Shown here piece by piece: positions 1-64,000 of a stretch of DNA of 64,000 nt. The translations under genes and the position numbers were made by a program. The stretch spans positions 298,384-362,383 of the forward strand of contig JAPWGK010000034.1 of the NCBI GenBank assembly GCA_029641185.1, read 5' to 3'. The notes under the pieces are model-generated. The model ran no database searches and was not told the origin of the DNA. It worked only from the letters and a program-made list of their open reading frames with translations. How positions within the stretch are numbered: the stretch's first letter is position 1; the number at the start of each line of letters is the position of its first letter. Origin of the DNA: Pseudofabraea citricarpa. Taxonomy: Eukaryota > Ascomycota > Leotiomycetes > Helotiales > Dermateaceae.

Positions 1-470
1 CGAGATCCGATTCATGGCCTTACACCGACCGAAACGAGTGACCAATCTGGCCCGAGAGAATTCCACTTAGATCACCTAGCAGCACTCAAGCTTAATCGAT
101 TTGAGTGAGGTTGAGCCTTTTTCGTTCTAGAGAAAGCATACATCACTGCCAATCTCGGAATGACATAGCATAGACGCCAGCCGGGTTTGACTTTTACCCT
201 ATTCTTAGCCTACCAGATTTTTAGAAAATTAGTTGTAGCGGTATGTTTATACTAGTAGGGTAGATAGCTGTCAATATTTGTAAATTCTCTGTGTGTCGTC
301 TGTAAGAGATGAAAGGCAGACATAAAAACATGATCTGGAAGCGTTAAATATGTCTTACATGCAATTTCAAGCATCAGTCTAAAATTCATCTCCTCGCTAC
401 TTGGCCCCTCACTATTTTCTTTAAACACCGCACTACCTCTATAAATCGCAGCCTGAATCGCGAATCTACA
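1..470. other. Intergenic, no gene seen
   Basis: I see no supported coding exon, RNA gene or repeat in this stretch. Confidence 0.5.
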
Positions 471-869
471 TTATTTCCTCGGACCATGAATATCCAGGTG
501 AAGATCCCCCCAAAGCTGCCTCTTCAAGCTGGGAGTGTCAAACCTCTCGGGATTCTTGAGCCAATGAAGAAAGACGACATTATATTTTCCCAGGATGGCA
601 ACCGGACAAAACTCGCCTTCTCCGATGCACTTTTCGACGCACAGGTCAAGGAAGGCCTGTTCGACACAATCCGATTCGAGGACCTTGCCCATTCTACGGA
701 GCTCCTCGGATTGTTTGTCGTGCTCTGCCACGTCCGCACAAAAGCGCCAGAACATCATGGCGACCACTCCGATGCTCAGCCCCGCTAACATAATGTAACA
801 GAGTATGAGGTCGGAGCGGCAACGTTGAAGCTCATATGAGAGGGTCTTGTAGGCCTCGTTTTCGCTCAT
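471..869 (-). CDS. Small single-pass membrane protein, function unknown
   Basis: This is a 132-residue open frame with a normal ATG. It starts with a polar segment of about 18 residues, followed by one hydrophobic segment (about residues 20-42, LILCYIMLAGLSIGVVAMMF), then a charged, helix-prone stretch (KQSEELRRMGKVLE) and a Cys-containing C-terminal part. No family is recognised. A donor-like GTAAGA and an acceptor-like CGTAAG sit just upstream, but the possible 5' exon does not join in phase, so I keep the ATG at 869. It could be a short membrane-anchored protein or a non-coding open frame. The predicted helix and the single uninterrupted frame are the only support. Confidence 0.4.
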   Translation of the reverse strand: MSENEAYKTLSYELQRCRSDLILCYIMLAGLSIGVVAMMFWRFCADVAEHDKQSEELRRMGKVLESDCVEQAFLDLCVEKCIGEGEFCPVAILGKYNVVFLHWLKNPERFDTPSLKRQLWGDLHLDIHGPRK

Positions 870-1656
870 GATGACATCTTACGGCAGGTTAGTTAAAAAC
901 TCAAGATCTTTCCGCAGAGAGATTATAGGCGTTCTTACTTGGCTTAGGGGAATACTTGAAGATTTCTTCTTGACAATTTGATTGGAGAGGTGATGCGGGA
1001 TGTGAAATTGTTTATGATCCATTGTCAGATGATGCAAATGGCAACCGATTTAACTTTAGGTCTAGCTCCCGTTGAACTGATTATACACAATAAATTGTTG
1101 TGCCTTATCATAACTCCATGGCCAGGATTTAGATTCAAACACTAAGATTATCGCAGCTACTTAGCCTGCTTCGGCTGAAGACCAAACGCCGGCCAAGCTT
1201 CTTAGCATATTCTTATTTGACGATAGAAAATCACGATAGCTTACAGTAGACTTCAGGACAAGTTTAGAACGTTCCACTCTAAGATCAATTTTGCATTATT
1301 GATCTGTCTTGAGGGGTAGTTAAACCCCCGGACATCAAGGTACATGGCACGATAGAGGTAGACAGGAACCTTTTGAATTTGGAGTTTTGATCAGAGACCC
1401 TAGCAGTTTTTCACAAGGAATAGGATCGAATACTTTCGTATGCGAATCCACGTTAGATAGATGTAAAGGCAGCATGAAAACTTTGGTCAAGCCAAGCGTA
1501 ATTGATAATGGCGCATGGTGTGCTGATAAAGAAACGTCATATATGAAAGCATTTAAAGCACCCTCTGAGATCTAGGTGCAAGGAAATTTTGTCCCAAGAC
1601 AGCACCAATTGATGTTCATAATTACTTCATACACGCAACAATGAACAGAATGAAAT
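870..1656. other. Intergenic, no gene seen
   Basis: Only short open frames without recognisable domains occur here. It probably holds the promoter of the small membrane-protein gene and the 3' region of the zinc-finger gene. Confidence 0.5.
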
Positions 1657-2916
1657 TCAATCAATCTCCATTCTATCTTCGTACGTTTCTTGTAGGGGCT
1701 CAATGATTTCTTGCAGCGATTCTGAGTTGGGCGACCAATCCATATCATCCATTGGCCTTTCGCTGATTTCTTGCAATGCCTGTTGAAGCCTGTTTCTCGC
1801 AGCATATTCCTCAATTCTACTACTGGTCTCCCATTCTTTAAGTTCCGCCCAAAGGCGGTCGAGTTTCCCTTCGCGACTGCTATCTGCGAACATCGTCATC
1901 AGGTCTCGTGCTTGTATTGCCATGCGTCGTAATTCGTTGTTGCTCTGGAGATGACGGTGAGTAGCCGCATTCCTTATCTGAACAGCATCCCTTAAGGCAG
2001 ACCGAAGTGAATTGCCTCCGGCGGGTGTGATGGCACGCTGTGGTGTCTCATCCGGCAAAATCTGCCTCCACGTTGCAAGCTCAACTGCTTCCGAGCAAGT
2101 CCAATTTTTTGTCTGTAGAGTATTAGGCATCCAACGCGCCGCGAAATCATAACAACCTTCTTCAAGGATCCGTTGGATTATTGTGAGTATGCAATGCTGT
2201 ACTTCGTAGGGTAGGCCAAGGTCTGACGTGTCGGATAGCGGGGGAGACTGATAAGAATTACTCGTATCATTAATAGAAATAGTCTGCACATCGTTCAATG
2301 TTAGCCAATGGACGCAATGTAACTTTGGGCAGCAAACATGCCTTTATCCAGACTTCCTTGGGATTTATCTGCCTCTGCCTGCCCGCATGATTTCGAGGGG
2401 CCCATCTGCTTGTAAATATCCCACCGTCATTTCGAGGCTTAAAAGTTGTGCCATTGCTGTACTCAGAAAGAATTGGCTGGGAGACCTCTTGTGCGACGGT
2501 TTCGGGCTTTAGGGAGATGTTGTGAATGAGCTTTTTATGCTGGTCAAAGTCGTACCGCCTGGAAAATGTGGTATTGCAGGGTAAATGCGTGCTAGGGTTG
2601 ATCGTGTCGCATTTCTGGGGTCCTTCCATATTCCCAGCACTTCTACCTGGGTTTTCCGACGGCGTGAGACATTGATTGCAATTCTTTCGTGAGGCGAAAT
2701 TCATGTAGTTGCATTTCGGACACGTCCAATCTCCTGGGAGATAGCGAGGAGTGTTGCTTCGTGCGGGAGAAAAGGACTTGGTTGCTTGCTGCCCAGCCCA
2801 GCGGCTAGCTAGCAGACCACCAGAATTGGTGCGAACATTCTCCTTCCTGAGATCTGGCAGCTGTGAGGATCATGGCATGTAACAGGCGTATCCAACTGAA
2901 CTATCGACGTACCCAT
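1657..2916 (-). CDS. RanBP2-type plus C2H2 zinc-finger protein with SRWA motifs
   Basis: My model has three exons: 2913-2916 (only ATGG), 2324-2853 and 1657-2283. The introns are 59 nt (GTACGT...CCAG) and 40 nt (GTTACA...GCAG, with a CTAAC branch site). They join in phase to give 386 residues. The N-terminus has a GGLLASRWA motif, repeated later as GGIFTSRWA. Between the two lie a RanBP2-type zinc finger (DWTCPKCNYMNFASRKNCNQC: W-x-C-x2-C...N...R-x2-C-x2-C) and a C2H2-like finger (C-x9-C...H...H). The C-terminal half (about 210 residues) is helical and unrecognised. RanBP2 fingers commonly bind RNA or ubiquitin, and SRWA motifs occur in many fungal RNA-associated proteins, so an RNA-binding role is plausible but inferred. 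The 4-nt first exon and the 40-nt intron are the weakest parts of the model. Confidence 0.7.
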
Positions 2917-5900
2917 AATGAGCCGTGCTGAGTGATTTCCTTGTTGGAAGTGGGACAAGGCTCTGTATTAACCTCAGCGCTTCCAATGTTTCTGTACCCC
3001 CTTCGATGTATGTGAAGGCAGTGTACGGCTGGATAAGAAACGGCTATAACCGGATCGATAAAGAAATCAAATCTGGGTATAAAATAAGGGTATAGATGGT
3101 TCTTAACAGGCGTATTTATTGTTTGAAGTTGTTGTTGATTGGAGTCGAAGGGGAAGGTTGCTGATCCTAAAAACATACTAGCGCAGCCTTTTCATGTTGG
3201 TCCCATAACAGCCTCGCTTAGTCATGCAAGGCAGTTTCCGCTGATCTAAGTTGCTAGATAATCCAGAGTTTTACAAATCTTGTAACACAGTTGCGAAAGT
3301 GAAAATCCATCATTCCCTCCAGTTGAAAAAAAATACAGTGATAAATAGTCCATTGAAGGCCGCAGTGTTACTGGTTTACTGGTGTGAAAATGAATTTACG
3401 AGCGATGGTACGAGAAAGTCCGATCATGACGTGAATAATAAGAAAGGAGACTTTTAACTCCAAGTTGGCTACCTAGGAGTAAACTTCCAGGAGATTGTGG
3501 TTACTATGGCAGATATTTGGTCAGAATAACCGCTTTTTGCTGTACATTACGGAGCGTACATACGCAACAGGGTGCTGCCGATGTCAAATGACCCCAAAGA
3601 ACACTGTCCTCCCAATACCACCCATTCATCTAATATTCCATAATGCTTTGTCATTGCTTAGAGAACCAAACCTACGGCTGTCGATCACCGCAGAAGTAGC
3701 GGTGGAAAATTAAGCGAGGAAGTTTCGAGGCCCGCGAGGCTGTAAACATGTTGATCATTAAAGCATGCCAGATTGACCAGTTCCTGTTCCTAGTCAAAGA
3801 TTGACCAACCTACAGTCTCTTTGTCTTCATCGAGAGCAAAGATTAGACCTAGGAATCCAAAGTCTTACCTATCAGCAAGAGAAGAAGAAATGAAGAGATG
3901 CAAAACTCAAACTGCTCGCGTCAAACTCACCGAATACAAACAACAAACCCAAAATCCCACGACATGCAACAAAACCACAACTTGTCCCTCATCTACGACA
4001 AGCACGGTAAGAAAATATGCATATCAATTAAACACCAAACCTTAAACTGAGATCATGGTGAAGAAAAAAAGAAAAAAGAAATGTAGCCTTCGGCTAAGCC
4101 AAAAGAGACTTCCGAAAGCGAAGATGAGCTAGCGGAAGAGCGTAAAGACAAAAGGAAGCAGGAGGAGTAAAAAAATCTAACTATAACTATAAAGCGCAAC
4201 TCAAAAGTTGCAGACGTGCAACAAAGAATCCTTTCCAGCTTAGGCACGCCAAAGGTAAGTCCGGCCAGGAATTACTAGATGTTTATCTTTTCTGAGACGG
4301 GAGGGAAGGGGGCTTGCAGCGAGTCGGGTCGTCGGTTTCTTTGCTCGGTTGAATTATTTTTTGTGGTTTGGGACAGGTGATCAGACAGATTCCGGCCATG
4401 CAGCTCATGATTCGTGATTGAGAAGGAATGAGGAAGTTAATTATATCTTGTCATTTTTCTTGGGACGTAGTACTCGCTATTCGGTGTGGGGCCTTATAGC
4501 GAGTCAAATCGTTTATGACAGTATCACCCGGGTTTTTGTTTTCGTGGTGTACTGTTATGATAGATTCAAGCCACTTACAAGTTTTCCTTATGAAGTTCAG
4601 CATCTTGATCAGCAGCTGCTCACGTATATCTGCGAGGAGCTAGCCCTTTCTTGGCTCCATAGAATAACAGGATAATCATTCTTTGTCGCCCGTGAGAGAA
4701 TCTTGGACCACGTCAGTGACAAGTGACAATCGAGTCATTCATAAGTGAAAGAAATAAGCTTTCCGGAGCCTTGATACCAAACATGGAAGATTTCGGGAAC
4801 GGGACAGGAAAACAAGCGACGGGACATTGTTGTTCAGGTCATGCGAGCGAACAAGCGTGCGTGCGTGCGTGCATATATGCACCTCATGCATGGATGCCGA
4901 ACCGCCGCCACGGGATGGATGGACTGCCCAGGTGAACATTGCCAGCACGGCAGAACAGAAAAGCTAAAAATCAGCGACGTGCAACAGAGCAGTTGTTCGT
5001 GAAAGCAAGAAATAAGAGCTTAGTTGTCTCGTCGAGGATACAGTGCGTGACCGGAAGGCCAAGCCCTGGTACGCGTAACCTGTCTTACGGAAATTTCCCC
5101 ATCTTGCTTCTGTTATAGTAGACTCCACATCTCACCCACGTGCATGCATGCGCAAGAACAAAGTACAGCGGTCAACGACTATACTTGTACTGCAAACAAA
5201 GCCATTGTGTTTTGCTCTCAGGGTGGAGAAATCGTGGGGTCATGAATATAAATTCTGGGAATTTAACGACCTCGGAGCTTTATCAGTCCAAGAAACGACA
5301 ACACCAGTGTTTTGTTGCATCAAGAAACTTTCAGGATACAACCAGTATATTCTAAAGTAGTCCAGGTACAGAGGAATCCAGATAAATGCTACCTGAGAAG
5401 AGAGCGCAATGCCTTTCTCAGTTGCACTAGTGTATGACGTATATTGAGGAAGGCGGTTCACGTAAGAAACGGAAGAAGACCGGCGGAAAGATGGACAAAC
5501 TTCAGAACGGAAGCCTGGCGTCTTTGTGCCTTACTGGTCGGTGTAAGAATCCGAACTTAAAAGAGCGACATGCAACAAAATGTGCAAAGCTGACCAAAGT
5601 CAAGAGACAACAAGAGCTAAAGAGGAACTTGGTCAGATATGGAGAGGGAGAACAAGTACTCGATGCAACCACGGGACGGGCCATAGTCACTTCTTCAGCT
5701 CCGAGCTCGAAGCTAGAACGAATAGCCAAGCCTCGAAGCATCTAGAACTTTATTGAGCGACGTGCAACAGTACAATACCGGAACCTTTTCCAGGATCTCG
5801 TCCGAGGAAGGAGGAAAAAGAAAGTAAAAGAAGCCTCGGAAGACGGGAAAGAGGTGGGATGAAAGTGATAGTCGGGAATTCTAACCGACCTTCGTGGGAA

Positions 5901-6540
5901 AAACCAATCTTCAACAGCGATGGAGAAAGTCTAATAACGCGACTTGCAACAAGATGGAGGCTTTCTTCATCTTGGATAAAGTAGTAGTGTGCCAATCGGC
6001 GTTACCGACAACGGCCCAGGAAACAACCACCAGTGATGGTGAGTCAGTCGTTTTGTTCCATCGTCATATCTGACATGACATGACATGACAGCGGCACGGA
6101 ACGTCGCCACTAAAATCCCATGCATTATGCACACAGAAACTTGGTAGGCAAGCACTTCCAAAGTTTAAAGTGCTACGACTTGCAACAAAGCCTCCCAGCC
6201 ACTATCACAAAGTCTAATAGAACCATTAAAACTATCCTGATTTTGCTGCTTATGAAGCGGTCATAGACTGCTGTGCCGCTTACATGGATTCTGATTGGCC
6301 GGGAGATACAGCCGAATAGGAAAGCTAGCGGTAAATCTGAGATGTGATTCCTCCGGATCGTGAGACCGAACGATTTGCTTCACCCGCCTGGAAAAGACGG
6401 CACGGTGAGATCTTTATAGACAGGCCATGCATACCCAATAAGAAGACAGAGCAAAAAAAGTCAAAAAGAAACGACATGCAACAGAACTTTGGAGAGCAGG
6501 AACATCATCAAATGGGGCAGGTGCAGGAACATGGTCGTAT
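2917..6540. other. Gene-poor interval with a 12-nt motif array
   Basis: No convincing protein-coding exon is found in 3.6 kb. It holds short low-complexity tracts (GTGC repeats near 4857-4870, TGACA repeats near 6073-6092). It also holds eight same-strand copies of CGACNTGCAACA between 3960 and 6483, described separately. It may carry a non-coding transcript. Confidence 0.5.
3960..6483 (+). repeat. Dispersed array of eight CGACNTGCAACA motifs
   Basis: Copies lie at 3960-3971, 4212-4223 (first base A), 4975-4986, 5566-5577, 5758-5769, 5940-5951, 6176-6187 and 6472-6483, all on the plus strand. The core is CGAC followed by A, G or T, then TGCAACA. Most copies are preceded 6-12 nt upstream by an A-rich or CTAAAA-like block; the sequence downstream is not conserved. 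Copies four to eight are about 180-300 nt apart. The function is unknown: it could be a processing signal in a non-coding RNA, exon starts of a non-coding host gene, or a protein-binding site cluster. Confidence 0.6.
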
Positions 6541-9500
6541 TTAATCTACAGTGGGCGGCACCTCCATAACACCACGCCCAAAAAATTCACTGATGGTGCC
6601 CAGCTTATCGCTACTCTTCGCCAGTTCCTCGGTGAACATGTCGTGTCGATCAGCAATTTCATCCTGAGTTCTTCTCATCGCCCGGATGAAGTCGTTTCCT
6701 TGTCGACAAACAGGACAATCGCCCTCGATATTCCCTTCATCGTCAACTTGAACATTCAGACAACGTTGGTGGAAAGAATGCTTGCATAGAAAATGAACGA
6801 CGGGTAAATCGAGTGGTGATTGTCCACAAGAAGAGCATCGTGTAGCATTAAAGGTTTGAGGTTTGGAAGAGAGGTCGGAGATTTCTTGTCGTTTGGTGAG
6901 TGTTTCTGTGCGATAAGAATCAATGAGGCGGCGATTCGATGAGATTTCTTTTCGTTCTCTTTCAATTGTTTGTTGAAGGTAAGTTTTGACCATACCCATG
7001 GTTGCGACAGCATTAGTGCTCAAGGTTTGAATTACTTGAAGCGGTGCCATGAGTCCATCTTCGTCAATTTTCTTGAGGACCGCATCCAGCTCATCCCCCG
7101 CTTCATCCAAGACACGAGGGTCTGAAGTGAAGTAGGCTAGGGCGGCTGGGTAAAGTTGTGGCTCTTCTGGCCCATATTTCCTCAATGCCTTAATCGCGCC
7201 ACGTGTATCTTTGGCAGATGTGTAAGAACGGAAAATGTCAAACCGTAATCCAGCTTGTTCTCGTACTAGAGTCGTGCCATCACGGAAGTTGGATAAATGG
7301 GATAACAACAGAACATTAGAAGTGTCAATGGGAATGTCTTTGCCCTCGATCAATTTCTTCGCCTTGGCTTCCCATTCTTCCCGATCGACGCCTCTTTTCT
7401 CATTCGATTTGTGAAGATACATCTCGAACAAGGTCGTATAAAGATCTATTTTATCCCGTTCTTTCAGGTCTTTCTTTTCCAAGCACGCCTCTAAGAATAC
7501 GATGAATTCATCCGGGTGGTCAACGAAGGAAGAGAAAGCGGATCTTGGCTGAGGTGGTGTGTATTGTGGGATTGCCAGTTTTTCAAAATCCTCTGTTACT
7601 TGCGCATCACTCACAGTGGCCTTGATGTTTCCCTGAGTCGGAGGCGACGCGATAGAAGATGTGTTCATATATGGGAGAGGCAGAAGATCCCTCAGATTCT
7701 GAACGGCTCCAGCAGCATACCCGGCTTGGGGGATGACAGGAACTTCCTCAATGACCGTGTCAACTTTTGGTTGGTAATTGCCATTGTAGTAGTCGATGAA
7801 AACCTGAGTCATTTCTTTAGGGCAGTGCTCTAAAAGGACTCTTGCATACTTCATTATGTTTGGATATGCCTGGGCACAGAGTTAGTTGATTTTTCAGCTA
7901 TGAGAAAATATTAATACTAACAGCATCAGGATCCAATCGGCAAATGTACTGAAGCGCGGCATCGTATTTCTTTGAATCCTCAATCAGGATATCAACTACT
8001 AGCTCATGCTCACCATGCTTTGTAGCAAGGTAGGCAGCTTGCTCATAATATCCGCCTTGCCGACACATCGATATTGCAGTGTCAAGATCAAACTTGAGAT
8101 CACCAGGTGACTTGATGAACTTCTCAAGTTTATCAATGTCTTTGAGCTTAGCATAGCAGTTGAGTAATAGCGTGGTGTGGTCCGCTGTTGCTTTATGATG
8201 CTCATGCAATTCTTCAAGATATTCAATTAGGTTGTGTATCCGTTGCGTGTCCAAGAACTAGTTCAATTAGCATATCACAATGCGCTTGATTGTTTCTATT
8301 CACCTTTCGAATCACCTGGGATGGCTCGGTACTGTCGATTGCTTTCAAGTACTGTTGCATAGCACCATCGTAATCGCCCTTCTGATACAAGTGGTCCCCA
8401 TATTTCCGGAAGATGACTGTTTTTTGAAGAGCATCCATACCAGACTTTTGGGCTAGGTTGATAGCGTGAACAAACAAATTCCTTTGGTATAAAATTTCAA
8501 GTCTTTGTTGCAGCGACTTTTCGTGGTATCTGTATATCTGTAATCTCAAATAAGCATGGATCAAACCCCAGAGCACAAGTACTAACCTTGCCATCCTGTG
8601 TTAATGTGAACAAATCGCCCCATACCATGAAGATGGAGTTGATTTTGGAAACTAGTGATTCAGAATGTGCAACAAACATGAGGTTTGTTTCGAGCAGAGT
8701 GAAAGTTGAAGTGTTGAAAAGATCTTCTGCTTCGGCACCAAAGCGGCGAATGGGACTTGTTTTCGTCGACGCTGCGGTACTCGCTGGAGGACAAACAAGT
8801 GCAACATAGTCCTTGTATATTCGAACCAAGCTTTTTGGGCCTTCACAGGCAAAGCATGGACCCCGCCCGTCCACAAAATAATAATATATCGCATCTTCCC
8901 GTACAACGACGATGTCACCATTCTTTCTGTCCACTGTCATGCACCCAACAGCACATCCCGAGTCTTCTAAATTTCGCGCTGGTTGACCTTGTCCACGTCC
9001 CAGAATGACCAACTTCAAGATTCGCGAAACCGTGGCAATATAAAGCGTAGTGATAGTGGCTTCAGTCCTAAACTCTAAGCCAGTAATAGGCTCTTCGGAT
9101 TCGTGCACAGTTCGTTGTTTCGCACCTCTATCGTGTATAAGATCGCCTCGGATGACAGTGACGGATCCATTGCCAAACCCAATTGCCAATTGCGACAAAT
9201 CATCTAGTGCTGCGAAGGCAATAATCTGCAAGACTCAGTGGTCAGCGGGTATACCAAAATTAGCTTCTGAGTAAAATAAATGCTTACAGGGAATGGTTTG
9301 CGCCCATTGTGAATACTCAATTCCGACTGGCAAGTTGGGATTCCAGTCTTCTTCACAGGTTTGTCCAGAGCCCAAACTTTTAACACAGGTTCGCTCGATA
9401 AGTCTTCCTATATCGCATCAGCCTTATAGCACCATTGAGCCAGTGAAGATACGCACAGCTATGGTGACCAGTAAAGACGTCCCCTCAACCTGTTTCATGT

Positions 9501-9775
9501 GTGTAATTGATCCAACATCATGCGCCTGGAAGGTTCGAAGGATCTTGAAGGTCGGGGAGAGAATGCGCACATAGCCATCATGGCTTCCCAGGAACAGACT
9601 GTCGGACCCTGAGCATACGCAGCTGATTTCGTTGCTTTCGAAGAAGGACCGGCTCTCGTCATCGGGCGGTCTGACCTGGCTGACCTCGAAGAAGTCAAAT
9701 GTTTTCCACTGGTGCGGGTTAGAAAAAGCATATCATTTGGAGGAAGCATCTGGCACCGACCGAAGTTAAAGCCAT
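6541..9775 (-). CDS. VPS11: Vps11/Pep5, HOPS/CORVET core subunit with RING-H2
   Basis: Seven exons: 9761-9775, 9457-9708, 9288-9407, 8587-9225, 8304-8537, 7922-8257 and 6541-7869. Introns are 46-62 nt and all join in phase, giving 974 residues, the usual length for the family. The protein starts MALTSWKTFDFF, followed by a beta-propeller-like N-terminal half (with GSHDGYVRI and KPFPIIAFAALDD), then an alpha-solenoid clathrin-repeat-like half (for example YGDHLYQKGDYDGAMQQYL). It ends with a RING-H2 finger at about residues 877-920 (CSSCG...CKHSFHQRC...CPVC). Vps11 is the scaffold of the HOPS and CORVET tethering complexes at vacuole and endosome membranes, and its RING acts in complex assembly. 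It shares a 411-bp divergent promoter region with the BTB-like gene. Identity is firm. Confidence 0.95.
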
Positions 9776-10186
9776 GTCAACGAGCTGTCATCGTCACCAT
9801 TATCTGGTGTGGTGTTGACGATAAGCAGCTACCTGGAAGCGTGCCTGGAATCTGGAGCTCTTCAAATCGGGTTAGTTCTAGTGCTTGGTGCTTACATAAT
9901 GCATGCTGCAGTTACAACACGAGTTCGCGTTCGCGTTTGTTGATATTCTTATTCTGCGTCTCTGTTTGCAATATCTTCTCAATTTTTGGCCCGCCACCAT
10001 TGATGACATGACATTACATTTGTTGATGGATATGTATAAGTGCATTTCTTGGTGATAACTTGACCTATCAACGTCTTCGATTTCGTACCTACTAGCTAGG
10101 TAGTTTCATCGTTTTACCATCATCTTTGCTTCTAGTCGTTGTCTCGCAACTCTTGTACTCTAGATTGGATAAAAATCCATCTATCT
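9776..10186. promoter_or_regulatory. Divergent promoter region between VPS11 and BTB-like gene
   Basis: This 411-bp interval separates two genes transcribed away from each other, so it must contain both promoters. I see no clear individual element. Confidence 0.4.
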
Positions 10187-11128
10187 ATGCCCGACATGGA
10201 GAGAGGGCATGGCTCTCAAAAACGGCGGCGTATCTCAGATGGCCAGGGCATGGTTCTTGGGCATGGAAGCGAGGTTCGCAAACCAGTCACTGATCACGCT
10301 GCACTGGCTGCAATGTAAGTATATTATGCTCTCAATATCCTGGAAAGGAAAACCTAATGACCTTCCAGGGTATCAATGCTGTGCAATCAGACAGTGACCA
10401 TTCTTGTGGATGGAGTCGCGAACGTCGAGGTGTTTACCATACAGAGAGATCTTCTAGCTCTTTTATCTCCTGCTTTTACCAAAACTCTGAATGAATCCAA
10501 AGGAGATGAATCAAAAACCACCATCAAGACGGAGCCAAAAATCTTCGTTGATTTTGCCATGTGGCTGAACACTGGTAGATGTATTAACACAGGGTCGACT
10601 AGCACGAAAACCGGTATACTATGCCGATGGCTTATTGGAGAAAGCCTCAGCACTCCAGCTTTTCAAAATATTTGGATGCGTGCTTATATGGAGCGGTGTA
10701 AACTCGAAAGAGATACATGGCCTAGTCCTGATGGTATCGATTTTATATACTCGAAGACAAAGACAAACCCTGACTGCATGCTTCGGAAATATGCTGCTGC
10801 TTCTATGGCCTGCAAGAACCCAGCCAACCTTCAACCAGGCAATGTTGAATTCAAGCAATGGCAAGCCGTATTTGCAAGACATGATAGACTGGCAGTTGAT
10901 ATAATGGTAGAGCGACAAGCAAACTGGGATAGAACTTACCCATGGGACGAGCAGCATCGGGGGAAATATATGGTGGCGGAACCAGACCTCGATGATTTGT
11001 GGGAAAAACAAATTCTGGCACGTAGGTCGCGGGATCAGATCAAGGAGGATGCTGCCAAAGGTGACTTTCGCAGTCAGGTGGAATTAAGACACCTACGACG
11101 AGTAACGCCATTTGGGACAAGTGAGTAA
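10187..11128 (+). CDS. BTB/POZ-like domain protein
   Basis: Two exons, 10187-10314 and 10369-11128, with a 54-nt intron (GTAAGT...CCAG) that joins in phase to give 295 residues. A basic start (SQKRRR) leads into TVTILVDGVANVEVFTIQRD, LLALLSPAFTKTL and KIFVDFAMWLNTGR, which fits the fungal BTB fold in which a buried strand is followed by a helix carrying the surface residues. The C-terminal part has R/K/E-rich helices. Many fungal proteins of this size have a BTB domain near the N-terminus; they are presumed adaptors but have no assigned role. An in-frame second ATG lies three codons downstream of the first. The last codons contain a donor-like GTGAGT, so a further 3' exon is possible. Confidence 0.65.
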
Positions 11129-12341
11129 TTCAGTGCATATGCCCACACTACTTCTCAATCTAAATAATGCGAACACTCCAACCTCGGAGCCACTGAACTT
11201 GAAATGTTTCTGCTTTATATCGAGTTAACAGTGCCTCAAATGCCAAGCAAGTTCTAATACGTACGATTGGATCTTGTATGACGGGGGATTAAGTACTTGA
11301 AAAGTTGAGCCAGCCGTGTTGATCTTGTTCGTGTATTTGTATTTAGAATTTGTAAAGTTGCCCTGGGTTTGTGAGTACTCCAGCGAAGTAGATTCAGTCA
11401 ACCGGGCTCTTGTACTGGCTCTATGTGTGGATGTAAAATTATGTGTATATAATATGCTGTGTACGTGAATGTACAATCAAGCTACATCATAGATTTTGTT
11501 TGTGTTCGTGGTAATATCCTTGGCACAACTGGAACTTGAAGTTTAAACTCTGGATCACTACGAGGACTGAGCATCAGTGTTTCCTAACTCTACATGGAGA
11601 TCAATTACGTTACTAGTTACTTAAGTATTCATCAGTACAAATAGATATTATTTCGGTTCCTTGAGGCTATATCTCTTACTGGAAACGAGTCCCTCTTTTG
11701 CAACAATGAAAGCATGAATGGCTTCAGTGTTGGAAGGGTCTTTGAAGTAAGATCATAGCCCATATGCTAGGAATGGGCTATGGAAGTGTAATTCCAAGGA
11801 GTATATATCACTCGCTAAATCCCCGTTACAGCCCCTCAACAGATGCAAAGTTACTGCACTTTCACAAGGACAACTGACGCTACCCCTCATCCCAAAAGCC
11901 CCGCTAAGCCAGATAGGCAGGTGAACCGAATCCAACGTCATCCGATCTTTATCGCAACACCATCACCCATTCAAACCAATCGATAGCCCACTTGTACGAA
12001 ATACGGTGCTACAATATATCCAATTAGACAATTGAACTTCTAATTATCCTACTTACCGGCAGTTGTTTATATGCCGGTTCAACAGATGATCAACTCATTG
12101 GTGCCTGTCCTAAGCGGGATCTGGCAAGATTTGAGATGCTGCATCGTTGATCTAGCTCTACTACCAATCAAGGATTTTCTCTTATTATTTCTGCATGCTC
12201 TATACTTCTGGGATACATCAAGCTACCACGACAGTGTTTATGGAAAGCCAACAAAAGGTGCGTGGACTCCTCTTTGGAAAGCACATTTTGAGGCCACATG
12301 AATGTGTTTCAAGTTCGGCTTCCATTATTTGAACCAGAGAA
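11129..12341. other. Intergenic, no gene seen
   Basis: Only unsupported short frames occur, including one at 12071-12301 with a hydrophobic stretch. This interval includes the promoter of the rhamnosidase-like gene. Confidence 0.5.
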
Positions 12342-14460
12342 ATGCTGATCCCTTATGTGCTCGTTATAGTTGGAGGATTCTTCTCTCAAACCACTGCTCA
12401 GTCATGTTGGCGCGAAACAGTCTGCAATGGACCATCTCAACCACTCTTTCCGGGAACATGGGATAAATATAATTATTCCCCCGACACCCGCACGGTGTCT
12501 CCCAAACAAATCCTAGATCGAAACAATACCTACATATCCAAGTTTCCCGGCCAGGCTAAACTTCAAGGCAATGGCTCGTTGCTGGTCTTCGACTTTCAAC
12601 AAGAGGTTGGTGGTCATGTGACCCTGACTTACAGTGCCAAGGGCATAGGGAAAATAGGGTTGGCGTTCTCAGAATCGAGCAACTGGACAGGCGAAGATTC
12701 TGATGGCTCAAACGGATCATTTGGGCCAGATGGAGCACTGTATGCCAATGTCACCACCACTTCAGAAGCGAGTTATACCATGCCGGATGAGAAACTTCGA
12801 GGTGGATTCCGGTACTTAAGTCTCTTCGTCGTGGCAGACAACGACATCGAGGTAGATTTACTCGATATCAAGCTGGAGATTTCTTTTCAGCCCACTTGGT
12901 CCAACTTGAGAGCATATGCAGGATATTTCAATTCCAACGATGAGTTACTCAACCGGATCTGGTATGCAGGCGCATACACACTTCAAACAAATGCTATTTC
13001 TCCAACAACTGGCCGCGTGTATCCTCTTCTGCCTGAAGGTTGGTTGAATGATGCATACATTGGTTCTGATGGTGGCAGCGTTTATGTGGATGGGGCTAAG
13101 AGAGACCGTACAATATGGACTGGTGATCTCTGTGTGGCCATTCCAAGCATTCTTGTTAGCCTCGGTGATCCGGTTGGTGTCAGAGATACATTACAGGTGC
13201 AGATTGATTACCAGGTAAATAAGTAGTTCCATCAACTAAACATGGCTAATTAGTGGCAGCAATCTAGTGGTGAAATTCCTATGGCAGGTCCACCGCTTAA
13301 CTTCTATGGTTCAGATCCTTATCACCTATCTACCATGATCGCGTACTATGAATATGTTCTTTATAGCAACGACATTGAATTCTTGACGAAAACATGGGAA
13401 AATTACAAGAAAGCCATGACATTCGTCGTTCAGAAAATCGACGACACCGGGTTGTTCTATTGCACAGGAGTCAACGATTGGGGTCGTTATGCTCAAGGCG
13501 GGCATAATACTGAGGCGAATATGCTCATGTATTACAGTCTCACTACTGGAACTACTCTTGCCACTTGGGCAAACGAACCCGATCTCGCTACTAAATGGGC
13601 AGACATAGCAGAAGTATTGAAATATGCAATGAATAACTCCACGAATAATTGGGATCCTTCCGTCGGGTATGCATTGGGAGTTCTCTATATCATATATGTG
13701 CTAAAATAACTCCAGTGCTTTTAAAGACAGCGATACCGACGCAAGTGTACACCCACAAGACGGCAACAGTTTCGCACTGATGTACAACGCCACGTATCCA
13801 GAGCGAACCGACACCATCAGTTTAGAACTCACCAATAACTGGACACCCATCGGCTCAATCAGTCCCGAACTACCAGGAACCATAACCGGATGCACCTCAA
13901 GTCTGGAAGTAAACGCCCATCTCGCAGCCTATCAATCCACACGCGCCCTCGATCTGATCCGCCTCTCGTGGGGTTGGTACCTCAACAACCCCAAGGGCAC
14001 AAACAGCACATTCATTGAAGGATATCTCGCCGACGGCACCTTCGGGTACCGCGCGACTTCTGGATACGAAGGCGATTACTCGTACACGAGCCACGCGCAT
14101 GGCTGGAGTACCGGGCCCACTTATGCTCTTTCAACCTACGTCGTCGGCATCAAGCTCGTCGCGCCAGGCGGCAAAATCTGGAGCCTGGAACCGCAGTTCG
14201 GTGATCTGAAGTTTGCGGAAGGCGGCTTCGGCACGCCGCTCGGTAAGTTCTGGGCCGGTTGGAAATTGGTCGGTGGTGGCTATACGTATTCGTTCGGCAC
14301 GCCGGATACCACGGCGGGTAAACTGGTCTTGCCTGCTGAGGATCCTTCGGCAAGGCTGGTTCTGGATGGCGTCGAAGTGGTGGGGGCTTATGATGCTGGG
14401 AGGAAGGTGATTGTGGTTGACTGTGATGGTGGAGATCATGAGGTTTCGCTTACGTATTAA
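12342..14460 (+). CDS. Secreted alpha-L-rhamnosidase-like enzyme (GH78-type)
   Basis: Exons are 12342-13214, 13260-13666 and 13716-14460, with introns of 45 and 49 nt, giving 674 residues. A signal peptide is clear (LVIVGGFFSQTTAQ, cleavage near residue 20), and many NxS/T sites fit a secreted glycoprotein. A beta-sandwich N-terminal part is followed by a six-hairpin (alpha/alpha)6 catalytic region. This carries the family hallmark DGAKRDRTIWTGDL (about residues 250-263) and GVNDWGRYAQGG; a beta-rich C-terminal domain closes the protein. In GH78 the acidic residues around the DG-x-RDR-x2-W-x-GD motif form the active site. It would release terminal L-rhamnose from pectin side chains or plant glycosides outside the cell. 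Substrate preference cannot be read from the sequence, and related six-hairpin families are possible. Confidence 0.85.
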
Positions 14461-17400
14461 AAAGGCTGGAAAAGGAAAAACATGGGATTTGGATTTGGAT
14501 CTTGGGACATCTGTGTGTGGCTATTTTTTGTATTTTGTATATTTTACTGTTAGTGGTATGTTCTTGGATTTGTAGAAATTAAGATCTGTACATCTTGTTC
14601 TCGACTAGGAAGGAAGTATCTATAGGTACCTAAGAAAAAGGAAGAAAAAGGGGAGAATGTCCTGATGTTTCGTCATAAGGTCGACCTTGTCTACTCGATA
14701 TATTTGATGACCTGTCGATCTCCTGGTGTGATGTCTTATGAAAGTAATAATAACAACAGGTAACTAAGCCACCTATTTGACAACTTACCATTGGTGTCTT
14801 GATTTCATGTCGTCCAGTTTAGCGATGGTGTGCTTTCATCGCTTAACTAAGAAGAGCAAGAACAACAACCCACCATGTCCAAGAACCAGAATTCTTCTCT
14901 ACAGTACATTTTAGAATCTTAAGAGTATCTGAATTGACTTTTACTTGGCAAATAAGCACACGTGAAATTACCAGGTCTCACAGCGTCGGCTGAGGACGAG
15001 ATCATTCTATAACACTATGCAGCTATATCCAGGAGAAAACTCAGGAAAGAAAGGAACAAAAGTGGCTCAAGTCAAAATCTCGAAAGCGAATTGCCGTTCT
15101 TCACATTTTTGACTTTCTAATAGCAAAGAGCCATAGAATCTACAGCCGTGCAAATATCACATCACACGCTCTTAAGAACTCGTCGGATGCGTCAGTATTT
15201 TTTAGTTTTCAGTTTATCTTTCTCTTACATGACTGGTATTTTAATTTCGAACTTCGAAAAGACGGCTTCCTACCCATCCACCAAACCAATATTCAACCAT
15301 CGAGGCACGCACGTACCTGAAACGATCCTTTCGCTATTTTTGGATCTTGATATCTGCTTAGAAATATGTAGATGCCCCTCAGGAAATCAACATAAGGTTC
15401 TATGGTCTTGGAAAAGATAACGAAAGTACTACCGCGGCACCGCCAAACAACTTCATGGTGAAACAACTCCTCACTAGTTCTTATTTATGATTATTTGCGG
15501 GGCTCAAAATCGCCACTATACACACCTCCTTCTCAAACCTGACATCTGGGCTACTGTTGAGTAGTGAGGAATATACCGTGTACCCGGAGCAGGGGTTTAT
15601 AAGCTTGTAATTTTATTTTCCGTATTACTACTTCTGCCAAATCTGGCCTATAACTTCCCTCTAGATGCTGCGATACTAAGGTATCTAGATATATAAACTG
15701 ACGGTCGAGGTAAAGCTTCGTCGCGCTACGAATCTGCAACACATTACAACCACCCATGTGGATGAATGGATCCGAATAACGCGGATAGTATTTATATGCT
15801 AATATAATTTCCACTCATGCGTAACACAAGCACAAATTTCCTTGATACAGCGTGTACTCACTAGAAAGGAATGAAAGTTATTTCTTATCTGCTATTGCAA
15901 GCTGGGCTTCTGTGGTCAGTTCGGCCGAGGAGGTTGGAGTTTAGCGTTTCCGACAAGGAGGAGCATATGTGACAATGGTAGCAGCGGGTGAGGGACGCAC
16001 TCTACACTACACCAATCCAGATGTGCATGCTGATATCTTATCACCGTCTCACGTATGTGCTTCAAACAAGTACCCCCACGGGCAGAGAGATTGTAACGAC
16101 GCTCGGAAGGCTAAGAGATCTCACAGAGATGGGCGTCAGACATCACAGGTAGTCAAGATTCTTGGAGAATCTGTATCCTTGGGCCCAAGAGTCAAGAATG
16201 GGATTACGGGCCTCCCTCCCCCCTGCTGACCCGCCGACCCTCTCGTAGACTTTGGAAACCCCTCCGCCAGGTGGGAGGTCTACCCGTCCCAGGTGTCGAT
16301 GAAACTGCATCTCGCTAATTTTAGAGCAGCGCGTGCATCGTGGGAGGGTTACTCGATCGTCCGAGGTGTGTTGAGTATCTCGAGAGATATCACGATGCTG
16401 CGATTCCCAATTCATCTCTTCGCAACGATGAGTTACCTACTGCGGCAGAAGACAAGTCGGTGTGCTCGTTCGGCGTGCGCGGAATGATGGATCATCATCT
16501 CCTGACATATGCATCCGCACCCGCACCCGCTCTGGCTTATCTCTGTTCTGTTTTAGGGATGCCGAAAGCTAAGAAGTTCCAAGATTCTCCATTATTGCAG
16601 TCCCAAACAGCATCGCCATCGATTCATACCGATTGGCAGTTTGGAACCTCGGCGAAGCGAGCACTGGCTGTCATCTTCGCGGCTGGTACTACTGTACAGC
16701 AAAGTCCAGGAGCATCAATCACTTGGCCTGGATCCCGTGCGCAGAGATACGTTTCGAACGTTCCCGCCGTGCGGTGCTGTCCCTGGTTCGAAGATTTGTT
16801 TCCGAAACCCTGGCCAAGAATACCCAGCCAGAGGGTTGGCGGTAGGAGTCGACAGCGAGTGATCAAAGCTCTGGGGAGGGGACAGCATCGTCGGGCACGA
16901 GCTCGAAATGTGTTCTGACTTACACAAATTCGGGTTACATCAACCCAACAAAGAGGTGTGCCTTCCATTCCTAGGTACAGCACCTACAGTAGCTACTGTA
17001 GATGTAAGAAAAGGTCACGTAATGTCCCGAGCGAGATAAGGCAAATGCCATCGGCAAATTTGGCCTTCTAGAAAGGCTCTAGAAGACCTTCCCTGGCAGC
17101 TAGTCTAGTGGCACCACCACCAAGCGTCACATGCGCCAGCGCAAAACGTGCAATCTTGATAAACCAGGAACGTCAGCTCGCTTGGATGGGTCGAGATGCA
17201 ATAGTGACAGCTTCTAAGGAGCAGCAACCGGGATCCCGTCATGATTCGTCCCATGATGGCCTCCCTAGACTTCCCGATTTTGATTCTCGTGAACGGCCGA
17301 AGGATCAATTAAATTCGCCAGCTACCGTGCTGTACAGTAGCGCAAGCGAGCGGCCCACGTCCCTGGAGCACATTGTTGTTGTGATTGTTGTTTTGTTGGG

Positions 17401-18878
17401 CACGCATAGCATCGCAGTCAGAGCGAACACACCACTCCACTCGACGGTCTTCGTAATCGGAAACCTTAAAATCCCCGCCACTCCTCCGCAGAATACCCAG
17501 ACTCGAGATTGCAAAGAATTACCAATGTCAGAATCACCATGGGTGCAGCAGCAGCAGCAGCACACCACGAGGAGTCGGGCGTCGCTGCATCTCGCTTAGC
17601 CCGCTTGGCTCCATCGCAATACTAGGAACTCTGTAGCTGTACTGTACTCCGTAATAAAGCGGACATTCCCCATACCACGGAGACACAGCCAGCCCACCAC
17701 CCCCCTGTGACCCCTTCTCCACAACTCCTTACCCCAAGAATTGCAACGTTCGCCTGCAGTCCCCCGACCAATAACGTGCGCGGGCAGCGTAACCAAAGCA
17801 GAACAAGTGTCGGGCATTTCGCCCTTCTACCGGACCGTAAGCTTGATCAAGACAAGCCGGAAGCCACTAGCGTTGACAGCAGATGTACGAAACCATCAGC
17901 GCGCACTTCCCTCCGCATTGTTATTCTATTCCCCTCCTTTCTGGCGCTTATGTGACGTGACTACTTTATTTACCGTGCTTTGGTCTGCAGTTCTTCGTCA
18001 AGGACCCATGGAAACAGGCGCCCAGCGGCGAGCACGAAGAGCTTCAAATCCGTTTCTTCTCACATCTCTTGTCCGCTTCACCGTCGGCTCCCTTCAAACA
18101 CTCTTGCAGTCAAGAGGTCCATGGTTTCGAGGCCCGAGAAGTCGGTGAAGCGCGCAAGAGAGCGGGTGTTCTGGCCCCCGGTCGAGAGGTCGGCTAGGCA
18201 GTCCCTGGTGATTGGGTCGAGGAAGACGACAAGGCTATTAGCTTTCAGCCTCTCTTAGCCCCAAGAGTCTCGGGAGGTGATAGTGAAGGGCAGATTGGAC
18301 GGGTGCGATGCTGAGCCTTCTTGAACCTCTTGGACCGACGCCCTCCTTATAGTTTGTGGAAAGTCTGAGTCAAGCAGGCCGGGAAATAGCCTTCGCCGTG
18401 GTGACAGAAGGCTCTTGGAATGGCCCGCGTCGTGACTCGGCCCTGTTGCTATTCGCTCCCGTGAAGCTTTGCGAAGGAGCGAAGGCAATTTCCAACACCA
18501 CCCAAGACTCTTGTACGTGCAATTGTGCAAGCTTGTCGTCGAAGAAGATATATACCCCGCGCCTTGGCTACACTTGTCTGCCCCCGTGGGGGAGTCCGTG
18601 TTATTCTCTAGACTCCTGTACAGGATCTGGAACAGTAAGATGGCCACGAGAATGGAATGCTTGGTGTCCTATCGGGGTGGATTCAATCTAGATATCGATG
18701 CCCTTGGCAGGTGTGCGGTGGCCAGAATATCACGCATCTGTTTCTGTATAAGTTCCTGGGACCTCTGGAGCTTTTGGAGGGCATCAAGGCATTCTTCCTT
18801 GAGTTCCTCCAGCTGCTTCCTCCTCCTCTACATCTCCCTACTTCCCCTCACCTTCCACCTCCACACATCACATCCAAA
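14461..18878. other. Long gene-free interval upstream of MFS permease
   Basis: Across 4.4 kb I find no exon chain with recognisable protein similarity. From about 15.9 kb on, base composition is more even and several frames stay open by chance, for example at 16340-16918, but none shows domains or good splice support. A short CAG run occurs near 17548-17563. The end of the interval must carry the permease promoter. Confidence 0.45.
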
Positions 18879-20873
18879 ATGGCTGGGACCATGGACAAGA
18901 AACTCGATCTCGGGACTGTTGCAGTTCACAGAGAGAACAATGAGTACATGGACGAAGAAAAGCCCGGAGCAGTTGCACGCGATTACTCTGGTGCTGTTCT
19001 CACCATCGACCCTATTGAGGCTCGTTTAGTCAAGAAGCTGGATTTCAGAATCATGGTATGCGGGTCTGACAGAGTGCTCGCGAGCAACCAGCTTACTATC
19101 TTTTAGCCCATCCTTTGGTTGATGTACTGGCTTAACTACCTCGATCGAAATGCCATTGCGCTGGCCAAGCTAGATGGAATAGAAGACGATCTCAAAATCT
19201 CCCCAACACGTATGCTCCCAGAGAATAATTTGTTGTGGCACTTGTTGCAATAGATGGCTGACTTGTATTCGATATAGAATATACCACCTGCGTTTCCATC
19301 CTCTTCGTCGGGTAAGTCACCACCAACAAAAACATACTAGTGGGATCTCGCTGATGGTTCTTAGTTACATTCTAGGTGGTGTCCCATCCAATATGTTGAT
19401 TACACGAATTCGTCCTTCTCACTACATGGTACTTTAGCCTCGTGTTATTTTACATGTTCTTTCGAATGGACTAACACATACGTAGGGTTCGGCCATGGCG
19501 CTCTGGGCTATCGTCTCGACTCTCACAGCCATCTCCCAAAACTTCACCGGTCTCCTCCTGACGCGATTCTTCCTGGGTGTCACAGAAGCTCCCTTCTACC
19601 CGTAAGTGTGCTCTTGTAGGTATAAAACAAAAACCGCTAACAGCAACCCAGTGGTGCATTGTATCTGCTCTCGATCTTCTACACCAGAAAAGAAGTCGCT
19701 ACTCGAATCGCCATCCTCTACACCGGCAACATCCTCGCTACAGCCTTTGCCGGCCTGATCGCCATCGTTCTCTTCAAGCTGGATGGGAAAGCCGGGCTCG
19801 AGGGCTGGAGGTGGCTTTTCATCATCCAAGGAATCGTTACCTTTGTCGTCGCCATCATCGGCGCTTTCTTCTTGCCCGACGACCCAACCGTCACTCGCTG
19901 GCTGACGCCCGAGGAGCGCATTCTGGCCTCGGAGCGAGTCAAGCGCGATACTGTCGATGACCAAGGCAGCATTTCCACCATCAAGGGTCTCAAGGAAGCG
20001 CTGTCCGATTACCGCGTGTGGATCTTCGTCTTCATGCAGCACATGCATCTGGCGTCGAACGGATTCAAGAACTTTGTAGGATTTCTGCTTTGAACTCGTG
20101 AGGTCTGTCACTAACTGGATCCGTAGTTCCCCAGCGTCGTGCAAGGTCTCGGGTTCAACCGCACCATCACTCTGGCTCTGACATGCCCACCTGTACGTTC
20201 TTCCCCCCTCTCTCACAGTAACTCAAAAGCCAGGCAAAACAGCCCACTAACACTCCTCTCCGTTCTAGTACCTCGTCGCAGGCGCCATCAGCGTCTACTG
20301 GTCCTGGTCGTCCGGCAAGTTCAACGAGCGAACCTGGCACATCACGTCGGCCAAGTGCCTCGCCATCTTGGGATTCGTCTTGGGCTTCGCCATCGACAAC
20401 ACGGCCGCGCGCTACGTGAGCATGATCATCTTCGCCATCGGCACCTACGCCGTCAACAGCATCATCCTCGGCTGGGTGGGCGCCACGTGTGGACAGACGA
20501 AGGAGAAGCGCGCCATCGCCCTGTCGATTATCGTGAGCACGTCGAACGCCAGTTTCATCTGGACTCCTGTAAGTATTTCTTTTTTCTTTCCCTCTCACTC
20601 TTTTCCCTCCCTTCTTCCTTTTCCCTGTATTGGACTTGCCGTTCTCGCCTCCCTTTGCCTTTCGATTTTGTGCAACCGAAGACTGATTCGAGGATATTGC
20701 AGTATCTCTGGACAAACGACTATGGTGGAAGATATACCCTCGCCCTCGCTACGTCGGCGGGCTTCTCGGCCGCGACGGCTATGGCTGCGTGGGTCATGCG
20801 CTTCGATCTCATGCGGCTGAACAAGAAGATTCGGCAGACGGAGAACGAATCGACCCTGTACTACGCATACTAG
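18879..20873 (+). CDS. MFS permease, anion:cation symporter (Dal5/Tna1-like) family
   Basis: Nine exons: 18879-19055, 19107-19209, 19278-19311, 19365-19428, 19486-19601, 19652-20075, 20127-20192, 20269-20568 and 20703-20873. All join in phase, giving 484 residues. Family hallmarks are the N-terminal KLDFRIMPILWLMYWLNYLD, the VSILFVGYILGGVPSNML segment, the helix-4/5 motif RFFLGVTEAPFYPG and EGWRWLFIIQG. This is the anion:cation symporter family, which carries carboxylates, vitamins and ureides across the plasma membrane. The gene converges on a tartrate/D-malate dehydrogenase-like gene 608 bp away. Because some family members import tartrate or related acids, uptake of the dehydrogenase substrate is a reasonable inference. 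The last intron is longer (134 nt) than the others. Confidence 0.85.
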
Positions 20874-21481
20874 ACTAAATCCACCGACACTACTCCACAC
20901 CAGCACCAACACCAACACCAATCGCCGACTCCTCGGGACACGATAGGGGGATTGAAGGAAAGCGGGTTTTGTGTGAGCACTGGTTTGCTCTGAATTCGCT
21001 TCTCTCTCCTCTTCTCTTCTCTCCCGCTTCTGATCTCGTCCGGCGGGCATTGGTGCGAAGGTGCGAAGGTGTTGCATGTGTTGCATGGATTGATAGATCT
21101 GTTTATGGCTTAATGACTCTCTCTTATATATGTTTCTTTCTTCGGCATAAGCACGAATATAGAATTGGCTTGTTGCTGTATATAGTATAAATACAAGCTT
21201 CCACAAATCACAAGCTCCATCTCTTTTCGCTTAAGACATCTTGTAAGATATCTGTCTCTCAGGCTACCAATCGATATTTCATGAGCTTGTATATCGTTCC
21301 TTGCTAGGCGTTAGTAAACCCTCGAGAACATGAACGAAGATTTGAGATTCTTTCTTCAGGAAGAGACATGATTATTGTATTGTCTTAGCTTACCTTTCCT
21401 CTTAGCTCGCCTTTCACTCCTCGATGCAGAAGCATGATTAAGCGACGAGATCTTAAATGCCAATCAACAACTTCTTCCCTC
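20874..21481. other. Convergent 3' region
   Basis: This is the shared terminator region of two converging genes. I see no coding sequence. Confidence 0.4.
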
Positions 21482-22658
21482 CTACGCAGACCTCCCCAGA
21501 TTCTGAATCTCAGCTACCACCGCATCAGTGACCCCCTTCGTATCCGCCGAGCCCCCCAGATCCTTCGTCATGACCCCCTTGACAAACACATTCTCCAGGG
21601 CGGCCATAAGCGACCTCGACGCCTCCTCCTCGCCCAACCACGCGAGCATCTCCGCCGCGGACCAGAAAGTAGCGACGGGATTCGCGACGCCCAAGCCGGT
21701 GATATCAAACGCACTGCCATGGACGGGTTCGAAGAGCGACGGGTTCCGGCGGGTCGGGTCGAGGTTACTGGAAGGAGCGATACCGATAGAGCCCGCGAGG
21801 GCCGCAGCCAGGTCCGAGATGATATCCATGTGCAGGTTCGTGCCGACGATGGTATCGAGCGAGCCCGGGTTCGTGACCATGCGGATCGTCATGGCGTCGA
21901 CGAGCATCTTATCCCAGCGCACGTCCGGGAACTCCACCGCGACCTGCGCTGCGATCTTGTCCCACAGCACCAGCCCGTGCCGCAGCGAGTTGCTCTTCGT
22001 CACCACCGTCAGCTGCTTCCGCGCCCGCTTCTGCGCTGCGCCGAACGCGAACCGCATGATCCGCTCGATGCCTACGCGCGTGAAGATGGCTACTTCCGTC
22101 GCTGTCTCCCACGGCTGGTCTGCGTGCGACGTCCCTCCGTGTCCTGCGTACTCGCCCTCGGAGTTCTCGCGCACCAGCAGCCAGTCGATGCTTTCGGAGT
22201 CTTTGCCTCTGAGATACGGCGTCACGCCGGGGAAGACGCGGACCGGTCGCACGTTGGCGTAGAGCTGTAGCGGCCCGCGGATGGCGAGCAGGAGACCCCA
22301 CAGCGAGATGTGGTCAGGGACATCTAGAGAGAGAGAGAGAGAGAGAGATTCAGAAAATGTGGTTTGTGATTTGGGTACATGGCTGTCTTTGCCGTCACGC
22401 TTTACCTGGTGCGCCGACGGCTCCGAACAGCGTCGCGTCGTAGCCTCTGAGTGTGCTCAGCACGTCTTCTGATACGTACCGCCCGTGCTGCTTGTAGTAC
22501 GCCGTCCCCCATGGGATGTGTGTGAAGTCGACCGTGAAGCTGCCCAGGGCTCTGGCAAGTTGCTGCACTACTTCTATCGTCGCCGACACGACTTCTGGCC
22601 CGATGCCGTCGCCGGGAATAGATGCAATTCGGTAGTGGCGAGCGGAGTCGGAAGCCAT
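21482..22658 (-). CDS. Tartrate/D-malate dehydrogenase-like (beta-decarboxylating dehydrogenase)
   Basis: Exons are 22406-22658 and 21482-22323, giving 364 residues. The 82-nt intron ends in a (CT)n polypyrimidine tract. It starts with the family signature YRIASIPGDGIGPEVV. Substrate and metal residues are visible in LLVRENSEGEYAGHGG (Tyr), VVTKSNSLR (Lys) and WDKMLVDAMTIRMV (Asp). Cofactor-loop motifs are GIAPSSNL and EPVHGSAFDITGLGVANP. Length and motifs match the tartrate/D-malate branch of the isopropylmalate/isocitrate dehydrogenase superfamily better than leucine-pathway IPMDH. It would oxidise a 2-hydroxy dicarboxylic acid with NAD and decarboxylate it. The converging permease may supply the substrate. 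Exact substrate is uncertain. Confidence 0.87.
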
Positions 22659-23339
22659 GATTCTTTGCTTGTTGTGGTGTGAGAGTTTGAAGGATGTGGA
22701 AATGGCTCAGGTGCTTGATGTTGATGTTCATCAGGTGCAGGGCTTGCTTGCTCTTTATACTACGCACTTCTTGTGCTCACTTCTAGATTTACCGGCTGTC
22801 TTGTCCCTCTTTGCTTCGACCGGTAGAATGTTGTGCCGGCATAACGTCACAGGAGCCAAGAGAGGAACCGGACTACTGATGCGTAGTTTATGTTTATTTA
22901 TGTATGTGTTTTATATATTTTATATGTTTCGTGGATTTTATAGCTTTTATAGCTTTTATAATCGTGTGATAATTGGTTTTCATTATGAGATCAAGGTTAT
23001 GTGCAGTGAAGCCATGTGTAACTTAGTCAGCCGGTTCGGAAGCTAGGATGAACTTGAAGGTTACTCAAGCCAAGGATGCTCTTAGCTAAAGTATCAACTC
23101 TTGACTTCTCTTTCTTTCTTGCCTTCTTGCTTTCCCAAATTTTTGTTTTCTTTCCAACTAGAAAGAGTCTTTGTCTCCAAGTTACACATCCGTCTGCATG
23201 ACATGCTCGCTACATCGCAGTAAAGCACATTATATTAAATTACCAATATTACACAACATCTTCCCATGTTTTTCGAAATACCAACTATCTATAACTCATG
23301 ATATCGTTTCCACGCCCCCTTTTAGATCTCTGTAAACCC
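22659..23339. other. Intergenic, promoter of the dehydrogenase gene
   Basis: A T-rich stretch with short imperfect repeats (TTTTATAGC-like, about 22915-22960) is the only structure seen. There is no supported gene. Confidence 0.4.
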
Positions 23340-23927
23340 TCAGACCAAGATCAAAGCGGTGACTGCTAGCCAAATCATTCCTGCCCTTAACAAGTGTCTC
23401 GAGATTGCCAGTTCCGCCGCTGACGTCTGAGAAGATGATGGAGGCAGAGCCGAAGTCTGAGAGCTCGATGTCGGCTGAGCAGTAGTCTGGGGGCTCGATG
23501 TTGGAAGCGCCGAAGTGGGCGTCGTCGATATAGGGAGAGCGATACTTCGGCTCGCAGTGCTCACAGGCGCAGCCGAAGAGGACGAAGGTGTCGTGGTCGA
23601 TTTCGAAGTCGAAGTCGGCTTTGATTTTGAAGTCGAAGTTGGCTTTGATTTCGAAGTCGTTATGGTCGCGGTTGGCGTTGGGGTCGGCAAGATATTCTCG
23701 TCGCAATAAGTGCTGGTTTCGGTCACCACAGGACATGTGATAGTCAAGGTCGATTCAGCTACTGGTTCAACCGCGAATGTGAATTGTACTCCGTTTTGAT
23801 TGTCGCCTCCAACTGGATTGCAAGCCGGTATGGGTGAGGGAGTGATCCACGCAGTCACTACGCTGGGCACTCCGACGCCTTGCACTACGGTGGCGCAACC
23901 GGCATAGACTGTGGTGGCCGCTGACAT
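23340..23927 (-). CDS. Ser/Thr/Pro-rich, probably cell-surface protein
   Basis: A single-exon frame of 195 residues. The first 75 residues contain four or five Cys. Then comes a long Ser/Thr/Pro-rich region with direct repeats of TSKSKPTS and of P-T/S-SSSQTSA-like units, typical of O-glycosylated cell-wall stalks. The C-terminus is hydrophobic (GMIWLAVTALILV), fitting a GPI-attachment signal. No N-terminal signal peptide is visible in this frame, so a short upstream exon may be missing from my model. The family is not recognised. GPI-anchored wall protein is the best inference. Confidence 0.5.
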   Translation of the reverse strand: MSAATTVYAGCATVVQGVGVPSVVTAWITPSPIPACNPVGGDNQNGVQFTFAVEPVAESTLTITCPVVTETSTYCDENILPTPTPTATITTSKSKPTSTSKSKPTSTSKSTTTPSSSSAAPVSTASRSIALPISTTPTSALPTSSPQTTAQPTSSSQTSALPPSSSQTSAAELAISRHLLRAGMIWLAVTALILV

Positions 23928-24473
23928 TGAGTGCGAGAGAGATGTGAAGTCGAGTTGATACTTTGTTTGAGATGGAAAGGACGGTCGGCAAGCACTGAAG
24001 GGAAGGAGGTTTTGAGAGTCGGGGAGGCGATCAAAGACGGTTGAAGCAACTGCTCAGCCTTTGTATCCGGCTGAGCCTTTCGTGAATCGAGGCTGCAGCT
24101 GAGCCTGGCCGCCAGTCTTTAGAAACAGCGAGAGAGGCAGGTATAAGCCCCTGGTACTCGGGTATCAGGCACAGCAAATAACATGGATCTCATATCAATG
24201 TCAGGGGTGGTTGCCGGCCTCACTTTATGTGGTTGGCTGCATCGTCGTTGTGCCCCTGCCACGGCCCCCAATCTTCAACGACAACAATCTCACGAAAAGC
24301 CCGTCAGCCCAACGTTGCACAATCACACTGCCCGCACTCTGGAGAGCCTCATGCTAAGTCCACTTTCAAAGGTCGTCAGGCGGCACAGTGACCCAGCCAC
24401 AACGGTCTGTCCTTAAACAAGCTCACCCCCCTCCCATGGGGATTCAACCTCTTATCAGCATGCCAAAGTGACC
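23928..24473. other. Intergenic, divergent promoter region
   Basis: This interval separates the Ser/Thr-rich gene from the divergently transcribed membrane-protein gene. I recognise no coding exon. Confidence 0.4.
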
Positions 24474-26406
24474 ATGTCTGACGTACACGAAGATGCAGTG
24501 CCCCGCACATCAGAAGGTACCGTATGGTCATTGCAAATCCAGTGAGTTGTGACACTGACCTTCTTAGAATTGCTTCCACGAAAAGACAGGATCCCGTCTC
24601 CACCGCCAACGCCTGTACGCTCGAAACCCAAGGCAGCTACATCCAAAAGATTGCATAGACTTCTCATCGCTTCGACGACGCTCCTGTTTCCCATTATAAT
24701 CTATGCAGTAACTATCTACTGTGCCGGGACGGCGACCCATCGCTATTCTCCGCTCGGATTGGTCTCCCCAGAACGCGGCATCTTGATCCTGAATATCTTA
24801 TCCAAGGCGGGAGACATAGCTCTTGTAGCAGCGGCAGACTCGGCCTGGAGCTCCATCAAGTTCATGGTCACTTCCCGCACTTCACCGACCTCGTTGTCTA
24901 CAGTCTTTGCCCTCAGCCCCGGTATAGGCTTGCTTGGCTTGGCGGGAATTATGATACAGCCGAGAGTGATAAAGGCTCTTGATCAGAGATCTTGGGCTTT
25001 CTTAAGGTAACTTCATTTGGGGCCACAAACATCGTTCCGTCTAACACGTCTCTAGACTCCTGGCTATCCTTCTACTCCCCGGCCCCGGGATCATCATTAT
25101 GAGCGAAATCAATGTCCAGTCACTCTATTTCCCTACCCAATTCTCCCCAATCAGCGGAGGTATGGGCGTGTTTAATACCTCTCTCATCCCGGTTTTCCAG
25201 CAGGCTTCGGGACCACTCATATCTGGACTTGTGCAAAATATTCTACGGGATCCTTCAATATCCCATTTGACGCAGTCGGTTAGTCCGTCATGCAAAGCTT
25301 CCAAGGCATCTTGTTCCTCCTATCTGTTACCTGGCGGCGTTCAGACCGTGTCGCCCTGGCCAGTAAATTCGACAGCTGCAAAGCTCTCGGCGTACGTTGT
25401 TGAAAGTGGCCCTTCATACGTCCTTGAATTTGGCTCTCTGGGCACCGATGTATCTTGGAACTTTGATGCCTGCAAGATCTATGCGTCGACGTTTGCTTCC
25501 AAGACGATACCCTTGCAGTTGTGCATCCAGAATGCCACGAGCTCCGAGACGAACGAACAGATATATGCGGGATGGCGTGTGTGTCCGACGAGCTTAGACG
25601 ACTCAGGCGACTGTAACCAGCCCAGTTCTTGGGATGCATCGCTGACGTGGAACACGTCGCTCACAGTATATCGTCGCAATGCCACCGTGGCAGCATCGCG
25701 AACCAACCTAGCGCTGTTGCAAGCCAAAGACCTAGGGACGCCCGTTCTACAGAGAATTACACCCCGGGATCTTTTCGAAGTCTACGATGCGATCCTCACG
25801 CCGCTGGGCGACATATCAGAGGGAGGAAACTGCTCCTCGCTCACGCCGCAATCGCAACTCACCGAGTTCCTCTACATCTACCTCAACCAGTCGGCCTACA
25901 CGACGAACCCCATCATCAGCACGCAGCGGGACTATCTCCGGAACCTGCTGGCCGTCCCGCTGTACTACTGCAACTACGTGACCATCCTATCCAGCAACTC
26001 GCCCAACGCCGTCCAGCCGGGCCTGCAGCCCGAGAACTACCTGCGCGGCTCGTACGCCATTCCCGAACAGCGCGCCGTGCCGGAGAGGTGGACCGTCTGG
26101 GCCTATGCCGGAACGTACGGTGCCATGCTGCTGCTCCTGCTGGCCGTGTGTGTAGCCGTGTCCGGCTACGAGACGTCGCAAACTAGCCACTTCCCGCTGG
26201 CTGACCTCCTGATGCAGTTGAGCCCCGAAGAGATGTCGCGTAGCGACGGCGAGGCTGGAAAGCAATGTTCCAAGGTCCCGTTTGATGACTTGTTTGTGGG
26301 CGTCGCGCCCGGCGATGATCAAGCTGTTCTGAAGAGGGCCTCTCAGTTGCGCATGCGTCTGGTGCGTCCTGGATTGGATGAAGATGCGACGCCGACGTCG
26401 AGGTAG
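24474..26406 (+). CDS. Large multi-pass membrane protein with glycosylated extracellular loop, unknown
   Basis: Exons are 24474-24516, 24568-25006 and 25056-26406, with 51- and 49-nt introns in phase, giving 610 residues. After a short polar N-terminus come hydrophobic helices (IASTTLLFPIIIYAVTIY; FALSPGIGLLGLAGIMI; LLAILLLPGPGIIIM). Then a region of about 330 residues has numerous NxS/T sites and paired Cys, suggesting an extracellular domain. A final membrane helix (YGAMLLLLLAVCVAV) and a polar C-terminal tail of about 75 residues follow. This layout occurs in uncharacterised fungal membrane proteins. I cannot name a function. Coding status is well supported by length and clean splicing. 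Confidence 0.75.
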
Positions 26407-28252
26407 AAGCAGATATGTTGAGTTCGAACGCGACATTAACATAAAAGGCGTATAGACACGAAGAGGATAGAAGTGCCATGTCAGTGCTTTACAGCGCAAA
26501 TGAAACGCCCTGTCGTCGATCTGAACGACGTTCTTACGAAGTAGATGGATGGCTGTACAATGGCAGATGTAGAAGGGAGCACTCGTCACCTCCCGCCAAG
26601 AAAGTTGAGAATTGCATCACAACTCCAGACATCTCAAGAGTCCACAGATCCCACATACAAGTACCGACAGGTATCGAATTCGTTGTTGACCAAAACTTTC
26701 AGTTTCAGCCCATACGATAACATATCCCCCACACGATACCTAATCAAGATAGGGGAGAGGGCTCTTGCAGAAAATAGAGCGAAAAAAAAGAGGATGATGG
26801 AGACGTATTAGAGAATTACTATCAGTGAGAGTTATCTCAACAGAGGGAGAGAAGGAAACACCCTATATAAACCATCTCGATCCCGAGGCAGGAATTCTTG
26901 TTTGCGCATACAACTTTGCGTACAAAGACAACAAACCATGAGTCCAGAACCATACGATGGACGGACGGACGAACGTGGTGGCAAATTTGGGCACAGATCA
27001 GGGCTTCTGAAGCCAAAAATACCTCGCCTGCCTGCCTGCCTGCCTCTGGGGATGAAGAGGGTCTGGCGATTCTCGGTCGCGGACGAGGATACTTACTTGC
27101 CTATTTGTATGAATAGCCAGGGATGGCAAAGATGGAGGTGATATCTTCTTTCTAGGCGAAGATGCGTTTTTTGCACTTCTCGGTTCTGATAACTCGAAGG
27201 GGCTTGTGGCGTAGAAGCGTGAGGTATCACTACTATATACGGTTGTGGTTATGCAAGTACGTGTATAAGGAAGAGGAAAGTAGCGACTGAATCAGTGGGA
27301 TGTAATGATAACTAGAATAATACGACTTGATATATCGATAGAATATAATAAGCTGTTGCGATATACCACCTTCTTATAAGAGTGGAGGAGGGGGTTTATC
27401 AAGTTGGCCTCGTGACGCGATTTAGTATATATTCACTTATCAAAATGATACGAAGTTTTAATTGGGGTATGATCTTAAGAAAGAGATAAGAAGGATCTGC
27501 TAGCTATACAAGCACCTAGGTAATTAGTTCATATTTATTATAAAGTACATATATATGAATATAAATTTATCTGTTTGTATTTATCTTGAAAGATCTAAGA
27601 TTATACCTTGGTTTCGTACGTATATCTTTCTATCTCCCCTGCGATAAGAGACCAGAGAGGGAAGTTCCAACCCAGCTTGGTGTGAAATGATAGCGAGATA
27701 CCTACTTAAGTAACGTCCGTTCTTGTGCAAGAACAAGAACAAGAACAAAAACAAAAACAAAAACGTACTTTGAGTTGGAAATCTTTGTTGATGATACTCT
27801 AGTATCTCTCATGTCCTGTCTGATACAGTTATGTCTTATGATTATTCTTGGGCGCGTCTAACTTCCCCTCGTGAGAATTTTCTGATATTTTTTATAACGC
27901 TTTAGGTATTGAGACTAGTCATAGGTAAATGTGAGGAAAGATCATGATATCTGATGAGCGTATTCTCGTTCTGTGTAAAAATGCAAGAGAAAGTTAAGTA
28001 TACCGGTTTAGGAGGAGGTGTGTTCCTATAGTATAGTATAGCAAAATAAGGGTATATACGAAGAAAAACACACGTGATGACGGCGGAAAAGCAAGACCAC
28101 CTGCAGCAGGCCTGCAGGTGACACAGTCCTTGTCATACCTACTACGGACGGAACAACAACGCTGACAAACTATCCATTATCACTCTCTGCTCCCAACTTC
28201 CACCATCGTGTGAAAGGGCAAAGGGCAGCAACAAGACTGACCAATATCGTCA
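26407..28252. other. Gene-free, low-complexity and A/T-rich interval
   Basis: It holds a (CCTG)n run near 27027-27046, an AACAAG/AACAAA repeat tract near 27729-27764, and A/T-rich DNA from about 27.3 kb. A perfect 9-bp inverted repeat with a 5-nt loop lies at 28098-28120. No gene is supported. Confidence 0.5.
28098..28120. repeat. Perfect 9-bp inverted repeat (hairpin)
   Basis: CACCTGCAG at 28098-28106 is matched by CTGCAGGTG at 28112-28120 around a 5-nt loop, about 130 bp before the F-box fragment. The function is unknown. Confidence 0.5.
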
Positions 28253-29715
28253 ATGGCCTTCATCGCTCTCCCCGCCGAGATGCACAGCGCCATCTCGTCG
28301 CATCTAGAGGTGCTCGACGCACAAACCCTGCGGCTGACATGCCGTTACTTCCACAGTGTGGCAAGGGTTGAATAGGTTGTGTGAAATGATTGTCTGGGTG
28401 GTTGGAGAAGAGAAAGCTCCTGTAACGGAGGAGGAGGCTTAAATACAGGCAATAGCGCTAGTACGCGCTCCTTCCGTGCTACACTCACCCACGTATCCTT
28501 CCCAGAAAAAAAAGTGATTCCCATATACCCCTCCAAAACGAAGTTATTCCCAATTATCCTCTGCAAGAACCTGCCTCTCCTCATGTCTGGTTATCTCAGG
28601 TATATCCTCCTATACGGAACACGCGCCGTAGTAACTCTCCAGATTCCTCTTCCTCAATTCCCGGCTTGTCTTCAATTGTCTCTTTCTGCGGGTCTTCGGT
28701 AGGTTGTGCATGTGCTTTCTGCAAATTCACGATGTTCTGATGTATTAGATTGCTGCGATCTCGCTGCTTGGCAAAGGTATTATGAAAAACGGAGGGGTTA
28801 TTAGATGAAAGAGGGGAAAGTCTGTTGTGTCTGGAGAAAAGTGTTAAGGTATATCGGTAATGAAAGAGGAAGGAAGTAAGTAGTCCTCCCGGCTATGTTC
28901 GGTAGTATCTTGCACCTTCTACTTAGTGCCTCCAGATATCTAATCCCGAATATTAATACTCGTAATTCTGAAATAAATCGTACTCTTAGTATTCAAAAGA
29001 ACTCCTATATCCGTTCCTGGAATACGCACCGTAGTATTTAAAATCGCTCGTACAAGGAATTCCGATGTAATTAGTCTCGTTAGAAATAAAGAAAACAGTC
29101 GCTTAAAATATACCCGATCCTTAGTTGGATCACTAGTATAACACACGTTAAGTCGGGCGACTTAAATTTATGAAAAGTATGCATGGATGATAAACTAAGT
29201 AGCTACTCTCTACTCCTATATAAATCATCGATTAGCTAGTAAGTGGGTCCGGAATAACTTTCTACCGGTTACAACAGCCTGATCCCTCGCGCTACACACG
29301 CCGAGATGCTCGCGGTCGAGAAGACGACTTCCGGCCTCCTCGCGCTGCGTAGGCTGCGGACGGCTGCGACGTGCAGCAGCCTTTAGCAGGAGGATGGTCA
29401 GGCAGAAGAGAGGAGCGCACCAGGCGGGAATGAAGCTTGCAAGCGGTTCTGTATTGAGTGCGGACGTCGACCGCAGCCACACCCGGGCCTGCATCGATAT
29501 ACGCTAGGTTCGCGATGCGGGAACAAGAGGAGCTCTGGAGGAGGGTGGAGGAGCAGAGAGAGAGGAGATTTCTTCGCGCACAGAGGAGACGAGACTGGAT
29601 CAGTAGTGGTCGTGCACCGTCTGAGTATTCGTCGGATGGAAGCGAGCATAGCAGCAGTCAAGATGTATGGGATTGGGGGCAGGATGACGATATGAACTAT
29701 TCCGCTCAGTCGTAA
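28253..29715 (+). pseudogene. Broken F-box protein gene, split by A/T-rich DNA
   Basis: At 28253-28375 a 40-codon frame encodes an N-terminal F-box: LPAEMHSAISSHLEVLDAQT followed by LRLTCRYFHSV, then a stop. About 1 kb further on, at 29306-29500, another plus-strand frame encodes the C-terminal hallmark of the same fungal F-box family, with EACKRFCIECGRRPQ and then LHRYTLGSR. That frame is interrupted by an in-frame TAG at 29384-29386. The charged continuation (EELWRRVEEQRERR) lies in a different frame (29458-29715), so a frameshift is also present. The DNA between the two halves (about 28.4-29.2 kb) is A/T-rich and non-coding. I read this as one gene inactivated by insertion and point decay. 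Family assignment of the halves rests on motif recall. Confidence 0.6.
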
Positions 29716-30307
29716 TTTGCATACCTCTAGCTACTTCGATGGGCAGTGGCTAGCCAAATCATCATAGGTAGCAAAGATCTAGCGCTCGCACTGATGCACT
29801 CGATGGCGTTAGGTTGATATTCATAATAAAACAGGTTACAGCTTTTGACGCTCTCAACAAAATGATCAATAATATAGCCAAAGTACAAAATTCTTCTAAG
29901 TGCAAGTCAAGCCATTGTAGAAAAATAGCTAGAAGGTAATATCGAACAGGTCACAATTTCATATATGAATACGGTGGAGATCCAAGGCCCAAACTACGAA
30001 GTATTTTCGCACACACGGATAGACGTGTCGACTAATTCTGAAAGGCCGCTTCAACGTTTTGCCGCACGGAAAGCTTGGCGATTTTGCGGGGAAGTGGCAG
30101 AAGTGGTGTGGGGATCCCGTTCCGGTTAAACGATTTGCCAGCTGGCCTCACCACAGTTGCCTCTGTTGGTCCTTCTCGACGACGACGACGGGCGTGTAGG
30201 GGTTTAGCAGAAGCACCGACGTCAGATCACAAGTTCATGCAGATGATAACTTCGATTGTGAGCACGAGCCCGAGATCAAAATCTGTCCACCGCCCACCGC
30301 AGCAACG
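29716..30307. other. Intergenic, promoter of DBD-only regulator
   Basis: No coding sequence is seen. A short GACGAC run occurs near 30178-30190. Confidence 0.4.
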
Positions 30308-31473
30308 ATGGACTCGCCCGCTGGCGAAGATTCTCCAGAAAGCCAACCACAGCCAAAGGCGAAGGCAGGCAGTAGTAGTAGTTCCAGAGGCCAGAAGCAT
30401 GCATCAGGCCGAGCGCAACCGAGCGCATCAAGAATAAGTGCTGCCTGCCGCGGATGCCGCTTGAAGAAACAGAAAGTGAGTCGTGATTTCAGAGGCCGGG
30501 TAAATATTGATAGTAACATGCTTGTAGTGTAGTGGAGGAAGGTAGGTGATGAATCGGAAGCTCAAGACGGTTGCCGAGTCTCTTTGGGATTCTACACTTG
30601 TCGCTATGGGTGGAAGTCGTGTTGTCTACTCGCTAATTTCCTGTTTAGACCGGAATGTGTGCAATGCAAAAGAGCGATGCAAGAGTGCCATTGGCCAGAG
30701 CAACAGAAGCGGTGAGTCGGATGCTACTCCTTGCTAATTTGGTTGCCGAAGTTCCTTCACTGGAAATAGGAAGTTGAGCTAAGTACTTGGATCGTAGTGG
30801 CCCTCCCAAACAGTATATAAGAGCCCTTGAGGCTCGCTTATTGGAGACCGAGGAGGCACTCTTGAAAGTTCTGCCCGCCATCCCAATACAGCAGCTTGAA
30901 GATTTATTTTCTGGCGAGGAAAATGGGCCGAAGGATCAGGCGTCTTCGACGCGGAAAGGAAAAAGTCTTCCACCAGAGCAGCAGAGAAGATTTGGATCAG
31001 AATATTGGAATGCTTTCCCATTGAAATCAGCCGAGGAAGTACAGCGATGGCACTTAGACCAGAGTGAAACATTGCCATCGGAGGATACTGAACAGTCAAT
31101 AGGATTCTCTCACGACGTAGAAGAGGACTCTCAAGACAGGCCCCAAACAGAATCAAATATTTCATCGAATAGATTTACCACGGGATTGCCTGATGCGACG
31201 AGATTACTCCATCCATCTGAGACGACGCATATATCCCAAAAACCATCACATTTTGAGAACCACATTCCCATACATGTTCATGATACGGCGAGCAATTTTA
31301 GCGAACGTCGAATGAGGGTCTTTGAAATGCATGGGACGGATTTCGGCCCTAGCGAACAGATTCAGGTGCATGATGCGAATTGGAGGAATGTTTCGGAACC
31401 AGTGACATCCAATAGTAGTCATCGAGAACCATTGTGGACGGCTACCGATGAAGAGGCCGAATATTTATGGTAG
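30308..31473 (+). CDS. Zn2Cys6 regulator with DNA-binding domain only
   Basis: Exons are 30308-30475, 30528-30541 (a 14-nt microexon), 30649-30711 and 30798-31473, giving 306 residues. Splicing creates a canonical cluster CRGCRLKKQKC...ECVQCKRAMQEC with spacing C-x2-C-x6-C-x6-C-x2-C-x6-C. The third Cys is encoded by the microexon. A GPPKQYIRALEARLLETEEA linker and coiled coil follows, then YWNAFPLKSAEEVQRWHLDQ and a polar tail. No fungal_trans domain is present before the stop. It would bind CGG-containing sites as a homodimer, inferred from the coiled coil. It converges with, and ends only 65 bp from, a regulator that has the opposite domain content. Confidence 0.8.
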
Positions 31474-31538
31474 CGGGCCTGGAGAATCCATTTCGGGAGA
31501 GAAGATTTGAAAGATGGTAAGAACATGCAGAGATCTCT

Positions 31539-33917
31539 TTAGAATTCGTTCATGTTCATACTGCTGTTCAGCGCCTCCCATGTAATACCTTCAAAAATGT
31601 CACAGCTATCGGCGCCAAACAAACTTTGCAAATCTGACTCATTTGGCTGCAAATTCATGAAATCGAACGCCTCAGGCGGCTTGATGTGCCTTTCATCCAG
31701 AGTGGTCGCATCATTAAATGACTCTGCGCCACTAGATCTGCTTGGAAACCCAAAATCCTGCTGGTCATTAGATTGTGAATCGTTTAAAGCATCGACATAT
31801 CCATTCGCATGTACATGGGAATTTGAAATCGGCGACCTGGTTAAATTCGGTGTAACAACATCACAGGGGCGATCGGAGGTCTGCTCGTTTTCCGAGACTG
31901 AAGAAGGACGAACTATAAATACAATTAGAAGACCAGTTTAGGCTGATAGAAGAAATATATACCTCGTTGTGCTCTTTTCGCCGCAGGTTCGTTTCCTTCA
32001 GAACTCCGCAAATCACATGCATCGTCGAGAGCTGAACGACGTCTCCCGTTTATCTTCTCGGTTCTGACATTTTGAGACCGAGTAATATTAGATGTATTCA
32101 GACTAATCAGAAGTCGGTTGAGGACATAATGACAGTGCTTTGCAAGTGACCATCTACGTGCCATAATTTTGAGAAGGTCCAAGCAAGAAGAAATGTCTCT
32201 GTCAAAAGTTTAGCATATTTATTACTTTCTATCGTTAAAAGCTTCCATCCTCTGCCGCTTGGATTATGAGGTTGGCTGGGCATTTTCATGAACTTGGTCG
32301 CGATTTAGCACAGACGCTAATCTTCCTGCTGGCTACATACAGTTGCGACTTTGGTGATGGAGGGGATGCATAGTTATGAAAGCTGAATTAAACCTACCTG
32401 AGACCCTTGGGTTTTTGGTAAAGGTTGAGTTGGCATCCAAACGCGACTATCAAACCTGCCATCCATGCCGAAGACATGTTACCTGGCCAAAATAAAGACT
32501 GGCCAAGTTGTGTCTGTGTTTTTAAAGTAGATATTATTGTTCTCGCAGATCCAATGCACGTTTGCAATGCAGAGCGAAACTCTGGTGTCGATGTCTCTAG
32601 AGAAAGAGAAGGTCGATTGACGATTAGTATTAAGTTATGATAAAGAACAGTGAAGAATCCGGCAAGGTCGTATTTCTGTCTGTCAGCGTCAATCATGGCC
32701 CATGGCTCATCAATTCTTGTGATCTCCGACAAAGTTGGAGGTAATTCATGCCACCATTCGTGAATATCTGCTTTCAAAAACAGCACATCATCCTTCTCCG
32801 TCCAACGTTTATCGATAGATTTGTGAAATAATTCCAATGCTCTGCCAACAAGTCTTCCATACTTCACAAAGTAGGACTGTGCAGCTTGCCTTTCTTGTCG
32901 CCGCTGCGAAACCATGTTGGTTGGCGCCTGAACATCGTCAGGAATAACATCAGTGTTGTTTCCAGGAAGGTGCAGTATGGTCTCAGTCGGAGACTCCCCA
33001 ATAGTCGGTTGAGCCCTGTGTATGACAGGCTCGTGCAAGTCCGGAATCCCTGGAGTACAGACGTCAATATCCGAGTCTTGAATACCAAGTGGATGACCAA
33101 GAGCTTGGCTAAGATATCGGTCAATCGCATATGCGCTCCAGAATATCCTTTTTCGAATATCACGATCCGGCAACGAAATCTGCTCATAGCGATAGGGACA
33201 CCGATGCAAGCCTGCATTGTATATCGACTTGAAGATCATACCTCCAACCGTTGAAGCAGCACGAAGTGACATGACTGAAACTAGGTATAATTGGGCAGCT
33301 AGAAGAGTTTGCACTGAGTAGATATCGTTGTGCAGCGCCAATGGTGATAACATGGTGATCAAAGCGCTCGGAGACTGGAATTTTGAACCTGGTGGAAATC
33401 CGTCAATGGGGGAATCGAGAAGAGCAATGTTGAAAATGCATCGGAGCATGATGGAGCAAGAAAGAACGTCCTCTTTGGATGCCGAACGATATCTACCAAA
33501 GTACAAAGACTCGAGATCCCGAGAGATGGAAGGGCCGTGTAGAAACGGGAAAAGTGGATGCCAGCTCTTGAAGTAGACCATCATCAACTTCTTTGCCACA
33601 CTATACTCCGGCAGCTGACCAAGGTTGTCACCAACTATAGATGACGCCGAATCTCCTTGCAGACTTGGAAGCTCTGCAGATTCGTGGGAGTCGTCATTTC
33701 CAGCAATAAATCGTTCCGGTGAAGGGTCTCGGGAGCGAGACGGACTTCCAACTGCAGCTCCTCGTGATGCAGACACGGCAAAAGCTCTTCGTACAGTATT
33801 GACAAAGAAGACGCCAGAGCTGCTACCCACAAAGTGACTCACCCCCTGATCTATGGCTCGCAACGACCCGATCTCTTTCGACAACCCCAATGGGCGTGTT
33901 TCGTGTGCGGTGCTCAT
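31539..33917 (-). CDS. Fungal_trans-domain regulator lacking a zinc cluster
   Basis: Exons are 32398-33917, 31963-32198 and 31539-31912, giving 709 residues in phase. The first intron (199 nt) is long for this genome. A HFVGSSSGVFFVNTVRRAFA segment, typical of the linker after a Zn2Cys6 cluster, stands near the N-terminus. It is followed by the fungal_trans regulatory region with SWHPLFPFLHGPSI, LHRCPYRYEQISLPDRDIRK and RIFWSAYAIDRYLSQALGHP. A C-terminal helix (DISSCLDLLKIMARRW) and an acidic/polar activation-like tail complete it. No Cys6 cluster is found before the ATG or in the 415 bp upstream. Either it acts without its own DNA contact or the 5' part was lost. Domain identity is firm; the role is unknown. 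Confidence 0.8.
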
Positions 33918-34332
33918 TGTGACAGGGTTGCATGACCTCGAACTTCTGAAAGCAGGGGTTTTTCTAGCAATAATTCGTACATTTCCGATCGTTTAGTTAC
34001 CGATACATTATATATGTGGGATGGTCTGGTTGGAGAAAGAGGAAGAGATGTATATTCCTCAGAGCGGAATATCTATCTGCCATTGTCCGAAGTAAATATG
34101 TCACATGATTAAACACCTCCATGTCCATGCTCATAAGCGAGGGGCTAAGATAATGCAGCTGCAGCCAGATAAGCATCCAGTTCCAGGTACGTCCCATGTT
34201 TTTACGCTCTGATTGAGCTGAGACGAGCCCTTGCCTCCGTTCACTTTCCATACCTTCCGTACTCATCCCATCTTCCAATCTCCGCCTCCTCATCAATTTT
34301 CTCACCAACCTCAAAACAACAACGACATCAAG
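33918..34332. promoter_or_regulatory. Divergent promoter region
   Basis: This 415-bp interval lies between the fungal_trans gene and the C2H2 gene. No zinc-cluster exon is hidden here on the minus strand. Confidence 0.4.
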
Positions 34333-35119
34333 ATGACTTACTGCCGCGAGTGTGATCGCGAGTTCAGAAATTGGAACGGATACCATCAGCACATGGACAA
34401 CAGCGCTGTACACAACCAAGACCAGCAATGGGACTGTGACTACCGCTTCTGCGACCGATCATTCTACAGTGAATATGCACTCGACCAGCATTGCGCAAAC
34501 TCTCCCAGCCATCCGTGGTGTGTTGAGTGCAAGAGACTCTTCCAGAGCGAAAGCAATCTCAATGCCGTGAGTAGCCTGCCCCTTTACCGGAGTATACACA
34601 GTGCTGATATCTAGCTAGCACCTACGCTCGCGCATTCATTTGGCAGCCTCAATTAATTGCCCATTTTGCAAGGCAGCCTTCACAACAGCATCTGGCCTTA
34701 CCATCCACCTTGAGTCAGGTAGCTGCAGTTCCGGTGTTAACAGACACAAGATCAATGAGCTCGTCCAAAAGCTTGATAGGAACAATGTCATTACCAGACC
34801 GATGTTGACCATGCCCAGCTATAGCAACACCGACACCTATGCTACCGATCGTGCCTGGAACGGATACGCTTTTGAATGCTGTCTCTGCACACGCGACTTT
34901 GGTTCTCTCAACGCCCTAAACAGCCACCTTAGAAGCCCAGCTCATGATCAAAACATCTATCGTTGCCCTGGCCCATGCTGCGGTCGGACATACAAGCTTT
35001 TGAGTGGATTAGTTCAGCATGTTGAGAGCGAATCCTGCGGTGTCATGAGATTCGCACAAGTACAAAGTCAAGCTCGGAATGGTATCCAGAACATGGTTGG
35101 CAGAATGATCTCTGGATAG
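34333..35119 (+). CDS. Multi-C2H2 zinc-finger protein
   Basis: Exons are 34333-34566 and 34619-35119, with a 52-nt intron (GTGAGT...CTAG), giving 244 residues. At least five finger-like units are visible: YCRECDREFRN...H...H, CVECKRLFQS...HLRSRIH (created across the intron), CPFCKAAFTTASGLTIHLES, ECCLCTRDFGSLNALNSHLR and a Cys-rich CPGPCCGRTYKLLSGLVQH. Proteins of this design are common in moulds and usually uncharacterised. They may bind nucleic acid. The frame stays open further upstream, but no ATG occurs there; 34333 is the first ATG. Confidence 0.8.
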
Positions 35120-35761
35120 ATTGGGAACCTCTTCGATCTCAGGCTCGGTACTTTGAAATATTGCCTCGAGAGTAACAAGGTTCTTTTGATGAGGAAGCCC
35201 AACTGACATGGGGTGAGTATGTATTTGCATGCATACTTGTGTATTTTTGATCCTGATTGAGGAACGGAGTACAGGAATTTCTAGATCCATCGCGCCAGTG
35301 AAACGATCAGTATCATGTATCATACCCTAGTGCTATGGATTGATTTCATATTCAGTGGCTGTTATGTGTACTATAACCATGAGGATAGATAATAGTTCTA
35401 TCGGATTGCAAATTCTCCGACCATCGCTTTACTTGTCCAAAGCTCGCTTGTTTGTGCATCTCTAACCGAGGCATGTCAAGAATTCAAAGGCCTATCCGGT
35501 CAGCTTCAACTCGCCCAGTTTTCCCCCATCTGAGGGATAACGAAACAAACTGCCAGGGTATCTGTGACAAGAGCAGAGATGGGGAACTGACGATAACAAC
35601 AGTGGGGCTATACCCGAGAGCAATTATTAGGTGGGGTTAGCTCAAAAGGTGGGGTGACACCTCCAGCAAGTTATTTATTCCCCTACTTCTAACACAACAT
35701 ACCTTGACTGCAATGCAGGTTATCTGATATCTTAATAGGACAAAAAGATCCATAGGCCGAT
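35120..35761. other. Intergenic, no gene seen
   Basis: No supported feature beyond the presumed promoter of the oxygenase gene. Confidence 0.4.
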
Positions 35762-36913
35762 ATGGATTCATCAAGTTTCCCACTCATCTCATTCCAGGAA
35801 TTCCTCACGGGTTCGGAGAAGGAGAAACGTGCCGTAGCACAGAAACTCTATGATGCCTTTCACACATATGGATGGGTATATCTCGAGGACTTCGGTATCA
35901 CCCCCGACGAAATCGATGAGATGTTCGCTATGGTAGGTTGATGGGCGGATATCTGCTTGCTTAGAACTCAATGGTCGATGCTAACTTTTTCACTTGTGAT
36001 CCAGTCGAAGAAGTATTTCGACCGGCCAATAGAGCAGAAATTAGGTGAGACTTTGTCATCTGCTGAGACAAATCAAGGGTATACACCAGATGGTGCGGAA
36101 GCCAATGGCGGAACAGATCACAAGGAGGTTTGTATTGGTATCCCTAGAGATAGACGAGGACGCCCCTACTGATACTGAGAAAGTGTTATGAGCATCGACG
36201 GTTTAAGAATGAGCTCTGCCCCTCCCAAGAAAAGTTTACTGGATTCAAGGACTTCATGGATTCCTTCTACTCGGTAACTATCTCCCTCGGTATTGATCCG
36301 AGTGATTGTGTTGATAATTAAACGTCAGAAATGCTTCAACCTCTCCGTCGACGTCCTTCGAGCCCTCGCGCTGATCATGGAACTCGACGTCGATTATTTC
36401 AGCAGCGCTCTTCAAAAAGCCGATCCACAATTGCGACTGCTTCACTACATGCCCATCGCGCGGTCGATAATTGAATCTGCAGGCCACGCCCGAATCATCC
36501 CGCACACCGATTTCGGGCTATGCACGATCCTGTTCCAGGACAGCGTGGGCGGCTTAGAAGTCGATCCTTTCCACACAGGCACCTTTGTTCCCGCAACACC
36601 CATCAAGGGAACCTGCGTCATCAATGTTGCCGATCTGCTGCAGAGGTTGTCGAATGATCGCCTCAGATCAACTATGCATCGCGTCACATCACCGCCGTTG
36701 CACAAGGTCGGCAGTGATGGGATGCTGCCTGCGAGATACTCGACGGCCTTCTTTGTTCATCCCTCGCCGGATGTGGATATTGAACCGATTGTGAGAGAGG
36801 GCGAGAAGGCCGCTAAGTATGAGAAGGTCAATGCCGGACAGTGGAGGGTGATGAATACGGCAAGTAATTATAAGAGCATTTTGGGCAGCGGGGCAGGTGC
36901 TGTTAAGGTCTAA
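35762..36913 (+). CDS. 2-oxoglutarate/Fe(II)-dependent oxygenase (isopenicillin-N-synthase-like)
   Basis: Exons are 35762-35932, 36005-36127, 36184-36273 and 36329-36913; all junctions are in phase and give 322 residues. The N-terminal DIOX_N-like part contains AFHTYGWVYLEDFGI and SKKYFDRP. The jelly-roll core has the iron ligands H187 and D189 (PHTDFGLCTILF) and H245 (STMHRVTSP), and R264/S266 (RYS), the 2-oxoglutarate-binding pair. All key residues are intact. The family hydroxylates, desaturates or cyclises small molecules in the cytosol. Substrate is unknown. A sugar-porter-type MFS gene follows on the same strand about 1 kb away, but no wider pathway is evident. Confidence 0.88.
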
Positions 36914-37930
36914 GTTGGGGATGGTGATTCAGAATGAGGAGATACATAGCAAATGTTACGAATCTCACTCTTGTGGTTCAGTTATATAAGATATATTTGT
37001 ATGATTCAGCTACTGCAGGTACATGTTGAGCCGTTGGACATAGGTTACCCCGCTTATTTTATTCCAATTGACATAATTCCAACTCATGATATATGACAAT
37101 TCCTTACTATTTTTAGTTCGGTCACTTTAAAAGCCATTGAGATAGAAATGGGAAGTTGACGTTTTAGACTTTAATCAAGTAGAGGTATTTAGTTGTGAAG
37201 TGACCGTTGCATTGCTTGTTGATAGCTACATAGTCTGGTGTCTTTCATTCACAGCATAATAATAACATCTAGCAGTATGCACGAAATGCGGAGAAAGCCG
37301 AAAATGCGGGGATCTTGGTCGCTTATTTCCTATCATGAGCAGTAAGTAGTACATCAACATTGCTAGAACGTACAATAATTAATGCACAGAAGCGTCGAAA
37401 TTAGGTTAGTGTGGTTGTTACAGAATTCGAGGTAGCATTAAAGCAAGTCCTCTCGGAGTCCCCCATTTCTGAGCTGGTCGTCCGAAATAAGCCTATCATA
37501 CGCAGCCGGCGATCACTTCCTTGTCGGAAAAGGGGAGATCTCGCGCGAGTAACGGGAGGACACAAACCACCCCCTCCTTTTGCTTATACCTGCTGTAAGT
37601 GCACGGTACACAGATCTCCCCACTTATGCACCCAATAACGCTCGAGTCGTTGATAATCAAGAAGCAACCTCGTCGTCTCTTATCTGCAACTCCCCTGCCC
37701 TTTTTAATCGCAAGTCAACAATGGGCACGTACCGGCAGAAACAGAGTTTCGGACCAAGAGATCTACCTATCGCATTCCAGATAAGGGATATTACGACTGC
37801 AGCTAGAGCTTGAGCTTGGGCGGGATGCTCGAGCCGTAGAGTTTATATGATCGTCTTCTGTCCTTGTGTTTCTCTTTGACGCTCGATTGTTCTTCTGAGC
37901 GTCGTGAAAGATCGAGATCCAAATCAAATC
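36914..37930. other. Intergenic, no gene seen
   Basis: About 1 kb without supported coding exons; it includes the promoter of the sugar-porter gene. Confidence 0.4.
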
Positions 37931-39594
37931 ATGGCTCCCTCAGCATTTCCGAGACAGTATGTCTCAAAACTAGTTCCCAGCTCGCCGTTCATGATTGTCG
38001 TGGTGATCATTGCCACGTCTGTTGTGGATTCAGTTGTAAGTCACAGAGAATTCACAAACAAAAGTCTTTCTTAACAATGAATTCCTCAGTTACTCGGCTA
38101 TGACAGTTCTCTCATGGGAAGCTTGAATGTCATGCCCTCGTACTCGAACTACTTCGAGTTGACGACTGCAACCCGATCTCTAAACACGGCAATCTCATAC
38201 ACCGGCGGAGCTATTGCTGCTTTTCCAGCGGGATTCCTCGTCGATTGGCGAGGAAGGCGGGAATGTATCTTCTGGTCTTGTATCATTACTCTAATTGGAG
38301 CCGTTCTTCAAGCCTCAGCCGTACATATCGCTATGTTTATAGTTGGTCGATTTATTATCGGCATGGGTATGGGTCTCGCAGCAACAGCGACGCCAACCTT
38401 CGTCGCTGAGACAGCACCACCCAAACATCGGGCTTTTGCATTGGGTTTGTATTATTCTTGCTGGGGAGTGGGAACTCTGATCGCATCTGGTGTTTGTTAC
38501 CGAGTGAGTTGCTCTACCAGTGAAGCTCTTATTTGGAACAATCAGCTGATGCTCAAGTGATACAGAGTCAGTTTGTCGAAAGCACATGGGCATGGCGAAT
38601 TCCGAGTCTCCTCCAGATCGTGCCCAGTTTTGCATGCATGTTCGTGATTCTCTTCGTGCCCGAATCCCCTCGATGGCTGGTAAACAAAGACCGACACGAT
38701 GAAGCCCTCGAAGTACTTGCGGTTGTTAATAGCGGCGGAGATAAAACGGATCCGTTAGTTCTGTTACAATATCGTGAGATTGCCGATACGATAGCGTGGG
38801 AAAAGACGGAGGGGAAACAACTTACATTCAGAGAAGCGTACACCAACCCGATCAACCGCAAGCGTCTCATCATTGCCATTTCCTTCTCGGCCATGGTCAT
38901 GCTACCCGGAACAAACATCATTACATATTACTTCGGCACCATGCTCGAGCAAGCGGGAATTACCGATCCGACGACACAGCTGGAGATAAACATCATTCTA
39001 ACAGCATGGTCGTTGGTCATTGCAGTCATCGGCTCATGGTTCGCAGATCGAATAGGTCGCAAGCTTCTCTGCAGTCTCAGTTTAACAGGCGGTATCATCG
39101 CATTCTACATGGTCGGTGGCTTAACCGCCGCATATGGCTCTTCGACGAATAAATCCGGCATCTACGGCACCATCGCTTGCATCTTTCTGTACAACGGGAC
39201 GTACAATTTCGGTATCGCACCACTGACAGTCCTGTATCCGCCCGAGGTCCTGTCTTACCGTATCCGCGGCACGGGAATGGGATTCTACACCATGACGACG
39301 AAATTATGCGGCTTGTTCGTCACTATGGTCATGCCGTTCGCGCTCGATGCTATAGGTTGGAAAACGTATATCATCAATGCGAGTTTCGATATCCTGATGG
39401 TCGTGTTTGTCATTTATTATTGGGTTGAGACGCAGGGTCTGACGCTGGAGGAAATCGATGTGAAATTTGATGGCGTTAAACACTCGTCGGTTCCGGATCT
39501 CGAGGAGTTGAAGAACGGGAAGGTGGATTTTGTTATTGAGGGCTTGGAATTACATCGGGAGGCGACGCTTACCGCGGGAGAGAAGAAATTATAA
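37931..39594 (+). CDS. MFS sugar-porter family transporter
   Basis: Exons are 37931-38035, 38090-38503 and 38566-39594, giving 515 residues. Sugar-porter hallmarks are GYDSSLMGSLNVMPSY in helix 1, DWRGRRECIFW after helix 2, GRFIIGMGMG, PESPRWLVNKDRHDEAL after helix 6, DRIGRKLLC after helix 8 and a C-terminal VETQGLTLEEID. Twelve helices are expected in the plasma membrane. The sequence resembles the lactose/hexose permease branch. The substrate cannot be told from motifs. Confidence 0.88.
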
Positions 39595-40919
39595 GATGGT
39601 GCTTCTCATGAATAGAAGTTATAAGGGCGTATACTTGCATCCTTTGCAATAGATTTCATCGTGGAATAGACTTTGAAATTTTGAATTTATACTCTTCGAT
39701 GAGTGATTCTTATGAAAGATATTTTCCACAGGATTTTCAAGGTAGAAGTATCACTTGATTGTTGTCGATAGGTACTTTTTGCTCGTTAAATAGTTTTTCA
39801 ACGAGGTGCAAATTATCTTATAAGCCAGTAACTCCAAACGATGGAAAGAGTATATAAATGTATGCTGGATTTTGAATAGGTGCACCCTTATTAATTTCAA
39901 CAGCGTTTTAACAAAAAGCAGTGTAGAAAGAACTGTTTCGTGGAAGAAGGAAGTTCAGGAAAACTTCATCTTCTAAGAACAAATAGGCTATTTAATGTTA
40001 CTTTCAACAAAAAAAGAAATTGTGAATCACTAGAACTGACCCCGTCAAACAACACGACGTCGATGATGTTTGTTACTTCAGTATTATACAGAAATGACTG
40101 TATTGATTGAATATGCAATGCTCAATAGGACGAGCTGGAAAATAAGAAAAAAGGGTCATTTTGTGGGAAAAATATTGTTTAGTTCCTAGGCAAATTAAAC
40201 AATTGGGGGTATTTACACGAAGTGTAAACCCATGATAATATATAGGTCTTCTAGAGACATCGAAAAAAGTATCAGGTGTCAATAGTTGCCTTGATTACTA
40301 AGAACTTGAGCACTGAGTCGGTGGTTGCATATTTTTAAACAGACAAAGAACAGGACATACTATGTGGAACCTTCCATGACTCACTAGACTACCCAAACAG
40401 ATGTTTTAATAAAGAGAACGGTTTTATATTCTGAGACAAAAATCAGTTTTGACCAAAGAAAATGCTGCCATATACGCTTGAGAGATTTGGCTTCATTTTC
40501 AAAACTCCTGTTAAAATATTATGCAGCATATGAAGCTCTACAATAAAAAACATCGTTTCCGAAGAATTATTAAGTAATTCTATACGATGATGAAGAAGTG
40601 CTCTAGATTCCTGTTGCAATATTTCACAACCTTCAAGCTTCAGTAGATTGCGCCTAAACCCTAAGGTCCGGTATCAGACTTGATCCACCGATACGGAGTG
40701 CATGATCCAAAGAGCTGAATATGCAACCTAGATTACTTAATTTCAGGTAAAATTGTTCATACTAGTTTGTTTGGCGCTAGTGAATGATTATCCATAACTT
40801 TCAAGAAGCTTAAGTATCTTATTGACACGACCTAGAAAACAAAAACTATTTTCCTGCTTTCTGAGTTGAAAAGAGTACTGCGAGCTCTGATCCTTGAGTC
40901 TACTTGGCAGTCTAGCAAG
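39595..40919. other. A/T-rich gene-free interval
   Basis: No supported coding exon. This interval marks the left boundary of the RiPP cluster. A telomere-like CCTAAACCCTAA at 40653-40664 appears fortuitous. Confidence 0.45.
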
Positions 40920-42184
40920 TTACTCCTGATAGTGTGCAATCTTTACGGCCGAACTGCCGTTGAATCTATCCGTAAGCCAGTTGCGAATCTGGCCAAAATC
41001 ACGGCAGGTATGTTCCATATCAGAGTCGATGTAACTTTGCCCAATTCCAGAGTAGAAGCGGGTTGGAATCGGAGTAAGGTCCACAGTGCACTGGAGTATT
41101 TGTCTCAGCGCATCAATGCAGTGATCTATCAGATCAGCAATAGATTGATTAGCCAGCGACCTAGTACTTTCTAATATGCTCCATGGCTGGAATTCAATTT
41201 ACCTCTGTGTAGTATTCCATGAATCCCGACGTGTTCATACCGATCAGGATAGAATGATTGGCGAATATGGTCCTGGAAAAAAAGAGAGACATGTAAGCAA
41301 GAGACATTATTCTAGCCGATGGGATTGCCACAGGATAAGGAGACGATGAAGGTGAAGGCAAGGATCAGGGTTTCTCACCAGGCAGTGAAGTAGATGAAAG
41401 GTTTCAAATCTTTTTCATGTGAAGTTGATAAGTATAGTTTCTCACCAGAGACGAATAGATATAACATACCCAGCAATATAGCCCTCTTGTTGTGCATCCC
41501 AAAAGTCTTGATAATTAGGACCCCAAGCATTCCGTGCTTCATTTTCCGTCAAAAAGATATAGCGTGCTTAAAACATGCCTATTAGTAAACTAATGCTCCT
41601 TCGAAGGAGATTCATCAGTAACTTACCAGCTGTTAGTGCATTCCATGCATCATCGATTTCTTGGTTCGGTTCCCCAATGTAGCGTGGCTCGTCGTCAGGA
41701 AATTGGAGATATTCCAACCCATTTGCATCAAAAGTCGGGCCCCCGGTAAATTTAAGTCTCTTAATTGAAATTTGTGTTCTCGCATCAGCTGCAGAAATGC
41801 ATCAAGTTAGACAAGTGTATAGAAGAGTTTTCATGTACCCGAAAGAACGATAGTTGTAGAACAGCTTTTCGAAGTGCGAAGAAAGTTTACATCACCTAAA
41901 TCTGTTTTGAACCCCGTCTCAAAGCTTCCCATGTCATTTGAAAATTGGGACTCGGGAGTTTTTGACGACAGTAAATATATGCATAACAGAACAGATGCTA
42001 AATTGGATAGCAGTAACAGAAAAATAGGAGTAGTCAATGAGAAATGCCTGAATCGTGAAGTAGATTGTACGTTGTGTATTGATCTTGGATCAACTTTCCC
42101 CTCTTCGATTTGGCCTTCATCCATCAGATTAAGTGACTTGTAGCTGTACTTGAAAGAATCACTAGACAGATAAGGGTTGAACAT
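40920..42184 (-). CDS. UstYa-family oxidative cyclase candidate 1 (DUF3328)
   Basis: Six exons: 41839-42184, 41627-41788, 41470-41566, 41379-41409, 41203-41272 and 40920-41125. Splicing is in phase and gives 303 residues. An N-terminal cytosolic tail is followed by one membrane helix (about residues 47-72, TTPIFLLLLSNLASVLLCIY). The lumenal domain has FPDDEPRYIGEPNQEIDDAW and both family motifs: H207-x2-H210-C211 (FHLLHCL) and H234-x2-H237-C238 (HRDHCIDALRQ). UstYa-type proteins bind copper or another metal through these motifs and cyclise or oxidise the Tyr-containing core of fungal RiPPs in the secretory pathway. Two copies of a TCCCGCGGGA palindrome lie 185-268 bp upstream of the ATG. It belongs to the cluster with the precursor at 55.3 kb. 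Confidence 0.9.
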
Positions 42185-42368
42185 GATTGGAAGAAAGAGA
42201 AATTGAAAATCCGATACAATGAATGCGGGACTCGTTGATTATTGGCGTACGTAAGAAGAGACCTGTAACACAATAGATACTTCGATAGAATGGTAGAAAA
42301 TAAATGAAGAGTAATGGTTGGGGAACAACTCTTGGCTCCTTGCCCAATTTGCTCAAAGATCTTTGAAT

Positions 42369-42378
42369 TCCCGCGGGA
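42369..42378. promoter_or_regulatory. TCCCGCGGGA palindrome, copy 1
   Basis: A perfect 10-bp palindrome containing CCG/CGG half-sites, the usual target triplet of Zn2Cys6 proteins, within AATTCCCGCGGGATTT. It is a candidate binding site of the cluster regulator at 43791. Confidence 0.5.
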
Positions 42379-42441
42379 TTTACACATTCGTACTTTATTT
42401 CCATTACCTTCAGTATTTTAATACGGTCGTATATTTCGAAA

Positions 42442-42451
42442 TCCCGCGGGA
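42442..42451. promoter_or_regulatory. TCCCGCGGGA palindrome, copy 2
   Basis: The same palindrome within AAATCCCGCGGGATT, 73 bp from copy 1 and upstream of UstYa candidate 1. Confidence 0.5.
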
Positions 42452-43790
42452 TTGATATCTTCTTAGGCAACTCAAATATGGTAGCAAGACGGAATACAGG
42501 AGATTGGCTGCGCACACAGAGATCTTCGTCCTAAATTGCCTAAATAGCAGCCAACTCAAAGAACCCTATATCGTAATCGTTATCAGTCAATCTAGCCTCT
42601 ACTAATAAGTGGCTACCACAATTCATATCATCAAAAGAACATTATCAATAACCAATCAAAGTGTTGGATTCTCTACTCGACTTCTCCTCTCATTCTCAAG
42701 TCATTTTCACACCAAACCAGAAATGATATAATCCGTGTTAGCATTGTTCAACATATTAGGCAGCAGATTCCGTGATAAACAGAAATATTTAACTACCAAT
42801 GATCATTGGACATTCGTAGCCGTAATTTAGAAATCATGATGGAAGGGAATCAATGTCACTTTTGCTGCGGTTCTCCTGCAAGTAATCACTCGCTTCTCCT
42901 TGTCCAAAAGTTCACTACTACACACTACACACGCCAACGGTTCGGACCGGCGTGTCAGTGCAACCTTATTTTCCACAAATCGTGTATAAGCTTTGCCTAA
43001 ATCCAACTGAAAGAACACCAAAACGCGGAATATTTCCGTACAGCAGAATCGCATTTAATATGGACTTATAAACCGCCATGAGCTCTTATCAAGCAGCTAT
43101 CTTATTGCCAACTCCTGCTATGTTTGCATCTTCATAAAATTGTATGTGCTATTATATACAGTCCGGGCATCGCATAGAATTATGCTTACTGGTCTAGTCT
43201 TATGTTTGATACCAAATTGCTGTATCTTTAATGGTAATTTGAAATTTCCCATCTACAATTTCTAAGTCAATGTCATTTGCTTCAAGTATGGGGCGTAAGC
43301 AGCATTAGCGCAGGCGGAGTTGCATTGGAATGAGGCAAGTGAGTTCCTACATAAATGTAGGTAGCTAAGGTAAGCAGCATCATATTGTAACGTTGATATC
43401 CAAACATTTAACTGAACCATATCTCTGCTTAGCGAACCCACACTGACCGCCGTTACACGTCTGATCTTTTGCGGCACGGATTTCGGGTATGGTTGGAAGC
43501 ATTCCGGATGCATGGCTGTAGATCTCAAAGCTTGCGTCCGTAAGGCTGCTTTGTGGCACAGCTTTTGCATATGCTTAAGACCTTCCTGATTCAGCACCAC
43601 GAAGCTCAAGGATCATGTGCACGCGCATAATGCGGGCACGAATGTTTTGACGTAAATAAAACTTACAGAGAATTGAGTAAGGTAACGATAGTATCACCTC
43701 GTGGGCTATTGCTCCGGTCAATATGTAATATATATGCTAAGAATCCGTGCAGTCCCGCTTGGCACCAAGACTTAAGACTTAGCTTCACAT

Positions 43791-44982
43791 ATGATGAATG
43801 AGTCGGCTACCCCTGCTAGACCTAAACTCTACCTTGGCACTGCCTGTGATCAATGCTTTCGATGCAAAGCTCGATGTTCAGGAAGCCGACCTGTGTGTCA
43901 AAGATGCCACATTAATAGCAGTGCTTGCACCTACAGTATTTCCAAAAGAGCTAAGAAGGCCAAAGGCGGAAGAAGCCACACGTCGAAAAGCTTCAGTGGT
44001 GAACGACCAATCGACTTGTCTTCCCCGGAACACTCAAATACAACTCTGGATGATAATAGAAATACTCAAATTTCTTCATCCCGAGGAGGCTATGATATAG
44101 CTGAAAGGAACGTAAGTTGCTTTGAGCTTTTTCTCTTGGGGATGTTTGGTCTTATTGACAAGACCGTAGTCCGCTATTGATACATCTTCCCACTTATCAG
44201 AATACTGGGGAGCCAATGATTTTTCGTTATTTATGGGGATTGAAAACGCAAACGACGACAGAGTCTCGGAAAGGATTGAACATGGGTTTTATGGCTTTCC
44301 CCCCACTCCCGTATACACGGATCTGACAAGTCTACATTCTGACGAGGTCTTGGTTTCAAGAACCGAATCCTCCCAAGCTCTCAATAATCAACCACATCAG
44401 GTTTCTCCAAATCCTGTTGAAGAAGCTCTCGAGTCTGAAAGGGACGCTACGTCTTTCATTTTTAAAAATGCTCTCATTTTTGATACCGAATCAAAACAGA
44501 CCATTAGAGAACTCTCTCTAATCAGACTGCAAACCAGAGAACCAGCTCCATTTGATTCCACACTGCTTCTGGCCAAGCGAGGCCTCCAGATTGCTACCAT
44601 GTGCCTAGCTCAGAATGACGGCAACCAACCAAGTTCAACAGATATAAGAGGATCGACAGTTCTTGCACTTGCTTGCATTCATATTACTAGCCTCGTTCTA
44701 ACATGCTACGCGGATCTACGGCTTCAGATAAAGCAGGAGAGGCGAAGTGGTGACCGGCAACTTATTCGAATCGGGGATTTCAGTGTTGAAGGAGAGGATA
44801 TCCATCATGAGCTGGTCGTTTTGATCATGTCAAAAGAGATCAAGTGCTGCAGAGAGGTCGTCAACAGACTGGAAAGATGGGTAAATTGCTTGGATCAAGA
44901 GAATGAAACCCAGAACCATTTTCTTAAAGACTTTATGGAAAGTCTGTTGTTGTGCATAGAATCACTGGAGATCAATCGCTGA
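43791..44982 (+). CDS. AflR-like Zn2Cys6 cluster regulator
   Basis: Exons are 43791-44111 and 44170-44982, with a 58-nt intron (GTAAGT...CGTAG) in phase, giving 377 residues. The zinc cluster is at residues 19-46 (ACDQCFRCKARCSG, then C-x2-C-x6-C), with spacing C-x2-C-x6-C-x6-C-x2-C-x6-C. A basic linker (KRAKKAKGGR) follows. The C-terminal half (EYWGANDFSLFMG; LLLAKRGLQIATMCLA; STVLALACIHITSLVLTCYA) matches the AflR-type regulatory domain of secondary-metabolite regulators. It sits between UstYa candidate 1 and the ABC exporter and probably switches the cluster on. The TCCCGCGGGA palindromes are its likely targets (inference). A later acceptor (CAG at 44200) would shift the frame and was rejected. 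Confidence 0.85.
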
Positions 44983-45184
44983 ATCTCTGCATTTTTAATG
45001 ATAATGAATTGCTTCGTTCTAATAATTTCTGTTGAATATAAATCAGAGGGTGGTGGTGATTATGAGTAGGGATGGACAGTTTACACACGAATAGCAGTCT
45101 TCATACCGGGCGATGGCAAAAGCTTTATTATTATCTGAAAATCAAAACTTTGTTCCAATCACAGCTCCTATATTCTAACATAGA

Positions 45185-48100
45185 TCAATTCTGTAGCTCC
45201 CACAATTCCTTGAACCTAGACTCACTTTCAAGGAGATCGTCAGGTTTTCCATATTCTAAAATCCTACCCTGCTCCAAGACTACGACAATATCAAAATTCC
45301 TGATTGTCCGTAGTTGATGTGCTACAGTAAGTACAGTGCACCCTTGGAATTTTTCTTGGACCAACTTCATTATTTTAGTTTCGGATTCTTTGTCAACGTT
45401 GGAGGTTGCTTCATCGAGCATAATAATACGCGATCGGTTAGCCAAGGCGCGGGCGAGGCACAAAAGTTGCTGTTGCCCGCTAGAGATTGTGCTAGCCTCT
45501 AATACAGAGTCAAGACCTCCTCGCGACTGAATCAAAGGTAACATTCCAACTTCGACCAGAGCCGACAGAATCTCTTCCTCTGTGCGAATACCGTTGGGGT
45601 CAATGTTGAAGCGGAAAGAGCCGGGTAGAATCATAGGGTCTTGGGGCAGAACAGTTAAACTTTGTCGTATAACTTCACGGGGAATAGATGCAAGATCGAT
45701 GCCATCGATAGAGATAGTACCATCCTGGATATCGTTAAGTCTAAGGATACTGAGGATGAAAGAACTCTTTCCACTGTAAATAGAGTTAGTACATAATATA
45801 ATCAGCCAGGTGAGGTGAACTTTCCTGCCTGTCCTGCCGCATATACCTACTTTGGTACCAGAAGCAATGTTGAGTGTAATATCTCGTAATATAGGTTGGG
45901 TATGAGCACTGCTTTTATATTAATTGATTTGCTATACATTAACTCAGTTGAGTCTCTCTTACCCATAGCTGACCGTCAGTCTCTTGAATTCTATAGCTCC
46001 TCTAGACGGCCAGTCCTCTCTCGGGATGTTTATTTCCTGGGGAAGATGCTCAGATGGAGTCTCCAGTGCGAAGCTCTTCGATCTCGATATTGCACCTATC
46101 GATGTTTCCATCTGAGTCCAAGACTGAATCAGGGTAGTGAGAGTGCGACTGAAGCTGACAATGTTGACAAGTGCAACGCCCAGCGCGCCACCCGAGGACA
46201 CACCACGAACTTGAGTAGCTAGGGCCACAATAGTAACAGCAATAATAGTGACCACCAAGTCCATGACTAGGTTCAGCCAGCGTTGAATACAATACATCAA
46301 GTAATAAGGCTTTTGTGAATCATCCAGAAATCTCTGATTGGTCTTCTGAAATTCAGAATGCCACGCGAATGCTCTGATTGTGACTAAACCTTGTAGTGTT
46401 TCGAGAAAATGAGAATAAAGTGGAGCCTTGGCCTCTAGATCTAGGAATCTAATCTGCCTTGAGGTAGTCAAATAGAATTTCTGGATGACGTATAGAAGCA
46501 CTACCAAAACGGGGTAAGCCAGTGTCGTCCATTTCGAAGAGACGGCAATTAAAATAGCTGCAGCGATGCATTCGAATACTCCATCAACCATCTGTAAAAA
46601 AGCGAAGGGAAGTTGCATGTCTATAAGAGACATATCTTGACTGAACCTATTCAGTATAACGCCAGTGTCTGTTGAGGTGAAAAAGTGAAAAGGAGCCGAT
46701 AAAACCGTGGCCAAGAGAACTTTGTGCAGCTTAATTGACGAGCGAGGCACAATTTGGACAATCAAAACCCAGACCGATGCGAGCATGAGGATGATAGCAG
46801 ATACTCCAAGTAACGCATAGACAACGAGATACATCTTTTGATGCTCGCCGGCATGCTGCCTCTCAGACTCAGACCACCATTTGAGCCAGATGTTCGGAAA
46901 GCTACTGCAAAATATGCAAGCGGCAAAAACAAGCAAGAAAATGGTCATAAGAGGCCAGCCCATTGCGTTAAAGTAGTAAAAGTAGAAACGAAAGTCCCCA
47001 ACTTTACGAGCTAGATCTACTAATCTGGCGTTAAGCTCTTTGCTAGAGATGTTTTTACTTGGCTTTTGCAAGTCTACAACGTCGGACGCCAAATCTTGGA
47101 GGATTGAGTCAGCTTTAGGATCTACCATAGATGGTGGACCTATATGGAGAATTCTCCCGTCGGGATTTAACGCAATTATAGTGTCCATAACTTGCATAAG
47201 CCGTGCTAGTAGTTTATTTCATCAGACCTATCCTTTGCAAATGCTAATCATTAAAATTGAGACATACCATCATGTGTCGCAAGTAAAACTGTCATGCCGT
47301 GTCTGCGACAAACACCTTCGTCGCCAAAAACCCTCTGCACAATAGTATGTGCCGTTGTTGCATCCAGACCACTCGTGACGTCATCGAGGAGAAGCAGCTG
47401 CTTTTTTGCATAAAGAGCTCTTGCTAAGCTGAGTCGTTGTTTCTGGCCTCCACTCAAACTAATTCCTCTACTTCCGATGACCGTTCGATCTCCTTGTGGC
47501 AGATTTGAGAAGTCTGGTTCAAGCACACATGCACTCACGATGATTGCATACCACTCACTGTCAAATTCTGAGAATCCCAGAATAATTTCCTGGGCGGAAG
47601 TATTCGGAAGCCAAGCTGTTTGTCCACAGAATCCGATGTTCAGGAATGGAGTCCTTTGTAGCGTCCCACTTACCAGATATAATTCCCCAAGGAGAGCTAG
47701 AAGTAAAGTACTTTTGCCACTACCCACAGGTCCAGTAAGCATAGTGATGCTTCCTTTCTTCAGTGTGACGGAGATTTCCTGCAAGACGGGAGGGCCTTGA
47801 TCTTTGAAGGAAAAGCTAGCGTGATCTAATGATACCAGATTAACTGCCTCATTCCTAAGACTATACTCCCAGCTCTTCAACTCAACTGCGTCTGGTTTCA
47901 TTTCATCTTTCTTCGTCAATGGCAACGAGCTGCGGATTGTTAAAGCTTGATGAGATGACGCATTTGTTGTTTTCTCGATAGAGAGTAGGTAATTCTGAAT
48001 TCGATCGTAACAACCAAGCGAAGCCGTGAAAGCCGGCCAGGCATGCATGAACAAGAATATAGGCGAAGTTAATAGTGAGATGAGGGAAAGTGATGTGAAG

Positions 48101-49829
48101 GCTGTGGATGGATCTAGCCTCGACTTCTCATTCTGTAATAAGAGAACGTAAAAGACAAATGCAGTGACTGGGCCCATAACCTGCAGAAGAGTGCCAATCG
48201 TGTTCGAGGCCACATTTAGCTGACGATATGATTTGGACATTTCCAATTCTTTGATTCGAAGATTATGAATAGTCGATGAAATTTGGTCGGAGAGGCCAGA
48301 CATCCGGATCACTTTGATGTTGTTAAGCATGGAACTTGTTGCTGTAATCCGGCTCTGGACTGCATCTACCCAGGTCTTTTGGGCCTTTCTAGATAACTTT
48401 CCCAGCGCAAAAGCAACCAATGTGCAACCTAGAACAAAGTATTAAGATAGATCCAAATTAAGGGAACACCCGACACACATAAAAATAAAATACAGTACTT
48501 ACCAAAGGCGATCACAACGGGAGCGAGGCATGCCAATCCGATCTCTCGCCACAATAGATAAATGGCGAGTCCCACTTCAATCGGCGTCGCCCACAGTACA
48601 TCGAAACGTGACATGCCCGCAGCGATTCTGTCAATATCTGTACTCATGTGGGTTATTGCAGCAGTACCGGTAGTATCAGAATGATGCAACTTCATGGTAG
48701 CATCATATACCAAGCTGACTAAACCACCACGGATCATTGTAATACAGCGATAAATCTGATGCTGGTAGAAGGCGGTGCTGATGGCAATCCCTAGATAAAT
48801 TAGGACCGTTGCTGCAATCAAAGCTCTTCCCACATTTATCTTCTCTTGACTATCGGGTTGCAACAACAAAGAAATGGCACGGTTGATGAGCAGTGGTTGA
48901 GATATCGTGAATCCAATAAGGCAGATTCGAGGAAACAGAATTAGCAAAAGGGGTTTCCGAAAAGTTTTCAAAGTTGCTAATAGCAGAGCGTGATTTGCAC
49001 TCTTATCGCATGTCGACCATATAGATCGAAAACGTTCTAGAAACGATCCTGCCGATAGCTGGGGATCCAAAGGAAAGAGATCTTCCAGACGTAACATTTT
49101 AGCCGACCAGCCTCGAAGAAGGAGAGAATTCAGCCACCAGAAAACACTACGATTAATGATCCCTCCTAGAGCTTCGGGTGAATACCATCGATAAGGTTCC
49201 TTTAACATGCCCTGTTTTTCTACGTTCTCAAGAAGTAGAATTACTGCCTTAGCTGCAACACCAGCAGTGAATACTGCTGCAAGTGGGCGGTCGAAGTTTC
49301 GTAGCCACAGTGTACGTGTCTGGCAAATGTCAAAAGTGATTGTAAAAAGGAGATATATGATTAGAGTAGGTGAGGGATGCTCTGATCGATAGTGCTCGAG
49401 ATAGGATAGGGCCGCCATGGCGAAGGCAACACCAAGGGAGCAGCAAGATGCTACTACTGATACGGGAGTTGCTCTGCTCGCCAATGTGGTATAAAAAGCT
49501 ATCAGCGCGATTTGTGTTGCTCCAAAGCAAAATATTGCACTCTATAAAAGTTGAGGTAATGAGTGGCTCCTCAAACACAAGGTACGGGTTGGATTTACAA
49601 GCTTAGCTGGAACTAGCAAGTCGATCGACTTGCTCTGTAATTTGTTTTTATTTTTTGCTATTAGGAAAAGTCGAGGGACTGAAAACATGATAAAAAGTAG
49701 CGATGGAAGCATCGAGAAGATAGACTGCTCAAAGAGCAGTGTGAAGTCAAAGCTCTCACGACAACCTAGGACTCTAGGGCCGAAGGAATTATCTGCCCAA
49801 GACTGGCAGAAATCAGATGTTTTCTCCAT
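45185..49829 (-). CDS. ABCC (MRP-type) full ABC exporter
   Basis: Six exons: 49599-49829, 48503-49541, 47269-48428 (boundary uncertain by 1 nt: phase favours 47268), 45963-47205, 45825-45908 and 45185-45773. The total is about 1448 residues. The N-terminus (FGPRVLGCRESFDFTLLFEQ) is typical of fungal ABCC proteins with an extra TMD0. NBD1 has GPVGSGKSTLL, LSGGQKQRLSLARAL and LLLLDDVTSGLDA. NBD2 has GRTGSGKSS, ISSGQQQLLCLARAL and IIMLDEATSNVD. The NBD2 Walker A is assembled across an intron whose donor reads AG|GAAAGT instead of GT, an unusual or damaged splice site. ABCC pumps export conjugates and peptides to the vacuole or outside. Here it may protect against or secrete the cluster product. 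It is convergent with the regulator and divergent from the MFS gene. Confidence 0.87.
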
Positions 49830-50334
49830 CTTTCTAAATAGATAGGGAAAACAAGTTGCAAATACCAAAGGGTCTTGCGCGAGTAATCTGATCGAGTAAA
49901 GGAGAATAAGAAGCGGAGGCTATTGTGAGGATTACTCTAATTGCTCCTAGCAACTGTTGGCAACCTTAAACCCGTCTTTTCCACATCAGGTAGTACCACA
50001 AAGCCCCACTCTTGGTTGATTCAAGAATGTAGCCAATAGCCACTTTACGGGGTAATATGGCTACTACCTTGATCTATTCCGTCTTAGTGATGGTCAGGGT
50101 TGTTGATAAGCTTCTGAATGGCCCCACTACCCAAATTTCTACCTGCCACTTACGGTAGCCACGGAATTTCAAACCCCAATGGCTTTCCGTCAAGCTTTCA
50201 TTAGCGGGTATGCTTACTTCGTACATAAGCTGGGTACCTTATTTCCGTACGTGCGTGGAATATTGTTAGCCCGACAATGGAAATAAAAGTACAATCCAGC
50301 TACCGTCGATGCATTTACTTTCTGAAGCAAGACC
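49830..50334. promoter_or_regulatory. Divergent promoter of ABC and MFS exporters
   Basis: This 505-bp interval separates the two transporter genes, which are transcribed away from each other. No TCCCGCGGGA copy was found here. Confidence 0.45.
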
Positions 50335-52065
50335 ATGGCTGAAGAGAGAGAGACAGATCCATTGTTGAGTTGCGATAATTCTCGCCAGTCATCATCCAGT
50401 TCAACCACAGAATCACAATCTGGCCAACAGTCTACTGATAATAATGATAAGCCTATCTTCCGACACACTTTACGTGTTATCGTTCTGATAGCGAGCGTCC
50501 TTCTGATATCAGATCTTGCTGGCTATGCAGCCTTTGCTCCTCAGCTTGACATTTATGAGGGCATTATTTGCCGGCAGTATTACTCGACAAGTGATCACAT
50601 CGACCGGGAGAAATGCAAGGTCGAGCCTGTGCAAAGCGAACTCGCTCTGATCAATGGCTGGTCGGACACTTTTCCAACGATCCCAGGTAGGACCTCTAAA
50701 TACATGGAGCACTTCTTATATTTCACAAATCTTATGCAATATTTCCAGGAATTCTTTTAGCACTTCCATATGGAGCTCTGGCAGACCAAATCGGCCGCAA
50801 ACCAGTCTTGTTGTTGGGAATGATTGGCTGTCTGCTAGGTGAGGCTTGGATCAGAATTGTCTGTAAGTCCTGATTCCCAATATTAACAGTATCCTACAAC
50901 GCAAGCCTTGCTAATTTTCGAAACACAGGCTGGCTTTCGCCAATAATTCCAATTAGGGCAGTTTGGTTTTCGGCTCTGTCGCCGTTGATCGGGGGCGGAG
51001 CTCAGACTGTATCATCATTGATGTTTGTTATGATTGCAGACATCTGTTCAGTGGAAAGAAGGTATGTCAAAGTATTTATACAAGATTAGCCAATAGACTT
51101 TAATACCTTTCTAGAACAACTGCGTTCTCCCAGCTCTCTGCGGCCGTTTTAATTCCAGAAGTCATTGCTGTCCCCATAAGCGCCGCCCTAATGTCTTACA
51201 GCTCTTGGTTGCCATTCATGATCAGCTATGCTTTGTATTTGATCGGCTTTTCGATTGCCCTTTGCGTCCCGGAAACATTACAAGCAAAAAGGAAAGAGCT
51301 CCTGCTGGTGGATGAAACAACACCACTTCAAGGCAATAAAACCAAATTTAATCGAGAGCATATCTTGGACCGATTTCGTGTGGAGCTCCTCAAGGTACAG
51401 ACTTCGATAAGCGCTGTACGACGGGATTCTAACATTATTCTCGTTCTTTTCTGCTTTCTCATTTCCTGTCTAGGAAGGCAAGCCATTCCATTGATTCTGC
51501 AATATGGACCGAAGAAATTTCACTGGACAATTGCTCAGGTAACGAGTCCCAGGGAACTATTCTACCCTTGATTCTGCTAACCTTATAGACATCATATCTT
51601 ATGTCTCTCCGCGGCAGTGTCAACCTGCTCTTACTATTTGTCCTCTTACCTGCCATATCTGAGTTCCTATCTGCCAAGTTAAAGTTGGATCCATCAATGA
51701 AGGATAAGCGACTCACTCAAGGTGGTATGACATTACTTTTAGCAGGATCGGCTCTGATCTTCTTTGCTGCATCGCCTGCAGTTTTCGTCCTTGGTCTGGT
51801 TATCCGGGCTTTGGGTTCCTCGTTTCAGATTACTGCAAGAAGTCTCATTACTTCAATGGTTGACCAGCATTTGTTGGGGACGGTCTATACCGCTATTGCT
51901 GCTGTAACCTCAGCAGGTATGCTAGTAGCTGGACCATTGATGGCATATACTTTCAAGTGGGGGATGCTGCTGGATGGAATTTGGTTGGGAATGCCCTTTT
52001 TAGTTGCTGCCGGTCTTTATGCAGTGGGACTTCTATTGATTTCTCTGACTAGACTAGATCGCTAA
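50335..52065 (+). CDS. MFS drug/metabolite exporter-like transporter
   Basis: Exons are 50335-50686, 50749-50862, 50929-51061, 51115-51538 and 51589-52065, giving 499 residues. An acidic, Ser-rich cytosolic N-terminus precedes about twelve helices. Motif A-like ALADQIGRKPVLLLG follows helix 2, and a central cytosolic loop separates the two halves. No sugar-porter signature is present. The look is of a drug:H+ antiporter-type or UMF-like exporter, as often found in secondary-metabolite clusters. It is divergent from the ABC exporter and converges on UstYa candidate 2, whose stop codon lies only 43 bp away. Export of the RiPP product or an intermediate is inferred from position. Confidence 0.8.
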
Positions 52066-52108
52066 TTTCAATTCTCAACGAGGGATATGATTTTTATGGT
52101 CTAGGAAG

Positions 52109-53148
52109 CTATTCTACATGATGGTGATGAGAATTTGAGGGCTCTGTTATATAATCTTCCGGAGCGTGGCTTTCCATGTACTCATCCAACGATTGCTAGG
52201 TGCAAATGTTAGAATATTCTTTTGTTTTGTGATTGAGATAGTACAGAAACTACTCACTCGTTTTGCACACTTATGAGGAACTTCATATCCACTGATTGTC
52301 CCTCTCAGAGCACCCTTTCCAGTAGGGTACTCCAGTGTCATATCCATGTGGCACAGAATTATTTGACGAAGATAGTCGTAACAATGCGCCTTGTGGATGA
52401 GTCGTACCTCATCCGGTGAAAATCTTTCCTTGGTCATATCGACCTGCATTCCTATCAAAGTGCTGCGATTTTGTAGTTGATCCCAAAATTCATCGCGGAG
52501 CATTCTCTAAAGATAATTATCAGCGTTATGTCAACCTAGCTCCTTTTTGTTTCCAAGAAGAGAAATGAATGTATTTTCATACAATACAATGATACTGATG
52601 AGCCCAGCTAACGCCATAACGATCAAACCCTCCATCAAAGGGTGCTCCGGCAGGGAGATTAAAATGCTCTGGATTTTCAATTATCGTAAACCCTCGCGCT
52701 TTTGGCAAATCGGCATCCCATAAAGCATCTGTTTCAGGGGTTGGGAAAAGATCTAGAGGTTGAAACGTTCTCATTTCATATTGTTCTTTTATGGATTGAG
52801 TTAGATGAGAATCGACAAGAGCAAAAACAACCAATCTCGAAAGAATAACTTACTCTCGGGGAAGACGGTATTTTGTTCATAGGAATGCGAATGGCTTCGT
52901 TCTCTTACCATGGAAAATATCGCTGCCAAACCAGCGAGGTTCATAACGAACAGTGCGACCCAAAAATACATAATCCATCTGTGTTTCTTGGGAACTATGT
53001 CTAGCCCAAGTTCGTCTTCGTCGCTGCGATCATTCTGATCTGAAGTCTCAACTTTAGAATACGTCGTTCTTGCAATAGGTGCTTGCCCGCCCCAATGATT
53101 TCGAGTTAGAGATTTCCAACGCATGAATGTCCGATGATAATTTAGCAT
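52109..53148 (-). CDS. UstYa-family oxidative cyclase candidate 2 (DUF3328)
   Basis: Exons are 52854-53148, 52583-52785, 52258-52506 and 52109-52195, giving 277 residues. The first ATG in frame is at 53148. A polar N-terminus is followed by one membrane helix (WIMYFWVALFVMNLAGLAAI). Both metal motifs are present: H161-x2-H164-C165 (WAHQYHC) and H204-x2-H207-C208 (HKAHCYDYLRQ). The stretch LEYPTGKGALRGTISGYEVP before HKC is typical of the C-terminal part. It should act in the secretory pathway on the Kex2-released core peptides. All active motifs are intact, and the gene is on the same strand as UstYa candidate 3. Confidence 0.9.
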
Positions 53149-53773
53149 CGCCAGTCTATTGGAATGTTTGAAGTTGGGTTTATTCAAGAAAGCTACCCGA
53201 GATGTGAACAGTCCCTATGAAGAATAAAAATGAGCATGAAACTTGTAGAATGCCGAATTTGTTCTTGTTTAGAACGGAAGAAACCATGAAATCCCAGGTT
53301 CTGAGGTCTTGGAGTATGTTAAGAAAACGCAGTTGGCCTGATTTGGTGTGCTCGGGATTTTGATGCTTACATACCTACTTTTCTCTACGGGTTGTGATAA
53401 AACGCCGGTAATACACGACAATCGCCCGCCATCTGCCCCGGTGGCAATCTAGGTTAATTTTGGGTAATTTCATTGCAAGGCGATATCCCGTCTCTGATTT
53501 GCCGTCGATATTACTTTAAGTTGGTCTAAAATGAAATCGCTTTAGTGCATTTTCTCTTCTCAGCACTAATTTCCAAATCACTCGCAGAAAAGAAATGGAG
53601 AGGTATCCAAGATCATCTTAATCTCTAATGTAATTCAGAAAGCTCGGTCATTTTCTGTACCCAATTCAACTGGATGGTGTTGAATTTAAATAAATCAAAC
53701 GTCAAATTATTTTTATTTCTTCGCTGTGCGCAAGAGAGATTCTAATCGCTCAATTGACATTGGTATTCCATTA

Positions 53774-53808
<35 letters not shown>

Positions 53809-53833
53809 TACTCGTAATGGAAATGGTAGAAAA
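53149..53833. other. Intergenic with long C homopolymer
   Basis: This interval is the promoter of UstYa candidate 2 and the 3' flank of candidate 3. It contains an uninterrupted run of 31 C at 53775-53805. Confidence 0.6.
53775..53805. repeat. 31-nt poly(C) homopolymer
   Basis: An unbroken C run (poly-G on the minus strand) begins 29 bp beyond the stop codon of UstYa candidate 3. It may be a hypermutable tract, a G-quadruplex former, or an assembly artefact. Confidence 0.8.
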
Positions 53834-54912
53834 TTACCCCTCGACTGTGTTTTCCTCTCGATGCGGAGGCCACGGGTTTGATGGTGGCCGCACTATAGCC
53901 TCGGGAGCAGCTTGATGCTGCTTTGTCCACTCCAAGATGCTGTCCCAATTTCGACATTCATGCTTAACATTAAAGTTTGCAAATGGAAGTTCCTGTCTGT
54001 CCACCCATTGCCATGTTACGAGAGATATGTCGCCCTGGCACATGGCGCTTTCACGCAGAACCTCGATGCAGTGGTCTAGAAAATCCATTCATTAGTAAGA
54101 AACAACAAGATGAGCTAATGAACGGCTTCTGCCAGGTTCATAATTTTAACTAACCTACGTGTTGCCATCGAAGCTGCTCAGTTTCATGGGTATCGTAGTA
54201 GTCACGGAATATGTACATTCGAATGAAGTCCCTAGGTCTTATTAATAACAAATTGGATCGTGTTGAGCTGAACTTACAAGCAATGAACATGGTGGAAAAC
54301 CTCTAGCGTTGCCATATAGCCACTACCGTCTGCTAACTCAATTGATGTTTGGTTGATTTTATCCAGATCTTCTTTAGAAACTGCGATGTTTCTCCCTATT
54401 TTTGCCGCAGCATTAGTGTTCTGTAAGAGCTTCGTTGGATTCGGTATGTCATTACATTTTGTGATATCTTCCCATGCTAAGGTTTGTTCCGGTCGGGGCT
54501 TGCCCATATAGATATTTGTTGAGTCGATTGTTGTATTGGTTTCAACAACTTCATACTTAACGGCCTCCCTCGCGGGTGCTATATATAACATAAATAAGTC
54601 AGTTTTCACTTCACTGGCGTATTTTAGTGATGGATTGGAATGCACTCAACAGTAGATGAGATCAAGTGGACCAGGAAGTGATGAATCTATCTTAGGACAC
54701 TCTGTGCGTAGACGTAGACTTCTCCAGAGTAGATTTGAAGTCCAGATCAAATTGACCACGCATCCAAGAACCAAAAATATTAAAAGTTTGCGGTGCCCAG
54801 TCTGTCTACTTGAGTAGAAATGGTACTCTGTGTTGTCATTCAGTAATTTTTCGTCGTCTCCGTTATCTGTGCTCTCGTCTTCGAAGTCGGACTGAAGTTT
54901 TGGAGAAGCCAT
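53834..54912 (-). CDS. UstYa-family oxidative cyclase candidate 3 (DUF3328)
   Basis: Exons are 54651-54912, 54278-54578, 54155-54231 and 53834-54075, giving 293 residues. An acidic N-terminal tail precedes one membrane helix (KLLIFLVLGCVVNLIWTSNL). The lumenal part has PAREAVKYEVVETN and GKPRPEQTLAWEDI. The two motifs are H183-x2-H186-C187 (FHHVHCL) and H212-x2-H215-C216 (QHVDHCIEVLRE). The C-terminal HECRNWDSILEW is also family-like. It is transcribed divergently from the RiPP precursor through a 398-bp shared promoter that carries a TCCCGCGGGG palindrome. That arrangement makes it the most likely primary modifying enzyme for the precursor. Confidence 0.9.
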
Positions 54913-55071
54913 TATCTTAATTGAGCCAACAAATTGAAAACTGGTTCGAAATTTTTGTTTCTCAAAAAGTGTAACTTGAATCTCCTACTACTGTCTATAC
55001 ATTTGAATGTTAACTATTCACTTAGTAAGACTAGCGAGCCAACCAAAAAACGGTCATAAACATCTATGAAA

Positions 55072-55081
55072 TCCCGCGGGG
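55072..55081. promoter_or_regulatory. TCCCGCGGGG near-palindrome, copy 3
   Basis: It matches the two sites upstream of UstYa candidate 1 in nine of ten bases, preceded by AAA as in copy 2. It lies about 160 bp from the UstYa 3 start and 230 bp from the precursor start. Confidence 0.5.
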
Positions 55082-55212
55082 TAGTTGAGGTGCCACAAAA
55101 GTTCCCGGGATTTGGAATGTCTATCTATCGATCAACCAACGAAACAAAGGGGTTATTCGGCATTTGATTCTATCTCATTATACTCACTGCCTATAGCTTT
55201 TGTGAATTATAC

Positions 55213-55218
55213 TATAAA
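55213..55218 (+). promoter_or_regulatory. TATA box of RiPP precursor
   Basis: TATAAA within ACTATAAATTCG, about 93 bp upstream of the precursor ATG. The position is reasonable, the assignment tentative. Confidence 0.35.
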
Positions 55219-55310
55219 TTCGATATGGCTAGAAATCTTCTTTCTCTCGTCACAATTTGCCATCTTTTCAGAACCTTAAATCAATTGACATAGAGGGTTA
55301 GCCAGTCACA

Positions 55311-55781
55311 ATGCATCTAAACATCATTATTCCAACCCTGGTCCTTGGCCAGTTGGCATTGGCACTTCCTGCTCCCAACTCAAATGGTAAGTTAGTTCAA
55401 TGCAATCAAGTTCATATGCTAAGATAGCAAAAAGTCGAGATGGTAGAGAAGCGCGCCGAGGAAGTTACAGACTGGATCTACCCTCCCCCAGACCGCAAGG
55501 CAAAACGTGACGAAGAGGTCTCCGAGGAGGTCCCCTGGATCTATCCCCCTCCTGATCGCAAGTCTAAGCGTGACGAGGAAGTCTCCGACTGGATCTATCC
55601 TCCACCCGATCGTAAGGTCAAGCGCGACGAGGAAGTCTCCGACTGGATTTACCCTCCACCTGATCGCAAGTCTAAGCGTGATGAGGAGGTCTCTGACTGG
55701 ATATATCCTCCACCAGATCGCAAGTCGAAGCGTGATGAAGAGGTCTCCGACTGGATCTACCCTCCACCTGACCGCAAGTAA
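55311..55781 (+). CDS. Dikaritin-type RiPP precursor with six WIYPPPDRK cores
   Basis: Exons are 55311-55386 and 55435-55781, with a 48-nt intron (GTAAGT...AAAAG), giving 140 residues. A signal peptide (LNIIIPTLVLGQLALA) is followed by LPAP and a short leader. Then come six repeats, each opened by a Kex2-type KR: DEEVSD (variants AEEVTD and DEEVSEEVP) plus the invariant WIYPPPDRK and one variable residue (A, S or V). Cores are encoded at 55473-55499, 55536-55562, 55590-55616, 55644-55670, 55698-55724 and 55752-55778. Spacing is 63, then 54 nt four times. The last core ends directly at the stop. A secreted, Kex2-cut repeat precursor next to UstYa genes is the hallmark of ustiloxin/asperipin-type RiPPs. 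Tyr in the core is the probable cross-link site; the true core limits are unknown. Confidence 0.93.
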
Positions 55782-56239
55782 ATCTACGTTGAGGTATCTC
55801 TTGCTATTGGGGTACACAGGGTATGATGATGGAACAAATTTGATTGTACTTTTATATAGTTGATAGCAATGGAGCAGCTAGATTGCCATCGATATATACT
55901 AGTTAGGAGAGGCTATGAGGATCTAAGTTGAGAAGAGAATACACTCGTTTACAGATGCCCCGAATGACTATCTGGTGTTACTCACTTAATTTGAACAACA
56001 GACATCCATCACCTCTAGTAATTAATCAATTCCGAGGCAAGTATCGGATCCTTGCGTGACCTTGAAAATAATAATTAAGAGGGTTCTAAGCTATTAGCTT
56101 CCAGAGATCGTGTCAAAGATGGACGTATCACATAAATATTCAGCGCTAATCTAAACTGAGAGTAATAGTATTATAGTAACAATTATGCTACTTTAACCAT
56201 AATCGATATACCTGTCTAAAGCCTCAAAACGAGCATGAT
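55782..56239. other. Intergenic, no gene seen
   Basis: This is the 3' flank of the precursor and of the converging sugar-porter gene. No modifying-enzyme gene is hidden here. Confidence 0.45.
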
Positions 56240-57969
56240 CTATGCGACCTCCTCTCTATGCTCAACCACACTTGCATTCGCCATCTTATTTCCTTTCACA
56301 TCAGCATTTGCAACCTCAGCTAGATCGATGGCATTTTCTCCATCGAAAAACTTAGCGATTTCCTCCAGTGGTGTGTACCTTGTCTCAACGATGAAGAAAT
56401 AAACAATCGCAATTTCGAAAGCGAGGAAGACGCAGTAGAAAAGGTAATACTTCCATGCCAATGCTTCCAGTGCCACAGCATTGACATACTGGTTGAAAAA
56501 CAAAGCAGCCGTCACACAGAAGTTTAGCCACGTGAACCCTTTAGCGCGGATCCCGTAAGGTAGAATTTCTGTCGTGTACGAGGCTAGGAGACCGGATCTG
56601 TAAAGGAATAGCATTAGTATATTGTTATTGAGTGAGGTTATGATATCTGATAATATGATTAATTCGTCATGGGAACTTACTTGAAGTCATAAAAGAAGCC
56701 ATAAACAAAAATCATAAACACAAAACCAACACCGAGACCATCAGCTGGCTGTGCAGCATATCGAGCCGAGATTATAGTCCAGATGTTGAAAGCAACAAAA
56801 GTTCCGATGGTCGAGATGAGATAGATAGATCTTCTCCCAACCCTATCCACGAAGAATGACATGAAGATATTCGTAAAAAGGCCCCAAGTCTTCAATCCAC
56901 CGTTGATCCCCAGTTGAGTTTGAGGGCTGGTAATTCCAATGTTGTTCATAACCTGATAAAGATAATACGAGATAAGGCCATTACCAGACCATTGCGAGAA
57001 GAATCCAACCGCTGTGATAATGCCGATTCTCTTCCGGTTCCCCTTGGTGCGCACAAGGTCGAGCCAAGAATTAGCTTCTGCTTCTTTGTCCAACGCGATT
57101 GCGGTCCGGATCTCGGAAAATTCAAGTTGGACAAACTCATCCTTGTCGTTGTCGTCGGCATGATAGTGCGCCAGGATTCGAAGTGCTTCTTCCGTTCTCT
57201 CTTTGTTCAGTAACCATCTTGGGCTTTCTGGGATCCACCACATCATGACCAGAATAATAACCGAGCAGATGGATTGCAGCAAACTAGGAAGTCTCCAGGA
57301 CCAGTCATTCTTTGTACAACGATCATGTAATTAGCCACATGAGTTTTGATGAGTCTCTGAAAAAGTTCTTACTTTTATTTGCAGCGTACCGTAAGTAGTC
57401 CACGAAGCAATAAATGCGCCAGAGTGATACGAAGCACCACTCAAAGTAACCAGAATCGCACGATCCTGAGGATGAGCAATCTCAGCGATGAGAAGCGGAG
57501 CCGAGCCGACGACAATACAGTCGCCAAACCCAAGCAACAACCTAGCAGCAACGAACATGCCGAAATTCTGTGCACCGGTCTGCAAGCCGACTGCAAGTAA
57601 CATGATCAAACAACCGACGACGATGCCGGATTTTCGGCCAAACCGATCCACTATGATGGGGACGAAAAAGAGACCGATCAGTGAACCGAGGCTCATCGAT
57701 GCGTTGAACAGTCCTAAGATTGATCCTTTTGGCTCGTGGAAGTAGTCGCGCCAGTAACTAAGTGTTTGCAGCCCATTCATCATCGAGCCGTCAAAGCCAT
57801 TGGCAGTATTGGTCAAGATTAGAATGACAATATAGATATATAGTCGGCGTAGATTCGTGTTCTTCCACCAAGCTACGCGAGGAAATGTTCGCCCGGCAAA
57901 CAAAAAGTGGCCTTTGGGAGGCTTTTCGGGCTTGATCGCCTGATGGTGTCGTGAACGAGTAATCTTCAT
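56240..57969 (-). CDS. MFS sugar-porter family transporter
   Basis: Exons are 57373-57969, 56681-57309 and 56240-56597, giving 527 residues; the in-frame ATG is at 57969. Hallmarks are ANGFDGSMMNGLQTL in helix 1, DRFGRKSGIVVG, RLLLGFGDCIVV, PESPRWLLNKERTEEAL, DRVGRRSIYL and VETRYTPLEEI near the end. It resembles the lactose/cellobiose/xylo-oligomer permease branch of fungal sugar porters. It lies downstream of, and on the same strand as, a GH43 enzyme without a signal peptide, so import of a short hemicellulose oligomer is plausible. It sits at the right edge of the RiPP cluster but is more likely part of sugar metabolism. Confidence 0.87.
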
Positions 57970-58582
57970 CCTGATACAGAGTAGAGGTGTGAGCAAGATT
58001 AAGGTTAGATTGTGCAATCTTAGGCTTTGGAAGATTCTCAAACTGCAGAGGAAGGCCGATGAGAATATATGTACGCTGTTGGAACATACGTGTTAGATAT
58101 CACACATCTACTGCGCACAAACAGATAACAGATATAAAAGCGATTATGGAATAGACAGTCAGTTCCCTAATCTTGGCTCGGTATGAGGTTACAGTCAAGC
58201 ATGCAGTTAATTAACCATGTGGGCTTCTATTCGTGCATCTCGTCCCGCCATACCGGTTAAGTCCATCGCTTGTGAAGTACAAGACTGGTCGCTTATGGCG
58301 TATGGCACTTATCAGTGTTCCCCTCATACCCCACCTTATACATCGGTACTGATTATGCGTATCTTTGACCAGTCCTACTTGTGCCACGAGTCGATCTTTT
58401 CTCCAGCTGGCTTGGTCCAATTTAGCCTGTAATTCATAGCCGCCTCGGCATCCACCTAGCCGTGGCTCTGCCCAGGACATTTGCTCTTCGGCTAATTTAG
58501 GTACTTCATACCAGACATGAATTTGACGTCGACAAGATGTTGGGCAACAGGGCATAGTCGAATTTGATGGCTTCTTACTAAT
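57970..58582. other. Intergenic, promoter of the sugar-porter gene
   Basis: Only short unsupported frames occur here, for example at 58211-58555. Confidence 0.4.
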
Positions 58583-61076
<2,494 letters not shown>

Positions 61077-61204
61077 GCCCTCGTAGCTCAATGGTAGAGT
61101 AAGTAACCACCCAATCACGACACGGTGTCGAGCAGCATCTAACATACCCAACAGGCGCGTCACTAGTAATGACGAGGTTGCCGGTTCGATTCCGTCCGAG
61201 GGCA
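61077..61204 (+). tRNA. tRNA-Thr(AGT) with a D-arm intron
   Basis: The acceptor arms GCCCTCG (61077-61083) and CGAGGGC (61197-61203) pair perfectly; the discriminator is A61204. The anticodon stem CGTCA/TGACG (61158-61162/61170-61174) holds the loop CTAGTAA with anticodon AGT. The B box GGTTCGATTCC and A box TAGCTCAATGG are intact. The D-stem GCTC/GAGC forms only if 61099-61154 (56 nt) is removed. That insert starts GTAAGT, contains CTAAC and ends ACAG, so it resembles a spliceosomal intron, and it is not at the canonical position after base 37. One mismatch (C-U) is present in the T-stem. The gene is convincing; the mode of intron removal is unknown. Confidence 0.85.
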
Positions 61205-62002
61205 TCTGCCCCTTCGAGTATTCACTTTTTTATCCTTTTTGCCATCGGAGGATTCATCAAGTTTTTTGTTTTTTTGGGTGTCTGGAAAGGAAGGTTCGTG
61301 GTTGAAATGTTGTGTGGGTTAGCGATAGATGATTTGGCGTTTCGGTTACGTAAGGAGGCGGGGGGATCGCATTGTGGAGTCCTCACTTGCATAGTATTTT
61401 CTTTATGCGCTTTATGTATGCTTCTTACCAAGCTTGGTACGCTCGCTGCAGATATACAGGAAGCGAACAGATTTTCTGCATGCGATACAGCAAACGCGAT
61501 CTTGTTGTAGAAGAGATAAGAAGAGCCTTCATTTTAGCAATTTGCACTCCTAGAAGCTAGTACAGGACTGTATGTAAACAGCGAACTCGGTTGAAACACC
61601 TCAGCTTTTCTTCAGCCCAGACTTGTAGAGGAACACAATCATCGCGCTTGGTCTTATTTCTCGGAATCATATAACAAACAAGCTGCGAATCCGAGTGTAT
61701 TACTTTAGTTCTTCTATACCTAGGTTTTTAAGGCTATTTCGTCAGTATCGAACTTGTAGATAAAACAGCCTGACGTATAAGATGATGCCGAATTAAGTAA
61801 GCCACGCCGAAGGTCAACAGCACGAAGAACACTAGGTTTTTTTATCAACTCTATCAACCACGCAAAGAGCAGCGTTCGCATGACATGGCATCACGCAAAC
61901 CAAGCGAGTGTAAAAGTCTGCACCAGCGAAAGAGGTATATATACGTAGGCACAAAGCCGAAAATAATCATTAACATTCATTATCATAAGGCACGATCCAC
62001 GC
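61205..62002. other. Intergenic, no gene seen
   Basis: A T-rich tract follows the tRNA (about 61228-61275), as expected for Pol III termination. No coding exon is supported. Confidence 0.45.
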
Positions 62003-63246
62003 TCAGGAATTATCCCAGCTGGACGTGTTAACTAGCGGGATTTTGCTAGTCGAGCCCGTATCTCTCTGGTGGCTCTTCATCCTCGTCTGCGTCTGCGTCG
62101 CTGCGGATTCCACGTCTGTCGAGTTGCTGTTCCGGCTGCACACCAGGCGCGGCGTGTAGCGCTTGAGGAAGGAGCGGAGGCTGGGCAGCGAGGCGCAGAT
62201 GATGGCGATGTTCACCTCGACTGCGCTGAGCGTCGCCGCGTTGATGTTTACTAGACACGAGATCAGAAACCGTGGACTTTCTTCCTCTCTCTCTTTCTCT
62301 TTTCGAGCAGGAGATGTGCGTGAAGGGGGGAGGGGTGGGAGCAAAACTTACAGGTGAGATCGGAATTTTTGCTCTCGGCCGTTGCGATCAGCAGTGGCAG
62401 GCGTATAATACTGACGACCGTCACACTAGGGGGACAAGAAAATCAGCCTTGATTTCATTAAGAAAGAAAGAAAGAAAGAAGAGAAAAAAAAAGAGATGGG
62501 GGACAACATACACGAAGCCGAGCGAGAAGATGAGCATGAGCCACATCTTGGCGCGCTTCTCGATCTTGAGCGACTTGAGGACGGGCAGGGGCAGGACGAA
62601 GATGATGACATCGCTGAGGATGTTGAGCACGGCGTGGCTGATCCAGATGCCCTGCAGGTTGTAGCAGACGCCCTTGAGGGCGGCGTCCCAGAACTTGGCC
62701 GTCGGCAGGCACTGCACGCACGTCGAGACGACGGTGAAGAGCGCCACGAGGCACACGAAGGCGATGCTCGCTTCCGTCGCCAGCTTCACGATGGCCGTGG
62801 GGAAGATGTGCAGGTACGACGTCAGGATGGACAGCTTGGTGAAGAACAGCGCGAGCGCGTACGTCATGATGCTGATCCACAGATACTGGTTGGGATCGGT
62901 CAGTTTCTGTCTCTGCAGACTGGAAGTAACAACATAAAGACAGGACTCACTTTGGAGAAATCACGGATCTGCGTCGTGCTCAGTGTCGCTACTGGTCTTC
63001 CTAGTCCTGAATATGCTTCTGGTGGTTTGTTAGATATAGAATACTGGAGGAAGTTGCAAAGTAGACGTACCTAGACACATGACCACAGTCATGATAAACG
63101 AGCACAGCTTGACGACTTCACTTAGTATACCGATGCATCAAATTCGAGAAGAGAGAAGCATAAAATCAACTTACCACAGCGACGAGCATGATCCAATCAT
63201 CCACACCCGGAGCTCTCTTCAAGACATGAATGCGCGTGAGGTAGTG
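62003..63246 (-). pseudogene. Pth11/rhodopsin-like integral membrane protein, 5' end lost
   Basis: Exons 2-6 are 63071-63107, 62951-63015, 62512-62912, 62352-62425 and 62003-62250. A partial first exon ends at 63175. The encoded part runs from VLKRAPGVDDWIMLVAV through LCSFIMTVVMCLG, YLWISIMTYALALFFTKLSI, CLVALFTVVSTCVQCLPTAKFW and AVLNILSDVIIFVLPLPVLK to a polar C-terminal tail. This is the fungal rhodopsin/Pth11-like seven-helix family, starting just before helix 2. Upstream in frame there is a TAA within 13 codons and no ATG; the sequence turns abruptly A/T-rich at about 63245. The first helix and start codon are therefore missing, destroyed or displaced. One intron carries a (GAAA)n tract. 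Confidence 0.75.
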
Positions 63247-64000
63247 ATATATATATTATATAATTTGCGACTCTATTATATAAAACCGTTATATAACGAT
63301 AAAAGTCTATTATATTTATATTATGCCAAGGTAGTCCCACTATTTTGTAGCTAATAGAATCGTTAGGATTCGGTAGATTCCTATAATATTATAATTCTAA
63401 ATTCGTTAATATTATAAGATATTAGTTTATATTATACTATTAAATCGAAATAAGTACTAATAATATATAATCCTTTATACGACTCGATCGAGAGATTAAG
63501 TTAATATTTAAGAAAGCTCTTAAGGAAGGAAAACGAACGCTTATCGCAAAGTATAAAGCTTATAACCTAAAAAAAGCCTAGAATATTACCTAATAAATAC
63601 GATTATATCTGTTAGTTTATAAGAAATATATTAGCTTATTACTTATAATAAAGAAGTAAAAGCTTATATATTATTTTAAGCCTATAAAGTCTAATAGAAA
63701 GCTCTTATTTACGAAAGTAATATATATATTAACGGCTAATTTTTTTACGTTTTAAATACTAGAATAAAAGGAGTTCTTTTAAGTATTATACTTTAAAGTA
63801 CCTAGCTATTATAAACTTGCTAGGCTACTACTTTCGGAGGTATACGAGAAGGTAAAAGAGGAGGTTTAATTTATTACTAACGCTACTAATAATATATAAA
63901 TTATTAGTAATAGATTATCTAATATTATAAAAAAGAAGGTAAAAAATATATCTTTCCTAGTAAAAGGTATCTCCTATTATTAGAAGAGTATTATTATTAG
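63247..64000. other. Extremely A/T-rich, RIP-like island
   Basis: By eye this stretch is almost all A and T, with abundant TA steps and few G or C outside short CG/AG islets. No frame is coding. It looks like a repeat mutated by RIP, a fungal C-to-T process, and it reaches the window edge. I cannot name the original element. Confidence 0.6.

Follow-up and report, generated by a model that had tools for sequence, protein, structure and literature searches.

A likely new UstYa-family peptide pathway with WIYPPPD cores in a dikaritin-type gene cluster without a clustered tyrosinase

The region between 40.9 and 55.8 kb of the window (the whole 64,000-nucleotide stretch of DNA that was analysed) contains seven adjacent genes, encoding a precursor peptide, three UstYa-family proteins (U1, U2 and U3), a Zn2Cys6 regulator, an ABC pump and an MFS exporter. 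Together they look like a dikaritin-type RiPP cluster laid out, as is known for asperipin-2a, without a tyrosinase. The genes and promoter elements are located as follows:
40920..42184, minus strand: U1, UstYa-family, 284 aa, six exons, motifs HLLHC and HRDHC
42365..42380, no strand assigned: palindromic site 1 (GAATTCCCGCGGG), upstream of U1
42438..42453, no strand assigned: palindromic site 2 (GAAATCCCGCGGG), upstream of U1, containing the perfect 14-bp dyad AATCCCGCGGGATT
43791..44982, plus strand: Zn2Cys6 regulator, 377 aa, two exons
45185..49829, minus strand: ABC exporter, MRP (ABCC)-like, two nucleotide-binding domains, start codon picked by eye
50335..52065, plus strand: MFS exporter, 499 aa, model spliced by eye
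52109..53148, minus strand: U2, UstYa-family, 277 aa, motifs HQYHC and HKAHC
53288..53360, no strand assigned: two AAATCCC half-sites in inverted orientation, ahead of U2
53834..54912, minus strand: U3, UstYa-family, 273 aa, motifs HHVHC and HVDHC
55068..55113, no strand assigned: palindromic site 3 (GAAATCCCGCGGG) with the variant TTCCCGGGATTT, in the divergent U3/precursor promoter
55311-55386 and 55435-55781 (exons), plus strand: precursor gene, 140 aa, 48-nt intron, six WIYPPPDRK units

The preliminary description had placed these seven genes side by side with no unrelated gene in between, and the ORF, motif and Pfam results agree: none was found among the ORFs scanned with Pfam, and nine of ten further ORFs (one falling outside the reported stretch and two spanning its edges) had no Pfam match at E <= 0.01. 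An antisense ORF (55419-55877), on the strand opposite to the precursor, is the repeat read in reverse, and its Pfam match was below the cut-off. An exon of a 2OG-Fe(II) oxygenase (36278-36910) was weighed as a possible tailoring gene but not counted with the cluster, because a sugar transporter intervenes.

The precursor, described earlier as a secreted Kex2-repeat precursor with WIYPPPD-containing cores, carries six copies of WIYPPPDRK separated by KR sites of the Kex2 type and starts with a signal-like leader, as judged from the sequence; its secretion is predicted. A 54-bp tandem array was detected independently at this locus. The core is under constraint, and the conservation of the repeats exceeds chance, because all seven variable nucleotide columns across the six cores are synonymous (56 synonymous and no nonsynonymous differences in the 15 core pairs compared). 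One unit of the six has an irregular flank, EEVP ahead of Trp, the others having EVSD or EVTD. No second copy of the precursor was found in its own genome.

A shorter precursor of Talaromyces stipitatus (P0001, TSTA_022830), with WIYPDRK repeated three times, shares with the window precursor the leader and W-I-Y-P-D-R-K, whereas the extra Pro-Pro is missing from its three WIYPD cores; W-I-Y-P-D is thus invariant between the species, with differing numbers of prolines. We know of no product of TSTA_022830. In the open literature, as far as it is searchable, there was no description of WIYPPPD, which bears out the earlier view that the core is unfamiliar, and the paper listings showed nothing relevant for TSTA_022830 or for T. 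stipitatus RiPPs. Pfam matches of both precursors to HPIP_like, DUF6835 and RlmN_N were below the cut-off and concern unrelated families.

All three UstYa proteins matched PF11807 (U1, E = 1.7e-36; U2, E = 1.2e-21; U3, E = 3.8e-51, the last obtained with a 293-aa model before an extra intron was taken out), and the spliced models of all three contain both HxxHC motifs intact, as claimed. The 273-aa model of U3 leaves out an additional 60-nt intron (54396-54455), in frame, to which P0002 pointed. P0002, a T. stipitatus UstYa protein, shares 74% identity with U3 over 245 aa and is its closest relative. For P0001 and P0002 alike the listed contig has 4,031,217 bases, and their co-occurrence is known at the species level; no relative of U2 was seen in T. 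stipitatus. The predicted structure of P0002, which stands here in place of the window protein U3 and reaches modest confidence, with a mean pLDDT of 68, has both HxxHC motifs on two neighbouring helices with one long N-terminal helix in front. This arrangement is also described for CctR (PMC12435403), a membrane-associated UstYa-family member whose activity as a copper enzyme was demonstrated in vitro. A sequence search of the PDB gave no matches, and a fold search of the PDB with the P0002 model gave 25 matches at E <= 10, none of them at E <= 0.001. The NCBIfam scan of U1 gave no match.

In the accessible parts of the respective sources, CctR is a hydroxylating enzyme (PMC12435403), and for phomopsin it is PhomYc, PhomYd and PhomYe that are said to desaturate Ile, Asp and Pro (PMC10880069). 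The window core is Pro-rich and Asp-terminated, and the UstYa proteins might merely desaturate or hydroxylate its Pro, Asp or Ile, giving a linear, ring-free modified peptide. This is unlikely, however, given the invariant Trp-Ile-Tyr-Pro-Asp and the varying proline count in the two species, which fit W-I-Y as the crosslinked part.

The regulator was called AflR-like in the preliminary description. AflR has a Pfam domain of its own besides Zn2Cys6, and this domain was absent from a scan of the full regulator model at E <= 1, where Zn_clus was accompanied by one below-cut-off match to an unrelated family. Since Zn_clus (1.7e-6) is the sole Pfam family above the cut-off, the AflR label finds no support beyond Zn2Cys6 and the protein is referred to as a Zn2Cys6 regulator. 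The MFS exporter is borne out by MFS_1 (E = 2.4e-21 for the gene model spliced by eye). In the ABC gene, different open frames match ABC_membrane and ABC_tran; the pump is MRP (ABCC)-like, MRP being the top NCBIfam match of the one piece scanned, far under the full-length cut-off. Export by these two transporters is predicted.

The 44-Mb genome has four copies of the sequence GAAWTCCCGCGGG, and three of these lie in cluster promoters. The fourth, on contig C39, is surrounded by ORFs that were inspected by eye and is taken as chance; C39 is without any UstYa match. The palindrome was picked after being seen. TCCCGCGGG has five matches in the window, a number reached by none of 100 window shuffles; CCCGCGGG, with one mismatch permitted, has 16 window matches versus 11.6 expected and is not enriched (11 of 100 shuffles reach 16); and among 300 Markov controls, some 10-mer occurred at at least three separate sites in 30, and as many as the observed three in 2. 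The palindromes before U1 are located about 1.3 kb from the start codon of the regulator, and no exact palindrome was found near the start codons of the ABC and MFS genes.

The near-unique palindrome in the divergent precursor/U3 promoter, repeated before U1, and the co-occurrence of the precursor and U3 relatives in T. stipitatus bear on whether the precursor could be an ordinary, unmodified Kex2-processed signalling or toxin peptide, the targets of the UstYa proteins lying elsewhere. According to the accessible part of a survey of Kex2-repeat precursors (PMC7329392), 6,120 of 7,878 have no UstYa gene nearby and 1,758 have one, the former figure speaking for such an origin; the palindrome and the co-occurrence argue against it, and we regard it as very improbable here.

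Genome-wide, 28 tyrosinase matches were found, none of which is on contig C28, where the cluster is located. Four S41 peptidase matches were found in the genome, the sole one on C28 being about 216 kb from the cluster. The earlier statements that both enzymes are absent from the cluster thus hold. No Methyltransf_23 match is on C28 among 28 scored matches (110 candidates), and the window ORFs scanned with Pfam, a part of all window ORFs, gave no methyltransferase match. Contig C42 of the same genome carries a phomopsin-type cluster with cores YVIPID and YVIPFD and with tyrosinase (C42:1074557) and S41 matches near the precursor. The last exon of U1 is closest to a UstYa exon of C42, about 2 kb from this tyrosinase (63% identity). 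With tyrosinases present elsewhere in the genome, the earlier suggestion that the chemistry may rest on UstYa proteins alone goes beyond what the sequence shows. It might therefore be supposed that a tyrosinase, for example that of C42, is borrowed in trans and hydroxylates Tyr first, a ustiloxin-like DOPA-type ring being formed thereafter. This seems quite unlikely, in view of the tyrosinase-free contig, of the asperipin cluster, likewise tyrosinase-free in the accessible part of PMC6514808, and of a core that does not follow the YxI order seen in ustiloxin and phomopsin.

By analogy, the phomopsin-type layout on C42 suggests that the core of the window precursor ends at Asp. The window unit is identical to the phomopsin-type precursor at three of five flank positions, a score reached by 20 of 120 permutations (fraction 0.17) and also by an unrelated precursor at L030 against the window flank; the corresponding fraction for the T. 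stipitatus unit is 0.05. Homology of the window and phomopsin-type flanks was thus set aside as weak and suggestive only.

Dikaritins are defined, as quoted in the accessible part of PMC12048977, by a DUF3328 (UstYa) protein with two HxxHC motifs, which all three genes encode; the signal-like leader and the repeated cores at Kex2 sites are also present. The original five-gene definition (Ding et al., quoted in the same part) includes tyrosinase, methyltransferase, transporter or peptidase; the cluster has no tyrosinase, and the ABC and MFS genes provide the transporter. The EDYxI core signature of the ustiloxin/phomopsin subgroup, as given in excerpts of PMC6339444, is missing, since all six window units and all three T. 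stipitatus units have WIYP. With several UstYa genes, an acidic stretch before the core, a core ending in Asp and basic residues after it, the window cluster resembles phomopsin (core YVIPID) and C42, from which it differs in lacking tyrosinase and S41 near the precursor and in the aromatic order W-x-Y instead of Y-x-I. The asperipin-2a cluster of Aspergillus flavus consists of four genes (aprA, aprY, aprR, aprT) for a precursor, one UstYa homologue, a reductase and a transporter, with no tyrosinase in the accessible account (PMC6514808). Both clusters combine a Kex2-repeat precursor, UstYa, a transporter and an aromatic, Tyr-containing core without a tyrosinase; asperipin-2a has the core FYYTGY, one UstYa, a reductase and, in the available part of PMC10512285, no regulator, whereas the window has three UstYa genes, one regulator and two exporters. 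Of the earlier claim of a special, undescribed cluster, a UstYa-type RiPP with an unfamiliar core stands; special novelty is unsupported because of the asperipin-2a precedent, the 1,758 of 7,878 survey figure and the WIYPD relative in T. stipitatus. The cluster is likely a new UstYa-family peptide pathway within a known fungal family rather than a new type of system.

From the gene content and by analogy, it is probable that the three UstYa enzymes crosslink each WIYPPPD copy oxidatively, likely between Tyr3 and Trp1, without a clustered tyrosinase. The precursor would enter the secretory route, where Kex2 would cut after KR, the basic residues then being trimmed back to Asp. UstYa proteins, working inside secretory organelles, would perform copper oxidation of Trp1-Ile2-Tyr3. 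Asperipin ethers run from Tyr to beta-carbons (accessible part of PMC6514808), and, by analogy, an ether linking the Tyr3 phenol with the Trp1 beta-carbon would give a 14-membered ring (our own atom count) with a Pro-Pro-Pro-Asp tail; the partner of Tyr3 could instead be the Trp indole or Ile. The strongest candidate for ring closure is U3, because the species of its closest relative has a precursor sharing W-I-Y-P-D minus the extra prolines. U1 and U2 may perform further oxidations, e.g. desaturation. Acting on the palindrome, the Zn2Cys6 protein would activate U1, U3 and the precursor gene, while export of the product would fall to the ABC and MFS proteins. Precedents are the asperipin ethers formed without tyrosinase (PMC6514808) and the three desaturating UstYa proteins of phomopsin (PMC10880069), both as described in the accessible parts. 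Counted against the pathway are the irregular EEVP unit, tyrosinases elsewhere, the weak flank similarity, the post hoc choice of the palindrome and its absence at the ABC and MFS starts, the modest P0002 model and the lack of a T. stipitatus U2 relative.

A more specific proposal, which we put forward tentatively and consider somewhat doubtful, is a UstYa-only route in which the phenol oxygen of Tyr3 is bonded to the beta-carbon of Trp1, closing a ring over Trp1-Ile2-Tyr3 and leaving oligoproline and Asp as an exocyclic tail. As in phomopsin, a ring of three residues would carry an Asp-ending tail, here with opposite residue polarity, a tail length that can evolve (from WIYPD to WIYPPPD) and without a tyrosinase.

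Merely five dikaritins were reported according to the accessible part of a 2022 review (PMC10512285). The assignment of bonds to individual UstYa proteins is largely undecided in the field, one member, CctR, being a proven copper enzyme in vitro (PMC12435403). With three UstYa genes and no tyrosinase, a near-unique promoter site and the natural core-length pair WIYPD/WIYPPPD, the cluster would be a compact system for testing where the ring is placed and how several UstYa proteins share the work, for which the phomopsin-type cluster on C42 offers an internal comparison within the same genome.

The cluster of seven adjacent genes at window positions 40920-55781 (a precursor, three UstYa-family genes, a Zn2Cys6 regulator, an ABC gene and an MFS gene) is real, well formed and likely functional. 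It lies on a contig of 362,383 bases (C28), of which the window covers 298384-362383 and thereby reaches the contig end, in an assembly of 44 Mb and 43 contigs.

Precursor and UstYa-family genes of the cluster (window positions)
55311-55386 and 55435-55781, two exons of the precursor, 140 aa
40920-42184, minus strand, U1
52109-53148, minus strand, U2
53834-54912, minus strand, U3

The precursor has a hydrophobic leader ending in LALPAPN, followed by six WIYPPPDRK-containing units with KR between them. U1, U2 and U3 all belong to the UstYa family, and each carries two HxxHC motifs. U3 probably contains one extra in-frame intron of 60 nt beyond the first model, since the protein without that splice has an insertion that is missing from P0002, a UstYa protein of Talaromyces stipitatus. 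The regulator, called AflR-like in the preliminary description, does have a Zn2Cys6 domain, but this was its sole domain above the cut-off. ABC-exporter domains were read on separate open frames of the ABC gene (MRP was the best NCBIfam match of the one scanned piece), and the MFS gene gave a single protein when spliced by eye. Sugar transporters border the cluster on both sides; an exon of a 2OG-Fe(II) oxygenase (36278-36910), about 4 kb outside U1 and past a sugar transporter, probably does not belong to the cluster. Between U2 and U3 there are 31 consecutive C (53775-53805), a tract that may vary in length or be an artefact of sequencing. The final 200 bases at the contig end (63801-64000) look very AT-rich, as mutated repeat DNA does, and the window yielded no doubled telomere repeat.

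The six cores differ in 7 of 27 nucleotide columns, each of them a synonymous third position, and pairwise comparison gave 56 synonymous differences over 85 sites versus 0 nonsynonymous over 320 sites. Synonymous outcomes make up 17 of the 81 possible single core changes, therefore the probability that all seven would be synonymous is ~2e-5, under the simplifying assumption of uniform and independent changes. The residue after RK differs among the units (A, S or V) and the final unit ends at DRK, so the mature peptide probably lacks this residue. The units run in the order EEVSD, WIYPPPD, RK, with an irregular flank before Trp in one of the six.

Genome-wide, 46 UstYa exon matches were found, 45 of them above the cut-off. 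In 20 stretches, each of 10 kb, surrounding some of these loci, and in the window, a simple scan of single open frames yielded five Kex2-repeat candidates, that of the window and four others; no second copy of the window's precursor was found in the genome.

Other Kex2-repeat candidates (L numbers are the 10-kb stretches)
C42:1064209-1064853 (L027 4209-4853), minus strand, phomopsin-type precursor exon, 14 units of ESVEDYVIPID or YVIPFD type
L023 8446-9219, plus strand, repeat around YDQRALY, in a stretch with a UstYa exon
L030 6370-6798, minus strand, repeat around HNYVTLKVKG, in a stretch with a UstYa exon
L040 3044-3274, minus strand, repeat around STALYSYIVAD, in a stretch with a UstYa exon

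The phomopsin core is given as YVIPID (PMC7099791). Beside the first of these precursors, C42:1060570-1077139 (L027 and L028) has one S41 and one tyrosinase match along with four UstYa exon matches, and by its gene content is a phomopsin-type cluster of the same genome. U1 shares 63% identity in its last exon with the UstYa exon at C42:1076954-1077139, which lies about 2 kb from the tyrosinase match. The C42 units consist of an acidic stretch, a core ending in Asp and Lys residues; this order, shared with the window units (acidic stretch, core ending in Asp, basic residues), suggests WIYPPPD as the core, the flank similarity by itself being weak. At C28:119326-122916 (L035), about 216 kb from the cluster, there is a further UstYa match that has an S41 match some 3 kb off; no Kex2-repeat candidate was detected in L035 or L036 by the simple single-frame scan.

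Among 4,713 candidates, the single precursor match at E <= 0.001 was T. stipitatus TSTA_022830 (P0001, 77 aa), which has three WIYPDRK units and 66% identity to the window precursor over 86 aa. With the 293-aa model of U3 as query, 13 of 222 candidates matched, P0002 being the best (74% identity to the revised model over 245 aa), followed by a metagenome protein with no name (67%) and, at 46-55%, proteins of Xylographa (a lichen fungus), Bisporella and Icmadophila. Both P0001 and P0002 are listed on a T. stipitatus contig of 4,031,217 bases, which is consistent with linkage of their genes without proving it. For U2, the 872 candidates gave a single match, to a partial protein of Aspergillus ibericus, and none from T. 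stipitatus, in a search that requires shared five-residue words and that distant relatives could escape.

The DUF3328 protein CctR is described as a membrane-associated binuclear copper enzyme that requires oxygen and electrons and whose HxxHC pair sits, in the predicted dimer, on a four-helix coiled coil (PMC12435403). The structural model of P0002 (mean pLDDT 68), with a long helix 41-74 and with helices 162-177 and 188-207 carrying the two motifs, agrees with this description. A UstYa homologue can serve in the Tyr-to-beta-carbon ether formation of asperipin-2a, made by a four-gene cluster (PMC6514808), and the desaturation of Ile, Asp and Pro in phomopsin has been assigned to three UstYa proteins (PMC10880069). 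Because W-I-Y-P-D is invariant and the number of prolines variable, we infer that a crosslink would lie within W-I-Y, with P(PP)D as a tail. A bond from Tyr3-O to the Trp1 beta-carbon would, by our own atom count, close a 14-membered ring.

The sequence CCCGCGGG, picked after being seen, has three copies in the window, every one in promoters of this cluster: two upstream of U1 (sites 1 and 2), about 1.3 kb from the start codon of the regulator, and the third between U3 and the precursor gene, which are divergent (site 3, which shares the stretch 55068-55113 with a variant). Its longer form, GAAWTCCCGCGGG, has four copies in 44 Mb, three of them in this cluster, and the reversed control pattern has none in the genome. 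Some 10-mer at three places occurred in 30 of 300 Markov controls, and in 2 of the 300 the number of such 10-mers reached the observed three. When one mismatch was permitted, CCCGCGGG was not enriched in the window (16 matches vs 11.6 expected), and no exact site was found near the start codons of the ABC or MFS genes. AAATCCC is also enriched, 6 of its 15 window copies falling within 3,375 bases of intergenic DNA from the cluster. Of these copies, four are in the three sites or in the variant beside site 3, and the other two form an inverted pair upstream of U2. Zn2Cys6 sites typically have CCG/CGG triplets, and the everted CCGCGG core of the motif resembles the yeast PDR element.

In 1,461 fungal genomes, a published survey reports 7,878 Kex2-repeat precursors, 1,758 of them with a UstYa gene nearby, and no significant accumulation of tyrosinase genes around such precursors (PMC7329392); thus, a cluster that lacks a tyrosinase and has a new core is of an expected kind. 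The cluster had been put forward as apparently undescribed, which holds for its core insofar as no description (WIYPPP, WIYPD or TSTA_022830) was found in the openly licensed text of PubMed Central, where no relevant paper on T. stipitatus RiPPs was listed either, but not for its layout. As that search covered open main text only, the precursor may well be in some survey table already. The main interest of the cluster is as a compact test system.
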